Shown piece after piece: positions 1 through 64,000 of a stretch of 64,000 nucleotides of DNA. A model generated the notes under the pieces. The model did no database searches. It was not told the DNA's origin and saw only the letters and a list, made by a program, of their open reading frames with translations. The DNA is from Coriobacteriia bacterium (GTDB lineage Bacteria > Actinomycetota > Coriobacteriia > Anaerosomatales > Anaerosomataceae). The position numbers and the translations under genes are program-made. The DNA is taken from assembly GCA_030652115.1 (NCBI GenBank), contig JAUSBK010000007.1, positions 1 to 64,000 of the forward strand, read 5' to 3'. The first letter of the stretch is position 1. Every line of letters starts with the position of its first letter.

Positions 1-1
1 G

Positions 2-3000
2 GCAGTCGGGGCCAAGCAGGCCACGGGTCCTACCGGCGTAACCTATGAGCCTTCCACCTGCATCAACCCCGCATGCCACGACTACGCTGCGGTCAGCACA
101 GGAGGCTTCATCCCCGAGTGCGGCAGCTGTCACGCGTCGAGTGCCGATGAGACCCACGGGGCCCCGCATGTGGCGACAGACGACGCTGTGTGTGGAGTGG
201 CGTGCTCCGATTGCCACGAGTTGAGCATGACGATCGAGCACGAGAAGCCCGAGTCGACAAGCTCGGGCCAGGGTTGCACGGCGTGTCATCCGACTCCCGC
301 TGCCGCCGCCAAGCCCTGGAACGGCAGTTGCGCCACAGCCGACTGCCACACGGCCACCTCCGGTGCGCCGATGCATCTCGAGATGGCCGTGGCGCACGCG
401 GTTTCGGAAAGCAATGGGGTCTGCCTCGGCTGCCACGCTGGCAGTGAGCTCGGCTTGATACACACAGGCGCCGAGAACCCCGACACGGGAGACGCGTCCT
501 GTCTCGTCTGCCACACTGGCGAGACCGGCGAACCGGCTACCAACGACTGCACGGTCTGCCACTTCACCTTCGACGAGCACTACGACGAGGTGGCGCACCA
601 GTCCGACACGCTCATCGGTTGCAGTGGCACCGGCTGCCACGAGACCCCGGACCTCTTCGCGGTTCACACGCAGCGCAACGCCGAGTTCGGGTGTGTTGGC
701 TGCCACGACAGCACGCGGGTCGCGGTGCAGGATGCGATCGCCGAAGGAGACACGTCGTGCTTCGACTGTCACGCCGATGTGTCTCCCACAAGCCCGCACT
801 ACTCGGTCCACTGGGCTCAGCCGCCGCTGTTCACGGTCGACCCAGTCACGAACGTGCACACGAACTACTACTCCTACTACGATGGCACCTCGGGCAGCGC
901 GCCCACGGGTGACTGCGCCATGTGCCACACCTCGAACCTCGTCGAAGAGCATAACGGCCGCTGGGACGCGACCATCGGCTTCTGGAGCCGCCGGCCGCGT
1001 TACGACAGCGAGGGCAATGCGCTCACATGCAACACCTGCCACGGCTCATCCGACTCAACGGTCACGGGTTCGATCGCGGACGGCGCCACGGCCTGCGACT
1101 CCTGTCACGCGATCCATGGGCCGGTCTTCTCCGGCGCCCATGCCTCGACGTTCGTCGACAGTCCGGAGGTCGAATGCGCCGACTGCCACGAGGACGACCT
1201 GGTTTCAGAGCACGACGGGACCTATCCGGTGCAGACCGCCGACGGTCTGAAGAACGTCACCGGTTGCGCCGTCTGCCACAGCTACACGTACGGTGAGCGG
1301 GGAGACGTGGTCCAGGCTGCGATCTCCGAGACCAACGACACGCGCTGTTCGGCCTGCCACGCCGCTTACCACACCGACTCGACGGCGCATGATGCCTCGA
1401 GCGCTGCGAGTCTCGAGTGCGGTGTCTGTCATGCCGAGGGCCAGACCACGATCGACGTGACGTCGGTCCACTCCACCTGCGCCACCTGCCACCAGGCGGA
1501 GCGCCTCGGCGCGATCTCGGATCACACCGCCGAGTGCTCGAGCTGCCACGCAACGGCGGGTACCGACTATCACGCCGAGATGGACGGGCTGCACACATTC
1601 ACCGCCATGGGTGAGAGCTGCAAGTCCTGTCACGACCAGACGCTCCCCGAGGCGCATGCGGACTATCTCGATCGCTACCCGGCGTACAGCTCCACCTGCG
1701 CGCTCTGCCACAAGAATGCCGACCCGGATAGCATCAACTGGGACACGGCCTCGGCCGACTGCTCGACGTGTCACGAGATTCACGGCGACGTTGAAGTGCT
1801 GCACACGTCAACGGCAAGCCAGGGTTGCGTGCGCTGTCACGACTCGGCGGATGTGCGGCTCGTCCACGCAGCGACTGCTGGCGATCCAGACACTTCGTGC
1901 GATGTCTGCCACAACGCCACATTCGAGCTCTCGGCTGACATGACAGCTGAGTGCGAGACGTGCCATAACGCCGGGGGCGTGCCATTCCACACGTCGATGA
2001 ACGTGCTCCACATCGGCCTGGGTACCTCGGGTACGTGCGAAGGTTCGGCGTGCCACGTTCGGGACGTCGCCACGCTGCACGAGGAGTTCATCGGTCCGGG
2101 CACGCAGTATCCGCAGTACCAGGACACGTGCTCGCTCTGCCACCTGAACGATGACCCCGACCGCATCGACTGGGACGTGGCCACCAACGGGACGTGCTGG
2201 AATTGCCACGGTGCGCCGCACGATCGGATGAGCCACGTGGCGAGTTCGGTCCAGAGTCTGGACTGTGCCGGCTGTCATGATGACTGGGTCGTGGAGACCC
2301 ACAACGCATACGAACCCACGGGCGGGTCCCTGGACAACTGCAATACCTGCCATCGCAATCCGCTTGCTGGCAACATGACGTGGGACAAGTCCACCTCGGA
2401 CTGCGAGGGGTGCCACGACAAGTACCCGGCCGCCACGAACCACTACCCGGCGGACAAGCACCTCGCAGTCCACGCGGACGTCTGCGTTGACTGCCACTAC
2501 ATGGACCTGAAGTCCGAGCACGTGAAGGTCGATGTGGCGTGTATCGAGTGCCACACCGACCCGTCGGACTCAGCGATCATTGCGGCCGGCTGGAACATGA
2601 ACTGCGATCAGTGCCACATGGACAACCATGATGACGAAGCCACGCGGCATGCATCCACGCGCGCCGACTGCAGCACGTCGGGCTGCCACGAGTCGGATGT
2701 CTCCGCGATCCACAGTGGTCTGCCCTGGATGGGCTGCAAGAGCTGCCACACGGGCCCGGCACAGCTTGCCTCTGATCTCACCAAGAACTGCACCGACAGC
2801 GGCTGTCACGACGATGGATACCACACCACACTACCGGGGCTGCATACCGCCACCGCGAGCGCGGCCTGCACGCGTTGCCACACCGAGCGGCTGGCGGACG
2901 GCTCGCAGCTCGAGCCGATCCACGACGCAGCGTGCGCAACCTGCCACAACAGCACGATCGATGCCTCGACCAAGACAGCCGAGTGCACCACGTGCCACAA

Positions 3001-5581
3001 CACCACCGTAGCGCCGTACCACGCGGCAATGGACAGCACCCACGACTTCACGACCATGAGCAGCGGCTGCCAGCAATCCGGCTGTCACCTGAAGACGCTA
3101 CCCGAGGAGCACGCGAGGTACCTGTCGCGGTATCCGTCGTACGCCGATACCTGCGCCCTGTGCCACTTGAACGCGAATGCGGGTCGCATCGACTGGGCGA
3201 CTGCTTCAGCAGACTGTTCGACGTGCCACGAGATCCATGGCGACATCGCGGTGGTTCACACGGCAACAGCCAGCCAGTCATGCAGAGCCTGTCATGAGAC
3301 ACAGAACGCGCTCGACATCCATGTCAAGAAGGACGGCAGCGGCGACACCAACTGCGCTCTGTGTCACAACGCGGCGGCCGGCCGCATCAACTGGGACCCG
3401 GCTACCGTGTCGATGGAGTGCACGTACTGCCACGGCACGTACGCGCAGATCGACCCGGCCCACTATCCGGTGGCGGCGCACGACGCGTCGGCCCAGACGG
3501 GCTGCAACCAGTGCCACTACAAGGACATGAAGGCTGAGCACTTCCTGGCCACCGTGTCGCCGGCGGTCACGTGCGTGTCGTGCCATGAGCTCAAGGTGGA
3601 TGCATTCGCGGCGCCGTGGGACAAGACGTGCGGCTCGTGTCACCCGACCAACCACCGTGACAAGAACACCAAGCACCTCTCGACATCCGCAAGCTGCGGC
3701 GGCACCGGTTGCCACGACATCGCCAACGTGGACGCGATCCACTCGGCCACGAGCAGCGGATGCAAGGCGTGCCACGTCTCGCCGTCCGTTCGCGCTACGA
3801 CAACGACTTGCACGGCCGCGGGCTGTCACGCGAGCATCGGAACGAATCATCACGAGGCGCACAACGCGGCGTCGGTGAACCCCAGCGGCTGCAAGGGTTG
3901 CCATTCCATGTATCTCGATGACGAGCATTCCGCACTCGGATACGCCTGCGCGGCATGCCACGATTCGACGAACAGCGCAGTCGTTGCGGCGATCGCCGCC
4001 GGCGATCTGCGGTGCAAGACATGCCACCCGGGGTTGCACGGAAAGCAGAACTACGAGTTCAACCCGAGCATGTCGAGCGTTCACCGCGTGAGTGTCGAGT
4101 TGCCGGGGATGCGTTCGTCGTTCGTAGTGGGCGGCCGGTCGTACACCTGGAGCTTGCCGTCGACCACCAGCTTCCTCAAGTCGGGCTGGACCGCGAGCAG
4201 CATGATGTCGTGCGACAGCTGTCACGCGTACACGGGCGCAGCGGGACCGCATGGAGCGACCATGCAGGTGAAGATGGATCCGGGGTATCCAGCCGACTGG
4301 CAGACCAAGCGGCTGGCCGGGAGCTCGAGCTTCAGCGACTACAACAGCAGCCCGGTTGCGCCTGCGTACACGGGGGGTTATGTGGGCACCTCGACCGGCG
4401 CGGTCATTTGCGACAAGTGCCACAACACCAACTACAGCAATATGAACGAGGTCCACGGCAAGGGCGCTCACGAGGGTGCGTACTGCACCGACTGCCACAC
4501 GCAGATGCCGCACGGTTGGCGTCTGCCGCGGTTGCTGGCGTACACGAGCGACCCGTCCCCCTACGCGGCGCGGAGGCTTGCGGGCATCAGCCTCACGAGC
4601 CACTCCGCCACGAGTGGTTGGGACGACAGCGACTGCTACGCGGGCTGCCACAGTCACGAAAACACCGTGTCGCCGGCATGGCCTACGGCTGACATCGTTG
4701 TCACGACCGGCGCTATCAGCGGGACGGTCAAGAACTCCTCTGGTGCTGCCATCTCGGGTGCGACAGTGAGCATCGCAGGCAAGACGGCGACCACGTCGAG
4801 CACCGGTGTCTACACCGTCAGCGATGTCACGGCGGGCACCTACACGATGACCGTGAGCGCCGCCGGCTACACCTCGTGGTCGGGCTCCGTGACGATCACC
4901 GTGGGCGGCACCCTCGCGCAGAACGTGACGCTCTCGGCCGTCCCGGTGACGACCGGCGCCATCGGTGGGACGGTCAAGAACCCCGCTGGAGCTGCCATCT
5001 CCGGTGCGACAGTAAGCGTTGCGGGCAAGACCGCGACCACGTCGAGCACCGGGGTGTACTCGGTCACCGGCATCACGGCCGGCACCTACACGATGACCGT
5101 GAGCGCCACCGGCTACACCTCGTGGACGGGTCAGGTTTCGATCACGGCAGGTGGCACGGCCACTAAGAACGTGACGCTGGCGGCGGTGCCGACGGCCACG
5201 AACCTCGCCCGGACCGGGACGGCCTCGGCATCGAGTCAGGCAAGCGGCTCCTATAGCGCTGCTAAGGCGATCGATGGAAGCACGAGCACATACTGGCGGT
5301 CATCCTCGGGCGGTACGCAATGGCTGCGCGTCGACCTCGGGTCCGCGAAGACCATCTCGAGCGTGGTGGTGAACTGGACCAGCTACTACGCGAAGTCGTA
5401 TCGCATCGAGACATCGAACGACGGCTCGAACTGGACGCAGCAGTTCACGACGACGTCGGGCAACGGCGGCATCGACACGATCGCCATACCGTCGGTCTCT
5501 GCGCGGTACGTGCGCGTCTACTGCACGAGTGCGAACTCCACCAACTACCGGGTCAACGAGTTCGAGGTCTGGGGCAACTAG
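2..5581 (+). CDS. Giant multiheme c-type cytochrome with CarboxypepD_reg and F5/8 type C domains (5' end missing)
   Basis: The reading frame is open to the left edge, so the gene starts outside the window; a GTG at 170 is internal, because heme motifs already lie upstream of it. The visible part is about 1859 residues. By hand count, residues 1-1558 carry about 50 CXXCH motifs, nine CX4CH motifs (for example CSGTGCH, CTDSGCH) and one CX3CH, so roughly 60 covalent hemes, with many extra His residues as axial ligands. Residues about 1568-1731 are two tandem carboxypeptidase-regulatory-like beta domains. Residues about 1734-1859 form an F5/8 type C (discoidin) domain ending in EFEVWGN, which in known proteins binds sugars or surfaces. 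No TM helix or sortase motif is visible at the C terminus. Likely role: extracellular electron conduit held to the cell surface or matrix. The signal peptide cannot be seen. The cytochrome call is certain; the role is inferred. Confidence 0.95.
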   Translation, partial: AVGAKQATGPTGVTYEPSTCINPACHDYAAVSTGGFIPECGSCHASSADETHGAPHVATDDAVCGVACSDCHELSMTIEHEKPESTSSGQGCTACHPTPAAAAKPWNGSCATADCHTATSGAPMHLEMAVAHAVSESNGVCLGCHAGSELGLIHTGAENPDTGDASCLVCHTGETGEPATNDCTVCHFTFDEHYDEVAHQSDTLIGCSGTGCHETPDLFAVHTQRNAEFGCVGCHDSTRVAVQDAIAEGDTSCFDCHADVSPTSPHYSVHWAQPPLFTVDPVTNVHTNYYSYYDGTSGSAPTGDCAMCHTSNLVEEHNGRWDATIGFWSRRPRYDSEGNALTCNTCHGSSDSTVTGSIADGATACDSCHAIHGPVFSGAHASTFVDSPEVECADCHEDDLVSEHDGTYPVQTADGLKNVTGCAVCHSYTYGERGDVVQAAISETNDTRCSACHAAYHTDSTAHDASSAASLECGVCHAEGQTTIDVTSVHSTCATCHQAERLGAISDHTAECSSCHATAGTDYHAEMDGLHTFTAMGESCKSCHDQTLPEAHADYLDRYPAYSSTCALCHKNADPDSINWDTASADCSTCHEIHGDVEVLHTSTASQGCVRCHDSADVRLVHAATAGDPDTSCDVCHNATFELSADMTAECETCHNAGGVPFHTSMNVLHIGLGTSGTCEGSACHVRDVATLHEEFIGPGTQYPQYQDTCSLCHLNDDPDRIDWDVATNGTCWNCHGAPHDRMSHVASSVQSLDCAGCHDDWVVETHNAYEPTGGSLDNCNTCHRNPLAGNMTWDKSTSDCEGCHDKYPAATNHYPADKHLAVHADVCVDCHYMDLKSEHVKVDVACIECHTDPSDSAIIAAGWNMNCDQCHMDNHDDEATRHASTRADCSTSGCHESDVSAIHSGLPWMGCKSCHTGPAQLASDLTKNCTDSGCHDDGYHTTLPGLHTATASAACTRCHTERLADGSQLEPIHDAACATCHNSTIDASTKTAECTTCHNTTVAPYHAAMDSTHDFTTMSSGCQQSGCHLKTLPEEHARYLSRYPSYADTCALCHLNANAGRIDWATASADCSTCHEIHGDIAVVHTATASQSCRACHETQNALDIHVKKDGSGDTNCALCHNAAAGRINWDPATVSMECTYCHGTYAQIDPAHYPVAAHDASAQTGCNQCHYKDMKAEHFLATVSPAVTCVSCHELKVDAFAAPWDKTCGSCHPTNHRDKNTKHLSTSASCGGTGCHDIANVDAIHSATSSGCKACHVSPSVRATTTTCTAAGCHASIGTNHHEAHNAASVNPSGCKGCHSMYLDDEHSALGYACAACHDSTNSAVVAAIAAGDLRCKTCHPGLHGKQNYEFNPSMSSVHRVSVELPGMRSSFVVGGRSYTWSLPSTTSFLKSGWTASSMMSCDSCHAYTGAAGPHGATMQVKMDPGYPADWQTKRLAGSSSFSDYNSSPVAPAYTGGYVGTSTGAVICDKCHNTNYSNMNEVHGKGAHEGAYCTDCHTQMPHGWRLPRLLAYTSDPSPYAARRLAGISLTSHSATSGWDDSDCYAGCHSHENTVSPAWPTADIVVTTGAISGTVKNSSGAAISGATVSIAGKTATTSSTGVYTVSDVTAGTYTMTVSAAGYTSWSGSVTITVGGTLAQNVTLSAVPVTTGAIGGTVKNPAGAAISGATVSVAGKTATTSSTGVYSVTGITAGTYTMTVSATGYTSWTGQVSITAGGTATKNVTLAAVPTATNLARTGTASASSQASGSYSAAKAIDGSTSTYWRSSSGGTQWLRVDLGSAKTISSVVVNWTSYYAKSYRIETSNDGSNWTQQFTTTSGNGGIDTIAIPSVSARYVRVYCTSANSTNYRVNEFEVWGN
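1568..1866 (+). repeat. Diverged ~100-residue protein repeat inside the giant cytochrome (copy 1 of 3)
   Basis: The encoded stretch, which starts YHAEMD and runs through TLPEAHADYLDRYP and CSTCHEIHGD, recurs at about 3017-3324 (YHAAMD, TLPEEHARYLSRYP, CSTCHEIHGD). A more diverged version lies at about 1984-2300 (FHTSMN, then CSLCHLNDDPDRIDWD). The repeats show that the heme region grew by internal duplication of a several-heme unit. Confidence 0.8.
4703..5194 (+). repeat. Two tandem 246-bp units encoding CarboxypepD_reg-like domains
   Basis: Two direct copies lie at 4703-4948 and 4949-5194, with an exact 246-bp (82-residue) period. Both encode TTGAI.GTVKN, SGATVS.AGKTATTSSTGVY, TAGTYTMTVSA.GYTSW and end in NVTL.AVP. 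This is an in-frame protein-domain duplication between the heme region and the discoidin domain. The high DNA identity suggests it is recent. Confidence 0.9.
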
Positions 5582-5625
5582 TCGGCAAAGTCCGGGAGGC
5601 GCATCCTCCGGGTGACGTTCGAGAC

Positions 5626-5658
5626 GCCCTCGCCACTACGGCGGGGGCGCTTCTCTTT
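5626..5658 (+). terminator. Rho-independent terminator after the giant cytochrome
   Basis: A 9-bp stem (GCCCTCGCC at 5626-5634 with GGCGGGGGC at 5640-5648, one G-T pair, 5-nt loop) is followed by the T-rich stretch GCTTCTCTTT. It sits between two convergent genes and overlaps the stop region of the minus-strand gene. Confidence 0.75.
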
Positions 5659-6736
5659 ACACCGCACCCGTGTTGCGAAGCGCCTCGATAACCTCGCGCG
5701 TGGTCTCCAGCGCGGCATCGGGCCGCCGCCCGGGGGCGCCCGGGTCCTCGGCGAGCGCCGGGGGCAACTCCACACCCGTGAGCGTACCGGCGAGCAGCGT
5801 CCAGGCCTTGGGCACGATGCGCTGCCAGGAGTAGCCGCCACCGCCCGTGGCGAGCAGCCGGCCTTCGCACAGTTCGTCGGCGAGCGCCACGATCCGCCCG
5901 TAGAGGCTCCGGAATCCGTCGAGCGTCACGCCGAGTGTGGTGAGCGGGTCGCTCCAGTGCGCGTCCACGCCGCACTGCGCCACGATGAAGTCCGGCCCGA
6001 ACGCGCGCGCGGCCGGTGTCACCACCTCATCGAAGGCGAGCAGGTAGCACTCGTCGGTGGCGAGCGGTGGCAGCGGCACGTTGAGCGCGCTGCCGAGGCC
6101 GGGTCCGTACCCGCGTTCGTCGATGCCACCCGTGCCGGGGAAGAGGTACCGGCCGGTCTCGTGGAGCGAGATCGTGAGTACGCGGGGTTCCTCGTAGAAG
6201 ATGTCCTGAACGCCGTCGCCATGATGGGCGTCGATGTCCACGTAGAGCACGCGTAGTGCGGGGTCTCGCTCGAGCGCGGCTGCGATTGCCACCGCGACGT
6301 CGTTGTACACGCAGAACCCGGAGGCATAATCGCGGTGTGCGTGGTGGAGGCCTCCGGCGGGGGAGAACGCCCGAATGTATGCTCCGCTCGTGACGGTTTC
6401 GAGTGCGGCGGCGGTGGCCCCGCACACGAGCGCAGCGGCATCGTGCATCCCCGGGAAGGCCGGCGTGTCGCCCGGGCCGATGCCGGCCTGCGGGCGCCAG
6501 AGCCCGCCGGGTCCGGACGCGCGTTCCACGGTCTCGAGGTACGCCTCGGTGTGGACGCGCAACAGGTCCTCGGCGGTCGCGGCCTCGAAGGGGATCGGCC
6601 GCAACGCGCCTTCGGCGATGAGACCGTGCGCCTCCATCATCGCTACGGCGAGCGATACCCGCTCGGGCCGGAACGGATGCTCGGGGCCGAGGTCGTACGC
6701 GTCGAGCTCGTGCGTGTAGGCGAAGGCCACTTCCAC
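5657..6736 (-). CDS. Histone deacetylase superfamily / acetoin utilization protein AcuC-like
   Basis: This protein of about 359 residues has the class I/II deacetylase fold signature: HPFRPER near the N terminus, GGLHHAHRD, then DIDAHHGDGVQ, whose Asp and His are zinc ligands, GVDAHWSDPL with the third ligand, and a C-terminal TGGGGYSW. These conserved residues predict an active Zn-dependent amidohydrolase. Bacterial members deacetylate acetyl-CoA synthetase (AcuC), acetyl-polyamines or other N-acetylated substrates; the substrate here cannot be told. The open frame extends much further upstream, but the GTG at 6736 has GGGAGA six bases before it and gives the usual family length. It converges on the giant cytochrome gene and is divergent from the ilv leader. 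Confidence 0.88.
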   Translation of the reverse strand: MEVAFAYTHELDAYDLGPEHPFRPERVSLAVAMMEAHGLIAEGALRPIPFEAATAEDLLRVHTEAYLETVERASGPGGLWRPQAGIGPGDTPAFPGMHDAAALVCGATAAALETVTSGAYIRAFSPAGGLHHAHRDYASGFCVYNDVAVAIAAALERDPALRVLYVDIDAHHGDGVQDIFYEEPRVLTISLHETGRYLFPGTGGIDERGYGPGLGSALNVPLPPLATDECYLLAFDEVVTPAARAFGPDFIVAQCGVDAHWSDPLTTLGVTLDGFRSLYGRIVALADELCEGRLLATGGGGYSWQRIVPKAWTLLAGTLTGVELPPALAEDPGAPGRRPDAALETTREVIEALRNTGAV

Positions 6737-6822
6737 GGCGCATCTCCCTTCGGGCAGTAGATGCCCGCTTGGGGCGTGGCGTGAACGTTTCAGCTGCATC
6801 TCCGGTGGCGAACGCCGGTGAT

Positions 6823-6851
6823 TTGCGGCTCCGCAGCGCGTCCCGTATACT
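6823..6851 (+). promoter_or_regulatory. Sigma70-type promoter of the ilv operon
   Basis: TTGCGG (6823-6828) and TATACT (6846-6851) are separated by exactly 17 bp, immediately before the T-box leader. The predicted start, near 6858, leaves room for the whole leader RNA. Confidence 0.65.
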
Positions 6852-6877
6852 GCGAAACCTGTCAATGACACAGCACG

Positions 6878-7066
6878 ATCGGCGTTGACGGGGATCAGTA
6901 GGGGCCAATCCCAGCAGCAGAGAGTCGGGGACGGTGGAAACCCGACGCGGGACGCTTCGAAACTCACCCCTGAGCCACCCGGAAGAACGTGCCCGGTGCT
7001 CTCGCGCGGATGACCTCCGCTGAGAGCCGGGACCAGTAAGACGGGTCGGTGGCATCCGTTACCTGC
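6878..7066 (+). promoter_or_regulatory. T-box leader (probable leucine specifier CUC) controlling ilvD
   Basis: Hallmarks occur in order: an AGTA motif near 6897; AGAGAG at 6919-6924 leading into a stem closed by GTGGAAACCCGAC; and GAAA-CTC-ACCCCTGAGC, which aligns with the specifier-loop pattern of known T-boxes and places the specifier codon at 6963-6965 (CTC, Leu). A strong Stem III hairpin follows (CCCGG at 6992 pairing with CCGGG at 7027, plus CTCTC/GAGAG and CGGA/TCCG). A T-box-like GGTGGCATCCG lies at 7048-7058. T-boxes sense uncharged tRNA, so leucine starvation should switch on ilvD and downstream genes. The antiterminator core departs from the GGTGGNACC consensus, so its details are uncertain. 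Confidence 0.82.
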
Positions 7067-7087
7067 CGCATGAAACTCACTCGCAAG

Positions 7088-7112
7088 CGCACGGGCACAC
7101 ACGCCCCGTGCG
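7088..7112 (+). terminator. Hairpin between T-box and ilvD (terminator or expression platform)
   Basis: CGCACGGG (7088-7095) and CCCGTGCG (7105-7112) form a perfect 8-bp stem. Only TTCC follows, so it is a poor classical terminator. Further down, CCCCC (7149-7153) can pair with the GGGG (7162-7165) of the ilvD Shine-Dalgarno region. The switch may therefore act on translation, as in other actinobacterial T-boxes. Confidence 0.5.
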
Positions 7113-7172
7113 TTCCTGCGCTGCATGCGGCATCAAGCGGGCGCCCCGCCCCCAAGAGGCAGGGGTACGCGC

Positions 7173-8840
7173 ATGGAGCTTCGCAGCGACCGCATGAAGA
7201 AGGGCGCCGTCCGGGCGCCCCACCGCAGCCTCCTCAAGGCCGACGGCCTCATCGATGAGGAGATCGCGCGCCCGCTCGTGGCCGTCATCAACTCGGCCAA
7301 CGACATCATCCCCGGTCACGTGGGCATGGACCGTGTGGCCGAAGCCGTGAAGACCGGCGTCCGCATCGCCGGCGGCACACCCCTCGAGATCTCAACCATC
7401 GGTGTATGTGACGGTATCGCCATGGGCCACGAGGGCATGAAGTTCTCGCTCGCGAGCCGTGAGGTCATCGCGGACTCGGTGGAGATCGCCGTGTCGGCGC
7501 ACGCCTTCGACGCGGTGGTGCTCATCCCCAACTGCGACAAGATCATCCCCGGCATGCTTATGGCCGCCGCTCGCCTCGACCTGCCGACTGTCGTGGTCTC
7601 CGGCGGCCCGATGCTTGCGGGGCGCTGGGAGGGTAAGCACGTCGACCTCGACACGGTGTTCACTGCCGTGGGCGGGCACGCAGTGGGCGAAGTGAGCGAC
7701 GAGCGGCTGCTCGACTTGGAGAACAACGCGTGCCCCACGTGCGGCAGCTGCGCCGGCATGTTCACAGCCAACTCGATGAACTGCCTCACCGAGGCGATCG
7801 GCATGGGACTTCCGGGCAACGGAACGGTCCCCGCGGTCTACTCGGAACGCATCCGTCTGGCCAAGTACGCCGGCATGCAGGTGATGGCGCTCCTCGAGCA
7901 AGGCATCACCGCGCGGAAGATCATGACGAAGGCGGCCATCACCAACGCGATGACCGTGGACATGGCGTTTGGCGGGTCCTCGAACACGGTGCTGCACCTC
8001 ACCGCGATCGCTGCCGAGGCCGGCGAACCCATCACGCTCGACGACTGGCAGGCAGTCTCCGCGCGCACGCCCAACCTCGTGCGCGTTTCGCCGGCGAGCG
8101 ACTATCACATCGAGGACCTCTACTTCGCGGGTGGCATCCCGGCCATCATGGCCGAGCTCGCCAAGGGCGACCTCATCGATACGCATGCGCTCACGGTGAC
8201 AGGCCACACCATCGGCGACACGATCAAGCACGTCGCCGGAGCCGACGGCGCGGTCATCCGCACCATCGACGACCCGTACGCCACCGTCGGCGGCCTGCGG
8301 GTCCTCAAGGGCAACCTCGCCCCGCGCGGCGCGGTTGTGAAGCAGTCGGCGGTCGCGCCCGAGATGCGCCAGCACGCGGGCCCCGCGCGCATCTTCGAAA
8401 GCGAGGAGGAGGCGAGCGCCGCCATCCTCGGCGGGAAGATCCGCGAGGGCGACGTGATCGTCATCCGCTACGAGGGCCCAAAGGGTGGTCCGGGGATGCG
8501 CGAGATGCTCTCGCCGACTTCGGCTGTGAAGGGCATGGGCCTCGCCAAGAGCGTGGCGCTCATCACCGACGGCCGCTTCAGTGGCGCCACTTCGGGCGCC
8601 TCGATCGGGCACGTAAGCCCCGAGGCCGCCGAGGGCGGACCGATCGCGCTCATCGAGGAGGGCGACACCATCACGATCGACATCGACGCGGGCACGCTCA
8701 CCCTCGAGGTGACCGACGAGTACCTCGCCATGCGCGCCCGCGCGTGGACGGCCCCGGAACCCAAGGTGAAGACCGGCTATCTCGCCCGCTACGCGCACTT
8801 CGTCACGAGCGCGGACAAGGGCGCGGTGCTGGAATCGTGA
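7173..8840 (+). CDS. ilvD: Dihydroxy-acid dehydratase
   Basis: IlvD dehydrates 2,3-dihydroxy-isovalerate and 2,3-dihydroxy-3-methylvalerate to the 2-keto acids in valine/leucine and isoleucine synthesis. The 555 residues match the family length. Visible motifs are [28 protein letters not shown] with the Fe-S cysteines, and the C-terminal [20 protein letters not shown]. The frame is open from 7125, but the ATG at 7173 is preceded by AGGGG at a proper distance and gives the normal N terminus [11 protein letters not shown]. It is the first gene of ilvD-B-N-C and lies behind the leucine T-box; ilvB follows after 28 bp. Confidence 0.97.
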
Positions 8841-8868
8841 GCACGCGAGACGACCAGGAGGTGAACGC

Positions 8869-10619
8869 ATGAAAGTGACCGCAGCACAGGCCATCGTCAA
8901 GTCGCTCGAAGCCGAGGGTGTCGAGGTCGTATTCGGCTACCCCGGCGGTGTGGTTCTGCCGCTCTTTGACGCGCTGTACGAGGCGCCGTCGATCCGCGTG
9001 ATCCTCACCCGGCACGAGCAGGGTGCCACGCACGCGGCGGATGCGTACGCGCGCGTGACCGGCAAGCCCGGCGTCGTGATCGTCACGAGCGGGCCGGGGG
9101 CGGCCAACACGGTCACCGGCATCGCGAACGCCTACATGGACTCGGTGCCGCTGGTGGTGATCACCGGCCAGGTGGCCACGCATGTCCTCGGCACCGACGC
9201 GTTCCAGGAGACCGACATCACGGGCATCACCATCCCGATCACAAAGCACAACTACCTGCTCGACGACCCGGCCGACGTGCCCGAGGTGATGGCCGAGGCG
9301 TTCCACATCGCCTCGACCGGTCGTCCCGGACCGGTGCTGATCGACCTGCCGGTGGACATCTCGCGCGGCGAGATCATGTTCAAGTATCCCGAGCGCGTGA
9401 ACCTGCCCGGCTACAAGCCCACCATCAAGGGCCACGCCAAGCAGATCAAAGACGCTGCTACGCTGATCTCCAAGGCGCGCAAGCCGCTTCTGTACGTGGG
9501 CGGTGGCGTGCTCTCGAGCAACGCGGCCAGGGAGCTCAAGGAGCTTGCCGAGCTGATGCAGCTTCCTGTGGTGACCACGCTCATGGGCAAAGGCGCGTTC
9601 CCGGAGGACCACCACCTCTTCGTGGGCATGCCGGGCATGCACGGCGGCAAGTTCACCAACTACGCGATCACCGAGACCGACCTGCTCTTCGGCATCGGCG
9701 TGCGCTTCGACGACCGCGTGACCGGCAAGCTTGCCACCTTCGCGAACAAGGCCAAGGTCATCCATGCCGACATCGACCCGGCGGAGATCGGCAAGAACCG
9801 CAGCGTGGACCTGCCGATCGTGGGAGACGCGAAGTCCGTTCTAGTTGGCATCATCTCCGAGCTGCGCAAGATGAACGCCGAGCCGCGCACGGAGGCGTGG
9901 ATGCGCGTCATCGATGACTGGCGGACGCGGTACCCGTTCCACTACCACGCCTCCGAGACGTCGATCATGCCCGAGTATGCGGTCGAGCGCGTCCGCGAGC
10001 TCACGAAGGACCGCCCCACCGTGTACTGCACCGAGGTGGGCCAGAACCAGATGTGGTCCTGCCAGTACTTGAAGATCCGCGAACCGCGGACGTGGGCGTC
10101 CTCCGGCGGCCTCGGCACGATGGGCTTTGGCCTTCCGGCCGCCATCGGCGCGCAGCTCGGCCGGCCAGACTACCTCGTGATCGACATCGCCGGCGACGGC
10201 TCCATTCAGATGAACAGCCAGGAACTCGCTACGGCGGCCATCAACAAGCTGCCGGTCAAGGTCGTCATCCTGAACAACGGCTACCTCGGCATGGTGCGTC
10301 AGTGGCAGGAGCTCTTCTACGACAAGCGCTACTCGAGCTCCACGTTGCCGCAGGACTGCCCCGACTTTGTGAAGCTCGCCGAGGCGTACGGCGCATTCGG
10401 CGTGCGGGCCACCACGCCGGCCGAGCTCGATGAGGCTCTGATCGCGGCGTTCGCCTACGACGGCCCGGCGATCGTTGACGTCCGCGTGGAGCGCGAAGAG
10501 AACGTGTTCCCGATGGTGGCGCCCGGCGGTTCGATCGATGAGATGCTCGGTGGAATCCCGGGAGGCCCCGTCTCCGACATGTTGGATGCCGAGGAGTTCC
10601 TCGAGGAGGTGTGGGAGTA

Positions 10620-10620
<1 letters not shown>
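8869..10620 (+). CDS. ilvB: Acetolactate synthase large (catalytic) subunit
   Basis: This ThDP-dependent enzyme joins pyruvate to hydroxyethyl-ThDP, giving acetolactate (valine/leucine) or acetohydroxybutyrate (isoleucine). The 583 residues show GYPGG and RHEQGATHAADAYAR with the catalytic Glu, a central FAD-type domain, and the ThDP-binding motif beginning GDGSIQMN and ending in NN. The ATG follows a strong AGGAGGTG. The last base of its stop codon is the first base of the ilvN ATG, so the two subunits are translationally coupled. Confidence 0.97.
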
Positions 10621-12153
<1,533 letters not shown>

Positions 12154-12154
<1 letters not shown>

Positions 12155-12196
12155 TGACGCAGCGATGCGAGCCGTAGGCTCGCACGTCTGCGTCAC
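12154..12196 (+). terminator. Strong hairpin directly after ilvC
   Basis: GTGACGCAG and TGCGAGCC pair with GGCTCGCA and CTGCGTCAC across a GTA loop, with only a small internal loop. The hairpin begins on the last base of the ilvC stop. It lacks a T tract, so it may be a terminator for a GC-rich host, an mRNA 3'-end stabiliser, or part of the next gene's leader. Confidence 0.6.
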
Positions 12197-12197
12197 G

Positions 12198-12233
12198 CCG
12201 TGCATCGAGCGGACTACTGCCGCTCATGCACGG
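12198..12233 (+). promoter_or_regulatory. Second strong hairpin upstream of the aminotransferase gene
   Basis: CCGTGCAT-c-GAGCGG (12198-12212) pairs with CCGCTC-ATGCACGG (12220-12233) around a 7-nt loop, one base after the previous hairpin. Tandem perfect hairpins in a 148-bp gap suggest termination plus a structured leader for the downstream serine genes. No known riboswitch class was recognised. Confidence 0.45.
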
Positions 12234-12302
12234 CCGCACGGTACGAAACGCCGTCTCATGCCGGGGCCGGCGAGGATAGTACCCCTGAGAGGAAGTTGAA
12301 CG

Positions 12303-13448
12303 ATGCAGAAGAAGTACCTGATGACGCCGGGCCCCACGCCGGTACCCGCCGAGGTGCTGCTCACGCAGGCCGCACCGATCATCCACCACCGCACGCCCGA
12401 CTTCTCGGCGGCCTTCAAGCAGGCTATCGAGGGCTTGAAGTACGTCTTCCAGACCGAGGGCGACGTGCTGCTGTTCGCAAGTTCGGGCACCGGCGTGATG
12501 GAGGCTGCGATCGCCAACAGCTTCTGCGCGGGTGACACCGTGGTCGTGTGCCGCAACGGCAAGTTCGGCGATCGCCAGAAGAACATCGCCGAGGTCTACG
12601 GCCTCAACATCATCGACCTCAAGTACGAGTGGACGAGCGTAGTGGACCCGGCCGACGTGGCCACGGCCCTCGAGGAGAACCCGGGCGTGCGCGGCGTGAT
12701 CGTCACGCAGTCCGAGACCTCCTCGGGCGTACTGAACGACGTGAAGGCCATCGGCGCGATCGTGGCCGAGTACCCCGACTGCCTGCTCATCGTGGACAGC
12801 ATCACGGGCATCGGCGCAGTGGACTGCAAGACCGACGAGTGGGGTCTCGATATCGTGATGACCGGCTCGCAGAAGGGTCTCATGCTCCCGCCGGGCCTTG
12901 CCGCCTGCACCGTGAGCGAGAAGGCTTGGAAGGCCTACGAGCGCTCCACGCTGCCGAAGTTCTACTTCGACTTCATGAAGTACAAGAAGAACATCGCCAA
13001 CGACACCACGCCGTTCACCCCGGCCGTCTCGCTCGTGCTCGGTCTCGTGGTCTCGCTTCAGATGATCATGGACGAGGGCCTCGAGAACACCATCGCCCGT
13101 CACGCCAAGCTCGCCGAGGCCACCCGCAAGGGCTGCGAGGCGCTCGGCCTCACGCTCTTCGCGCCGGCCGAAGGTCGCGGCAGCGCGGTCACGCCCGTGT
13201 GGGTTCCGGAGGGCGTGGACGGCAAGAAGATCGTGAGCATCCTCAAGAACAAGTACGGCATCACCATCGCCGGCGGCCAGGACGACTACGCGGGCAAGAT
13301 CTTCCGCGTGGGGCACCTCGGCTACTTCGGCGAGTTCGACATCATCACCACGCTTGCGGGCCTCGAGATGACGCTCGCCGAGCTGGGCTACGAGTTCGAG
13401 CGCGGCGCGGGAATCGTTGCCGCCGAAGCCGTCTTCATGGGGGAGTAG
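12303..13448 (+). CDS. Class V aminotransferase, alanine-glyoxylate / serine-pyruvate type
   Basis: This 381-residue PLP enzyme starts MQKKYLMTPGPTPVP. It carries SSGTGVMEAAI for cofactor phosphate binding and GSQKGLMLPPG, where the Lys should form the Schiff base. The family exchanges amino groups between alanine, serine, glyoxylate and pyruvate. Because serA begins only six bases after its stop, the likely local job is the transamination step of serine synthesis (3-phosphohydroxypyruvate to phosphoserine), replacing a classical SerC; this is inference from context. The start ATG follows GAGAGGAAG. Serine-glyoxylate aminotransferase is the main alternative. Confidence 0.88.
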   Translation: MQKKYLMTPGPTPVPAEVLLTQAAPIIHHRTPDFSAAFKQAIEGLKYVFQTEGDVLLFASSGTGVMEAAIANSFCAGDTVVVCRNGKFGDRQKNIAEVYGLNIIDLKYEWTSVVDPADVATALEENPGVRGVIVTQSETSSGVLNDVKAIGAIVAEYPDCLLIVDSITGIGAVDCKTDEWGLDIVMTGSQKGLMLPPGLAACTVSEKAWKAYERSTLPKFYFDFMKYKKNIANDTTPFTPAVSLVLGLVVSLQMIMDEGLENTIARHAKLAEATRKGCEALGLTLFAPAEGRGSAVTPVWVPEGVDGKKIVSILKNKYGITIAGGQDDYAGKIFRVGHLGYFGEFDIITTLAGLEMTLAELGYEFERGAGIVAAEAVFMGE

Positions 13449-13453
13449 ACACG

Positions 13454-15037
13454 ATGAAGGTACTGGTAGCAGACAAGATCAGCGACAGCGGCATCGAGAA
13501 GCTCCGTGCCGACGGCTACGAGGTAGACGTCAAGACGGGGCTCTCCGAGGACGAGCTGGTGGCGATCATCGCGGAGTACGACGCCATGATCGTGCGCTCG
13601 GCCACCAAGGCCACCCGCCCGATCATCGAGGCCGGCGGCAAGCTCAAGATCATCGGTCGCGCCGGCGTGGGCATCGACAATGTGGACGTGGCCGCGGCCA
13701 CCGAGCGCGGCGTGATCGTGTGCAACGCACCGACCTCCAACATCGTGTCGGCCGCCGAGCAGACCATCACGCTGATGCTCGCCACCGCGCGCAACACCGC
13801 GCAGGCGAACGCCAGCATGAAGCAGGGCAAGTGGGAGCGCTCCAAGTTCACCGGTACCGAGGTGTACGAGAAGACGCTCGCCATCGTGGGCCTCGGCCGC
13901 ATCGGCACGCTCGTGGCAGAGCGCGCCCGCGGGCTGGGGATGAAGCTCATCGGCTACGACCCCTATACGAGCGAGGAGCGCGCCGCGTCGCTTGGCGTGA
14001 CGCTCTACCCGACGATCGACGAGCTCCTGCCGCTGGCCGACTTCCTCACGGTGCACCTGCCGAAAACGAAAGAGACCATCGGCATGTTCGGCGCCGAGCA
14101 GTTCGGCAAGATGAAGGACGGCGTGCGGCTCGTGAACACCGCCCGCGGCGGCATCTACCAGATGGACGCCCTCGTGGACGCGCTCAAGAGCGGCAAGGTG
14201 TCCTCGGCTGGCATCGACGTGTTCGAGGTCGAGCCGTGCACCGAGTCGCCGCTCCACGAGCTGGAGAACGTCGTGCTCACGCCGCACCTTGGCGCGTCCA
14301 CCGAGGAGGCTCAGGACCGTGCCGGCGACCAGATCGCCGAGCTCATCGCCGCCGGGCTGCGTGGCGACATGGTGGAGACGGCCGTGAATATCGCGCCGGT
14401 GCCGCCGGAAGTGATGGAGGCCGTGGGGCCGTACGTGCCGGTGGCCGAGGCGCTCGGCACCGGTATCGGCCAGATCGCACGGGGCCCGGTCTCGCAGATC
14501 GAGGTTCACTTCATCGGTCATCTCGCCGACCAGGACACCCGCATCCTCAAGACCGCGATGCTCAAGGGTCTGCTCACCGTGGTGGGCCAGGACGCGGTGA
14601 ACTTCGTGAACGCGAACCACTATGCCGAGCAGCGCGGGATCTCGGTCACCGAGAACAAGCGCGTTGAGAGCATGGACTACGTGAGCCTGATGGTCGTTGT
14701 GGCCAAGGCCGGCGACCGCGAGTTCAAGCTGGGCGCCACGCTCATCGGCAAGAAGAACGAGCCGCGCCTCGTGGTGTTCAACGAGTTCGCGATCGACATG
14801 GCGCCGTCGGCGCACATGCTGTTCATGGAGTACTCGGACGTGCCCGGCGTCGTGGGCAAGGTGGGTACCGCACTCGGCGAAAACGAGATCAACATCGCGT
14901 CGATGCAAGTGGGCCGCACGGGCGAGGGTGGCACGGCGCTCATGGGCATCAACGTGGACACGGCGATCCCCGACGCGCTCATGGAGCGCATCAACGCCAA
15001 GGCCGAGGTGTCCGAGGCCTGGAACATCGAGCTGTAG
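13454..15037 (+). CDS. serA: D-3-phosphoglycerate dehydrogenase
   Basis: SerA oxidises 3-phosphoglycerate to 3-phosphohydroxypyruvate, the first step to serine. The 527 residues give the long type. A formate/glycerate dehydrogenase catalytic domain contains the NAD motif GLGRIGTLVAERARG and the active-site region VNTARGGIYQ, and a His is in LTPHLGASTEEAQ. An intervening domain and a C-terminal ACT domain (YSDVPGVVGKVGTALGENEINIA) follow; the ACT domain usually gives serine feedback control. The ATG at 13454 fits the normal N terminus MKVLVADKISDSG. It forms a two-gene unit with the aminotransferase and ends at a strong terminator. Confidence 0.96.
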   Translation: MKVLVADKISDSGIEKLRADGYEVDVKTGLSEDELVAIIAEYDAMIVRSATKATRPIIEAGGKLKIIGRAGVGIDNVDVAAATERGVIVCNAPTSNIVSAAEQTITLMLATARNTAQANASMKQGKWERSKFTGTEVYEKTLAIVGLGRIGTLVAERARGLGMKLIGYDPYTSEERAASLGVTLYPTIDELLPLADFLTVHLPKTKETIGMFGAEQFGKMKDGVRLVNTARGGIYQMDALVDALKSGKVSSAGIDVFEVEPCTESPLHELENVVLTPHLGASTEEAQDRAGDQIAELIAAGLRGDMVETAVNIAPVPPEVMEAVGPYVPVAEALGTGIGQIARGPVSQIEVHFIGHLADQDTRILKTAMLKGLLTVVGQDAVNFVNANHYAEQRGISVTENKRVESMDYVSLMVVVAKAGDREFKLGATLIGKKNEPRLVVFNEFAIDMAPSAHMLFMEYSDVPGVVGKVGTALGENEINIASMQVGRTGEGGTALMGINVDTAIPDALMERINAKAEVSEAWNIEL

Positions 15038-15050
15038 GCAACGGCTCTCA

Positions 15051-15094
15051 GGACACGCAAGGGCCGGGGGCGGTTCCCCGGCCCTTGCGTGTCC
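15051..15094 (+). terminator. Strong terminator hairpin after serA
   Basis: GGACACGCAAGGGCCGGGG (15051-15069) pairs perfectly over 19 bp with 15076-15094 around a 6-nt loop. No T tract follows. Its position 13 bp after the serA stop marks the end of the ilv/ser block. Confidence 0.75.
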
Positions 15095-15131
15095 GCGCTA
15101 CACGAAGCACTCATCAGGGTATGAAGCGGTC

Positions 15132-18100
15132 ATGCGAAGAGCCTCAGATCCGGGCCGGGTGAGCGTTCCTGCAACCTGGCTTGCCACCATCGCGATCGCG
15201 GGAACCCTCGTGATCCTGAGTGCAGGCGCCGCGTTCTACACCCGGCAGTCGAGCGAGTTGCGGGACCAGGCGCAGCGGGATCTCGAGTCCATAGCCATTC
15301 TCAAAGTTGATCAGATCGTGCAGTGGCGCGAGGACCGGCTTGCGGATGGCGCCAGGGCGACCCAGGGTCCCGGGATGCGCGGCATCGCACATGAATGGCT
15401 CGCTAGCCCCTCGCCCGAGGGCCTACTGGCACTCAAGCGGGCGCTCGAGTCGCAACTCTTCGGAGACCGCTATCGCTCGGCGCTGCTCGTCTCGCCAGAG
15501 GGCGAGATTCTCGCGCAGGTGGGCGAAGAGCGCGAGAGCATCGCCGACGAAGTGCGCGAGACCGTGAGAATCGCGGGTTCAAGTCGCACGGCCGTGCTGA
15601 CCGACGTATACCGGACCGAGACGGACACGACCCCGGATCTCGATGTGGTCGCGCCGCTCTTCGATTCCGAGACAGGCGAGTATCTTGCCGCCATCGTGCT
15701 CAGTACCGATGCGGAGGACTTCCTCTTCCCTGTGCTCAGTCGATGGACACGTGAAAGCCGCACCGCGGAGACGCTGCTCGTTCGCCGTGACGGCGAGGAT
15801 GCGCTCTACATCAACGACATACGTCACCGCGATGACAGCGCGCTCTCCCTGCGCGAGCCGTTGTCCGCAACTGACGTTCCCGCAGTGCAGGCCGTCCTCG
15901 GCCGCACCGGGACGTTCGAGGGCGTGGACTACCGGGGCGAGCCCGTGCTCGCTTACCTCGCGCGCGTCCCGGCCTCAGGGTGGTTCATGGTGGCGAAGAT
16001 CGACTCGGAGGAGGCCTTTGACGCGTGGACCGTCCGCTCCCGGTACATCATCGTCGTTGTGGTCTTGATGGTGCTCAGCCTACTGGGAACGCTCACCTAC
16101 GTTTGGCAACGCCTGAACGCCGGGCGTCTCGCACGGCTGCTCGACACCGAGCGCGCGAGACGGGAGGCGGACGAGCGCCTCGCAGTCACGCTAGCAAGCA
16201 TCGGCGACGGGGTCATCTTGTGCGACACCAACTCCAGGATCGAGTTCATGAACCCGATCGCCGAGGAACTCACGGGCTGGTCCCTCGCAGAGGCAAGAGG
16301 CGAGCCCCTGCTCAACGTCTTTGCACTCTTCAACGAGTACACCCGCGCCAAGGTCGAGGATCCCGTTATGCGCGTGCTGCGCGAGGGCATCGTAGTGGGC
16401 TTGGCGAATCATACGGTCCTGCAATCACGCCATGGCACGAAGACGGCGATCGCGGACAGCGGCGCGCCGGTCAGGAACGAGAACGGCGAGATAACCGGTG
16501 CCGTGTTGGTGTTCAGGGACCAGACACAGGAGCGGGAGGCGCGCCGGGCGCTCGAAGATAGCGAAAAGCGCTTTCGCCTGCTCGTGGAGGGCGCGCCGGA
16601 CGCGATCTTCGTGCAAACCAACATGCGCTTCGCCTACCTCAACGAGGCCGCGTGGCGCTTGTATGGCGCTCAGTCACCCGACGAGCTCCTTGGAGCTCCC
16701 GTTTTCGAGAGGTTCCACCCGGACTTCCACGAAATGGTCATGGGGCGAATCGAAGCCCTCAGTGTGCGTCGTGAACCGCAGAAGGCCACCGACCAGGTCC
16801 ACATTCGGCTGGACGGCAGTCCGGTCCATGTCGAGGTCTCGGCGGTACCGATCACGTACGAAGGAGAGGGCGGCGCGCTGGTGTTCGTGCGCGATGCCAC
16901 CGAGCGCGTTCGGAACGACGCGGTCGAGCGAATCAGAACGGGACTACTCGAGTTCGAGCGCGATCACACGCTCGACGAGCTGCTGCGCGAGGCGCTGGAT
17001 CGTGTGACCGAGCTGGTGGCTAGCCCGATTGGCTTCTTCCACTTCGTGGAGTCCGACCAGACGACGCTTTCCTTGCAGGCGTGGTCCACGAGCACGCTTG
17101 AGCAGTACTGCACGGCCGAAGGCGGCGGACTGCACTACAGTCTCGACGAAGCCGGCGTCTGGGCAGACTGCATCCGCCAACGAAGAGTCGTTGTGCACAA
17201 CGACTATGAGTCTCTCACCGACAGGCACGGCCTTCCGGAGGGTCACGCTCCTCTGGTGCGGGAGATCCTCGTTCCCGTGATGCGCGGCGACCGGGTAGTG
17301 GCAGTCGTCGGCGTGGGCAACAGGGCGGAGGAGTACACAGAAGACGACGTTCGCGTGGTTTCCTACCTGGCAGACGTTGCGTGGGAAATCGCTCAACACA
17401 AACGCACCGAGCAGGCGCTGAAGGCGAGCGATGAACTACTCCGCACAGCCGGGAGCCTCGCCAACTTTGGCGCGTGGCGAGTCGACCTTGGCTCGGGGGA
17501 GATGTACTGGTCACCGGTGGTAGCGCGCATCCATGAGGTGCCCGAGGGCTTTGCGCCCTCGGTCGATGAAGGGATCGCCTTCTACGCTCCCGAGTACCGT
17601 GATCGGATAACCGAGGTGTTCACCGCGTGCGTCACCGAGGGCGTGCCCTACGACGAGGAGATGCAGATCCTCACTGCGAACGGCAAGCGCGTATGGGTGA
17701 GGACCAACGGAGTCGCCGTCCGCGACGAAGCGGGTCAGATAGTAGCGGTCCATGGGGGCTTCCAGGACATCACGGACCAGAAGCTCGCCGAGGCCGAACT
17801 GAAGCAACACCGCGATCACCTCGAGGAGCTCGTGGCTGAGAGGACGCACGAGCTCGAGGAGACCAACGAGCGTCTGGAGGAGGCCACCAAGGCCAAGAGC
17901 CGGTTCCTCGCCAACATGAGCCATGAGCTGAGGACGCCGATGAACTCGATCATCGGCTTCTCGGGGCTGCTCAGCCAGGGCATGAGCGGCGAGCTCACAC
18001 CCGCGCAGCACCTGCAAACCGATCTCATCTACAGTGCGGGGCGACACCTTCTCACGCTCATCAATGCGGTGCTTGATATCTCCAAGGTGGAGGCGGGGCG

Positions 18101-18575
18101 CATGGACGTGGTCCTTGCGCTGTGTGACCCGACGGACACCGCCTCGAAGGTGGTCGAGACACTGAAGGCACTCGCGGACGAGAAGAAGCTCGCTATCGTG
18201 TTCGAGCGCCCCGACGAGCCGATCAGCCTCACGACCGACGAGCGAAAGATGAAGCAGATTCTGATGAACCTCATCGGAAACGCCATCAAGTTCACGGACG
18301 ACGGAGAGATCACGGTCAGCGTGTCATCAACCTCGGAAGGCGGCGCTGAGATCGCGGTTCGTGACACCGGGCCGGGGATCGCCGAGGAGGACCTTCCTCG
18401 GCTCTTCGAGCCGTTCTTCCGGCTCGAACAAACAGGCGCAGAGAAGGCGGAGGGAACCGGGCTCGGTTTGGCGCTCTCACTCGAATACGCGCGGCTGCTC
18501 GGAGGCTCAATCCGGGCGGAGAGCGCCCTGGGTGAGGGCTCGGTCTTCACGCTCGTGCTACCGGCGGCCGGGTAG
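15132..18575 (+). CDS. Membrane multi-sensor histidine kinase (dCache-like, PAS x3, GAF, HisKA, HATPase)
   Basis: This hybrid-input sensor kinase has 1147 residues. TM1 is at about 14-35, an extracytoplasmic Cache-like sensor at about 36-300, and TM2 at about 304-324 (YIIVVVVLMVLSLLGTL). PAS domains lie near 345-460, 470-590 and 765-890, a GAF domain near 605-755, and a short coiled coil near 890-920. HisKA has the phospho-acceptor His in NMSHELRTPMNSIIGF (about 929), and HATPase_c has N (MNLIGNAIKF), G1 (DTGPGIAEEDLPRLFEPFF) and G2 (GTGLGLAL) boxes. It has no receiver domain of its own. The ATG at 15132 fits a signal-anchor; the open frame upstream is the tail of a non-coding frame. The convergent response regulator just downstream is the likely partner. 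Confidence 0.93.
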   Translation: MRRASDPGRVSVPATWLATIAIAGTLVILSAGAAFYTRQSSELRDQAQRDLESIAILKVDQIVQWREDRLADGARATQGPGMRGIAHEWLASPSPEGLLALKRALESQLFGDRYRSALLVSPEGEILAQVGEERESIADEVRETVRIAGSSRTAVLTDVYRTETDTTPDLDVVAPLFDSETGEYLAAIVLSTDAEDFLFPVLSRWTRESRTAETLLVRRDGEDALYINDIRHRDDSALSLREPLSATDVPAVQAVLGRTGTFEGVDYRGEPVLAYLARVPASGWFMVAKIDSEEAFDAWTVRSRYIIVVVVLMVLSLLGTLTYVWQRLNAGRLARLLDTERARREADERLAVTLASIGDGVILCDTNSRIEFMNPIAEELTGWSLAEARGEPLLNVFALFNEYTRAKVEDPVMRVLREGIVVGLANHTVLQSRHGTKTAIADSGAPVRNENGEITGAVLVFRDQTQEREARRALEDSEKRFRLLVEGAPDAIFVQTNMRFAYLNEAAWRLYGAQSPDELLGAPVFERFHPDFHEMVMGRIEALSVRREPQKATDQVHIRLDGSPVHVEVSAVPITYEGEGGALVFVRDATERVRNDAVERIRTGLLEFERDHTLDELLREALDRVTELVASPIGFFHFVESDQTTLSLQAWSTSTLEQYCTAEGGGLHYSLDEAGVWADCIRQRRVVVHNDYESLTDRHGLPEGHAPLVREILVPVMRGDRVVAVVGVGNRAEEYTEDDVRVVSYLADVAWEIAQHKRTEQALKASDELLRTAGSLANFGAWRVDLGSGEMYWSPVVARIHEVPEGFAPSVDEGIAFYAPEYRDRITEVFTACVTEGVPYDEEMQILTANGKRVWVRTNGVAVRDEAGQIVAVHGGFQDITDQKLAEAELKQHRDHLEELVAERTHELEETNERLEEATKAKSRFLANMSHELRTPMNSIIGFSGLLSQGMSGELTPAQHLQTDLIYSAGRHLLTLINAVLDISKVEAGRMDVVLALCDPTDTASKVVETLKALADEKKLAIVFERPDEPISLTTDERKMKQILMNLIGNAIKFTDDGEITVSVSSTSEGGAEIAVRDTGPGIAEEDLPRLFEPFFRLEQTGAEKAEGTGLGLALSLEYARLLGGSIRAESALGEGSVFTLVLPAAG

Positions 18576-18588
18576 GGGCGCACTGCTC

Positions 18589-18996
18589 CTACTGCTGCGC
18601 GGGACAGCCGGCATCAAGCAGGTCTCGAATCGCCTGCGCGAAGCCCACCGGATCGAGCGGCTTGGTTATCACCGCGTCCATCCCTGCCTCGTGACAATCG
18701 CTCACGTGCTCGGCCATTGCGTGTGCAGTGACGCCGACGATGAACAGGTGATCGCCCGTGTCTTTCTCGCGGTCCCGGATGGCGCGGGTGGCTTCGAGCC
18801 CGTCCACAAGCGGCATCTTCACATCCATGAGCACGATGTCGAACTGCCCGGCCGCTGCGGCCTCGACAGCTTCGTTGCCGTTGACCACGCCAGTGGGGGT
18901 TCCACCCGCCAGGGTGACGAGCGTCATGACGAGCCGGAGTGACGGGGGATTGTCCTCGGCGATAAGGAAGGTGACACCGTCGAGAAGGCCGCCCAT
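18589..18996 (-). CDS. Single-domain response regulator (CheY-like receiver)
   Basis: This 135-residue protein is a receiver domain and nothing else: acidic pocket AEDN near the N terminus, phospho-acceptor Asp in IVLMDVKMPLVDG, Thr in VGVTAHA, and Lys in VITKPLD. It has no DNA-binding output, so it may work as a phosphorelay intermediate or by protein contact. It converges on the histidine kinase (stops 13 bp apart), which suggests functional pairing. The sequence is typical of receivers that partner hybrid-type PAS kinases (AHAMAEHVSDCHEAGMD). Confidence 0.93.
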   Translation of the reverse strand: MGGLLDGVTFLIAEDNPPSLRLVMTLVTLAGGTPTGVVNGNEAVEAAAAGQFDIVLMDVKMPLVDGLEATRAIRDREKDTGDHLFIVGVTAHAMAEHVSDCHEAGMDAVITKPLDPVGFAQAIRDLLDAGCPAQQ

Positions 18997-19111
18997 TATC
19001 TCTGCTCCTTGCGCGCCGCCGGCTGCGCGGTTGTGTTCGGCTGGTCCCCCGTATATACCCCCCGGCTGGTTCCGCAGCCCATCGCGGGTAGGCGCTCGAT
19101 GCGCCCTGCGC

Positions 19112-19117
19112 TATACT
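19112..19117 (+). promoter_or_regulatory. Possible -10 element upstream of leuA
   Basis: TATACT at 19112-19117 lies seven bases before an ATG at 19124 and about 130 bp before leuA. No clear -35 hexamer lies 16-18 bp upstream. If transcription starts at the ATG, the short reading frame there would be leaderless. Confidence 0.4.
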
Positions 19118-19123
19118 CCCCGC

Positions 19124-19189
19124 ATGAACGCACCAGCTCACATGCTTCTGGGTACCATCGGACGACTTATGCAGCCGGCCGCCGTCTAG
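19124..19189 (+). CDS. Possible 21-residue leader peptide before leuA
   Basis: This short frame encodes MNAPAHMLLGTIGRLMQPAA plus Val. It starts seven bases after a TATACT and ends 60 bp before leuA. A small hairpin (CCGTC-tagc-GACGG) covers its stop codon. Three leucine codons, two of them adjacent, could allow leucine-dependent attenuation, but this is weak for a leader peptide. It may be chance. Confidence 0.22.
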   Translation: MNAPAHMLLGTIGRLMQPAAV

Positions 19190-19249
19190 CGACGGTTCTC
19201 GCGCCGGCGAACCCGCCCGTACCCGCGTTCGATTCGCAAGGAGCATCCC

Positions 19250-20812
19250 GTGAGCAGTTCATCTCCGACCCCCGATAGGGTCTTCATCTTCGACACCACG
19301 CTGCGCGACGGCGAGCAGAGCCCGGGCGCGAGCATGAACACCGCCGAGAAGCTCGAGATCGCCCGCCAGCTTGTCCGCCTCGGCGTGGACGTGATCGAGG
19401 CCGGCTTCCCGATCTCGAGTCCCGGTGACTTCGAGAGCGTGCGTCGCGTGGCCGCCGAGGTGGGCGACGCCGCGACCGTCTGCGCTCTCTCTCGCGCCAT
19501 CCCCGCCGATATCGAGCGCGCCGCCGAGGCGCTCAGGGGCGCGGCCCGGCCGCGCATCCACACCGGCATCGGCGCTTCGGACAGTCACCTCAACGACAAG
19601 CTCCACATCAGCCGCGACGTGGCCATCGAGCGCGGCGTGGCGGCAGTCAAGCTCGCGCGGAGCTTCGTGGAGGACGTGGAGTTCTACGCCGAGGACGCGG
19701 CGCGCGCCGACCGCGACTTCCTGTGCCGGATGATCGAGGCGGTCGTGGCGGCTGGAGCCACCGTCGTGAACATCCCGGACACCACCGGCTACAGCTATCC
19801 CGAGGTCTTCGGCGAGCTCATCGCTGCGCTCGGCGAGCGCGTGAAGGGCATCGAGAACGTCACGATCTCCATCCACTGCCACAACGACCTCGGCATGGCC
19901 ACGGCCAATGCGCTTGCAGGTGTGCGGGCGGGTGCGCGGCAGATCGAGTGCACCATCAATGGTCTGGGCGAGCGTGCGGGCAACACCGCGATGGAAGAGG
20001 TCGTGATGGCGCTCAAGATGCGCCCCGACGTCTTCGGCGTGGATTCGCGGATCAACACGAAGGAGTTCGTGCGTGCGTCGCGGCTGGTCTCGAGCATCAC
20101 CGGCATCCTCGTTCAGCCCAACAAGGCGATCGTGGGCGCCAACGCGTTCGCGCACTCAAGCGGCATCCACCAGGACGGCGTGCTCAAGGAGCGCTCCACC
20201 TACGAGATCATCGACCCGGCCGACGTAGGTGCGGGCGGCTCGTCGATCGTGCTCAGCGCGCGCAGCGGTCGTGCGGCGCTTCGGCACCGCCTGGCCGAAC
20301 TCGGCTACGTGATGGAGGACGACGAGTTCGAGACCATGCACCAGGCGTTCCTCGAACTCGCCGACAAGAAGAAGGAAGTCTACGACGAGGATCTCGAGGC
20401 GCTCGTGGGCGAGGCCGAGCGCATGGTGGGCGAGGTCTACCACCTCGAGCAGGTGCACGTAAGCTGCGGCGATCCGGGCATCCCCACGGCCACCGTGGAG
20501 CTCATCGACCGGGACGGCACCAGTTTCATCGACTCCAGTCACGGCAACGGCCCGGTGGACGCGGTCTACAAGGCCATCAACCGCATCGTGCAGGAGCCCA
20601 ACGATCTCACCGAGTTCAGCGTGCAGAGCGTCACGCGCGGCATCGACGCGGTGGGCGAGGTGACCATCCGCGTGAAGAGCGAGGACGGTCGCACGTTCAC
20701 CGGCCGCGGCGCGCACCCGGACATCATCGTGTCGAGCGCGAAGGCGTACGTGAACGCGCTGAACCGGCTGCTCGTGGCCGCCGAAGCGCCGAGCGTACCG
20801 GACGAGGTCTAG
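19250..20812 (+). CDS. leuA: 2-isopropylmalate synthase
   Basis: LeuA condenses acetyl-CoA with 2-ketoisovalerate, the committed step to leucine. The 520-residue protein opens with the HMGL-like TIM barrel motif [13 protein letters not shown], has the metal-binding [14 protein letters not shown] near residue 206, and ends in the LeuA dimerisation/regulatory domain (about 390-510) that gives leucine feedback. The start is GTG at 19250 with AAGGAG ahead. Its stop overlaps the stop of the convergent PIN toxin by four bases. The paralogue at 43947 is citramalate synthase; this one has the LeuA-type DGEQSPGA active-site sequence. Confidence 0.96.
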
Positions 20813-21228
20813 CCCAGCCCTTCCACCAGAGCGGCGAACTGCGCAGGCGAGAGCGCCCGTGGCTCCAGACCGGCGATGCCGAGTAGATGGGCATCACCCG
20901 ACACGATCGCCTGCGCACGCCCTATGCGGGTGAGTGCGATGAGGTAGTCGTCGTCTGGATCGGGCGAGATTCGGGCGACTGCCTCCGGGTCGGGAACGAC
21001 CACCGCGATGCGCTCGAGCCATGCGACGAACTCCTGCGCGGTGGCGTCATCGATGTGCCGTGCGATCTTGGGCCGCTGGAGGACTCCACGGAGTTCGGCG
21101 AGCAGGCGTGCACAGACGATTGCATCGAACAGTCCGTCTTCGAGGTCACGCATGAGTCGGGCGGGCGCGCCGGTGCGAGAGAGGAGTGCGGCGACGAGCA
21201 CATTGGTGTCGAGAACGGCGCGGATCAC
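20809..21228 (-). CDS. PIN-domain ribonuclease toxin
   Basis: This 139-residue VapC/COG1569-like protein has the PIN acidic residues: Asp in [12 protein letters not shown], Glu in LLAELRGVL, and Asp in [11 protein letters not shown] and VSGDAHLLG. Such toxins cleave tRNA or mRNA. Its start overlaps the stop of the upstream antitoxin by four bases (ATGA), and its stop overlaps the leuA stop on the other strand. Confidence 0.9.
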
Positions 21229-21455
21229 GAGGTGCCGGAGCGGAAGCGGTGAACCTCCTCGACGGCGAGTCTCAGCGCATCGTCCTCGGTCATGTCAGCG
21301 GAAGTCCAGGCGCGGTCGAGCACGTCCATGCCGAGATAGGCCCGGAGCGCCTCCTCCACCACCTCGTAGTCGCGTTTGCCGCTGCGAGCGGCCATGACCC
21401 GGGCGCCGCGGAGGACGTCTTCGTCGAGGTACACGGTTGTCTTGGTCTTTGCCAT
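21225..21455 (-). CDS. Ribbon-helix-helix antitoxin
   Basis: This 76-residue protein has an N-terminal RHH strand KTTVYLDEDVLRGARVMAARSG and an acidic C-terminal tail (SADMTEDDALRLAVEEV) that probably wraps the PIN toxin. It is the first gene of the two-gene toxin-antitoxin operon. The ATG at 21455 has no Shine-Dalgarno sequence and lies six bases after the -10 box, so the mRNA is probably leaderless and the pair should autoregulate. Confidence 0.88.
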   Translation of the reverse strand: MAKTKTTVYLDEDVLRGARVMAARSGKRDYEVVEEALRAYLGMDVLDRAWTSADMTEDDALRLAVEEVHRFRSGTS

Positions 21456-21461
21456 GCATTC

Positions 21462-21490
21462 AGGATAGCGTCATGCCATCATTCCATCAA
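21462..21490 (-). promoter_or_regulatory. Promoter of the RHH/PIN operon, leaderless type
   Basis: Read on the minus strand, TTGATG (21490-21485) and TATCCT (21467-21462) are 17 bp apart, and the antitoxin ATG follows six bases later. Confidence 0.65.
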
Positions 21491-21580
21491 GAGGTACAAC
21501 ACGCACATGAACGGCGGACCGACCTGTGGAGAGTGCGTGACGGCTGCGCCTGCAACGTGGCACGTACTGCCCCGTTCGCG

Positions 21581-21586
21581 TAGAAT
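21581..21586 (+). promoter_or_regulatory. Possible -10 element of leuC
   Basis: TAGAAT lies 38 bp before the leuC start codon in a 168-bp intergenic gap. No convincing -35 is seen. Several genes here (cimA at 43897) have the same TAGAAT at a similar distance. Confidence 0.4.
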
Positions 21587-21623
21587 GCCCTAACCGGCTT
21601 CACGCTCGTTGGATGGAGAACCC

Positions 21624-22892
21624 ATGCCCCGACCGATGACCATCACCGAGAAGATACTCGCCGCCCACGCGGGCCTCGAAGAGGTCGCCCCCGGGCAGCT
21701 CATCGAGTGCGATCTCGATCTCGTGCTCGCCAATGACGTGACCGCGCCCATCGCCATCAAGGAGTACGCCAAGATCGGCGTGGAGCGCGTGTGGGACCCG
21801 GCCAAGATCGCGCTGGTGCCCGACCACTACACCCCCAACAAAGACATCAAGAGCGCCGAGCAGGCCAAGATGATGCGCGTGTTCGCGCGCGCCCAGGAGA
21901 TCACCCACTACTACGAGGTGGGCTGCATGGGCGTGGAGCACGCGCTGCTGCCCGAGCAGGGCGTGGTGGGCGCGGGCGACGTGATCATCGGCGCCGACAG
22001 CCACACCTGCACCTACGGTGCGCTCGGCGCGTTCGCGACCGGCGTGGGCTCCACCGACGCCGCGGTGGGAATGGCCACCGGACGGGCCTGGTTCAAGGTG
22101 CCCGAGAGCCTCAAGTTCAGCATCAACGGCGAGCTCAAGCCCGGCGTGGGCGCCAAGGACATCATCCTGCACATCATCGGGATGATCGGCGTGGACGGCG
22201 CGCTCTACCAGGCCATGGAGTTCACCGGCGACACGATCGCGGCGCTTCCCATGGCCGGCCGCATGACGATCTGCAACATGGCCATCGAAGCGGGCGGCAA
22301 GAGCGGCATCATCGCCGTGGACGATGTCACCCGCGCCTACATGGAGGGCCGCACCGAGCGTCCGTGGACCGAGTACTTCTCAGACGCGAACGCCGAGTAC
22401 GCGGAGGTCTACGAGATCGACGCCGCCACGATCGTGCCCACGGTCGCCTTCCCGCACCTGCCCAGCAACACGCGGCCGGTGTCCGAGGCCCGCGACGTGA
22501 CGATCGACCAGGTCGTGATCGGTTCGTGCACTAACGGACGGTATGAGGACATGGCCGAGGCTGCCGCGGTGATCAAGGGCCACAAGGTGCACCCGAACGT
22601 GCGGCTCATCGTGATCCCGGCCACGCAGCAGGTGTTCCGCGACATGATGCACAGCGGCCTCACCGACATCTTCATGGACGCCGGCGCTGCAGTCTCAACG
22701 CCCACCTGCGGGCCGTGCCTCGGCGGGCACATGGGCATCCTCGCGGCGGGGGAGCGCGCGGTGGCCACCACCAACCGCAACTTCGTTGGCCGCATGGGCG
22801 ACCCGAAGAGCGAGGTCTACCTCACCGGGCCGGCCGTGGCGGCGGCGAGCGCCGTGCTCGGCCACATCGGCCTGCCGGAGGATCTTGGGTAG
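21624..22892 (+). CDS. leuC: 3-isopropylmalate dehydratase large subunit
   Basis: With LeuD this aconitase-family enzyme isomerises 2-isopropylmalate to 3-isopropylmalate. The 422 residues match the short (HacA/archaeal-type) LeuC. The 4Fe-4S cysteines are in IGSCTNGR and in [37 protein letters not shown] is the typical substrate loop. An in-frame TTG at 21609 exists, but the ATG at 21624 has GGATGGAGA eight bases before it. leuD follows after 50 bp. Confidence 0.96.
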
Positions 22893-22942
22893 AACCCCTG
22901 GCACCTGAGTTGCAGCGACCATCACGAGGAGGGCCCTCCGAG

Positions 22943-23434
22943 ATGAAGTTCACCGGAACCGCACATCGCTACGGGCGAGACATCGATACCGATGTCATCA
23001 TCCCGGCGCGCTACCTCAACACCTCTGACCCCGACGAACTGGCGCTCCACTGCATGGAGGACCTCGACGCGGGGTTCATCGGTAAGGTGCAGGCGGGCGA
23101 CATCCTCGTGGCCGAGGAGAACTTCGGGTGCGGTTCAAGCCGCGAGCACGCGCCGATCGCCATCAAGCACGCGGGCATCTCGGTCGTGATCGCCAAGAGC
23201 TTTGCGCGCATCTTCTATCGCAACGCCATCAACACCGGGCTGCCGATCATGGAGTGCCCGGAAGCGGTGGACGGCATCAGCGCGGGTGACAAGGTCACCG
23301 TAGACGCCGATGCCGGCGTGATCACCAACGAGACGACCGGCGTGACGTTCACGGCACAGCCTTTCCCGCCGTTCATCAAGGACATCATCGAGACAGGCGG
23401 CCTCGTGGAGGCCGCGAAGAAGAGGGTCGGGTAG
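22943..23434 (+). CDS. leuD: 3-isopropylmalate dehydratase small subunit
   Basis: This 163-residue swivel-domain partner of LeuC has DTDVIIPARYL and the substrate-binding loop FGCGSSREHAPIA. It fits the short LeuD type that pairs with a 420-residue LeuC. The ATG at 22943 follows GAGGAGGG. The next biosynthetic gene, leuB, is displaced by 5.2 kb because a cytochrome cassette follows leuD. Confidence 0.96.
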   Translation: MKFTGTAHRYGRDIDTDVIIPARYLNTSDPDELALHCMEDLDAGFIGKVQAGDILVAEENFGCGSSREHAPIAIKHAGISVVIAKSFARIFYRNAINTGLPIMECPEAVDGISAGDKVTVDADAGVITNETTGVTFTAQPFPPFIKDIIETGGLVEAAKKRVG

Positions 23435-23524
23435 GGCAGCGGCCTCCGGGCCTGCGCTCTTACGCTAGACTGACTGAATGCTTTCACACGGGCGTGTGGA
23501 CCGGAGCGGGAGAGAGACCAAAGC

Positions 23525-24262
23525 ATGACTGAAGAGCCACGTGTACCACTAGACGGCGCGGATACGCCGGAAGTCGTGGATTCCGGGACGGATCCATCAC
23601 GCGCGGGCAGGAGGTCCGGCCGAGCCCGGTCAGGCGCCGACAGACTGCTCGTGGTTGCGATCATCGTTGTTGTGCTCGCGATAGCCGGCGCGCTGGTGTT
23701 CGTCATCCGCGAGATTCCCCGCGAGGGCGAGGCGCCGAGTACCGCTGCCAACGCCGCGATCTCGCAGGCCCGAACAGCGGCCGACGCGGAGCCCACGGAT
23801 GTGTACGCGCAGATCCAGCTCGCCGACGCGTACTTCCAGTACGGATTCTATGACGATGCACTGGCCACCCTGGACGGGGCGCGCTCCCTCGAGCCGACCG
23901 CGACCCTGGGCGCGTATGTGGAGATCGGCTATGCCCGCGTCTACGACGCTATGGGAGACGCCGCCAAGGCCGAAGAGCACTACCTTGCAGCGCTGGACTT
24001 CGAGGAGTCGTTCGACGCGAACTACGCACTCGGGACGATCGCGGCGGCTGCCGGTGACGATGCCGAGGCGCTGGACTACTGGCTGAAGGCCATCGCGCTG
24101 GAGCCTTCAGCGGCCACCCTGCGCGTGGAGATCGCGGCCATCTATGAGGCGCAGGGCGAGTACGATCTTGCGTTGGCCCAGCTGCAAGAGGCGGTCAAGT
24201 ACATCCCTGATGATGCTGAGGCCGTTGAAGCACTGGAACGCGTCCAGTCCGAAGTGCAGTAA
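23525..24262 (+). CDS. Membrane-anchored TPR protein, cassette A
   Basis: This 245-residue protein has a charged cytoplasmic N terminus, one TM helix at about 40-60 (LLVVAIIVVVLAIAGALVFVI) and an extracytoplasmic region of about four TPR-like helix pairs (AQIQLADAYFQYGFYDDALATLDGA, YARVYDAMGDAAKAEEHY, YALGTIAAAAGDDAEALDYW, AAIYEAQGEYDLALAQLQEA). It is the first gene of a five-gene cytochrome cassette and has a positional and structural counterpart at 29982. A protein-protein scaffold role in cytochrome maturation or assembly is inferred from context. It has no heme motif. Confidence 0.8.
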   Translation: MTEEPRVPLDGADTPEVVDSGTDPSRAGRRSGRARSGADRLLVVAIIVVVLAIAGALVFVIREIPREGEAPSTAANAAISQARTAADAEPTDVYAQIQLADAYFQYGFYDDALATLDGARSLEPTATLGAYVEIGYARVYDAMGDAAKAEEHYLAALDFEESFDANYALGTIAAAAGDDAEALDYWLKAIALEPSAATLRVEIAAIYEAQGEYDLALAQLQEAVKYIPDDAEAVEALERVQSEVQ

Positions 24263-24284
24263 TCACAAACAGAAGGAACCGACG

Positions 24285-25358
24285 ATGTCAGAGGCGCGTT
24301 CACGCAAGTCCCGGGTCTTCCTGATTGCAGTATTGCTGCTTCTCGTGGTCTTGCTCTGCGGTCTGCTCTGGATCTACCAGTCGCTGAGCACCTCTCCCGA
24401 GCGAGCCGTCGTTGAAGCGGATGTGGCGGGTGTCGAGTTCGAGTTTGGCGCGTACGCGTATACGAACAGCGAGGGCGTGCAGACCAACATGGTCACGCCC
24501 GTTGGAGTGGCTTACGACGGCGACAACCGGATCTACGCGACCATGCCCACCGAGGACACCGTGGTGGTCTTTGACGCCGATGGCTCGAACGGGCGCGTGT
24601 TCGTGCAGGACGATTCGAGCGTTCCGAGGGATACCCTGTCCGAGTTCAAGGTCGTGCGCCCCCTGGGGATCGACGTGGACGACAACGGTGACGTGTACAT
24701 TGCATGCGAGCCGAAGGCGGCTGTGGTCGTGTTCGACGAGGACGGCACGAAGCTGCGCGAGATTCCCGCGATGGCGCCACGGTACCTGTGCGTGAAGAAC
24801 GGGCTCGTGTACGTGCTGTCCAAGGGGACGCTCCACATCTACGACAGGCAGGGCACGGAAGTGGGACGGTGGGGCACGTTCGGCCGCGGTCTCGATCAGC
24901 TGTCCTATCCGGTAGGCGTGACGGTGACCGATGACGGCACGATCCTCATTGCAGACACGAACAACTACCGGGTCGTTGCGCTCTCGCCCGATCTTGAGCC
25001 CGTGTGGATCTTCGGGCGCGCCGCCACCACGCAAGAAGCGCAAAACCGCCGGATACTGGCCTCACCCGTTGGCATCGCGCTCGACTCCGACGGGACGGCC
25101 TTCGTGATCGACATGCTGAACTGCTCCATCCGCGTGTTCGATGTGAATGGCAACATGATCGGGGAGCCTCTGGGCGAGAAGGGGTCGCTCGACAATCAGT
25201 TCTACAACCCCTCCACGCTCGACCACATGGAGGAGGACCTCTTCGTGATCGCGGATCAGGCCAACAACCGTCTGCTGGGGGTGCGTTTGAATGCGGTGGG
25301 AGATGCCGTGATGACGCCCGGGGAGTCCGTTGAAGGCACCACGACGATCGGCGAATGA
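24285..25358 (+). CDS. Membrane-anchored NHL-repeat beta-propeller protein, cassette A
   Basis: This 357-residue protein has an N-terminal TM anchor at about 10-33 and then about six NHL-type blades (GVAYDGDNRIYAT, GIDVDDNGDVYIACE, GVTVTDDGTILIADTNNYRVVAL, GIALDSDGTAFVIDMLNCSIRVFD, ADQANNRLLGV). The propeller would sit outside the membrane. NHL proteins are commonly encoded beside secreted multiheme cytochromes in metal-reducing bacteria, and roles in assembly or docking are suspected there. It lies 22 bp after the TPR gene. The promoter of the next gene starts four bases after its stop. Its cassette B counterpart has an extra C-terminal TM helix. Confidence 0.85.
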   Translation: MSEARSRKSRVFLIAVLLLLVVLLCGLLWIYQSLSTSPERAVVEADVAGVEFEFGAYAYTNSEGVQTNMVTPVGVAYDGDNRIYATMPTEDTVVVFDADGSNGRVFVQDDSSVPRDTLSEFKVVRPLGIDVDDNGDVYIACEPKAAVVVFDEDGTKLREIPAMAPRYLCVKNGLVYVLSKGTLHIYDRQGTEVGRWGTFGRGLDQLSYPVGVTVTDDGTILIADTNNYRVVALSPDLEPVWIFGRAATTQEAQNRRILASPVGIALDSDGTAFVIDMLNCSIRVFDVNGNMIGEPLGEKGSLDNQFYNPSTLDHMEEDLFVIADQANNRLLGVRLNAVGDAVMTPGESVEGTTTIGE

Positions 25359-25361
25359 TAA

Positions 25362-25390
25362 TTGACGTTCATGTTCAGGGTGGCTACTCT
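25362..25390 (+). promoter_or_regulatory. Promoter of hexaheme cytochrome gene A
   Basis: TTGACG (25362-25367) and TACTCT (25385-25390) are 17 bp apart, just after the NHL stop codon. A start near 25397 would give a 5' untranslated region of about 120 nt containing the 12-bp repeats. Confidence 0.65.
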
Positions 25391-25412
25391 TTAGCAGGGG
25401 AACACTTCTGCC

Positions 25413-25472
25413 GATTAACTAGGTGATTGGCTAGGGGATTAATCGGGTGATTAGCCGGGTGATACACCGGAC
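25413..25472 (+). repeat. Five 12-bp tandem repeats in the leader of hexaheme gene A
   Basis: GAT recurs at 25413, 25425, 25437, 25449 and 25461, exactly 12 bp apart. The units are GATTAACTAGGT, GATTGGCTAGGG, GATTAATCGGGT, GATTAGCCGGGT and GATACACCGGAC (consensus GATTAgCcGGGT). They lie downstream of the predicted start and about 45 bp before the start codon. The array has stop codons in every forward frame and codes for nothing. It could bind a regulator or act in the RNA. Confidence 0.85.
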
Positions 25473-25518
25473 TCGTTCCGGTTGCCACAAATCCACTCGC
25501 GAAAGGAGGTGCAAGAAT

Positions 25519-26268
25519 ATGAAGAGAATGATTCTTGTTGCAGTTCTGGCTCTGGCCATGCTCGCCACCATGTCGGGCGTGGCGTTCGCCGGTAACACCG
25601 AGGGTGTTGCTGGTATCTCGCAGTGGGACGGCGTTGACACCGTTCACAGCGGCTACGCCGCCACGACCAACGCCTGCAAGGTGTGCCACGACGTTCACGG
25701 TAACGCAAACTACAAACTGTTTATCGATAACAACGTGAGCACCGGTTGCAGCACCTGTCACGTGACCCTTACCGCTGCGCCGAACGTCTACACCGGCGCT
25801 ACGGATGCGCACGTGATCGGCGGCGCACTTGCCACCCTGCCGGACAGCAGCAACACCGCTGGCATGCTGGGCGCCGACGCGGTTCTTGGCTGCCTTGACT
25901 GTCACAACGCCGCACCGCACGGTGCCGGCGCTGGCACGGGGTACGCTCTCGTGACCGAGGATGACGACAACGACTTCTGCCTCCGTTGCCACGATGAGAA
26001 CGACGGTCGCCTGACCCTGGGCGTGATCGCGGACACCAACACGCACGTTATGGTGGCCGTGGGCGATTCGTACATTCGCAATGGCGACATCACGGCTGAT
26101 GACGCTGACGCGGGCGTGACGAGCGAGAACTGCATCAACTGTCACGTTGACGTGACGGACTTCCCGCACTCTGGCGAGTACAAGCTTCTGACGGCCGGAT
26201 CGGCCGCGGATGCGCTTGATGCTGAGTGCCGTCTGTGCCACGGCGCGACGGTCGGTGTCTCGTACTAG
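25519..26268 (+). CDS. Secreted hexaheme c-type cytochrome, cassette A (candidate filament subunit)
   Basis: This 249-residue protein has a clean signal peptide (1-24, cleavage after VAFA). Its six CXXCH motifs are CKVCH (53), CSTCH, CLDCH, CLRCH, CINCH and CRLCH. The mature N terminus has HSG followed by a CXXCH and DVH, a pattern I recall from the OmcS/OmcE nanowire cytochromes. A perfect AAAGGAGGTG precedes the ATG. Codon choice is rich in GTT, GCT, GGT and CGT compared with its neighbours, a sign of high expression. It has its own promoter and a terminator downstream. Counterpart: 32187. Secreted cytochrome is certain; filament formation is inference. Confidence 0.93.
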   Translation: MKRMILVAVLALAMLATMSGVAFAGNTEGVAGISQWDGVDTVHSGYAATTNACKVCHDVHGNANYKLFIDNNVSTGCSTCHVTLTAAPNVYTGATDAHVIGGALATLPDSSNTAGMLGADAVLGCLDCHNAAPHGAGAGTGYALVTEDDDNDFCLRCHDENDGRLTLGVIADTNTHVMVAVGDSYIRNGDITADDADAGVTSENCINCHVDVTDFPHSGEYKLLTAGSAADALDAECRLCHGATVGVSY

Positions 26269-26319
26269 TAGTTGATGTTCGGGACTGCGCATGAAGCCTG
26301 GCTTCCTGCCGCATGGATC

Positions 26320-26347
26320 AGGCGCCGGGGGGAATCCCCCGGCGCCT
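26320..26347 (+). terminator. Terminator after hexaheme gene A
   Basis: AGGCGCCGGGGG (26320-26331) pairs over 12 bp with 26336-26347 around a 4-nt loop, followed by GTTCT. It probably limits read-through into the 12-heme genes and raises the ratio of hexaheme to membrane cytochromes. Confidence 0.75.
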
Positions 26348-26457
26348 GTTCTATGCGCGGAGCACACCCAAGTCGGCGAAGTCCTGTCGCCACGCGTGCA
26401 TTACCATAGTGAAGACTCTTCTGAGGACCCAAGCCACAGACGACGGAGAACGCGCAG

Positions 26458-27480
26458 ATGCGCATGCCCATCGACCCACAGGATCCAGACAGCATCGAGC
26501 GGAGGCGTCGCGCCCTGCGCCTCATAGGCCGCACCGCGGCCGGGACCGCGCTGCTCCTGGTGCTGGTCGGCATCGTGGGCTCGTCGGTCGTGACGTATGC
26601 TCCGGGCGCGTGTGTCGGATGTCATGACGCACGGGTGCTGGATGGCCACGAGACCTCCGCGCACGCCGATGTGTCCTGTCTCGAGTGCCACACTGCGTAC
26701 TCGGCATTCGGGGGGCTGGTCGGTGCGACGCACGCTGTGGGCGCCGTGCTGCGTCCCTCGGGCGCGGCACGCTCGTCCGCAGGTGCCGTTGACAGCGCAT
26801 CGTGCTCCACGTGCCATCCGCACGAGAGTACGGTCCAGGTCACGATCAGTCGCGGGGTCCGCATGTCCCACGCGGGACTGACGGAAGGCGGCTACGAGTG
26901 CGTGGACTGCCACGAGGGTCTGGTCCACGGTGTGGCCGCCGGCAAGCTGCCTGTGCCGACCATGGGGATGTGCACCCGATGCCATGACGGCATCGCGGAG
27001 ACCGCGCAGTGCGACACCTGCCACCCCGAGCGCGCCCCGGACGACGGCGACAGACTGCGGGACGCGGAGTGGGCCATCACTCATGGTTCAGGGTGGGAGC
27101 AGGCGCACGGGCTCGGCGATCTTGCGACGTGCGGGGTGTGCCACGAACCTGGGAAATGCGTGAAGTGCCACGGGACGCGGCTTCCGCACCCGTCCGACTT
27201 CGGGGTGACCCACGGGCAGGAGGCGATCGCGGTAGGTGCCGCCAGCTGCAAGACGTGTCACACAGATGCCTTCTGCGCGAGTTGCCACGGTATCGACATG
27301 CCGCATCCGGACGGCTTCTTGCCCGAGCACTCGCAGATCGCTGAGGGCATGACCGATGGGCGCTGCATGGTCTGCCACGTCTCGGCCAACTGCAACGAAT
27401 GCCACGAGCGTCACCTGCACCCCGGGTCGTCGCATCGGATGCGACCGCCTACCGGCATGTATGAGGCGAAACCGCAGTGA
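26458..27480 (+). CDS. Membrane-anchored 12-heme cytochrome (NapC/NirT-like position), cassette A
   Basis: This 340-residue protein has a cytoplasmic Arg-rich N terminus, one TM anchor at about 22-46 and an extracytoplasmic domain with twelve CXXCH motifs (CVGCH, CLECH, CSTCH, CVDCH, CTRCH, CDTCH, CGVCH, CVKCH, CKTCH, CASCH, CMVCH, CNECH). The anchor plus early hemes resembles NapC/NirT quinol dehydrogenases, which pass quinol electrons to periplasmic cytochromes; that role is inferred. The ATG at 26458 follows CGGAG; an ATG at 26464 is also possible. The next gene overlaps its stop. The segments CHGIDMPHPDGF and HLHPGSSHR have exact positional equivalents in the cassette B copy at 33562. Confidence 0.93.
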   Translation: MRMPIDPQDPDSIERRRRALRLIGRTAAGTALLLVLVGIVGSSVVTYAPGACVGCHDARVLDGHETSAHADVSCLECHTAYSAFGGLVGATHAVGAVLRPSGAARSSAGAVDSASCSTCHPHESTVQVTISRGVRMSHAGLTEGGYECVDCHEGLVHGVAAGKLPVPTMGMCTRCHDGIAETAQCDTCHPERAPDDGDRLRDAEWAITHGSGWEQAHGLGDLATCGVCHEPGKCVKCHGTRLPHPSDFGVTHGQEAIAVGAASCKTCHTDAFCASCHGIDMPHPDGFLPEHSQIAEGMTDGRCMVCHVSANCNECHERHLHPGSSHRMRPPTGMYEAKPQ

Positions 27481-28625
27481 GTGCGCTCCTTGAGAGAGTC
27501 CAGCAGACGTGGGAGACGCTGCAGACGAGTCTGGCCGATCCTGCGTCCAATCCGCTGGCAGCCATCCTCGGGCTTGCCATCATCGTGCTCATCTTCCTGA
27601 TCCTCGTGATCGCGGCATACGTGATAGTCCTCGGCCCGGAGCGTAAGGCCGCAGCTGCTACCGACGTGACTGCCGACTCCGCAGCCGCGAAGCGGCAGAA
27701 GACGCGCAAGCGGGATGTGCTGTGGTCGTTCGTTCTCGTCGGCGTGGTTTTCGCGGGCCTCATCGCGGGAATCGCGTACACATCGACAGACTCTTTCTGC
27801 GCGCGGTGTCACTACACGGAGCGCGCATTCGAATCGCGGGCTGAAGCCGCCCACGCCGGAGTGTCGTGCCGCTCATGCCATGAGGCGGGTGGGGTGACGA
27901 CCTACCTCGATGCGAAGGCTCGGGGGCTGGTCAACCTGAGCACGCAGCTGACCGGTTCGTACTCGGAAGAGCCTACCGCCACGACAGTGGCCGACGCCGC
28001 GTGTCTCCGATGCCATGCCGAAATTGCAGAGGAGACGATCGTCGCAAGGAGCATCAAGGTCCGTCACTCGGACATCATCGATGCCGGTTACCACTGCATC
28101 GAGTGTCACAACACCGAAGGACACGGGCGCGAGGTGTCTCGTCCCAGGTATCCGGAGATGCGGTACTGCATCGTCTGCCACGACGGCTCCGACGAGCAAT
28201 CGGAGTGTTCGACCTGCCATCCTGAGGACACAGGTGTGGCCATCCGGCGGTCCAGGCGTGTCTTTCCTAAGACCGATGTCGTGCGCGAGGACTGCCGCGG
28301 CTGCCACAGCATGCAGCCGTGCACCGAGTGTCACGGCATCGAGCTCCCGCACACGCGGAAGTTCGTGGCCGGTTACCACGCGCGCTGGGCGTACGATGAC
28401 CTCGACATGTGTCTGTCGTGTCACGACATGGACAGGTTCTGCAACGACGTTGGATGCCACAACTTCTCAGCAGACATCGTGAGCGACGACGGGCTATCGA
28501 GGGTCGATGAACAGCACGCAGAACTCATGGATCAGCATCCCGGCTTGACCGCCAAGCGGTGCGCGGGCTGTCATGGGGATCCCGATGTCTGCGAATACTG
28601 TCATGGGGATCTCCCCGAGCACTAG
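27477..28625 (+). CDS. Two-TM 12-heme cytochrome, cassette A
   Basis: This 382-residue protein starts at a GTG that overlaps the previous stop (GTGA). TM helices are at about 28-52 and 80-100, separated by a charged cytoplasmic loop ([10 protein letters not shown] to KRQKTRKRD). The rest carries eleven CXXCH motifs and one CX4CH (CNDVGCH), so twelve probable hemes. It probably forms a membrane complex with the preceding 12-heme protein, as suggested by translational coupling and by the same pairing in cassette B. It ends 58 bp before leuB. Confidence 0.92.
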
Positions 28626-28683
28626 CCGACGTCTCTGCCGCGCTGGTGTATTCTTCTCCCTACACGTTTTAGGGAGGCTACTC

Positions 28684-29796
28684 GTGACCACCTACCGCAT
28701 CTGCCTGCTGCCCGGCGACGGCATCGGCCCTGAGATCACCGCCGAGGCTGTGAAGATTCTCGGCGTCATCGGCGAGCGTTACGGCGTGAGCTTCGAGTTC
28801 TCCGAGGCGCTCCTCGGCGGGGCAGCTATCGACGCAACCGGAACCGCGCTCCCTGAAGCCACGCTCACCGTCGCACACGCGGCCGATGCGGTGCTGCTGG
28901 CGGCCATCGGCGGACCCAAGTGGGACACCACCGACCCGGCCAAGCCGCGTCCCGAGCAGGGGCTCCTCGGCATCCGCAAGGCGCTCGGCCTGTACGCCAA
29001 TCTGCGGCCGGTGCGCATCTTCGACGCGCTCAAGGACGCCTCGAGCCTCAAGCCCGAGTACCTCGAGGGCGTGGACATGCTCATCGTGCGCGAGCTCACC
29101 GGCGGTCTGTACTTTGGCGCGCGGGCGCGCGAAATGGACGTGGAAGGCGCGGCCACGGGCGGCGCGCCCGGCATGCGCGCGTACGACACGATGGACTACC
29201 GCGAGTTCGAGATCGAGCGCATCGCGCGCACGGCGTTCGAGGCGGCGCGCACGCGGCGCGGCAAGGTCCACTCGGTGGACAAGGCCAACGTGCTCGAATC
29301 GAGCCGCCTCTGGCGCGAGGTCGTCCACCGCCTCCACGAGGCCGAGTACGCCGACGTGGAGCTCATCGATCAGCTCGTGGACAACTCGGCGATGCAGCTT
29401 GTGCGCAACCCCGCGCAGTTCGACGTGATGGTGACCGAGAACATGTTCGGCGACATCTTGAGCGATGAGGCCTCCATGCTCACCGGGTCGCTCGGGATGC
29501 TGGCGAGCGCGAGCCTCGGCGCGGGCACCGCGCTCTACGAGCCCAGCCACGGCTCTGCGCCCGACATCGCCGGTCTCGGCGTGGCCAACCCGCTCGCGAT
29601 GCTGCTCTCGGTGGAGCTCATGCTCCGCTACAGCTTTGCGATGCACGAGGCCGCCGACGCGCTGGCTGCTGCCATCGAGGGCGTCCTGGCCGACGGCTGG
29701 CGCACGCGCGATATCGCCGACGCCGGCACGCTGCCCCAGCGCACCGTGGGCACGAGCGGCATGGGCGAGCTGGTTACGGAGCGGCTGCGCGCGTAG
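28684..29796 (+). CDS. leuB: 3-isopropylmalate dehydrogenase
   Basis: LeuB oxidises and decarboxylates 3-isopropylmalate to 2-ketoisocaproate. This 370-residue protein has [12 protein letters not shown] near the start, the substrate/Mg site [46 protein letters not shown] and the NAD-loop [12 protein letters not shown] (NAD-specific type). The GTG at 28684 has AGGGAGG seven bases ahead; upstream in-frame ATGs give a non-homologous extension. It is flanked by the two cytochrome cassettes and separated from leuCD by 5.2 kb. Confidence 0.96.
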
Positions 29797-29853
29797 TGCC
29801 CTGATCGACCGTTCGTCGCAAGACGCAAGAATTCTTCAGGAATCTCATGCGAT

Positions 29854-29872
29854 GCGCGCCAAGTTGGCGCGC
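29854..29872 (+). terminator. Palindromic hairpin after leuB
   Basis: GCGCGCCAA-g-TTGGCGCGC is a perfect interrupted palindrome with 9-bp arms, 55 bp after the leuB stop, followed by TTCGTGCTTTCC. It is best read as a 7-bp terminator stem with an AAGTT loop. An operator for cassette B is an alternative. Confidence 0.55.
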
Positions 29873-29981
29873 TTCGTGCTTTCCAAACGACCATTCGGCG
29901 CTTCGGCTGCCGGACAAGCGGTAGGGTGCGGCATCCGCTGCCACAGACAAGTATCGACCTGCAAAGTGTACGGAGGCTGGA

Positions 29982-30830
29982 ATGTCGAAGCCCCTTCCGC
30001 GCGAAGGGGAGCAGCTCGACGCCCGGGCGGGCGTCGAGCGCTCCACCCCCCACAACGGCGAGACGACCGAAGCTACTTCGGTGTCCGCTCGTGGTGATTC
30101 CATATTCGCCGATCCGCTCGTCCGCATGATGGGCTGGGTGAGCGCGTTCATGGTCGTGGCGTTTCTCGCCACGGTCGTCGGTGCCCTGTTCTTTGGGATC
30201 CTCGATCCTCCCGCACCGCGCACAGCAGTCGAGCGCGACCTCGCAATCGCGCAGGCGAAGATCGAATCGAGTGACTCCACTGCAACTGCCCAGGATTGGT
30301 ACGCCTACGCGACCGCGCTCGTCTCCACGGGCCAGTACACGAAGGCCGAGCGCATCATCGAGACAGCGCGGGATCAGGGCGTCGAAGACCCCACGAAGCA
30401 GTACATCGCATTGGCGCAGGTGCGTCTCGATCTCGCCCGCGGCGAGTACGAAGCTGCCGTGGAGCATGCCGGGACCGCCATGGAGGCCCTTGAGGCGGAG
30501 TACGAGATGGCGCAGGAGCGCTTCGAGGAGACCCAGCAGGGCTCCGCGTTCCTGGCCGAGGGTCTCACCGGCAACTATGACATGCTGCGCCTGAACAAGG
30601 CCGAGGCGCTCGAGGAGCTTGGGCGGCTCGATGAAGCAATCGCCGAGCTTGACGGCTACCTGGCAAACAACGAGCGGGCTGCTGACATCCTGCTGTGGCG
30701 CGGCGACCTCAAGGCCGAGATCGGCGATACCCCCGGCGCCATCGAGGACTACCAGGCAGCCTCGGTCTTCATGCCGGGCGACGAATCGCTCGCGGAGAAG
30801 CTAGCGAAGCTGGGAGTCTCAGATGACTGA
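29982..30830 (+). CDS. Membrane-anchored TPR protein, cassette B
   Basis: This 282-residue protein has a polar cytoplasmic N terminus, one TM helix at about 51-72 (VSAFMVVAFLATVVGALFFGI) and TPR-like helix pairs outside (YAYATALVSTGQYTKAERIIETA, LAQVRLDLARGEYEAAVEHAGTAM, LNKAEALEELGRLDEAIAELDGYL, LWRGDLKAEIGDTPGAIEDYQAA). ACGGAGG precedes the ATG. The next gene overlaps by eight bases. It is the counterpart of the protein at 23525, with the same anchor and repeat layout but little direct identity. A scaffold or assembly role is inferred. Confidence 0.8.
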   Translation: MSKPLPREGEQLDARAGVERSTPHNGETTEATSVSARGDSIFADPLVRMMGWVSAFMVVAFLATVVGALFFGILDPPAPRTAVERDLAIAQAKIESSDSTATAQDWYAYATALVSTGQYTKAERIIETARDQGVEDPTKQYIALAQVRLDLARGEYEAAVEHAGTAMEALEAEYEMAQERFEETQQGSAFLAEGLTGNYDMLRLNKAEALEELGRLDEAIAELDGYLANNERAADILLWRGDLKAEIGDTPGAIEDYQAASVFMPGDESLAEKLAKLGVSDD

Positions 30831-32073
30831 TCCGATTACCTCGGACACCATGACCGCAGCTGCGGTGCGTTCGGAGGCCCGGCCGACGGGCGCTCGGTCC
30901 AGCCGCGGCCGTAAGATCATGATCGTCCTGCTCGTATTCCTCGCGCTGCTGCTCTGCTCGGGGTCGTACCTGCTGCTACGCTTCGTGCAGCCGGCCGGCG
31001 AGATAGCCACCACCGAAGAGGCCAGGGGCATCGAGTGGGTGCGGTCGATCTACGGATGGGGCGACGGGCCGGGCGAGCAGCTCCAGCAGCCGGCCTCGGT
31101 GGCAATCGACAGCAGCGGGCGCATCCTCGTGCCGAGCGTTGCGGACACCTCTCAGGTCTACCGCTTCGGTGCGGATGGCGCGTTCGTCGACTCATTCTTT
31201 GGCAACGAGGCCGAGGGTCGGGTCCTGTTTCCGACCGGCGTGACCGTGGGCCCGGACGACTCGATATACATCGTCCAGAGCACGCAGGGAAACCTGCTGA
31301 AGCTGACGCCGGACGGCCAGCAGACGCTGCTTCAGGTGGATGTGGACGCGCCGACCGCCGTCGCGGTGACGGACGATCGCATCTTCGTCGGCGCGAAAGC
31401 CGGGTTTGCGATCCTCGATATGGAGGGCTCGCCGATAGAGATCATCGGTACCCAGGGCTTCGAGGAGGACCAGTTCGACACGGTCTCCGGCCTCGCCGTG
31501 GATGAGGACGACAACATCTACGTGGTCGACACCTACAACAACCGCATCAGCAAGTTCGACCGGAACGGCCAGAGGCTGTGGATCGTGAAGACCGGCAACC
31601 CGGCGAACCGTGCCGCCAACGAGGGCGCGGAGAGCCTGACGATCGAGACCGACGCTCCGGCCGCCATGCAGACTCCCGGCGCCGCCGTGATTGACGGGGC
31701 AGGCCGCCTCGTCGTGCTCGACATGCTCGACTTCTCTCTGGCGGTGTTCGATCCCGAGAATGGCGACGTCATCGCCAAGTACGGCACGTACGGAACCGAA
31801 GAGGGCACCTTCATGTATCCGTCGGGGTTGGCGTACGACCCCGACCGCGACTGGTTCGCCGTCGCTGATCTCGGCAACAACCGGGTGCAGATCGTCCGAC
31901 TGCCCGACTCCTCGGCATCCACCGTGCTGCCATCCGCCCGCCGCGCCCTGACCGGCTCGCTTCGGGCGCTGTTCCTGCCGCTCATCCTGCTGATCATCGG
32001 ATTGGCTTACTGGCTCTACCGCACGTTCCGCGACATGCGCTCACGGCGGGCCGAGGACCGTGCCCGCGCGTGA
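30823..32073 (+). CDS. Membrane NHL-repeat beta-propeller protein with C-terminal TM, cassette B
   Basis: This 416-residue protein has an N-terminal TM helix (about 30-52), a central six-bladed NHL propeller (QQPASVAIDSSGRILVPSV, FPTGVTVGPDDSIYIVQST, VSGLAVDEDDNIYVVDTYNNRISKFD, AAVIDGAGRLVVLDML, YPSGLAYDPDRDWFAVADLGNNRVQIV) and a second TM helix near 380-397 followed by a basic tail. Both ends would be cytoplasmic, with the propeller outside. Cassette A's homologue lacks the C-terminal helix. It is translationally coupled to the TPR gene and precedes the hexaheme gene, as in cassette A. Confidence 0.86.
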   Translation: MTDPITSDTMTAAAVRSEARPTGARSSRGRKIMIVLLVFLALLLCSGSYLLLRFVQPAGEIATTEEARGIEWVRSIYGWGDGPGEQLQQPASVAIDSSGRILVPSVADTSQVYRFGADGAFVDSFFGNEAEGRVLFPTGVTVGPDDSIYIVQSTQGNLLKLTPDGQQTLLQVDVDAPTAVAVTDDRIFVGAKAGFAILDMEGSPIEIIGTQGFEEDQFDTVSGLAVDEDDNIYVVDTYNNRISKFDRNGQRLWIVKTGNPANRAANEGAESLTIETDAPAAMQTPGAAVIDGAGRLVVLDMLDFSLAVFDPENGDVIAKYGTYGTEEGTFMYPSGLAYDPDRDWFAVADLGNNRVQIVRLPDSSASTVLPSARRALTGSLRALFLPLILLIIGLAYWLYRTFRDMRSRRAEDRARA

Positions 32074-32186
32074 TGTCGCCAGATACGCTTTCGGAGGCCA
32101 CACGGCCTTTCGGAAAATCCGTCTCGGAAAGGAGGTGTGCAACAAGAGACATGAAAACACAGCCAACTCGCAAGAATGGAGCATCA

Positions 32187-33455
32187 ATGAAAAGGGCTAT
32201 GTTTATCGTTGCCATGGCCGCCGTGCTGGTTCTCGCACTCGGCGGGACCGCGCTCGCAAAGGGCGTGAACCCGGGCAACCGTTCGTCTTCCTACCTCGCC
32301 AAGGGCGAGAGCTATATCGAGTGGGCCGACGCCCAGACCAAGATGGCGGCCGTCGGCGTTTCCGCTGAGGCAACTGCGAGCGTTCACGGCAACTACAGCA
32401 CGACGACAGTCAAGTGCCAGGTTTGCCACTCCGCTCACAAGGCGTCCGCCACTGGCGACACGCTGCTTCAGAGCACCGCAGCCCAGGCGTGCGTTCCGTG
32501 CCACCTCGGCGCGACCGCTACCTCGGGCCTGAAGGTCTCCGCGGGCAACCGTCACGGTTCTGCCACCGGCTGCACCAACGGCTACTGCCACGCGATCGCT
32601 CCGCATGGCGCTGGCGACATCTCCAAGTACGCCACCCTCAAGACCGCGATGCTGACCAACCACGCTGACAGCCTGCTCGACGCGGCTGTCGCCTCTGGCG
32701 CCAGCGGCGTTGCCGAGACCGGCAACATCTGGCCGACGGTGTCCGACGCTCTCGATCCGGCGACCGTGCCGCTCGCGACGATCGCCGTCAAGAACCCGGG
32801 CGTCACCGCTGCGCTGCTGAACGACACCAGCACCCCCTCCTCGATCGCACTTGGTCGCGCCGTGGGTACGGGTTATGTCTGCTCCAACGGTGGTTGCCAC
32901 ATGAACGGCCAGTTCAACGCGCTCACCGAGGACGCCACGTTCGGCGCCTGGGGCGGCGACGTCATCGTTGAGACCGGCGGATACACCGTGACGGTTGACG
33001 AGAGCACCAACACGACCGCTACGCTGCCGGCTGGCACCTACACCTCGACCGACACCTGGACCTCTGGTGCGTACACCAACAACGTGTGGGACCTCCTGCA
33101 CATGCGCAAGACGGCCATCAAGGGCCACACGCTTGCCGCCGTTGCCGATCTGACCGTGCGTGACGTCGCCTACGCCAACGTTGGCGCCTGCAGCGCATGC
33201 CACGACAGCATCGACTACCGCATCAGCCCGACCACGAAGCAGTTCCCGCACGGTAACGACGTCATCAGCACCCTGGGCGTCGACACCGGTGCCAACAGCT
33301 CCGCATGGTTCATGCTGAAGGACTCGGTCGGTGGCGCCGCCATCGCAACCGACGGCCGCGGCACGACCGACGCGACCTACACCTCTGGTATGGACGGTGC
33401 GTGCCTCAAGTGCCACCGCGCCGATGCCACGACGGGTGTTGGCCTTACGTACTAG
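32187..33455 (+). CDS. Secreted six-heme c-type cytochrome, cassette B (candidate filament subunit)
   Basis: This 422-residue protein has a signal peptide (1-24, cleavage after TALA), four CXXCH motifs (CQVCH, CVPCH, CSACH, CLKCH) and two CX4CH motifs (CTNGYCH, CSNGGCH). The mature N terminus reads VHGNY, then CQVCHSAH, then LLQ, then CVPCH, similar to the pattern I recall for Geobacter OmcS. Codon use is biased to GTT/GCT/GGT/CGT as in hexaheme A. GGAG lies five bases before the ATG at 32187. An in-frame ATG at 32151 follows AAAGGAGGTG with long spacing and would add 12 residues. A terminator follows. Cytochrome identity is certain; filament formation is inference. Confidence 0.92.
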   Translation: MKRAMFIVAMAAVLVLALGGTALAKGVNPGNRSSSYLAKGESYIEWADAQTKMAAVGVSAEATASVHGNYSTTTVKCQVCHSAHKASATGDTLLQSTAAQACVPCHLGATATSGLKVSAGNRHGSATGCTNGYCHAIAPHGAGDISKYATLKTAMLTNHADSLLDAAVASGASGVAETGNIWPTVSDALDPATVPLATIAVKNPGVTAALLNDTSTPSSIALGRAVGTGYVCSNGGCHMNGQFNALTEDATFGAWGGDVIVETGGYTVTVDESTNTTATLPAGTYTSTDTWTSGAYTNNVWDLLHMRKTAIKGHTLAAVADLTVRDVAYANVGACSACHDSIDYRISPTTKQFPHGNDVISTLGVDTGANSSAWFMLKDSVGGAAIATDGRGTTDATYTSGMDGACLKCHRADATTGVGLTY

Positions 33456-33487
33456 GTTCGGATTGGATTAGGGGTATAACGCGAGGG

Positions 33488-33516
33488 GGGACCGGCTCCG
33501 TCAACGGGCCGGTCCC
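33488..33516 (+). terminator. Terminator after hexaheme gene B
   Basis: GGGACCGGC (33488-33496) pairs with GCCGGTCCC (33508-33516) around an 11-nt loop, 32 bp after the stop. As in cassette A, a hairpin separates the hexaheme gene from the 12-heme genes. Confidence 0.7.
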
Positions 33517-33561
33517 TCCATGCGCGTCAGCGTGATCTGGCAGGCCATGCGCGAGGACAAG

Positions 33562-34539
33562 ATGAGCGTGAATGACAGCGAGAAGATAGGAAGAAGCCCG
33601 TGGCGTCGGCTGCTTGCGGTCACCCTCGGGTGCATCGGCGTCTTCGTGCTGCTCAATGCTGCGGCTGTGACGGTCGTCGCCGTGACACCCGAGCGGTGTT
33701 TGGAATGCCATACGGCGAGCGGCGCAGAACCGCTCGAGGTGCGCGAAAGCCACGCTGGCTCCGCGTGTCTTGACTGCCACGGCGGTACATCGGCGGTCGA
33801 CGCTGCGCTTTTCGCCGGACGCCAGGTATACGGCATGTACCTGCAGCTGGATGACCTCGAGGGACGGAGCGCTGCGCGGGTCGACAATGCGGCGTGTACG
33901 TCGTGCCATGACGTATCCGGCGGACCCTCAGAGGGTGGGGCGATCCGCATCGATCATGCGATGTGCGCGAGCGATCGGCTGTGCACGGACTGCCACTCTC
34001 GCGTTGTCCATGGCGACTCCGTGTCGTGGCCCCGCTCCTACGACATGTTCGACTGCGTGCCCTGCCACATGTCGCAGGCGCAGTCGGTTCAGTGCGACTA
34101 CTGCCACACCGAGCGCTCTCCGGCGGAGCGCGTGCGCACCGGCACCTTCGCGCTCACGCATAGCGCCAACTGGCGAGAGACTCATGGGATGGGTGACTCG
34201 CTCGCGTGCGGCGCGTGTCACGACGCCGATAAGTGCGTGTCGTGCCATGGTGCCGGCGTGCCGCACACCCCGGCGTTCGTATCGAATCACAGCGGGCCCG
34301 CGGTACAACCGGATGCCAGGTGTGACTCGTGCCATACCCCTGCGTTCTGTGACGACTGCCACGGGCTGGCGATGCCGCACCCCGACGGCTTCACGCCGGG
34401 CCACTCCGCGCTCGTGAACGCCGAGGGTGATGAGGTCTGTCAGCGTTGCCACGCGCCGGCCGACTGCGTGACGTGCCATGTGAAGCACGTGCATCCCGGC
34501 AACGCGAAACGAAGCGGCGGTGACGCGTCCGGTGAGTGA
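33562..34539 (+). CDS. Membrane-anchored 12-heme cytochrome (NapC/NirT-like position), cassette B
   Basis: This 325-residue protein has a TM anchor at about 15-40 (LLAVTLGCIGVFVLLNAAAVTVV) and twelve CXXCH motifs (CLECH, CLDCH, CTSCH, CTDCH, CVPCH, CDYCH, CGACH, CVSCH, CDSCH, CDDCH, CQRCH, CVTCH). The order and flanks match the protein at 26458, for example CHGLAMPHPDGFTPGH versus CHGIDMPHPDGFLPEH, and the ending HVHPGNAKR versus HLHPGSSHR. The frame is open from 33520, but that ATG abuts the terminator stem; the ATG at 33562 has GCGAGG upstream. A quinol-oxidising role is inferred. Confidence 0.92.
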   Translation: MSVNDSEKIGRSPWRRLLAVTLGCIGVFVLLNAAAVTVVAVTPERCLECHTASGAEPLEVRESHAGSACLDCHGGTSAVDAALFAGRQVYGMYLQLDDLEGRSAARVDNAACTSCHDVSGGPSEGGAIRIDHAMCASDRLCTDCHSRVVHGDSVSWPRSYDMFDCVPCHMSQAQSVQCDYCHTERSPAERVRTGTFALTHSANWRETHGMGDSLACGACHDADKCVSCHGAGVPHTPAFVSNHSGPAVQPDARCDSCHTPAFCDDCHGLAMPHPDGFTPGHSALVNAEGDEVCQRCHAPADCVTCHVKHVHPGNAKRSGGDASGE

Positions 34540-35707
34540 TCTGTTGACCGCGAACACGCAAGAGACCCTCCGACTGATCTGGGAGATCGTCGTCGACCCG
34601 GCATCCAAGCCGCTCGAGGCGCTCCTGATCTTCGGCATTCTGGTCGTGGGCATGATCATGCTCCTAATCAGCGTTCTCTTGATGATCACTCGCCGTCCCC
34701 AGCAGACGGCCGAGACCGGGGATGACACCGCCACGGCCATCGAGGGAAGTCCGACGGGTGTCGAGGATTCGCACGACGCCAGCCGCCCTCCCAGGAAACG
34801 GCTCCCCGCAGGCGTCGTGGTCCTCCTGGCCATCGTGGGCTGGTGGCTGGCTACCGCGGTAACGACCACCTCGACACCCGTGTGTCTGACGTGCCACGAG
34901 GGCAGCGATCACGCGTTGACACAGGCTGACCGTGATCCGCATGAACAGGTACGTTGCGTGCGGTGCCACGACGATGGAGGTGCGCTCGCGAGTCTGACCG
35001 TGGCGGTCCCGTCACGGGTCGAGCACGTCGTGACCGGAATGTTCCGGGACGTTCCCACCGGCGGGTACGGGAGCTCTGACCGGGCGTGCGTCTCGTGCCA
35101 CGCGGCCGGCATCGAGCGGACCACGGAAGACGAGGCCAAAGCGGTCAAGATGTCTCACGTCGAGCCGCTTGCACAGGGTGCCGAGTGTCTTGACTGCCAT
35201 CGCGTGAACGATGGCATAGTGGGAGTCAGCACCACCGGGATGCAGCCGTGTCTCCGCTGCCACAACGATACGGATGCGCCCGCCGACTGCGCTTACTGCC
35301 ACACAGGCGATATCGCGCTGGCGGTCGCGGGCCGCAGTCAGGCGACGACGGCGACCGCCGAGGTGCTGGTGACCCGGATCGACTGCGGCGGATGCCACAC
35401 CCAGGAGACGTGCGACTCATGCCACGGCGTCCGGCTTCCGCACACCCCGGAGTTCATGTCGTACGGCCACGCACGCGAGGGCGTCGAGGACCTCTGGTAC
35501 AACGGCGGCGCAACGTGCGGTAAGTGCCACAACGAGGAGAGTCGTCCCTGCACCTCGTGCCACCTCGGCAAGTTCGTATCGCATGGCTCGACATTCCGCA
35601 CCCTGCACCAGTCGGGTACGAGCTCGGGTTGTGACAGCTGCCATTCGGCCATGGCATATCGCAACGGACGCGACTTCTGCGGGCTGTGTCACGGGGAGGC
35701 GCAGTAG
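34520..35707 (+). CDS. Two-TM 12-heme cytochrome, cassette B
   Basis: This protein of about 395 residues is translated from a GTG at 34520 or 34532, overlapping the previous stop. TM helices lie at about 34-56 and 95-113, with a charged loop between, then twelve CXXCH motifs. It matches the protein at 27477 in layout and in landmarks: DPASKPLEA versus DPASNPLAA before TM1, and CHGVRLPHTPEF versus [12 protein letters not shown]. Cassette B ends here, and the next genes face it on the minus strand. Confidence 0.92.
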   Translation: MTRPVSDLLTANTQETLRLIWEIVVDPASKPLEALLIFGILVVGMIMLLISVLLMITRRPQQTAETGDDTATAIEGSPTGVEDSHDASRPPRKRLPAGVVVLLAIVGWWLATAVTTTSTPVCLTCHEGSDHALTQADRDPHEQVRCVRCHDDGGALASLTVAVPSRVEHVVTGMFRDVPTGGYGSSDRACVSCHAAGIERTTEDEAKAVKMSHVEPLAQGAECLDCHRVNDGIVGVSTTGMQPCLRCHNDTDAPADCAYCHTGDIALAVAGRSQATTATAEVLVTRIDCGGCHTQETCDSCHGVRLPHTPEFMSYGHAREGVEDLWYNGGATCGKCHNEESRPCTSCHLGKFVSHGSTFRTLHQSGTSSGCDSCHSAMAYRNGRDFCGLCHGEAQ

Positions 35708-35754
35708 GCGCGGTCGTTCGGCGGGGGGCGTGAGGGAGCGCGCCCACGAGCGGG

Positions 35755-36423
35755 TCAGCGGGCGGCGCGAGCGGCTGCCATTGCCGCTGCCACTGCGAGA
35801 GCGGCAGCCGAGCAGTTGATCGCGGCACCCGCCAGTGCCGATCCCGTGAGGCCGAGGAGCGGTTCCAGCATCAGCCCGGCCAGCAGTGCCCCGGCGGCGG
35901 AGCCGAACGAGCTGGCCGCCGAGATCCATCCGCCGGCCTTCTCAACCTCGGCGAGTCGCGCGGCTGCAGCTGTGGCGAGAGGGAAGGTCATCCCGAAAAG
36001 GGTCGCCGGCACCAGGATCACGATGATGGAGAACAGCGCCCTGAGCCCGAGCGAAACAGTCGGGCCGGCCGCGGTTGTGATCGCAAGGTAGACGTACGCG
36101 CGACCGGCGAACTCCAGCACGGGCACCGACAGTGCGCCGAGAAGTGCCGCGAACAGCTCGATCCGCACGAGCGAACGCAAAGGGGATGCGGCCGCGTCGG
36201 CGCGGCGCCCCGAGATCCAGCTGCCGAGCGCGAGGCCCGCGAGGAACGACGACAGCATCACCGACGAGGCGATGGCCGTCGAGCCGAGAGACATGCCGAG
36301 CTGGCGGATCCACACGACTTCGTACACCAGTGATGCAGCGCCTGCCAGGAAGACGGCGGCGAGCAGCAAGGCGAAGGCGCTGCGTGACGGGGTGGCGGTC
36401 GTGTCGGCGGCGTGTGACGTCAT
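35755..36423 (-). CDS. Membrane half of a spermidine-synthase-like protein (catalytic domain absent)
   Basis: This 222-residue hydrophobic protein has about seven TM helices. It is homologous to the N-terminal membrane half of the next gene (SLVYEVVWIRQLG versus ALTYEIAWMRELS, FLAGLALGSWISGR versus FMTGLGLGALLGSR, GMTFPLA versus GATYPLA) but stops where the methyltransferase-like synthase domain should begin. The stop at 35755 is 47 bp from the convergent cytochrome stop. It may be a truncated relic or a membrane partner of the two full proteins. It begins one base after the stop of the upstream gene, so it is still in the operon. Confidence 0.8.
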   Translation of the reverse strand: MTSHAADTTATPSRSAFALLLAAVFLAGAASLVYEVVWIRQLGMSLGSTAIASSVMLSSFLAGLALGSWISGRRADAAASPLRSLVRIELFAALLGALSVPVLEFAGRAYVYLAITTAAGPTVSLGLRALFSIIVILVPATLFGMTFPLATAAAARLAEVEKAGGWISAASSFGSAAGALLAGLMLEPLLGLTGSALAGAAINCSAAALAVAAAMAAARAAR

Positions 36424-36424
36424 G

Positions 36425-38116
36425 CTAGCGGGCCCTCGATCCGGCGATGACGTTGTTCACCAGGTTGCGGAACGTGCGGTACTCGAGTCTCGAGTGGTCG
36501 TCGGTGTTCACGGGAATCGACGGGTCGTCGAGCGCGGCTTCGAGCTCGTCCGTTCGGCTGTACGGCGTCAGACTATCCGGAGTGAGCGTTGCGTTGTCGG
36601 CCGCGAACGCGGGCATCAATCCACCTACGCGAGTGGCTGTCTCCTCCATCGAGGGACCGCGCGCGTCCAGGTGGCCGATCAGCAGCAATTCAGACTCGGA
36701 ATCCTCGGGGAAGTTGATGGCCCAGACGTCCACGCGCGGGTAGACCCGGCGCATGGTCTTGTACATCATCGCCACATCGGCCGGTTCGAGCAGGTAGTTC
36801 GGCAGCCACTGCGCGTAGACGCCTCCCGGATTGAGACGGGAGCGCGCCGCCAGCATGAACTCTTCGGTGAACAGCGCCGCCACGCCGGAACTCCAGGGCC
36901 AGCTTGGCTCCGAGGTGATGGCGTCGTAGGAGTCGGTGCTGGTCAGCAGGTGCGCGCGTGCATCGTCGACGATGACACGCCAGCTTCCGTCCTCCGGAAT
37001 CTCGCCGATGAAGTACGTTGCCGCCGGCAGAACCTCCGGGTTGATCTCGACGGTCGTCACGTGGTCGAAGCCGAGCCGGTCGTACGTCTGAGAGGTGTAG
37101 CCCGTGCCGAGCCCGACCACAAGCGCCGAGCCCGTGCTCTCGAGACTCGCGGTCGGACCGAGAGCCAGCAGCGTGGTGGTGGTCCGGTCGTAATCGTCGC
37201 TGTTGCCCTCGTCCAGCGCGCCGTTTGCGAGCGTGCGCACGCCCCACGGGTTCTGGTAGACCGTGACCCGCGAGTAGACGCCCTCCTCCTCGTACAGGAC
37301 GGTGCTCGCATCGGCAAGGCGCCTGTACTGTTCCGAAGACTCGTAGAAGTACACCTGGCCGATGCCCAGAGGCGCGCCTGTCGGTGAGGGGACGAGGAGT
37401 ACCGCGAGCAACACCGCGGGTACCAGCGCGAACTCGGCGGACCGCGAGAGTGGCCGTGCACCGGTATGCGCCGACATCGCGCCGAAGATCAGGGCTGCGA
37501 CCGAGCTCAGGGCGGCGGCGGTCACAAGCGCGCCCTTCAGTCCCACCAGTGGGATGATGAGAAAGCTGGTCATGAGCGAACCGGCGATGGCCCCCGCGGT
37601 GTTGGTGGAGTAGAGGCGACCTGCCCAATTGCCGAGGGCCTGGCGACGAGCGAGCGCCTCGATGGCGAGCGGGTAGGTGGCGCCCATGGCGATGGTCGGT
37701 GGCAGCATCACGATGAAGGCGACCGCGAACTGCAGCGCGAGGAAAGCGGCCCCTGACATGCTCGTCATCTTCACCAGGTCGAAGTACGTTCCGGGAAGAA
37801 CTCGCAGTGCGACGAGCGTGACCAGCGAGCACACCGCCACGGCAAGCTCGGCATGGGCGGCCGAGCGCAGCGGATGCTCTGCGGTGCGCGCGATGCGCGA
37901 GCCCAGCAGCGCCCCGAGTCCGAGTCCGGTCATGAACGCGGCCAGCAGAATGCCCGACGCGTACGCGGTTGCACCGAACATCGAGCTGAGCTCTCGCATC
38001 CAGGCTATCTCGTAGGTGAGCGCGGCGGTTCCTGACAGGCCGTACGCTACCATCGCGACGGCGATCGTCCGGGGCGTGTGAGCGACTGCCGTTGCCTCCT
38101 GCGATCCGGTCATCAC
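36425..38116 (-). CDS. Membrane-fused spermidine synthase-like protein
   Basis: This 563-residue protein has a membrane N-terminal half of about 7-8 TM helices (to about residue 235) and a soluble Rossmann-type spermidine synthase domain. The nucleotide-binding motif is VVGLGTGYTSQTYD, then VEINPEVL and VDDARAHLL. Membrane-fused members are widespread, but their substrate is usually unknown; aminopropyl transfer or another SAM-type reaction is possible. The GTG at 38116 or the ATG at 38113 starts on the stop of the preceding gene, so the genes are coupled. The location next to a cytochrome cluster is noted without a proven link. Confidence 0.87.
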   Translation of the reverse strand: MMTGSQEATAVAHTPRTIAVAMVAYGLSGTAALTYEIAWMRELSSMFGATAYASGILLAAFMTGLGLGALLGSRIARTAEHPLRSAAHAELAVAVCSLVTLVALRVLPGTYFDLVKMTSMSGAAFLALQFAVAFIVMLPPTIAMGATYPLAIEALARRQALGNWAGRLYSTNTAGAIAGSLMTSFLIIPLVGLKGALVTAAALSSVAALIFGAMSAHTGARPLSRSAEFALVPAVLLAVLLVPSPTGAPLGIGQVYFYESSEQYRRLADASTVLYEEEGVYSRVTVYQNPWGVRTLANGALDEGNSDDYDRTTTTLLALGPTASLESTGSALVVGLGTGYTSQTYDRLGFDHVTTVEINPEVLPAATYFIGEIPEDGSWRVIVDDARAHLLTSTDSYDAITSEPSWPWSSGVAALFTEEFMLAARSRLNPGGVYAQWLPNYLLEPADVAMMYKTMRRVYPRVDVWAINFPEDSESELLLIGHLDARGPSMEETATRVGGLMPAFAADNATLTPDSLTPYSRTDELEAALDDPSIPVNTDDHSRLEYRTFRNLVNNVIAGSRAR

Positions 38117-39618
38117 AGGTCCATCAGGTACTGGTCGACGGGTGCGAAGTCGTCCGTGATGATGGGGAGTCCGGTCTCCTCCCCGGGGGCCTCGACGCGT
38201 CGCGCCGCCAGATCCGGTGAGATCTCGGCCAACCGCTCCAGCAGGTCGACCGAGGTGCTCTTGCTGGCGATCACCGCCATGTTCTGGATCTCATCGGGCC
38301 GCGCCGAATCGTAGACCGCGAATACCTCCACCTGCGGGAAGACCGCCTCAAGGGTCCTTACCTCGGCCCAGAGGAACCGACTTCCGGGACCTGTGGGAGA
38401 CGCCACGATGTTCATGGCCAGTACACCGCGGTCGTCGAGAAGTCGATAGCAGTGGCGCATCGACTCGATGGTCGTCAGCTGGTAGGGGATGGAGCTCGCC
38501 GACTTGAATGCGTCGATGAGGATGGCGTCGTACGTGTCGTCTGAGCGGTTCAGGTACGTCCGGCCGTCCTCCACGATCACTTCGAGCCGGGAATCGGCGG
38601 TCAGCGAGAACGTGGAGCGCGCGACCTCGACGAGGTCGGGGTCGATCTCGACCACGTCGGCAGTGGAATCGGGGCGCACCTGCAGCTGGTGCCGCGGATA
38701 CGAGAAGGCCCCGCCGCCGATCAGAAGCGTGCGCCGGACGGTCGGTACGCTGGCGAGAGCCAGGTCGTAGTAGCCGTAGTAGTCCAGCAGGTACGGTTCC
38801 CCGGTATCCACGTAGGTCGCCGATTCGATCGAGTAGTCGTCGCGTGCAAGCGTCACGATCGCTCTGTCGGTGTCGGCCTCACGGGTCATGCCGATGAAGT
38901 ACCGGTCGTACTGCGTGTCGAAGGAGCCGTCGTAACCATGGGAGGCAAGCATCGCGAGAAGGACCAGCGCGGCCCCGCCTGCGAGTGCCGCGATGCGCCG
39001 GGAGGCAAGTGGCGCGGCCACGAGGAGCGAGAGCGCCAGCACGCCGGCGGCGAGCCAGCTGATGAGTTCGTGGCTGCCCACCGTGGCGATCAGCCAGAAA
39101 CCGGCGGCGAAGGTGCCGACGATGCTGCCGAACGTCGAGAGCGCGTACAGAGACCCGACCGTCGCGCCGGAGTCGGCAAGCGCGTGGAGGCGCAGTCTGG
39201 TGCAGTACGGCGAGACAGCACCGAGGAGCATGGACGGAACCGCGAACAGGATCGTGGCGGACAGAACCGCTGCCACACGGAGGTTCGGGCCCTCGGCAAG
39301 TGCGGATAGGAGCGCACGCTCGGCGAGTGCCACGACCGAGATCGAGGCTGACGCGCCAAGGAGGATCCAGAACAGGATGGTGGTTGAGAGGCGACGATCT
39401 GCGAGGCGCCCGCCCACGTAGCCGCCGAGAGCCATGAAGGCGAGCATCACCCCGATGAGGCTCGTCCAGACGAAGAGGGAATTGCCGAAGAACGGAGCGA
39501 GCAGGCGGGAGCCCACCAGTTCGAGGACCATGACGATCGCTCCGGATGCGAAGACCACGATAGGCACGACGACACCAGGCGCGGTGGTGGACCGGGTGGT
39601 ATCGGAAGCGTGTGTCAT
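38113..39618 (-). CDS. Membrane-fused spermidine synthase-like protein
   Basis: This 501-residue protein is first in the minus-strand three-gene operon. The N-terminal half has about seven TM helices (VVFASGAIVMVLELVGSRLLAPFFG, FMALGGYVGGRLADRR). The C-terminal domain carries LLIGGGAFSYPR, VVEIDPDLVEVA and VEDGRTYLNRSDDTYDAILIDAFKS, the donor-binding core of spermidine synthase/methyltransferase folds. It resembles other fused membrane proteins annotated as speE-like. AAAGGAAGG lies upstream of the ATG. The substrate is unknown. Confidence 0.87.
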   Translation of the reverse strand: MTHASDTTRSTTAPGVVVPIVVFASGAIVMVLELVGSRLLAPFFGNSLFVWTSLIGVMLAFMALGGYVGGRLADRRLSTTILFWILLGASASISVVALAERALLSALAEGPNLRVAAVLSATILFAVPSMLLGAVSPYCTRLRLHALADSGATVGSLYALSTFGSIVGTFAAGFWLIATVGSHELISWLAAGVLALSLLVAAPLASRRIAALAGGAALVLLAMLASHGYDGSFDTQYDRYFIGMTREADTDRAIVTLARDDYSIESATYVDTGEPYLLDYYGYYDLALASVPTVRRTLLIGGGAFSYPRHQLQVRPDSTADVVEIDPDLVEVARSTFSLTADSRLEVIVEDGRTYLNRSDDTYDAILIDAFKSASSIPYQLTTIESMRHCYRLLDDRGVLAMNIVASPTGPGSRFLWAEVRTLEAVFPQVEVFAVYDSARPDEIQNMAVIASKSTSVDLLERLAEISPDLAARRVEAPGEETGLPIITDDFAPVDQYLMDL

Positions 39619-39832
39619 CGTCTTGTGCGCCTTCCTTTGACTCCCACTGCTTTGCGAGATGACGCGCGCACGCGCGCGCGAGCGGCCGGGCCGCGATACG
39701 CTTGCTTTAGCAGTATCCGTACCATTCCTCGGTTCTCAACAGCACCCCTCGGTGGCAGAACTCGCGTGGTCGCGCACCTGGCGGCCTGAGAAGCGGTACG
39801 GTGGACGTGGCAACGTCAGGAGGGTACCGCGG

Positions 39833-40804
39833 ATGCGTTTCGGCAAGATGATCAGAGCACTGGTGTTCGCCGTGCTGGCGAGTGCGCTCGTCTACGCCGT
39901 GATGGTGGCCCTGAGCGACGGACCGGCGGTTCTGGACGCGTTCGCGAGGATCCCGGCGGCTCTTGTCGTGCTGCTTGTGGGGATGAGCACCGCTGCGTAC
40001 GTCGCACGCGGTCTGCGGTGGGGGTGGCTCATGCGACGCCTCGGCTATCCGGTGAGCACTCGAGACGCGCTCTACCTCCACTTCGCCGGGCAGACCATGA
40101 GCGTCTCCCCGGCGCGTGTCGGCGAGGTGCTCAAGCCGTGGCTTGCGCGTGAGGTGACAGGAATGCCGATGAGCGTCGGCATTGCGCTTGTCTTCTGCGA
40201 GCGCGTGGCGGATCTCATAGCAGTGTGCATCCTTGCGCTCGGCGCCCTCTCCTTGGTGGGCGGCGACATCTGGGTGCTGGTGGCCTCCCTGATTGCTGTC
40301 ATGGCTGGAACCGCGCTGGCTTCCTCCGAGTGGTTCCACCGCGTCGTCTTGCGTGTGCTCTCCCGCCAGGCATGGGCGCGTCACCATCAGGAGGCCCTTG
40401 CCTCCATGTCCGAGACCGTCAGGACCTCGCTCGCATGGCGAACGCTGCTCCTGGCTGTGCCCGTCTCGGTCTTCGCGTGGGGTCTTGAGGGTGTCGGCCT
40501 CTGGCTGCTCGTACGAGAGGCCGCTCCCGGGGCGCTGGGTCCGTGGGCGACGGTGTCCGTCTACGCCGTGGCGACGCTGGTGGGCGCGTTCTCGTTCCTG
40601 CCGGCAGGGATCGGGCTCACAGAGGCGTCGCTTGCAGGCGTTCTCGTGGCGTCAGGACTCCACCCCTCGGCGGCGGCGGCCTCGACGCTCGTGATACGGG
40701 TGACGACACTCTGGTGGTCGGTCGCGTGCGGATGGCTCGCCCTGGGTACCCGACCGGCGCTGTCGAGGCGGCTGTTCGGGAGGGCCGCTCCCGAGGAGGA
40801 GTAG
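39833..40804 (+). CDS. UPF0104 / lysylphosphatidylglycerol synthase TM-like (flippase-type) membrane protein
   Basis: This 323-residue polytopic protein has about eight TM helices and the family motifs RGLRWGWLMRRLGYPV, HFAGQTMSVSPARVGEVLKPWLAR and FCERVADL, ending with FLPAGIGLTEASLAGVL. The family (COG0392) includes the membrane part of MprF and lipid or glycolipid flippase-like proteins; the substrate cannot be told here. The start at 39833 has AGGAGGG eight bases ahead; the longer open frame from 39659 is not credible. It stands alone, divergent from the spermidine-synthase-like operon. Confidence 0.85.
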   Translation: MRFGKMIRALVFAVLASALVYAVMVALSDGPAVLDAFARIPAALVVLLVGMSTAAYVARGLRWGWLMRRLGYPVSTRDALYLHFAGQTMSVSPARVGEVLKPWLAREVTGMPMSVGIALVFCERVADLIAVCILALGALSLVGGDIWVLVASLIAVMAGTALASSEWFHRVVLRVLSRQAWARHHQEALASMSETVRTSLAWRTLLLAVPVSVFAWGLEGVGLWLLVREAAPGALGPWATVSVYAVATLVGAFSFLPAGIGLTEASLAGVLVASGLHPSAAAASTLVIRVTTLWWSVACGWLALGTRPALSRRLFGRAAPEEE

Positions 40805-40867
40805 CGCCCGCCCCACTCGCACTGCGGTACACTACGCAGATACCGTTCGCGCGTGGGAGGAGTCGTC

Positions 40868-41782
40868 ATGGCGTTGCCTGAGATGGAGTACATCTGGATG
40901 GATGGGTCGCTCGTGCCCTGGGCGGACGCCAAGGTACACGTTCTCACGCACGCGCTTCACTACGGCTCCGGCGTATTCGAGGGCGAGCGGTGCTACGAGA
41001 CCGCCGACGGCCCCGCCATCTTCCGCAGCCGCGACCACGCCGAACGCCTGCTGCGCAGCGCGAAGATGCTGTACATGGATCCCGGTGTGTCTGCCGAGGA
41101 GATCATGGAGATCAAGCGCGAGGTCATCCGCGCCAACAAGCTCAAGAGCTGCTACATCCGGCCGCTCGTCTTCCGCGGCTACGGCGTGATGGGTCTCGAT
41201 CCGATCCCGGCACCCGTGCAGATGATCATCGCCGTGTGGCCATGGGAGGCCTATCTCGGCGAAGAGGGCCTGAAGCAGGGCGTGGACGTGGGCGTCTCCA
41301 GCTGGCGGCAGCGCGGCATCAACGCCACGCCGCCCGCCATCAAAGCGTGTGGCCAGTACCTCAACAGCAGCTTCGCGCGCATCGAGGCCAACCGCCACGG
41401 CTACAACGAGGCCATCTTGCTCAACGAAGAGGGCCGTGTCTGCGAGGGCACCGGCGAGAACCTCTTCATCGTGCGTGACAGCGTGATCTCCACGCCGCCG
41501 GTCTCGGACGGCATCCTCGAGGGCATCACCCGCGATTCGCTCATGATCATCGCCGACAACCTCGGCTACCCCGTGATCGAGGAGTCGCTCGTACGCACCG
41601 ACCTGTACACCGCCGACGAGTTCTTCATGACCGGCTCGGCTGCCGAGGTCGTGCCCGTGCGCAGCGTGGACGGGTATTCGCTCGGCGAGCCCGGCCCGGT
41701 GACCCGGGAGCTTCAGGAGATGTACGGCCGCATCGTGCGCGGCGAGGAGCCCGACTACGAGGAGTGGCTCGACCGGGTGTAG
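40868..41782 (+). CDS. ilvE: Branched-chain amino acid aminotransferase
   Basis: IlvE is a class IV PLP aminotransferase that makes valine, leucine and isoleucine from their keto acids. The 304 residues have the start EYIWMDGSLVPWADAKVHVLTHALHYGSGVFEGERCY, the Schiff-base Lys in PPAIKACGQYLNS, EAILLNEEGRVCEGTGENLF and the phosphate-binding DGILEGITRDS. GGGAGGAG lies before the ATG. A candidate -10 (TACACT, 40828-40833) lies 34 bp upstream. It completes the branched-chain pathway genes in this window. Confidence 0.95.
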   Translation: MALPEMEYIWMDGSLVPWADAKVHVLTHALHYGSGVFEGERCYETADGPAIFRSRDHAERLLRSAKMLYMDPGVSAEEIMEIKREVIRANKLKSCYIRPLVFRGYGVMGLDPIPAPVQMIIAVWPWEAYLGEEGLKQGVDVGVSSWRQRGINATPPAIKACGQYLNSSFARIEANRHGYNEAILLNEEGRVCEGTGENLFIVRDSVISTPPVSDGILEGITRDSLMIIADNLGYPVIEESLVRTDLYTADEFFMTGSAAEVVPVRSVDGYSLGEPGPVTRELQEMYGRIVRGEEPDYEEWLDRV

Positions 41783-41880
41783 GACCGCCGCGTCCTGCGC
41801 GCCCCGTCTTCAAGGCCTGCAGGCACGGTGCTTGCAGCGTTTGAATGGCGTGCGCGCAACGACGCGGGAGCGGGGCAGGC

Positions 41881-43866
41881 TTGAGCAGGCAGCGGCTCGT
41901 GAAGATACTCACTTGGGCATCGGGCGTGCTCGCCGTCGTCCTCGTGCTGCTGCTTGCGTTCGCAGGCTACCTCTGGAATCTCTCCACCACGCTTCCCGAC
42001 CTGCGCGCCGATCCCGATGCGTTCGAGGTGGCGCAGACGTCGATCGTGTACGCAGCCGACGGCGAAGTGCTCGCCGAGTGGTACGACACCGAGGACCGCA
42101 CGGTGGTCGAGAACGACGTGATCCCCGAGCAGGTCAAGGACGCGGTCGTGGCTATCGAGGACAAGCGTTTCTACGAGCACAGCGGCGTGGACTTCCAGGC
42201 GATCGCCCGTGCGCTTTCGGTGAACACCGAGGCCGGCGAGGTTCGCCAGGGCGGCTCGACGATCACGCAGCAGACCGTGAAGCTGCTGTTCACGGACGGC
42301 GAGCGCACGCTCACACGCAAGATCGAGGAGGCGCTCCTCGCGCTGCAGCTCGAGACGCGGGCCGACAAAGACGAGGTGCTCGGCGTCTACCTCAACACGG
42401 TCTACTTCGGCCGAGGCGCGTACGGCGTGGAGAGCGCGGCACACCGCTTCTTTGGCTCGACGACCGCCGATCTCACGCTCGCGCAGTCGGCGCTGCTCGC
42501 CGGTTGCATCCAGAGTCCCACGCGCTTCGATCCGTTCGTGAACCCCGCCGAGGCGCTGGACCGGCGCAATCTCGTGCTCCGGGAGATGCGCGATCAGGGC
42601 TACCTCACCACCGAGGAGGCTGCCGAGGCGACCGCCGAGCCGCTCGGCCTCAAGGAAGACACTGCAGTCGCCGCCGCGCAGTTCGCGCCGTACTTCGTGG
42701 AGTACGTGCGTCGCGAGCTGCTCGAGGAGCTTGGCTCCGAGCGCCTCTACGGCGGCGGTCTGCGCATCTACACGACGCTCGATCCGGCCGCGCAGCGCTC
42801 CGCCGAGGCGGCCGCGGCAAGCGTGCTCCCGAATCCGGGCGATCCGGAGGTGGCCGTTGCTGCGGTGCGGTATCGCGATGGCGCGGTGGTGGCGATCGTG
42901 GGCGGGCGCAACTTCGCCACCGAGCAGTTCGACCTCGCTACGCAGGGCAAGCGGCAGACAGGCTCGGCGTTCAAGCCCTTCGTGCTCGCCGCCGCGCTCG
43001 AGCAGGGCTATACGCTCGACAGCATGTGGGACGCGAGCCCGTTCGAGACCCCGGTCAAAGACGAGATCTGGCACGTGGAGAACTACGAGAACTCGATCAC
43101 GGGCGGCATGTACACGCTGGAGACCGCCACGGTGTGGTCGATCAACACCGTGTATGCACGACTCATCACCGCGGTGGGTGCCGACAAGGTCGTGGACGTG
43201 GCGCATCGCATGGGGATCACCTCGGAGATCGATCCCGACCCGGCAATCGCGCTCGGCGGGCTTTCGCGCGGCGTGTCGCCGCTCGAGATGGCCTCGGCGT
43301 TCGGCACCATCGCTAATGGCGGCGTTGCCATCGCGCCCTCGGGCGTCGACCGCGTGACCGACGACGAGGGCACGCTCGTCTATGCGCCCAACCGGGAGGG
43401 CACGCAGGCGATCTCGGCCGAGGTGGCCACTACGCTCGCCTACGTGCTCAACCGCGTCTACACGAACGGGACCGGTCAGGCCGCGAACTTCGGCGCGTGG
43501 GGTGCGGTGAAGACCGGCACCGCGCAGTCGTGGCGTGACGCGTGGATCGTGGGGTATTCGGGCGATCTGAGCACCGCCGTGTGGGTGGGGTACCCGCAGG
43601 CCCAGGTGGCGATGGAGAACGTGCATGGCATACGTGTGACCGGTGGCAGCTTCCCGGCGGCCGTGTGGAAGGCGTTCATGCAGGTGGCGTCGGTCAGCAC
43701 GACGCCGGCCACCGCCACCTCCACCGACGCGCAGGTGGGCGCGGGTGACCAGGTGTACACGGTGTGCTCCGAGTCGTACAAGATCGCGCGGCCGGAGTGT
43801 CCCGAGACGATGGAGCTCGTCTTCCCGGCCGGCTCTCTCACGGAGCACTGCGACGTCGAGCACTGA
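41881..43866 (+). CDS. Class A penicillin-binding protein (transglycosylase/transpeptidase)
   Basis: This protein has 661 residues from the TTG at 41881, which follows GGGAGCGGGG; an ATG at 41845 without ribosome site would add 12. A TM anchor lies at about 8-30. The GT51 glycosyltransferase domain has the catalytic Glu in AIEDKRFYEHSGVD, GGSTITQQTVK and LNTVYFGRGAYGVE. The transpeptidase domain has SXXK (TGSAFKPF), SXN (WSINTVY) and KTGTA. It polymerises and cross-links peptidoglycan. The C-terminal tail holds four Cys residues (VCSESYK, PECPETM), an unusual ending. It supports a walled, Gram-positive-type or monoderm cell, though not exclusively. Confidence 0.93.
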   Translation: MSRQRLVKILTWASGVLAVVLVLLLAFAGYLWNLSTTLPDLRADPDAFEVAQTSIVYAADGEVLAEWYDTEDRTVVENDVIPEQVKDAVVAIEDKRFYEHSGVDFQAIARALSVNTEAGEVRQGGSTITQQTVKLLFTDGERTLTRKIEEALLALQLETRADKDEVLGVYLNTVYFGRGAYGVESAAHRFFGSTTADLTLAQSALLAGCIQSPTRFDPFVNPAEALDRRNLVLREMRDQGYLTTEEAAEATAEPLGLKEDTAVAAAQFAPYFVEYVRRELLEELGSERLYGGGLRIYTTLDPAAQRSAEAAAASVLPNPGDPEVAVAAVRYRDGAVVAIVGGRNFATEQFDLATQGKRQTGSAFKPFVLAAALEQGYTLDSMWDASPFETPVKDEIWHVENYENSITGGMYTLETATVWSINTVYARLITAVGADKVVDVAHRMGITSEIDPDPAIALGGLSRGVSPLEMASAFGTIANGGVAIAPSGVDRVTDDEGTLVYAPNREGTQAISAEVATTLAYVLNRVYTNGTGQAANFGAWGAVKTGTAQSWRDAWIVGYSGDLSTAVWVGYPQAQVAMENVHGIRVTGGSFPAAVWKAFMQVASVSTTPATATSTDAQVGAGDQVYTVCSESYKIARPECPETMELVFPAGSLTEHCDVEH

Positions 43867-43946
43867 GGCGCGTGCGCGCGCCGCGCTGCACTCGGCTAGA
43901 ATGAACGCTTACCAGGCGCCCCAGCACTTCGGAAGGACCGTTTCTC

Positions 43947-45515
43947 ATGGTCACCCTCTATGACACCACGCTCCGCGACGGCACCCAGCGAGAAGGGATG
44001 TCGCTCTCCGTCGACGATAAGCTGCGCATCGCAGCGCGTCTCGACGACCTCGGCGTGCACTACATCGAGGGCGGGTTCCCGGGCTCGAACCCCAAAGACA
44101 TCGAGTTCTTCGAGCGCGCCAAGTCGCTCAAGCTCAACACCGCCACCATCACCGCCTTCGGCACCACCTGCCGCAAGGGCGTGCCCGCTGCCGACGACGA
44201 GGGGCTGCGCACGCTGCTGGAGACCGGCTGCGAGGCGCTCTGCATCTTCGGCAAGTCGTGGGACCTGCACGTGACCGAGGCGCTCAACGCCACGCTCGAC
44301 GAGAATCTGCGGATGGTGCGCGAGAGCGTGGCGCATCTCAAGGCTGCCGGGCGGACCGTGTTCTTCGACGCGGAGCACTTCTTTGACGGGTATGCTGCGA
44401 ATGCCGCCTACGCGCTCGAGGTATGCCGCGAGGCCGCCGCTGCGGGCGCCGATGCCGTGGTGCTGTGCGACACCAACGGCGGCACGTTGCCGCATGCGGT
44501 CGCGCGGGTCATAGCCGAGGTCTCCGCGGTGCTTCCGGGAGTCTCGCTCGGCATCCACGCTCACAACGACGGTGCGTGTGCGGTCGCGAACTCGCTCGTG
44601 GCGGTGGAAGCCGGCTGCACGCACGTGCAGGCTACCGCCAACGGCTACGGTGAGCGCGCCGGGAACGCCGACCTCATCTCGATCATCGCGGGTCTGGTGC
44701 TCAAGATGGACGACGACTGCATCTCGGCCGACCAACTGCGCCTGCTGACCGAGGTGTCGCACTTCATCTCCGAGACCGCGAACGTGGCGCCGAACCCGCA
44801 TCAGCCGTACGTGGGCGCGAGCGCGTTCGCGCACAAGGGCGGCGTGCACGCGAGCGCAGCCGCGCGGCTGCCCGAGGCGTACGAGCACATCGACCCGGCG
44901 CGCGTGGGCAACCTCGCGCGCGTGGTGGTGAGCGAGCTCGCAGGTAGGGCGTCGCTCACGATGAAGGCCGCCGAACTCGGCATCGACCTTGCCGGCGACC
45001 AGGCCACCGTGGCGCGCGTGCTGGACGGCATCAAGGACCTTGAGCACAAGGGCTACTCGTTCGAGACGGCCGACGCCTCGCTCGAAGTCATGCTCAAGAA
45101 GGAGCTCGGCACGTACGAGCCGTTCTTCACGCTCGAGAGCTTCCGCTGCCTGATGGAGAAGCGCGAGGACGGGCGTGTGATGACCGAGGCCACGGTGAAG
45201 ATCCATGTGGGCGGCCAGCGCATGATCGCCACCGCCGAAGGCAACGGTCCCGTGAACGCGCTCGACGGCGCACTGCGTCTCGCGATCGGCCGGCGGTATC
45301 CGGCGCTCGACGACATCGAGCTCACGGACTTCAAGGTGCGCGTGCTCGACGAGAAGAAGGGCACCGGCGCGGTCACGCGCGTGCTCATCGAGTCGGGCGA
45401 CGGCGAGAAGAGCTGGGGCACGGTGGGCGTCTCGGAGAACATCATCGAGGCGTCGTGGGAGGCGCTCGTCGACTCGATCGACTTCGGCCTTTCGCACCCG
45501 AAAACGCCGCACTAG
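43947..45515 (+). CDS. cimA: (R)-citramalate synthase
   Basis: CimA condenses pyruvate with acetyl-CoA to citramalate, giving isoleucine through 2-ketobutyrate without threonine deaminase. The 522-residue protein has the HMGL-like barrel start YDTTLRDGTQREGMSLSVDDKL, which with IEGGFPGSNPKD, FFDAEHFFDGY and HAHNDGACAVANSLV is the CimA/CimB signature rather than LeuA (DGEQSPG). A C-terminal LeuA-type dimer domain is present (residues about 370-515). TCGGAAGGA lies before the ATG, and TAGAAT at 43897-43902 is a possible -10. It uses the same LeuCDB enzymes encoded nearby. Confidence 0.93.
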   Translation: MVTLYDTTLRDGTQREGMSLSVDDKLRIAARLDDLGVHYIEGGFPGSNPKDIEFFERAKSLKLNTATITAFGTTCRKGVPAADDEGLRTLLETGCEALCIFGKSWDLHVTEALNATLDENLRMVRESVAHLKAAGRTVFFDAEHFFDGYAANAAYALEVCREAAAAGADAVVLCDTNGGTLPHAVARVIAEVSAVLPGVSLGIHAHNDGACAVANSLVAVEAGCTHVQATANGYGERAGNADLISIIAGLVLKMDDDCISADQLRLLTEVSHFISETANVAPNPHQPYVGASAFAHKGGVHASAAARLPEAYEHIDPARVGNLARVVVSELAGRASLTMKAAELGIDLAGDQATVARVLDGIKDLEHKGYSFETADASLEVMLKKELGTYEPFFTLESFRCLMEKREDGRVMTEATVKIHVGGQRMIATAEGNGPVNALDGALRLAIGRRYPALDDIELTDFKVRVLDEKKGTGAVTRVLIESGDGEKSWGTVGVSENIIEASWEALVDSIDFGLSHPKTPH

Positions 45516-45599
45516 CGTATATTCCGGCTCCAAGTTCGTATACACTGCTGCTTCGGCGCTCGAGCGCCTGCACACTCGATGCAAGAAGGTGTTCCGTTC

Positions 45600-46832
45600 G
45601 TGATTCGCTCCAATCGAAACCTCGCGCTGGTCGTGGCCGCGCGATTCATCTCCCGCCTCGGAGGCACGGCTGTCTGGTTCATCGGGACCATGGGCACGGC
45701 CGCCTACATCTTCGAGAGCACTCCCAAGCAACTCGCGATCATGTCGGCGATCAACGGGGCGGCTGCGATCGCCGGCTCGCTCGGCGCAGGCGTGCTCATC
45801 GACCGGTTCGGGCCACGCAAGGTCATGATCTGGGCCGAGATCCTGTGCATCGCTCCGGTGCTCTGGATGATGGTTGCGCCGACGTTCCCGCTGTTCATCG
45901 TGGGCTCGGCGCTCTTCTCGCTCTTCGGCATCCCCACGTGGACGGCAGGCGCATCCTTCGCGCCGTACATCACCGAGGGCAGGGAAGAGCTCGAGCGGGC
46001 GAACGCGTACATCGAGGGCGGCAGCTCCATCGGTTTCGTCATGGGTCCGGCCGTGGGCGCGCTCATCTCGAACGCGTTCGGCATGCGCTCGGTCTTCTGG
46101 GTCATGGCCGTGGCCTCGGCGGTCGCTGCCGTGGTGGCGTACTTCACGCGCATCGACGAGACTCCGCGCGAGCATGTCTCGGGTAACGCCTGGGCCGACT
46201 TCACCGACGGTCTCAAGATGGCGTACACGACGCGCTCGCTGCGCTACTACATCCTGCTCGGCTCGGCCGTGTGGTTCGGCTTCGGCGGCTTCCAGGCGCT
46301 CGAGTCGCTGTTCTACCGCGACGTGGTGGGCGTGGGTGTCGAGTGGCTGGGATGGATGAACACCGTCTTCGGCGTGGGCCTCGCGGCGGGTGCCGCTATG
46401 CTGCCGCGCCTCCCGAGGAAGCTGGTGACCGCGCGGGGTCTGGCGATCATGACAGCGCTTGCCGGCCTGGGCTCGATACTCTACGTGGGCTCGACCGACC
46501 TCATGTTCATCGCCGTGGGCGCTCTCATCTGGGGATTCATCATCGGCGCCGAGGAACCGCTCCTGCGGACGCTCATGCATCTCGACTCGCCGCACGAGTA
46601 CGTGGGCCGCATCATCGGCACGGCGCAGTGGCACAGAAGCGCGGGCGAGCTGCTGCCGCTCGCGTTCGTCCCTGCGCTTGCGGCGACCATCGGCATCCAG
46701 CAGACGCTCATCGGAGGTGGCATCCTCGTGGCGATCGCTGCGCTCGGCAGCATGGGTACAGCAACCGCGCTCGATCGCACGCGTCGGGCGAACGGCGTCG
46801 TGCCGGTGGAGCCTGCGCCTGAATCTGCCTGA
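45600..46832 (+). CDS. MFS permease
   Basis: This 410-residue protein has about twelve TM helices with the MFS loop 2-3 motif GVLIDRFGPRKVMIW. It resembles the enterobactin/macrolide exporter subgroup (MFS_3), but the substrate is not predictable. The GTG at 45600 has AAGAAGG nine bases ahead; the in-frame ATG at 45579 has no ribosome site. It lies 84 bp after cimA, possibly with its own promoter (TACACT at 45541-45546). Confidence 0.85.
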   Translation: MIRSNRNLALVVAARFISRLGGTAVWFIGTMGTAAYIFESTPKQLAIMSAINGAAAIAGSLGAGVLIDRFGPRKVMIWAEILCIAPVLWMMVAPTFPLFIVGSALFSLFGIPTWTAGASFAPYITEGREELERANAYIEGGSSIGFVMGPAVGALISNAFGMRSVFWVMAVASAVAAVVAYFTRIDETPREHVSGNAWADFTDGLKMAYTTRSLRYYILLGSAVWFGFGGFQALESLFYRDVVGVGVEWLGWMNTVFGVGLAAGAAMLPRLPRKLVTARGLAIMTALAGLGSILYVGSTDLMFIAVGALIWGFIIGAEEPLLRTLMHLDSPHEYVGRIIGTAQWHRSAGELLPLAFVPALAATIGIQQTLIGGGILVAIAALGSMGTATALDRTRRANGVVPVEPAPESA

Positions 46833-46915
46833 GACTCGTCGATTCGGCGTGCAGGATTCCCGCTGCCGCAGTGGAAATCCGATGCAGGGCACCACTATCG
46901 GCGAGAGGAGACACC

Positions 46916-47665
46916 GTGCGCGTCGTTCGCATCTTCCACGATGAAGACGTGCGCTACGGCCTTGCCGATGAAAGCATGGTCACGCTGATCTCCGACGAGC
47001 CGTTCGCTGCGTGGGAGACCGAGGGGATCGTGGCGCTGCCGCACGCGCAGCTGCTCGCCCCGGCGGTGCCCACCAAGGTCGTCTGCGCCGGCATCAACTA
47101 CCGCACCCATGCCGCCGAGATGGGGCACGCGATTCCTGACGAGCCGGTCATCTTCCTCAAGCCGCCCACCTCGGTGATCGGCCACGGTGCCGAGGTGCAT
47201 ATCCCGGCCGGCTTCGACTGCGTGGACTACGAGGGCGAGCTCGCGGTGATACTCGGTAGGCGCACGAGGTGCGTTTCGCCGGCGGAGGCCGCGACGCACG
47301 TCCTCGGCTTCGCCTGTGCGAACGACATCACCAATCGCGTGCTCCAGAAGCGCGATGGCCAGTGGACGCGCGCGAAGGGCTTCGACACGTTCTGCCCGCT
47401 CGGACCGTGGGTCGAGACGGACGCCGATCCGCTCGACTTGCTGCTCGAGACGTACGTGAACGGCGAGCAGCGGCAGCACGCGCGCACCTCGGACATGATC
47501 TTCGACCCGTTCGAGCTCGTGAGCTTCGTGAGCCACGTGATGACCCTGCTGCCCGGCGATGTGGTGCTCACCGGAACCCCCGGTGGCATCGGGCCGGTCT
47601 ACGCGGGCGACACCGTCGAGGTGCGCATCGAGGGCATCGGGAGCCTCATCAACCACATCGTGTAG
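46916..47665 (+). CDS. Fumarylacetoacetate hydrolase (FAH) family protein
   Basis: This 249-residue protein carries the FAH fold and metal ligands: VCAGINYRTHAAEMG, FLKPPTSVIGHG, DYEGELAVILGRR, FACANDITNRVLQ, AKGFDTFCPLGPW and LTGTPGGIGPV. Members include acylpyruvases, oxaloacetate decarboxylases and 2-hydroxyhepta-diene-dioate isomerases. With no aromatic degradation genes nearby, an acylpyruvase/oxaloacetate role is the safer guess. The GTG at 46916 follows GAGAGGAG. Confidence 0.9.
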   Translation: MRVVRIFHDEDVRYGLADESMVTLISDEPFAAWETEGIVALPHAQLLAPAVPTKVVCAGINYRTHAAEMGHAIPDEPVIFLKPPTSVIGHGAEVHIPAGFDCVDYEGELAVILGRRTRCVSPAEAATHVLGFACANDITNRVLQKRDGQWTRAKGFDTFCPLGPWVETDADPLDLLLETYVNGEQRQHARTSDMIFDPFELVSFVSHVMTLLPGDVVLTGTPGGIGPVYAGDTVEVRIEGIGSLINHIV

Positions 47666-47744
47666 CCGGTGCGCAGACAAAGCGCTGCGCGTGGCCGTGC
47701 GATTCCCGAAGGCGTTGTTGCGGCGTACCGTCGATCGGCGTACC

Positions 47745-47758
47745 ATACCATTCGGTAT
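47745..47758 (+). promoter_or_regulatory. Operator-like inverted repeat before the RHH/PIN pair
   Basis: ATACC-attc-GGTAT lies 18 bp before the antitoxin ATG. RHH antitoxins usually bind such short palindromes to repress their own operon. Confidence 0.5.
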
Positions 47759-47775
47759 GAATGGGAGGTATGACC

Positions 47776-48063
47776 ATGGCGGTCGAGAAGATCACAATCT
47801 CGTTGCCGGCAAGCCTCGTGAGTGAGATCGACCGTCTGTCTGCCGAAGAGGGCGTCTCGCGCAGCCATGTCGTGCGTGAGGCGGCGGCGCTGTACGTGAG
47901 CGATCGGGAGGCTGCGCGCGAGGTCGTGCGCAAGCGGTCCGCCGCACGCGAGGTGCTAGCCATGCTCGACGAGCTGCGCGGTCGCGTGCCCGCCGATGGG
48001 CGCCCGGTACTGGACATCCTCCGTGAGGCGCGTGGCCCCCTCGACGACGAGGCCGTGCGGTGA
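47776..48063 (+). CDS. Ribbon-helix-helix (CopG-type) antitoxin
   Basis: This 95-residue protein starts MAVEKITISLPASLVSEIDRL and has SRSHVVREAAALYV, a standard RHH DNA-binding domain, then a charged C-terminal segment likely to bind the toxin. Three in-frame ATGs lie close together (47761, 47770, 47776); GGGAGG at 47763-47768 favours the last. The PIN gene overlaps its stop by four bases. Confidence 0.88.
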   Translation: MAVEKITISLPASLVSEIDRLSAEEGVSRSHVVREAAALYVSDREAAREVVRKRSAAREVLAMLDELRGRVPADGRPVLDILREARGPLDDEAVR

Positions 48064-48461
48064 ACGAGGAGACGCTCGTCTTGGATGCGTCGGTGGGGGT
48101 CAAGTGGTTCAAAGATGAGGCCGGCTCCGCCGCGGCGCGCGGTCTCATCTCACAGCTCGGTGAGGGCTCGACGCGCCTGGTGGTGCCCGCCGTGTTCCCC
48201 TTCGAGGTGCTGGACGTCGCACGCCGGCTCTTCGGCATCGCCGAGGCGCGTGCGCTGTGGGAGGGCCTTTCAGCAGCAGGAGTGCTGGTGGCCAGCTCCG
48301 ACGAAGCGCTCCTGGCCGATACGCTTGAGGTCGCAAGCAGCCTCGGCTGCACACTCTACGACGCCGCGGCACCGGCGCTCGCGGCACGGCTGGGGTGCCC
48401 GCTCGTCTCGGCCGACAAGCGCGCGCACGCTCGCGTTGCGGGTGTTCGCCTCATCGGCTGA
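48060..48461 (+). CDS. PIN-domain ribonuclease toxin (VapC-like)
   Basis: This 133-residue PIN domain has Asp in LVLDASVGVKWF, Glu in FPFEVLDVAR, Asp in LYDAAAPALAARLG and Asp in PLVSADKRAHA. The start GTG overlaps the antitoxin stop (GTGA). It belongs to a different PIN subfamily (ASVGVKWF type) from the one at 20809, so the two modules are not recent duplicates. Confidence 0.9.
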   Translation: MNEETLVLDASVGVKWFKDEAGSAAARGLISQLGEGSTRLVVPAVFPFEVLDVARRLFGIAEARALWEGLSAAGVLVASSDEALLADTLEVASSLGCTLYDAAAPALAARLGCPLVSADKRAHARVAGVRLIG

Positions 48462-48590
48462 GGCACCGCCGACCGCCCATCGGAAAGGGCCACCTCTCGG
48501 CCCATCCGCACCCCATCATGTCGGGCCCCGGTGCTAGTATGGGTACACCATCTTGCGTCCCGGCTCATGCGAAGGGGGAGTCCTCGACCG

Positions 48591-48908
48591 ATGTCTTCCG
48601 ACCGTCTACGAACCCCCGACGTGGATGCGCTGCTCGCGGCATTCGGGGCGCTTGAGACCGACGACGAGCGCTACGCGTTCTTGCAGGATGTAGCGACGAT
48701 CCGGGAGATCAAGGACCTCGCCCAGCGTCTCGAGGTGGCGCGGATGCTCGACGCGGGCGAACACTACACGCACATCCAGCAGGTCACCGGCGCGTCGTCC
48801 ACGACCATCAGCCGCGTGAACCGCAGCCTCAACTACGGCGCCGAGGGCTACCGCATCGTGCTCGACCACCTCGGCCCGCTCGAGCCCGCCAAAGGTGGCG
48901 ACGCGTAA
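48591..48908 (+). CDS. YerC/YecD family TrpR-like regulator
   Basis: This 105-residue protein has the Trp-repressor-like helix-turn-helix fold: LAAFGALETDDERYAFLQDVATIREIKDLAQRLEVARML and ASSTTISRVNRSLNYG. The family is widespread in Gram-positive bacteria and its role is poorly known; it lacks an obvious tryptophan-site assignment. GAAGGGGGAG precedes the ATG. TAGTAT at 48535-48540 is a possible -10. dnaE begins directly after it. Confidence 0.88.
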   Translation: MSSDRLRTPDVDALLAAFGALETDDERYAFLQDVATIREIKDLAQRLEVARMLDAGEHYTHIQQVTGASSTTISRVNRSLNYGAEGYRIVLDHLGPLEPAKGGDA

Positions 48909-48912
48909 CATC

Positions 48913-51900
48913 ATGTCCGGTTTCGTCCACCTGCACACGCATTCGGAGTACTCGCTGCTCGACGGGCACGCGCGCATCTCGCGGCTCGTGAAGCGTGCCG
49001 CCGAGGTGGGTCAGGACACGCTCGCGCTCACCGACCACGGCGCCATGTACGGTGCGGTTGAGTTCTACCGGTCGGCGAAGAAGGCGGGGATCAAGCCGAT
49101 CATCGGTTGCGAGGCGTACTTCACGCCCGAGTCGCGGCTCAAGCGCGAGGGCAAGCAGGCGCTCTACCACCTTCTGCTGCTCGCGAAGAACGAGACGGGC
49201 TACCGCAATCTGATGGCGATCGTGAGCGAGGCCTCCACGCACGGCTTCTACTACAAACCCCGGGTGGACCTCGAGCTCTTGGAGCAGTACCACGAGGGCC
49301 TCGTCTGCACCTCGGCGTGTATGAGCGGCATCGTGAGCAAATCGATCGAGCAGGGCGACCTTGCCGCCGCGCACCGCTGGGCCGAGACGTACGAGCGCAT
49401 CTTCGGCGAGGACTTCTACCTCGAGATCCAGGAGCAGGGGATCGTCGCCGACAACGGGGTGACCCAGAGGCAGCTCTCGGCCGAGATCGCGCGCATGGGC
49501 GCCGAGATGGGCATCGGGCTGGTGGGCACCAACGACATCCACTACGTGATGGCCGAAGACGCGAAGGCGCAGGACCTGCTGCTGTGCGTGGGCACCGGCT
49601 CGACGATCGACGACCTGAGCCGGATGCGCTTCAGCTCCGACCAGTTCTACCTCAAGAGCGCCGATGAGATGACCTCCGCGCTGTCCGAGTATCCGGAGGC
49701 GCTCGCGAACACGGCGGCCATCGCCCGTGACTGCGATATCGAGCTCGAGTTCGACCGGATCATCCTGCCGAGGTTCGAGCCGGAGGACGGTTCTGAGGAG
49801 CCCGACTTCCTTCGCGCCGAGTGCATGCGCGGGCTCGAGCGTCGCTACGGCGCTCCGATTCCACCCGGGGCGCTCGAGCGGGTGGAGACCGAGCTTGAGG
49901 TCATCACCGGCAAGGGGCTTTCGGCGTACTTCCTGATCGTCGCCGACTTCGTGAAGTGGGCGAAGGACAACGGCATCGGCGTGGGGCCGGGCCGTGGTTC
50001 GGCGGCAGGCTCGATCATCAGCTACGCACTCGGCATCACGAACCTCGACCCGCTCGAGCACGGGCTTCTGTTCGAGCGCTTCTTGAACCCGGAGCGCATG
50101 GAGATGCCGGACATCGACATCGACTTCGACGACGAGCGTCGGCTCGAGGTCATCGAGTACGTGCGGCAGAAGTACGGCGCCGACCGAGTGGCGCAGGTGG
50201 TCACGTACTCCACGATGAAGTCGCGCGCCGCGATCCGCGACGCCGGGCGGGTGCTCGGCTACCCGTATTCGATCCCCGACAAGGTCGCCAAGCTCGTGCC
50301 CGAGCGCATCGACCGCAAGCCCGATGACGGCAAGGACATCTCGGACCTTACAATCGCGCTTCGCGACAACGCCGAGCTGCGCGACGCCTACCAGGGTGAC
50401 GCAGACACGAAGCGCATCATCGACGCGGCGCTCTCGCTCGAAAACGTGGTGCGTGGTGAGGGCATCCATGCGGCGGCCGTTGTGATCTGCCGCGACCCGC
50501 TGCACTACTACACCCCGGTGAAGCTCGACACCAAAGGCGGCTCGGTCATCACGCAGTACGAGGGATCCGTGATCGCCGACCTCGGGCTGCTCAAGATGGA
50601 CTTCCTCGGCCTGCGCACACTCACCGTGCTCGCCAAGGCCGTGCGGGCGATCGAGGACCACCACGGTGTGGTGATCGATCTGGACGCCATCCCGATGGAC
50701 GACAAGAAGACGTGGGCGCTGTTGCAGCGCGCCGACTCCGACGGCGTGTTCCAGGTGGAATCCGCCGGCATGAAGCGCGTTCTGCGCGACCTCAAGCCCA
50801 CGTGCTTTGCCGACCTGGTGGCCGTGGTCGCGCTCTTCCGCCCCGGTCCGATGGACTCGATCCCCGACTTCATCGCGCGCAAGCACGGCAAGACGCGCAT
50901 CGCTTACTACGACGACCGCATCAAGCACATCCTCGAGGAGACGTACGGCCTGATCGTGTACCAGGAGCAGGCCATGCGCATCGCGATGGAGATGGGCGGG
51001 TTCACGGCCGCCAAGGCGGACAAGCTCCGCAAAGGCATGGGCAAGAAGAAGATGGAGATCGTCGACGCACTCGAGCCTGAGTTCATGGCCGGCGCGAGCG
51101 AGCGCGGCTACGACCTCAAGGTGGCCGAGCGCGTGTGGTCCGACATGCGCAAGTTCGGCGAGTATGCGTTCAACAAGAGCCACGCCGCAGCGTACGGGCT
51201 CGTCTCGTACCAGACGGCGTACCTCAAGGCGCACTACCTGCTCGAGTACATGGCCGCCGTGCTCACCAGTTACACGGGCAAGAGCGAGACCATCGTCAAG
51301 TACATCGCGGCCTGCAATCAGGCCGGCATGAAGGTCCTGCCGCCCGATGTGAACTCCTCGGGCAAAGACTTCACCGCCGTGGAGGGTGCGATCCGCTTCG
51401 GCCTTGCGGGTATCCGCAACGTGGGTGAGGGCGTCGTCGAGACGATCGTCGCCGAGCGCAAGGCGAGCGGCCACTTCACATCGCTCCAGGACTTCTGCAA
51501 TCGCGTGGATATGCGGCAGGCGAACAAGAAGACGCTCGAGGCGCTCATCAAGGCAGGCGCATTCGACTCCACCGGCTACACCCGCAAGCATCTGATCTCG
51601 ATGATGGACTCGGCCGTGGACTCGGCCGTAAAGAAGCAGAAAGACGCGGACTCCGGCCAGACGTCGATGTTCGACTTCTTCGCCGCCGAGGAACACGGGC
51701 TCGCCGATGAGGTCCCGCCGCCGGACGGGGACGAATGGGACAAGGGCATCAAGCTCAAGTTCGAGAAGGAGATGCTCGGCATCTACGTCTCGGACCATCC
51801 GCTGCGCGAGATCGCCGCGGTCATCGCCGCGGCGCGCACCATGTCGTTTGGCGCCACCGACGAGTTCCGCGACGGCATGAGCGGTTGGTTCGCCGGCATC

Positions 51901-52380
51901 ATCTCGGCGTTCGACCGGGTGGCAACCAAGGCCGGCAAGCTCATGGCGACGTTCACACTCGAGGACCTCGAGGGCTCGCTGGACGGCGTGCTGTTCCCGC
52001 AGGTCTACGAGAAGTACCGCGACATCGTGGGGCTCGACATGGTGGTGCGGATGCGTGCGAAGGTCGAACGTTCGGACCGCGGACTCAAGCTCATCGTGCA
52101 CGAGATCGAGCCGCTGTCGGAGAGCGGGCAGTTCGAGCGTCCGCCCGGCACGCTGATGGTGCGCGCAGACCTCGACTTCCTCGGCAACGGCGGCGGCGTG
52201 CAGTTCAAGGAGATCCTCGGGCGGTACCCGGGTCGCGACTCGGTGCAGGTAGAGATGCGCACGCCGAATGGTACGAAGCAGCTTAAGTTGGGGGATGAGT
52301 ACAGGGTGAATGCGGCAGCGGCGGGGCTGCACGCGGAGCTCAAGGAGCTGCTTGGCGCCGACTCCGTGTGGGACGCCTAG
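48913..52380 (+). CDS. dnaE: DNA polymerase III alpha subunit
   Basis: DnaE is the replicative polymerase catalytic subunit. The 1155 residues from the ATG at 48913 begin FVHLHTHSEYSLLDG, the PHP domain with intact metal-binding His residues (HTHSEY, ALTDHGAMYG), so proofreading activity is possible. The Pol3 palm has GPGRGSAAGS and the catalytic aspartates in PDIDIDFDDERR. A helix-hairpin-helix region (GIRNVGEGVVETI) and a C-terminal OB-fold (about 990-1080) follow. It is a DnaE1-type protein. A GTG at 48895 overlaps the preceding gene and is less likely as start. The his promoter begins at the next base after its stop. Confidence 0.96.
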   Translation: MSGFVHLHTHSEYSLLDGHARISRLVKRAAEVGQDTLALTDHGAMYGAVEFYRSAKKAGIKPIIGCEAYFTPESRLKREGKQALYHLLLLAKNETGYRNLMAIVSEASTHGFYYKPRVDLELLEQYHEGLVCTSACMSGIVSKSIEQGDLAAAHRWAETYERIFGEDFYLEIQEQGIVADNGVTQRQLSAEIARMGAEMGIGLVGTNDIHYVMAEDAKAQDLLLCVGTGSTIDDLSRMRFSSDQFYLKSADEMTSALSEYPEALANTAAIARDCDIELEFDRIILPRFEPEDGSEEPDFLRAECMRGLERRYGAPIPPGALERVETELEVITGKGLSAYFLIVADFVKWAKDNGIGVGPGRGSAAGSIISYALGITNLDPLEHGLLFERFLNPERMEMPDIDIDFDDERRLEVIEYVRQKYGADRVAQVVTYSTMKSRAAIRDAGRVLGYPYSIPDKVAKLVPERIDRKPDDGKDISDLTIALRDNAELRDAYQGDADTKRIIDAALSLENVVRGEGIHAAAVVICRDPLHYYTPVKLDTKGGSVITQYEGSVIADLGLLKMDFLGLRTLTVLAKAVRAIEDHHGVVIDLDAIPMDDKKTWALLQRADSDGVFQVESAGMKRVLRDLKPTCFADLVAVVALFRPGPMDSIPDFIARKHGKTRIAYYDDRIKHILEETYGLIVYQEQAMRIAMEMGGFTAAKADKLRKGMGKKKMEIVDALEPEFMAGASERGYDLKVAERVWSDMRKFGEYAFNKSHAAAYGLVSYQTAYLKAHYLLEYMAAVLTSYTGKSETIVKYIAACNQAGMKVLPPDVNSSGKDFTAVEGAIRFGLAGIRNVGEGVVETIVAERKASGHFTSLQDFCNRVDMRQANKKTLEALIKAGAFDSTGYTRKHLISMMDSAVDSAVKKQKDADSGQTSMFDFFAAEEHGLADEVPPPDGDEWDKGIKLKFEKEMLGIYVSDHPLREIAAVIAAARTMSFGATDEFRDGMSGWFAGIISAFDRVATKAGKLMATFTLEDLEGSLDGVLFPQVYEKYRDIVGLDMVVRMRAKVERSDRGLKLIVHEIEPLSESGQFERPPGTLMVRADLDFLGNGGGVQFKEILGRYPGRDSVQVEMRTPNGTKQLKLGDEYRVNAAAAGLHAELKELLGADSVWDA

Positions 52381-52409
52381 TTGACGCGTTCCCGGCGGCC
52401 TGCCATACT
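52381..52409 (+). promoter_or_regulatory. Promoter of the his operon
   Basis: TTGACG (52381-52386) directly follows the dnaE stop, and CATACT (52404-52409) is 17 bp downstream. A second possible -10 (TAAAGT, 52435-52440) lies closer to hisZ. No T-box or attenuator was seen in the 78-bp gap. Confidence 0.6.
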
Positions 52410-52458
52410 GCGGTTCTGCATCACTCTACCGTGCTAAAGTACCCGGAGGTGACCTACT

Positions 52459-53730
52459 GTGCAGCCCGTGACCCCGCGCGGCTTCCGCGACGTGTTGTTC
52501 GCAGAAGCGCGCGAGCGTGAGGTGGTGACCGCCGCGATCGCAGCGGCGTTCTCGTCGTGGGGCTACGAGCCGGTGGAGACGCCGGTAGCCGAGGAGTTCG
52601 GCACCCTCGAGGCAGGAGCGGGCGGCGGACTCGACCAGACCGCGTTCCGCTTCTTCGACCTCGACGGCTCGCTTCTGGCCCTTCGCCCCGAGATGACGGT
52701 GCCGATCGCACGCGTGGTGGCATCGCGTCTGGCCGAGGTCCCCGGACCGCACCGCATCCGCTACGCCGCACCCGTGTTCCGGGAGCACGCGTCGCTGCGC
52801 GGCCAGGCACGCGAATTCACGCAGATCGGGATCGAGCTCGTGGGCGCGCACGGTCCTTCGGCCGACACCGAAGTCGTGCTGCTACTCATCGCGGCGCTCG
52901 AAGCAGCCGGCCTCTCCGAGTTCACCGTGGGCATCGGTACCGCCGAGGTGCTTCGCGCGCTCCTGGAGCGCGCTGGCGGGACCGAGGAGTGGAAGGCTGC
53001 GGGCATCGCAGCCGCGCAGAACCGCAACCTGGTGGAGCTCGACCGGCTCGCCGCGCGCGATGACCTCGATCCGGCGGTGGCGCGCGCTCTCCGTGAGGTG
53101 CCGCGCATCCGCGGAGGGGCCGAGGCGCTCGTGAAGGCATCGGCGCTCGCGGACGCGTGCGGGTGCGGAGACGCGCTCGCCGACCTTAGCGAGACGTGGC
53201 AGACCCTCGACTCCCTCGGGCAGACCGCGCGCGTGCAGCTCGACTTCGGCATCATGCGCTCGTTCGGGTACTACACCGGACTTCAGGTGGAGGCATACGC
53301 GCCGGGTCTCGGCCTGCCGCTCGCGGGCGGCGGCCGCTACGACGGTGTGCTGTCCACGTTCGGCCACGCCGCTCCCGCGGCGGGCTTTGCGCTCGGCCTC
53401 GAGCGGCTCATGATCGCGCTTGCCGAGCAAGACGCGAGCCCGCGCCTTGAGCCGCTGGATGCCGTGCTTGGCGGAGCGGAAGCGGTCGCGGTCTTCACGC
53501 AGGCCGCGCGGCTTCGTGATGCCGGATGGCGCGTGCGCGTTGCCCCGGGCGTGACGGGCGTCGCGCTCGTGCGCGAGGCCGATGCCCGCGTCGCAGCCGA
53601 AGCGCTCCTCGCCGAAGGTGGCATGCTCTACCGTGCCGACCGGGCAGGCGAGCCGGCCTCCATACTCGGCGACGTGCTGCCCGAGCCGCCCCGGCGCTCG
53701 TGGGCGGCCCGCGGAGGTGAGGTAGGGTGA
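52459..53730 (+). CDS. hisZ: ATP phosphoribosyltransferase regulatory subunit
   Basis: HisZ is a catalytically inactive HisRS-like protein that activates short-form HisG. The 423 residues have class II synthetase motifs: TPRGFRDVLF, LALRPEMTVPIARVVA, RYAAPVFREHASLRGQAREFTQIGIELVG and AGGGRYDGVL. It lacks a convincing anticodon-binding domain typical of HisS, and its overlap with hisG confirms the assignment. The start GTG follows GGAGGTGACCT. First gene of the his operon. Confidence 0.93.
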   Translation: MQPVTPRGFRDVLFAEAREREVVTAAIAAAFSSWGYEPVETPVAEEFGTLEAGAGGGLDQTAFRFFDLDGSLLALRPEMTVPIARVVASRLAEVPGPHRIRYAAPVFREHASLRGQAREFTQIGIELVGAHGPSADTEVVLLLIAALEAAGLSEFTVGIGTAEVLRALLERAGGTEEWKAAGIAAAQNRNLVELDRLAARDDLDPAVARALREVPRIRGGAEALVKASALADACGCGDALADLSETWQTLDSLGQTARVQLDFGIMRSFGYYTGLQVEAYAPGLGLPLAGGGRYDGVLSTFGHAAPAAGFALGLERLMIALAEQDASPRLEPLDAVLGGAEAVAVFTQAARLRDAGWRVRVAPGVTGVALVREADARVAAEALLAEGGMLYRADRAGEPASILGDVLPEPPRRSWAARGGEVG

Positions 53731-54410
53731 TGGCGCGACGCGGTGGCGAGGATCGGCGGTTGCGGATGGCGCTCCCCAAAGGCGCGCTTTACGCCGAGTC
53801 GGTGGCTCTTCTCGAGGCGGCCGGGCTCGACGTGACCGGCCTTGCGGATCCTGGCCGGCAGCTCACGCTTTCGGCCGGCGACATCGAGTACATCATCGGC
53901 AAGCCCACCGACATCCCCGTCTACGTGGCCTACGGCGGCGTGGACGTGGCGATCTCGGGCAAAGACGTGCTGCTCGAGTCCGCTCTCGACGTGGTGGAGA
54001 TGGTGGACCTCGGCTTCGGCGCGTGCCGTTTCGTGGTGGCCGAGCCGGAGGGTGCGTCGCGCAGCGTGGCCGAGATCTACCGGCACCTCGGCGTCATCCG
54101 CGTGGCCACGAAGTATCCGCGCATCACCGAGGCGCACTACGCTTCACGGGGGCTGCAGGTAGAACTGGTGAAGCTTTCGGGAAACATCGAACTGGCGCCG
54201 CTGATCGGATTGGCCGACCAGGTCGTGGACATCACGGCCACCGGCCGCACGCTTGCCGAGAATCGGCTGCGCATCGTCGATGAGGTGCTCTCGTCGACCG
54301 CGCGCTTCATCGCCAACCCGGTGAGCCTGAAGACGGACAGCGAGCGCGTGACCGGCATCGCCGAGGCGCTTGCAGCGGCAGCAGCCGCGCACGGAGGAGG
54401 AACAGCATGA
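53730..54410 (+). CDS. hisG: ATP phosphoribosyltransferase, short form
   Basis: HisG catalyses ATP + PRPP to phosphoribosyl-ATP, the first step of histidine synthesis. The 226 residues (short form) lack the C-terminal ACT-like domain, so HisZ is needed. Motifs: RMALPKGALYAESVALLEAAG, IGKPTDIPVYVAYGGVDVAISGKDVL, and the PRPP loop DITATGRTLAENRL. The ATG overlaps the hisZ stop (TGATG); a GTG three bases earlier is also possible. Confidence 0.95.
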   Translation: MARRGGEDRRLRMALPKGALYAESVALLEAAGLDVTGLADPGRQLTLSAGDIEYIIGKPTDIPVYVAYGGVDVAISGKDVLLESALDVVEMVDLGFGACRFVVAEPEGASRSVAEIYRHLGVIRVATKYPRITEAHYASRGLQVELVKLSGNIELAPLIGLADQVVDITATGRTLAENRLRIVDEVLSSTARFIANPVSLKTDSERVTGIAEALAAAAAAHGGGTA

Positions 54411-55717
54411 TGCGACGGATCGAGCTCACCCGCGGCCGGCGGCTTGCCCCTGCCGACGTGCCCCGCACGGGCGGCATCGATGCCGAGGTGCTCGGCGTAG
54501 CGCAGCGCATCATCGACGACGTGAAGGCGCGCGGCGACGAGGCGCTCCTCGACTACACGGCGCAGTTCGACCGCGCCACGCTCACCGACCTGCGCGTCTC
54601 CGAGGCCGAGATCGAGCTCGCGGTAGCCGAGGTGGGCGAGGAGTTCCTCGCGGCGATCGCTGAGGCCGCGTTCTCGATCGAGGAGTTCCACCAGCGGCAG
54701 GTAACGCAGTCGTGGTTCACCGCCGACGAGCGTGGCGTCTTTCTCGGCCAGAAAGTGACCGCGCTGTCGCGCGTGGGCATCTACGTGCCCGGCGGGCGTG
54801 CCTGCTACCCGTCATCCGTGCTCATGAATGCGATCCCCGCCATCGTGGCGGGTGTGGGCGAGATCGCGATGGTCGTGCCGCCGGATGCCGACGGTCGCGT
54901 GAACCCGTACACGCTCGCGGCCGCCGCCGAGGTCGGACTCACGGAGATCTACAAGGTCGGCGGCGCGCAGGCGGTCGCAGGACTCGCGTACGGCACGGCC
55001 ACGATCCCGCGGGTGGACAAGATCACCGGCCCCGGCAACGCGTACGTGACCGCCGCGAAGAAGCTCGTGATGGGCGACGTGGGCATCGATATGCTCGCCG
55101 GCCCCTCGGAGGTGCTGATCCTTGCCGACGAGACCGCCGAGCCGGCGTTCGTGGCGATCGACCTTATGGCCCAGGCCGAGCACGACCCGCGCGCGGCCAC
55201 CTATCTGGTGACGACCGACGCGACGCTCGCCGACGACGTTGAGGCTGCGCTCGCCGAGCTGCTGACGATGTCGCCGCGCGCCGATGTGATCGAGCGCTCG
55301 CTCACCGACAACGGCGTGGTCGTCATCTGTCCGGACGTGGATGTGGCGCTCGACGCCGCGAACATGATCGCCCCGGAGCACCTCGAGGTCATGATGGCCG
55401 ACCCGCTCGAGCTGCTCGGCGCCATCCAGAACGCAGGCGCCATCTTCCTCGGCCCGTGGACGCCGGAAAGCGTAGGCGACTACGTGGCCGGCCCGAACCA
55501 CGTGCTTCCCACGGGCGGCACGGCGCGCTTCTCCGGGCCGCTTTCGGTGGATGACTTCGTGAAGAAGTCGTCGGTGCTGTGCTACTCGCTCGAGGCCCTC
55601 GAGGCCGACGGCGCCACGGTGATCACGATCGCCGAGGCCGAGGGGCTCGACGCGCACGCCCGCGCGGTCGCGCTCAGGCTCGCAGCCGCGTTCGGCATGG
55701 ACGGTGATGTGTCGTGA
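54407..55717 (+). CDS. hisD: Histidinol dehydrogenase
   Basis: HisD carries out the last two oxidations, histidinol to histidine, with NAD and Zn. This 436-residue protein has [51 protein letters not shown], the zinc and general-base region AQAEHDPRA, and APEHLEVM. The ATG overlaps the hisG stop and has GGAGGAGG ahead. Confidence 0.97.
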
Positions 55718-56850
55718 AGCGCCTGAGGCCTGCGCGGCCCGAACTCGAGGACATCTCGGCATACGATGCGAAGGACGTGCGCGCCGAGGTGCGCCTCTCG
55801 GCGAACGAGAATCCGCACAACCTGCCGCACGAGCTTCTCGACAAGCTGGCGGACCGCGTGCGCAACGACATCGAGTTCAACCGGTATCCGGACCCGCTCT
55901 GCGGTCACCTGCGCTCGCTGATCGCCGAGGCGAACGGGCTCGAGCCCACTAACGTGCTCGTGGGCAACGGTGGCGACGAGCTCATCTTGGACCTCGTGCT
56001 CGCCTGGGGCGGCCCCGGACGCACGCTCGTGGACCTGCCGCCGACGTTCTCGATGTACGGCATCGACGCTCGCATGACCGGGACCGCCGTGATCGAGGTC
56101 CCGCGTCTCGCGGACTTCTCGGTGGACGCCGAGGCGCTCATGAAGGTGGTCGCCGAGCGCGACCCGGATATCGTCGTGATCTCGAACCCGAACAACCCGA
56201 CCGGCACGATGGTGCCCGAGACGGTGGTCATCGACCTGCTCAACGCCACCGACGCGCTCGTGCTCGTAGACGAGGCGTATTTCGAGTTCAGCCGGCAGAC
56301 GGCGCGCCCGCACATGGAGCGCCACCCCAACCTCGTGATCCTGCGCACCTTCAGCAAGGCGTTCTCGCTTGCGGGCCTGCGCGCGGGGTACCTGCTCGCG
56401 CACGAGGACGTGGTCCGTGAACTCACCAAGGTGCGGCAGCCGTACTCGGTCAACCGCTTCACGCAGGTGGCCGCGGCCCTCACCTTTCGCGAGCGCGTGG
56501 TCTTCGAGACGGGCATCCGCGAGACGCTGCGCTTCCGCGACCGGCTCGTCCACGGGCTCGGCGCGATGAACAACGTGGAGGTCTTCCCGTCCGAAGCCAA
56601 CTACGTGCTCTTCCGCGTGCAGCACGCCTCGGCGGTCTGGCGCGACCTGTTGCACGATCACTCGGTGCTCGTGCGCGACTTCTCGCGCACGCCGGGCCTC
56701 GAGGACTGCCTGCGCGTGACGGTCGGCTCAGAAGCCGAGGTGGAGCGGTTCCTCGCGGCTATGGAGGACATCATGGCGAGCAAGCGTGCAGCCTCGCACT
56801 TCGGCATGAGTGCGTCGCCCACGGGGCGTATCGGGAAGGTGGGGAAGTGA
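55714..56850 (+). CDS. hisC: Histidinol-phosphate aminotransferase
   Basis: This 378-residue PLP class I/II enzyme starts at a GTG that overlaps the hisD stop. Motifs: LSANENPHNLP, GNGGDELI, SNPNNPTGTMV, DEAYFEF, and the Schiff-base Lys in RTFSKAFSLAGLRAGY. It converts imidazole-acetol phosphate to histidinol phosphate. The C-terminal tail (ASHFGMSASPTGRIGKVGK) is an unusual basic extension. Confidence 0.95.
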   Translation: MKRLRPARPELEDISAYDAKDVRAEVRLSANENPHNLPHELLDKLADRVRNDIEFNRYPDPLCGHLRSLIAEANGLEPTNVLVGNGGDELILDLVLAWGGPGRTLVDLPPTFSMYGIDARMTGTAVIEVPRLADFSVDAEALMKVVAERDPDIVVISNPNNPTGTMVPETVVIDLLNATDALVLVDEAYFEFSRQTARPHMERHPNLVILRTFSKAFSLAGLRAGYLLAHEDVVRELTKVRQPYSVNRFTQVAAALTFRERVVFETGIRETLRFRDRLVHGLGAMNNVEVFPSEANYVLFRVQHASAVWRDLLHDHSVLVRDFSRTPGLEDCLRVTVGSEAEVERFLAAMEDIMASKRAASHFGMSASPTGRIGKVGK

Positions 56851-56851
56851 G

Positions 56852-57439
56852 ATGACGCGGCGGGCAACTATCGAGCGCGCGACGTCGGAGACCGAGATCG
56901 AGCTCACGCTCGCGCTCGACGGCGAGGGCACCACGAGCATCGCCACCGGCGTGCCGTTCTTCGACCACATGCTCGAAGCATTCGGGCGTCACGGCCGGTT
57001 CGACCTTGAGGTCGAGGCCGAGGGCGATCTGGCGGTGGACGCGCACCACACCGTGGAGGACGTGGGCATCTGTCTGGGTGCTGCCTTCGCCGCCGCGCTC
57101 GGCGACAAGGCCGGGATACGACGCTTCGGCTCGGTGTTCATACCGATGGACGAGGCGCTCGTGCTCGCTGCGGTCGACATCTCCGGCCGCGGTCAGCTCC
57201 ACTACGACGTAGAGACTCCGATCGAGTTCATCGGCACGTTCGATACCACGCTGGTCAAGGAGTTCATGATCGCGTTTGCCGCCAACGCAGGCATCACCAT
57301 TCACGTGGTCGCCTTCGCGGGCAGCAACGCGCACCACATCATCGAGGCGGCGTTCAAGGCGCTCGCCCGGGCGCTGGCCGAGGCGGTCTCGCTCGACCCG
57401 CGCGTGAGCGGCGTGCCGTCCACCAAAGGGTCGCTGTGA
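56852..57439 (+). CDS. hisB: Imidazoleglycerol-phosphate dehydratase
   Basis: This monofunctional HisB of 195 residues has both metal-binding HHXXE-type motifs, DAHHTVEDVG and SNAHHIIEA, and FFDHMLEAFGRHG. It has no fused histidinol-phosphatase, and no phosphatase gene is in the operon, so that step must be encoded elsewhere. The ATG at 56852 follows GGAAGTGAG; an upstream in-frame ATG is inside hisC. Confidence 0.96.
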   Translation: MTRRATIERATSETEIELTLALDGEGTTSIATGVPFFDHMLEAFGRHGRFDLEVEAEGDLAVDAHHTVEDVGICLGAAFAAALGDKAGIRRFGSVFIPMDEALVLAAVDISGRGQLHYDVETPIEFIGTFDTTLVKEFMIAFAANAGITIHVVAFAGSNAHHIIEAAFKALARALAEAVSLDPRVSGVPSTKGSL

Positions 57440-58059
57440 CGATCGCGATCGTCGACTACGGCATGGGCAACCTGCGCAGCGTGCAGAAGGGTTTCGAGCA
57501 CGCGGGGGTGGCCGATGCGGTGATCACGGGCGATGCGACGATCGTGGCCGCTGCCGACGGCATCGTGCTGCCCGGCGTGGGCGCGTTTCGGGATGCTGCC
57601 GCGCACCTGCGCGCGAGCGGGCTCAGGGACGTCATCTTAGAGCGCATCGCCGGGGGCGTGGGGTTCCTTGGCATCTGCCTCGGCATGCAGCTGCTGGCCG
57701 ATGTCGGCCTCGAGGACGGCGAGTGGGAGGGCCTCGGCGTGGTGGGCGGGACGTGCGAGCGGCTGCCGGGCGGCGTGAAGGTACCGCACATCGGCTGGAA
57801 CACGGTCGCGTATCCGCGCGAGAGCGAGCTGTTCGCGGGCATCCCCGAGCAGACCGCATTTTACTTCGTGCACTCGTACTACCTGAAGCCGGCGAGCGCG
57901 GACCGCATCATCGGGATGGCGACCTATGGTGTTGATTTCGCTGCTGCTGTGGAACAGAACAACGTATATGCAGTGCAGTTCCACCCGGAGAAGTCCTCTT
58001 CGGCCGGTCTGGGGCTGCTTCATAACTTCGGCAACATTGTGGCGAGGAGGCTCCGATGA
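57436..58059 (+). CDS. hisH: Imidazole glycerol phosphate synthase, glutamine amidotransferase subunit
   Basis: HisH is a 207-residue class I glutamine amidotransferase that passes ammonia to HisF. The catalytic Cys is in GICLGMQLL, and His and Glu in VQFHPEKSS. It opens with IAIVDYGMGNLRSVQKGFE. The start GTG overlaps the hisB stop by four bases. Confidence 0.96.
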   Translation: MTIAIVDYGMGNLRSVQKGFEHAGVADAVITGDATIVAAADGIVLPGVGAFRDAAAHLRASGLRDVILERIAGGVGFLGICLGMQLLADVGLEDGEWEGLGVVGGTCERLPGGVKVPHIGWNTVAYPRESELFAGIPEQTAFYFVHSYYLKPASADRIIGMATYGVDFAAAVEQNNVYAVQFHPEKSSSAGLGLLHNFGNIVARRLR

Positions 58060-58781
58060 TCGTCTTTCCGGCAATCGACATCCTCGACGGCAAGGTCGTT
58101 CGCCTGAGGCAGGGCCGCCTCGACGCGGTCACCGTCTACAACGACGATCCGGTCGACCAGGCCGAACGGTTCAGGGATGCGGGGGCTGACTGGGTCCATG
58201 TCGTCGACCTCGACGGTGCGGTTCTGGGCGATCCCAAGAACATCAGCATCGTGAGCAAGATCGCCTCGCTCGGCATCTCCGTGCAGACGGGCGGCGGGAT
58301 CCGCACGATGGACACGATCGACCGCATGTTCGCGGCCGGCGTGAAGCGCGTGGTCCTCGGCACCTCGGTCGTGAAGGACCCCGATCTCGTACGGGAGGCG
58401 TGCCGGATCTATCCCGATATCGTGGCGGCGGTCGATGCGCGCGACGGCAAGGTGGCGGTCGAGGGTTGGGCCGAGGGTACCGACCGCAATGCTGCCGAGG
58501 TCGTGTTCGAGCTGCAGTCGTACGGCGTGAGGCGGGTAGCCTACACCGACATCGCCCGCGATGGGATGCAGGTGGGCCTCAACTTCGGCGCGTACCGTGC
58601 GCTCACCACCCACGTCTCGATACCGATCATCGCCTCTGGTGGCGTGAGCTCGCTCACCGACCTCCGCGAGCTCGCGATGCTCGGTCCGCAGATCGAGGGA
58701 GTCATCATCGGCAGGGCGCTCTACGAGGGCGCCTTCACGCTCATGGAAGCGCTCCAGGCCGCGCGCGCCGAGGGGATCTGA
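58056..58781 (+). CDS. hisA: Phosphoribosylformimino-5-aminoimidazole carboxamide ribotide isomerase
   Basis: This 241-residue (beta-alpha)8 barrel starts [17 protein letters not shown], whose Asp is a catalytic residue. [13 protein letters not shown] and [11 protein letters not shown] are the two phosphate-binding loops. Its ATG overlaps the hisH stop by four bases. A bifunctional HisA/PriA role, common in actinobacteria, is possible if trpF is absent, but the sequence alone does not settle this. Confidence 0.95.
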
Positions 58782-58788
58782 AGCCCGG

Positions 58789-59556
58789 ATGCTCACCAAA
58801 CGCGTCATCCCGTGCCTCGACGTACACGAGGGGCGCGTGGTCAAGGGCGTCAACTTCGTGAACCTCGTGGACGCGGGCGACCCGGTCGCGCTTGCGGCCG
58901 TCTACGACCGCGAGGGCGCCGACGAGCTCGTCTTCCTCGACATCACCGCCACGCACGAGGAACGGCCGTCGATGCTCGACGTGGCCACGCGTACCGCCGA
59001 AGAGGTGTTCATCCCGTACACCGTCGGTGGCGGGATGCGCTCGGCCGCCGATATCCGCGCGATGCTCGCGGCCGGCGCCGACAAGATCTCGATGAACTCG
59101 GCGGCGGTCGCATCACCCGGGCTCATCACCGAGACGGCGCGCATCTACGGCTCGCAGTGCATCGTGATCGCCATCGATGCGCGGCGCGTTCCGGGCAGCT
59201 CGCCCGCGCGCTGGGAGGTCTTTGTGGCGGGCGGGCGCACGAACACCGGGCTCGACGCGATCGCGTGGGTGGCCGAGGCCGAGCGCCTCGGCGCCGGCGA
59301 GGTGCTGCTCACGAGCATGGACTGCGACGGCACGAAGGACGGCTTCGACATCGATCTCACACGTGCGGTGACCCGCACGGTGAACGTGCCGGTCATCGCG
59401 AGTGGCGGAGCGGGGCAGCTCGACCATTTCGCGGAGGTCGTGATCGAAGCGGATGCCGATGCCGTGCTCGCCGCGAGCGTCTTCCACTTCGGCGAGTTCT
59501 CGATCCGCCAGGTGAAAGAGGCGATGGCCGCCGCGGGCGTGCCCGTGCGGCTGTAG
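58789..59556 (+). CDS. hisF: Imidazole glycerol phosphate synthase, cyclase subunit
   Basis: This 255-residue barrel, homologous to HisA, has the catalytic Asp in [17 protein letters not shown] and Asp in [14 protein letters not shown], plus phosphate loops [10 protein letters not shown] and [11 protein letters not shown]. With HisH it makes IGP and AICAR. It starts 7 bp after hisA. Confidence 0.96.
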
Positions 59557-59566
59557 GGGGCGCACC

Positions 59567-60031
59567 ATGCGACGCGAGGACCACCGCATGCCTCAGGCGG
59601 AGTGCGAGGCGCTGCTCCACCGCGCCGAGGTGCTGCGACTCGGCCTGAGCGATGCCGAGGGCCCGTACGTGGTGCCGGTCAACTTCGGCTTCGCAGACGG
59701 GCGCATCTACGTGCACGGCGCTCGTGAGGGACGGCGCATTGCTGCCGTCGCCGAGGGTGCGCGCGTGTGCTTCGAGGCCGACGAGGGGGAGATCGTGCGC
59801 GCCGACCGGCCGTGCGGGTTCACGTCGCGCTTCTCGAGCGTGATCGGCTACGGCACGGCACGGCTGCTGACTTCGGCCGAAGACAAGCGCCGGGGACTCG
59901 ACACGATCATGCGGCACTACGGCAGCACGGGCGATGGTATCCCCGATGCGAAGCTCGAAACCACGAGCGTGATGGAGCTCGTGATCGAGGGTATGGACGG
60001 CAAGTGGCATCCTCCTGTGCGCGAGGGCTAG
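59567..60031 (+). CDS. Pyridoxamine 5'-phosphate oxidase-like flavin protein (NimA-type)
   Basis: This 154-residue FMN-binding split barrel has [35 protein letters not shown] and [13 protein letters not shown]. It resembles the NimA/nitroimidazole reductase and FMN-flavoprotein group (COG3467). It lies inside the his operon between hisF and hisIE, 10 bp after hisF, with no known role in histidine synthesis. It is probably co-transcribed. The substrate is unknown. Confidence 0.85.
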
Positions 60032-60076
60032 GTCCGCCGCTACACTACGTCTAACGACCCGACCCGGAGGTACCTC

Positions 60077-60745
60077 GTGGACACAGAGCGCGACGCACTC
60101 GGCATCGACGACCTGACGTACGACTCATCAGGCCTCATCCCCGCCGTGATCCAGCAGGAGGGCACCGGCGAGGTGCTGATGGTGGCGTACATGAACGCCG
60201 AGTCGCTCGCCAAGACCGTTGTGACTGGCTACACGTGGTTCTGGAGCCGCTCGCGCCAGAAGTATTGGCAGAAGGGCGAGAGCTCCGGTCACGTCCAGGC
60301 GGTTCGCGAGATCCGTTACGACTGCGACGCCGACTGCCTGCTCGTGACGGTGGACCAGACCGGCCCCGGCGCGTGCCACACCGGCGAGCACAGCTGCTTC
60401 TACCGCGTGCTCGGCGATGAGGGCGCGCCCGCTGCTGCCCCGACCGTGTCCGCCGCGTCGCCCATCGGCGCGTCGCTCGACGGCCTCTTCGGCGTGCTCG
60501 AACAGCGCAAGCGCGACCTGCCGGAAGGCAGTTACACCGCCAAGCTGCTCGCCGGGCCGCAGGACTCGCTCCTAAAGAAGATCGCCGAGGAGTCCGGCGA
60601 GGTCATCATGGCCGCCAAGGACGGTGACCGCGAGCACCTGCAGTATGAGATCGGCGACCTGGTGTACCACCTCCTCGTGGTGATGACGCGCGAGGGACTC
60701 ACCCTCGTGGACCTGGCATCTGAGCTCGACAGCCGGCGGAAGTAG
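60077..60745 (+). CDS. hisIE: Bifunctional phosphoribosyl-AMP cyclohydrolase / phosphoribosyl-ATP pyrophosphatase
   Basis: This 222-residue fusion has a HisI part (1-115) with [22 protein letters not shown] and the zinc cysteines in DCDADCLLV and [13 protein letters not shown], and a HisE part (about 130-222) with [19 protein letters not shown], whose acidic residues bind Mg. Steps two and three of histidine synthesis. A GTG start follows CCGGAGGTACCTC. Confidence 0.95.
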
Positions 60746-60752
60746 CCCGGCC

Positions 60753-61892
60753 GTGGCGCAGCGGCCATCGCCGACGCTCGCCAACGCGGTCGCTTCCGGC
60801 GTGCGCGTGGAGCACATCGAGCCGCTGCAGCGGCGCGTTGAGCGCAATCGGTGGAAGTTCCTCGGCTTCATGCTGGCGTTCACGTCGGTGGTTGCGCTCG
60901 GCCTCTTCACAGCGGCCGTGCTCGTGACGCTGCTCGTTGTCCTGTTTGTCTACGGCACGGCATGGGAGCTCGCCCCGGCGCTCCGCGTTCCGCTCGGCGT
61001 GGCACTCGCAGCGTCCGTTGTGATCGCATGGGTGTGGGCGCTCAGCAGGCTCGCCCGCTCGGAGGTCTCGCTCGTCGAACGTCTTGAGGCGCGCATGCCC
61101 GCGGGAGGCTCGCTGCTGCCGACCAAGAGCATGCTGCGCGACATGGCCATCGCTGCGGGTCTGCCAAAGACGCCGCCGCTTTACGTGATCGACACGCCCA
61201 AGGTGAACGCGTTCGTGGTAGGCAGATCGGCCGCACGCGTGAGGATCGGTGTGACGCGCGGCTTCGTCGAGCGGATCGTGGTGGACGAACAGCGCGCGGT
61301 CTTCGCCAACCTCATCGCGCGCGTGCTCACGCTCGACACGCTGTGGGCCACGGCCGTCTCGGCGCTCATGGGCCCGATCTGGGCGATGCGCGACTACGAC
61401 CTCGCGTACGACCCGACCGACCCGCTCATCGACGGGCGCCTTGGCGGCAAGCCACGCAGTGCGACCGAGGACCAACGCGCGGCGGGCTTCATCCTCTACG
61501 GTCTGGCGGTGGTCCTGACCGAGCTGATGGCGTGGTACCACCGCAAGGCCTCCTGGGCCGCTGCCGAGAAGGCTGATGCCGAGGGCATGCTGCTCCTCAA
61601 GGACCCGCGCTCGATGCTGCGTGCGATCGAGAACGTGCTCGAGCGCGACAACCACGTGCCCACTGCGGGCGACGCGTACTCGCAGATCTTCTTCTGCTGG
61701 GCCGGCTTCGGCTTCGCCCCCGAGCAGGACCCCGAGATGCGCCGGGTGGCGCGCCTGCGCGAGACGCTTGGCGCCGCAGGGGCGCCCTACATCCCGCGTC
61801 CGAACGTTCCCGGCTGGCCGACCGCGCCCCGTGCGCCGCGCCTCGACCTGGCCGACGAGCTCGCCCGGGAGCGTGACGCCGATGCGCTGTAG
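60753..61892 (+). CDS. Degenerate M48-like membrane protein (probable pseudopeptidase)
   Basis: This 379-residue protein has two N-terminal TM helices (about 33-70 and 75-95) and a region with the layout of HtpX/M48 proteases (LYVIDTPKVNAFVVG, RIGVTRGFVERIVVDEQRAVFANLIARVLT, then WAAAEKADAEGMLLLKDPRSMLRAIENVLE). At the place of the zinc motif HEXXH it reads VFANLIARV, so the catalytic Glu and zinc His residues are missing. Protease activity is therefore unlikely; a scaffolding role is possible. It directly precedes a trypsin-like protease with an 11-base overlap. The homology is inferred from pattern, so a database profile is needed. Confidence 0.7.
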   Translation: MAQRPSPTLANAVASGVRVEHIEPLQRRVERNRWKFLGFMLAFTSVVALGLFTAAVLVTLLVVLFVYGTAWELAPALRVPLGVALAASVVIAWVWALSRLARSEVSLVERLEARMPAGGSLLPTKSMLRDMAIAAGLPKTPPLYVIDTPKVNAFVVGRSAARVRIGVTRGFVERIVVDEQRAVFANLIARVLTLDTLWATAVSALMGPIWAMRDYDLAYDPTDPLIDGRLGGKPRSATEDQRAAGFILYGLAVVLTELMAWYHRKASWAAAEKADAEGMLLLKDPRSMLRAIENVLERDNHVPTAGDAYSQIFFCWAGFGFAPEQDPEMRRVARLRETLGAAGAPYIPRPNVPGWPTAPRAPRLDLADELARERDADAL

Positions 61893-63018
61893 GGCGAGCA
61901 TCATGCTCGCGGCGCTGCTCGTGCTCGCCTTAGTCTCGCCGGCGTTCGCCGCGACCGCCTCGGTGGCCGGTGCCACGGCCTCGGTGGTGGCCATCACGTC
62001 GTATGCCGACCGCATCGGCACCGGCGTGGTGATCGCCGAGGACCGCGTGCTCACCGTCGCGCATGTGGTGGACGCCGCGCAGGGGACGCCCACGCACATC
62101 ATCGCCGCCGACACGCTCCTCACCTACGAGGTGCTCGCCATCGACCGCGAGCGCGATCTTGCGCTTCTGGCGGTGGACCTGCCCGCGGGCGTGCCCGCGA
62201 TCGTGTGGGGGGACGACGCGGCGCCCGTACTCGGCGAGGACGTGATCGCGCTCGGCTTTCCGATAGGGCTCACCTCGGTCACCCTCAGCAAGGGCGTGGT
62301 CTCGTCGCCGAGCCAGACGTACGCAGGGGCCACGTTCATCCAGACCGATGCCGCCATCAACCCCGGCAACTCAGGCGGGCCGCTCATCGACGCGCAGGGT
62401 CGTCTGGTGGGGATCACGGTGGCCAAGGTGGCGGAGATCGAGGTCGACGCGGTCGGCTTTGCCGTGCCGGCATCCGACGCGATCGCATTCCTCGAGCGCG
62501 TGGCGCCGGAGATCGTCCTGCTGCGCGACACCCCGACGGGCACAGCATCTGCCGAGGCGTCCGAAGAGCCGACGGAAGGCGAGCGCCGCAACACCACCGG
62601 CATCGCCGTCGCGATCGGGTTGGCAGTGGCGCTCATCGTCGCGGCGCTTGTTCGCGCACGGTGGCGCGCGCGCACCGTGCGCGCAGCCGCCGAGTCCTCG
62701 GCCGCTCCTGTCGGCCACGTGGTGCCACGGGCGGTCTTCCGCGTGAGTTCGGCTGCCGAGGAGCGCCAACTGGACCTGCGCCTGCCCTCGGTGGCGGGCA
62801 CCGCGCCGAACGCCGACATCCCGCTTGCCGGTGAGGGCATGGCCGCCTACCACGTGCGGTTCTCTCCTGCAGCGGGCGGCGTGACAGCGCTCGACCTCAC
62901 GGACGGCCAGGGCATGTACTGCGGCGATGCGTGTGTGGTGACGGCGATGCTGGCTCCCGGCGAGAGCGTGCGCGTCGGCGGCACGAGCGTGACGCTTATT
63001 CGCGCGTACGAGGGTTGA
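61882..63018 (+). CDS. Trypsin-like serine protease with C-terminal FHA-like domain
   Basis: This protein has 378 residues, with a signal peptide or anchor (MLAALLVLALVSPAFAATA), then an S1C-type protease with His in VLTVAHVVD, Asp in RERDLALLAVD and Ser in NPGNSGGPLI (active triad intact). A TM helix lies near 245-265 (GIAVAIGLAVALIVAALV). The C-terminal segment of about 100 residues resembles an FHA-like fold (LPSVAGTAPNADIPLAGEGMAAYHVRFSP). No PDZ domain is seen. The protease would be outside and the C-terminal domain inside. The start overlaps the preceding gene; an in-frame ATG at 61903 is an alternative. Confidence 0.82.
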   Translation: MRCRASIMLAALLVLALVSPAFAATASVAGATASVVAITSYADRIGTGVVIAEDRVLTVAHVVDAAQGTPTHIIAADTLLTYEVLAIDRERDLALLAVDLPAGVPAIVWGDDAAPVLGEDVIALGFPIGLTSVTLSKGVVSSPSQTYAGATFIQTDAAINPGNSGGPLIDAQGRLVGITVAKVAEIEVDAVGFAVPASDAIAFLERVAPEIVLLRDTPTGTASAEASEEPTEGERRNTTGIAVAIGLAVALIVAALVRARWRARTVRAAAESSAAPVGHVVPRAVFRVSSAAEERQLDLRLPSVAGTAPNADIPLAGEGMAAYHVRFSPAAGGVTALDLTDGQGMYCGDACVVTAMLAPGESVRVGGTSVTLIRAYEG

Positions 63019-63074
63019 TGCCGCACCCCTGGCGGGCGACAATGAGCCGTCAGCATCCACGCGGAGGGGAGCCC

Positions 63075-64000
63075 GTGCGCCTGTCATCCATTGCGCTCGC
63101 CGTTGTTGTCGTGGCGGTCGCGCTCACGGGGTGTGCTCCCGCCGAAGACCCGGCTCCCGCGGTGGTCACGCGCCCCGACGTTCCCTCGATCCTCCCCACG
63201 GTCACGGTCGACCTGCCGCAGCCCGACGGGCCCAACCCATACACGGACGGTATCAAGATCGCGACCTTCCTCGGCAACGAGACGCGCCGCTACTACGGCG
63301 AGGGGCCGGTGCCGGAGACCCTCAAGCTCATCTGGAAGACGCCGATCGGCAGCGGCAGCACGGGCGGCACGGCCAGTTCGGCGGGCATGGTGACCTGGGC
63401 GGGTACCGGGTGGACCGGTCAGCCGGCGCTGGTGCGCGACGGCGGCAAGCTCTACCTGATCGTGGGCGGCTTCGACCACAACCTGGTGAAGCTCGACGCC
63501 GAGACCGGCAAGGAGCTCTGGGCGTACACGTTCGACGACGTAATCAAGGGCAGTCCGACGGTCTTCAGGATGCCCGACACGGGCAGGCTCGCCGTGGTCT
63601 GCGGCTCGCGGCGCGGGTTCCCGCGTGCGATGGGGGACGCGAGCATCGCGCCGATCCGCTGCGTGGACTTCGAGACGGGCGAGGAGCTCTGGCGGATGAC
63701 CTCGCCCACGTCGAAGAGCTACAGCCGCGACGCCGACTCGAGCCCGATCATGATCGGCGACACACTCTTCCTCGCGATGGAGACCGGCTACTTCTACGCG
63801 GTCGATCCCACCACAACCGAGGAGCGAGGCGGCCACAAGTGGCCGGTCGTGAAGGCGCAGCAGCTGCTCCTCGGCTCGAACGCGTCGGGGCACGGGGGCA
63901 ACCTGGTGCTGGAAAGCTCACCCTCGGTCATCGGCGAGACGATCTACATCTCCTCGGGCGCAGGCGACGTGTACGGGCTATCCATGGCGGACATGAGCGT
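63075..64000 (+). CDS. PQQ-type beta-propeller lipoprotein (3' end missing)
   Basis: The frame runs open to the window end. The GTG at 63075 follows CGGAGGGGA. The signal sequence has a lipobox (VALTGCAP), so the mature protein is lipid-anchored at Cys. The body has PQQ-like blades (GGKLYLIVGGFDHNLVKLDAETGKELWAY, VDFETGEELWRM, DTLFLAMETGYFYAVDPTT, ETIYISSGAGDVYGL). Such propellers are found in BamB-like scaffolds and in quinoproteins; no catalytic PQQ site can be judged from the part seen. About 308 residues are visible. Confidence 0.8.
   Translation, partial: MRLSSIALAVVVVAVALTGCAPAEDPAPAVVTRPDVPSILPTVTVDLPQPDGPNPYTDGIKIATFLGNETRRYYGEGPVPETLKLIWKTPIGSGSTGGTASSAGMVTWAGTGWTGQPALVRDGGKLYLIVGGFDHNLVKLDAETGKELWAYTFDDVIKGSPTVFRMPDTGRLAVVCGSRRGFPRAMGDASIAPIRCVDFETGEELWRMTSPTSKSYSRDADSSPIMIGDTLFLAMETGYFYAVDPTTTEERGGHKWPVVKAQQLLLGSNASGHGGNLVLESSPSVIGETIYISSGAGDVYGLSMADMS

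Follow-up and report, generated by a model that had tools for sequence, protein, structure and literature searches.

Large multiheme cytochromes attached to the cell envelope have been described in ANME archaea, where MHC-A, MHC-B and MHC-C are exported single chains that bear 20-86 heme motifs and have been proposed as a route for electrons across the outermost layer (PMC9012536). Like the giant cytochrome described here, these proteins fuse a heme chain to envelope- or carbohydrate-attaching domains; they are, however, archaeal and carry S-layer domains, C-terminal transmembrane helices or a pectin-lyase-like domain (PMC9012536), whereas ours is actinobacterial and carries CarboxypepD_reg and CBM32-like domains. 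Control of extracellular electron transfer by riboswitches is known from Geobacter, in which OmcAHG, OmcST and PgcA are under cGAMP-responsive GEMM-Ib riboswitches (PMC6456294). There, likewise, a cyclic-dinucleotide riboswitch turns on extracellular cytochromes, but the riboswitch class (GEMM-I vs c-di-GMP-II), the ligand (cGAMP) and the phylum all differ, and the likeness concerns regulation and not cytochrome kinship. Closer in taxonomy, Anaerosoma tenue and Parvivirga hydrogeniphila (OPB41, Anaerosomatales), which probably belong to the same order as the host of our sequence, have 17-18 multiheme genes per genome, some of them clustered with quinol-oxidising types, and one strain respires Fe(III); in the part of that source available to us, neither a giant CBM-tailed cytochrome nor the riboswitch is reported for them (PMC9686372). 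Envelope-attached giant cytochromes and cyclic-dinucleotide riboswitches before cytochromes are thus already known, and what appears to be new is the pairing of a c-di-GMP-II riboswitch with a CBM32-tailed giant cytochrome. We did not find this combination in the open-access papers searched, nor c-di-GMP-II with any cytochrome, nor a multiheme cytochrome with a discoidin domain, all of which is weak evidence of absence.

The window, i.e., the whole stretch of 64,000 nucleotides that was analysed, starts with a single open frame of 1859 residues that has no internal stop and is open at its 5' end (Table 1). An earlier note on this DNA had put the visible heme motifs at about 60, and the count is exactly that: 50 CXXCH, one CX3CH and nine CX4CH, which together take up 120 of the 122 Cys of the visible protein. 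Shuffled versions of the protein contained a mean of 0.6 CXXCH and a maximum of four, against the 50 observed. Since the motif number is beyond chance, the product is, as judged by its sequence, a multiheme c-type cytochrome. The same note ranked it among the largest heme counts known; the number is indeed very high, but a record is ruled out by a published ANME-2c archaeal protein with 86 motifs (PMC9012536).

Table 1 Features of the giant cytochrome locus. Positions refer to the window unless contig C11 or a visible-frame residue is given.
Feature	Position	Strand	Basis
c-di-GMP-II aptamer (RF01786)	C11:127930-128014	+	65.5 bits vs curated cut-off 53.5
Signal peptide and first heme motif	C11:128112-128245		own genome searched with N-terminus of a full-length relative
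Pointer to 5' parts outside the window, on C11 (c-di-GMP-II aptamer, start codon, signal peptide, first heme)	2..58	+	
Giant multiheme c-type cytochrome gene, 3' part (1859 codons + stop)	2..5581	+	ORF, contig position, motif count, relatives
Heme-bearing region, 60 motifs	2..4684	+	motif count, His count, self-comparison
First visible CX4CH motif, CINPACH	59..79	+	motif count
Other eight CX4CH motifs	start at visible-frame residues 110, 207, 679, 890, 930, 1023, 1232, 1270		
CX3CH motif	start at visible-frame residue 1545		
CarboxypepD_reg (Ig-like) domain 1	4715..4936	+	Pfam PF13620; model pLDDT about 90
CarboxypepD_reg domain 2, tandem copy	4961..5182 (limits approximate)	+	PF13620, DNA self-comparison, model
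F5/8 type C (discoidin, CBM32-like) domain, C-terminal	5201..5575	+	PF00754, phmmer, Foldseek

The start of the gene is absent because the first base of the window is also that of contig C7, at which the assembly cuts the gene. Retrieval of the upstream sequence, which the earlier note had proposed for the signal peptide and the full heme count, led to contig C11, where a frame with a signal peptide and the first heme motif runs off the contig end at 128245; the export signal, whose absence had been named as refuting, is thus present, as it is in all full-length relatives. In a genome of the same genus (G002), the genes of the C11 end and the C7 start flank one full-length cytochrome gene contiguously, which supports the join of the two contigs. 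Well-aligning relatives place the first residue of the window at about residue 165-206 of the full protein, with five hemes before it, and from the same relatives the gap between C11 and window base 2 is estimated at about 135 codons (about four hemes). The alignment therefore gives a whole protein of about 2040 residues and about 65 hemes.

Given the internal repeats of the protein, and since contig ends fall within or close to the gene in many relatives, the frame could be suspected of being an assembly artefact, with separate genes joined or repeats wrongly expanded, a suspicion that we find hardly credible. The nearest relative, from another genome, is colinear over window residues 189-1858 at 65% identity, and at least 14 genomes carry full-length relatives in a single frame. 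The internal duplication, a stretch of about 460 residues in the heme region with a second copy about 500 residues later, is only 35% identical at the protein level, indicating that it is old. A frameshift or an assembly error joining separate genes, which the earlier note had named as refuting, is excluded by the single open frame together with the colinear relatives, and a chimera likewise by those relatives and the synteny in G002. Separately, we noticed that the draft contigs of L130, L131, L133, L138, L140 and others end inside the cytochrome gene or just past the riboswitch, so that the size of this gene is probably under-reported in databases.

The heme region contains 126 His, 60 of them proximal and 66 others, while the C-terminal part has none; the balance is similar in 14 relatives. 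With 66 distal His for 60 motifs, bis-His ligation is possible for every heme, including those of the CX4CH motifs. A search against the PDB (phmmer) matched no solved structure in the heme region, solved nanowire cytochromes of the OmcS, OmcE and OmcZ type included, its matches falling on the C-terminal domains only. Pfam matches to Mtrc-MtrF II/IV profiles in the window protein may reflect heme-motif similarity only. An AlphaFold2 model of a 427-residue heme stretch, built from three sequences, had a mean pLDDT of 28.5, so the geometry of the heme chain cannot be read from it.

Beyond the hemes, Pfam placed two CarboxypepD_reg stretches and one F5_F8_type_C domain above cut-off, bearing out the domain composition proposed earlier. 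The tandem CarboxypepD_reg copies share 82% DNA identity over 246 bp, and the three C-terminal domains were modelled with a mean pLDDT of 84. The closest solved relatives of the last domain are the CBM32 chitosan-binding modules DD1 and DD2 of Paenibacillus sp. IK-5 (38-45% identity; phmmer 1.4e-26; TM-score of 0.83 against 4zxe in Foldseek), which belong to a secreted chitosanase, and the likeness is one of sequence and fold, not of ligand residues. On sequence and model together, the domain is a real CBM32/discoidin fold (jelly-roll) with a putative carbohydrate ligand. The chain ends with this domain and has no C-terminal transmembrane helix; no transmembrane, S-layer or sortase anchor was recognised in the protein sequence, no S-layer domain was among the Pfam matches of the window protein, and NCBIfam matches to S-layer proteins were far below cut-off and located on the Ig-like part. 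Among phage sequences, the C-terminal domain had a single weak match. CBM32 domains bind many different ligands (PMC5651945), and this diversity allows for a protein that itself reduces a soluble or particulate acceptor, with the CBM32-like domain binding the substrate or a partner instead of the cell's own wall or matrix. Some large surface cytochromes of Gram-positive metal reducers, OcwA among them, are such terminal reductases (cited in PMC9686372), yet the spare His for every motif means that no open-coordination heme can be inferred, and we regard this role as distinctly unlikely.

An Rfam search of the window alone yielded no match, because the riboswitch sits on C11. There, the aptamer starts 182 bases 5' of the cytochrome start codon and ends about 97 bases before it, and it is the only above-cut-off c-di-GMP-II copy in the 2.38-Mb genome; two weak c-di-GMP-II copies precede other exported proteins, and c-di-GMP-I copies (n = 2) also lie 5' of exported non-heme proteins. 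Across 61 genomes (our own plus 60 relatives), 36 copies scored above cut-off, and 29 precede a cytochrome of the giant-protein kind, counting 27 with an exported heme-motif frame downstream and two (G001 and G029) in which a signal-peptide stub ends with the contig and the cytochrome gene begins at the end of another contig. The riboswitch is kept 5' of the gene in most relatives with a visible start; L070 and L071, both long relatives, showed none. Among 298 genomes drawn from the whole class, c-di-GMP-II copies above cut-off were confined to this order. Twenty of the 26 aptamer pairs change on both sides among 30 aptamers, and no shuffle attains the observed covariation score; the pseudoknot changes in step from GCAC/GTGC to GCGC/GCGC and is paired in all 30 leaders. 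By score, helices and covarying pseudoknot, the leader element is a c-di-GMP-II riboswitch, for which c-di-GMP binding is predicted, and the 14 GGDEF genes of the genome indicate that c-di-GMP is probably made.

The other seven strong copies precede exported-looking non-heme proteins, and the weak and c-di-GMP-I copies that were checked are mostly placed in the same way. This could be expected of a general surface-protein regulon in which the link to electron transfer is incidental and the cytochrome serves mainly as a structural matrix protein or adhesin. Heme cytochromes are nevertheless the main target of the strong copies (29/36), and at least ten hemes, which are costly, are kept in every relative at the locus; we therefore consider a mainly structural role quite improbable.

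Two further sets of riboswitch matches were observed. In our own genome (L164; G000:C3, 113.5-119.1 kb), two weak c-di-GMP-II matches lie close to a c-di-GMP-I riboswitch, each of the three 5' of an exported non-heme protein, two of these proteins being Pro-, Glu- and Val-rich, in what looks like a c-di-GMP-controlled surface-protein cluster. In G044 (contigs C3, C38, C59 and others; L153, L154), eight weak c-di-GMP-II-like matches fell below cut-off, and those checked are 5' of exported non-heme proteins.

The direction of the switch can be approached through the leaders of the relatives. A terminator overlapping the aptamer can form in 21 of the 30 leaders: AACCGGC, the 3' strand of the aptamer, has a complementary GCCGGTT-like sequence downstream, after which comes a T-rich run. 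Shuffled downstream sequence would give 3.7 such leaders, for a pattern drawn up once the leaders had been inspected and a shuffle that preserves base content only. Example terminators fold with -21 to -29 kcal/mol. Because ligand binding should block the terminator, c-di-GMP should turn the gene on (an ON switch). Our own leader has a weak overlapping terminator only (6 bp, two mismatches) besides other hairpins, and the direction of its switching thus rests on the relatives.

The riboswitch-linked relatives differ widely in size. Short forms have 291-600 residues and 10-22 hemes, and long forms about 1300-2060 residues and 37 to about 65 hemes, the full-length long relatives carrying 37-58. 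The F5/8C domain was found in 6/6 long forms of one domain scan and in 3/4 of another (L076 being without it), and L139 and L129, the short forms that were scanned, lack all of the C-terminal domains. Within a single genus (g9), the protein has 16 hemes in G012 and 44 in G019, with flanking genes in common. Such a number, free to vary from 10 to about 65 at the same locus, would suit an electron capacitor that holds charge in the wall space or matrix for as long as contact with an acceptor is lacking, with conduction not its main role, and so would the very dense hemes (about 26 residues each). Charge storage would also be a property of a conduit, though, and the conserved neighbours described below, NapC/NirT-type and 15-heme cytochromes, are explained no better by storage than by conduction, which leaves a primarily storing function unlikely in our judgment. 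At two other loci, second, short riboswitch-plus-cytochrome copies adjoin the giant one (L064:10781-12030, L074:5683-6738), suggesting tandem duplication of the whole unit.

The giant gene is followed, in several other families of the order (L073, L074, L076, L077, L081), by genes for a 15-heme and a 12-heme protein. In the pair that was scanned (L073), the 15-heme protein is of the Paired_CXXCH type and the 12-heme protein has a NapC/NirT N-terminal domain; NapC/NirT proteins are quinol oxidisers. Our own genome has its 15-heme homologue on contig C8 and not in an operon with the giant gene, whose immediate neighbours are a histone-deacetylase-family gene and ilvD. Taking these observations together, we consider it reasonably probable that the exported giant cytochrome (about 2040 residues, about 65 hemes) is a c-di-GMP-induced, sugar-anchored conduit at the surface or in the matrix for extracellular electron transfer. 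Electrons would pass from menaquinol to a NapC-type protein, on to the 15-heme protein and then to the giant cytochrome, and finally to a mineral, humic matter, an electrode or another cell. The giant chain would span wall and matrix, a length that is plausible from its heme number, while its CBM32 end would hold it to a polysaccharide. High c-di-GMP would keep the aptamer folded and the competing terminator blocked, leaving the gene on, so that the conduit would be made when cells become sessile. The presence, upstream of the giant cytochrome, of a riboswitch for the biofilm signal c-di-GMP suggests that an electron-conducting surface is built when these bacteria settle.

A broader reading can be advanced only tentatively, as one that we rather doubt: that members of this order have a conductive extracellular matrix turned on directly by c-di-GMP, the riboswitch making the giant cytochrome in step with the polysaccharide bound by its CBM32 end, and that at one conserved locus the heme region has repeatedly expanded and contracted, which tunes the heme number and lets relatives reach across different distances. 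Compared with the Geobacter systems, the c-di-GMP-II riboswitch stands before a giant cytochrome across many genera of probably one actinobacterial order with few cultured members, and the prediction is that a sessile-state signal switches on one giant heme protein. One kind of locus that carries anything from 10 to about 65 hemes also offers a natural series, which could reveal what heme number means for function.

Additional cytochrome genes were seen in the window and elsewhere in the genome. A second cluster (window 25435-28625) encodes a protein that has seven heme motifs and whose N-terminus is signal-like, and after it two 12-heme proteins that each have NapC/NirT-type matches; a third (window 31869-35707) is of similar make-up, with a six-heme-motif protein and two 12-heme proteins. 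Another locus of the same genome (L092:8353-10695; G000:C13, about 127.4-129.7 kb) contains a very heme-rich frame of 780 codons with 32 regularly spaced CXXCH motifs.
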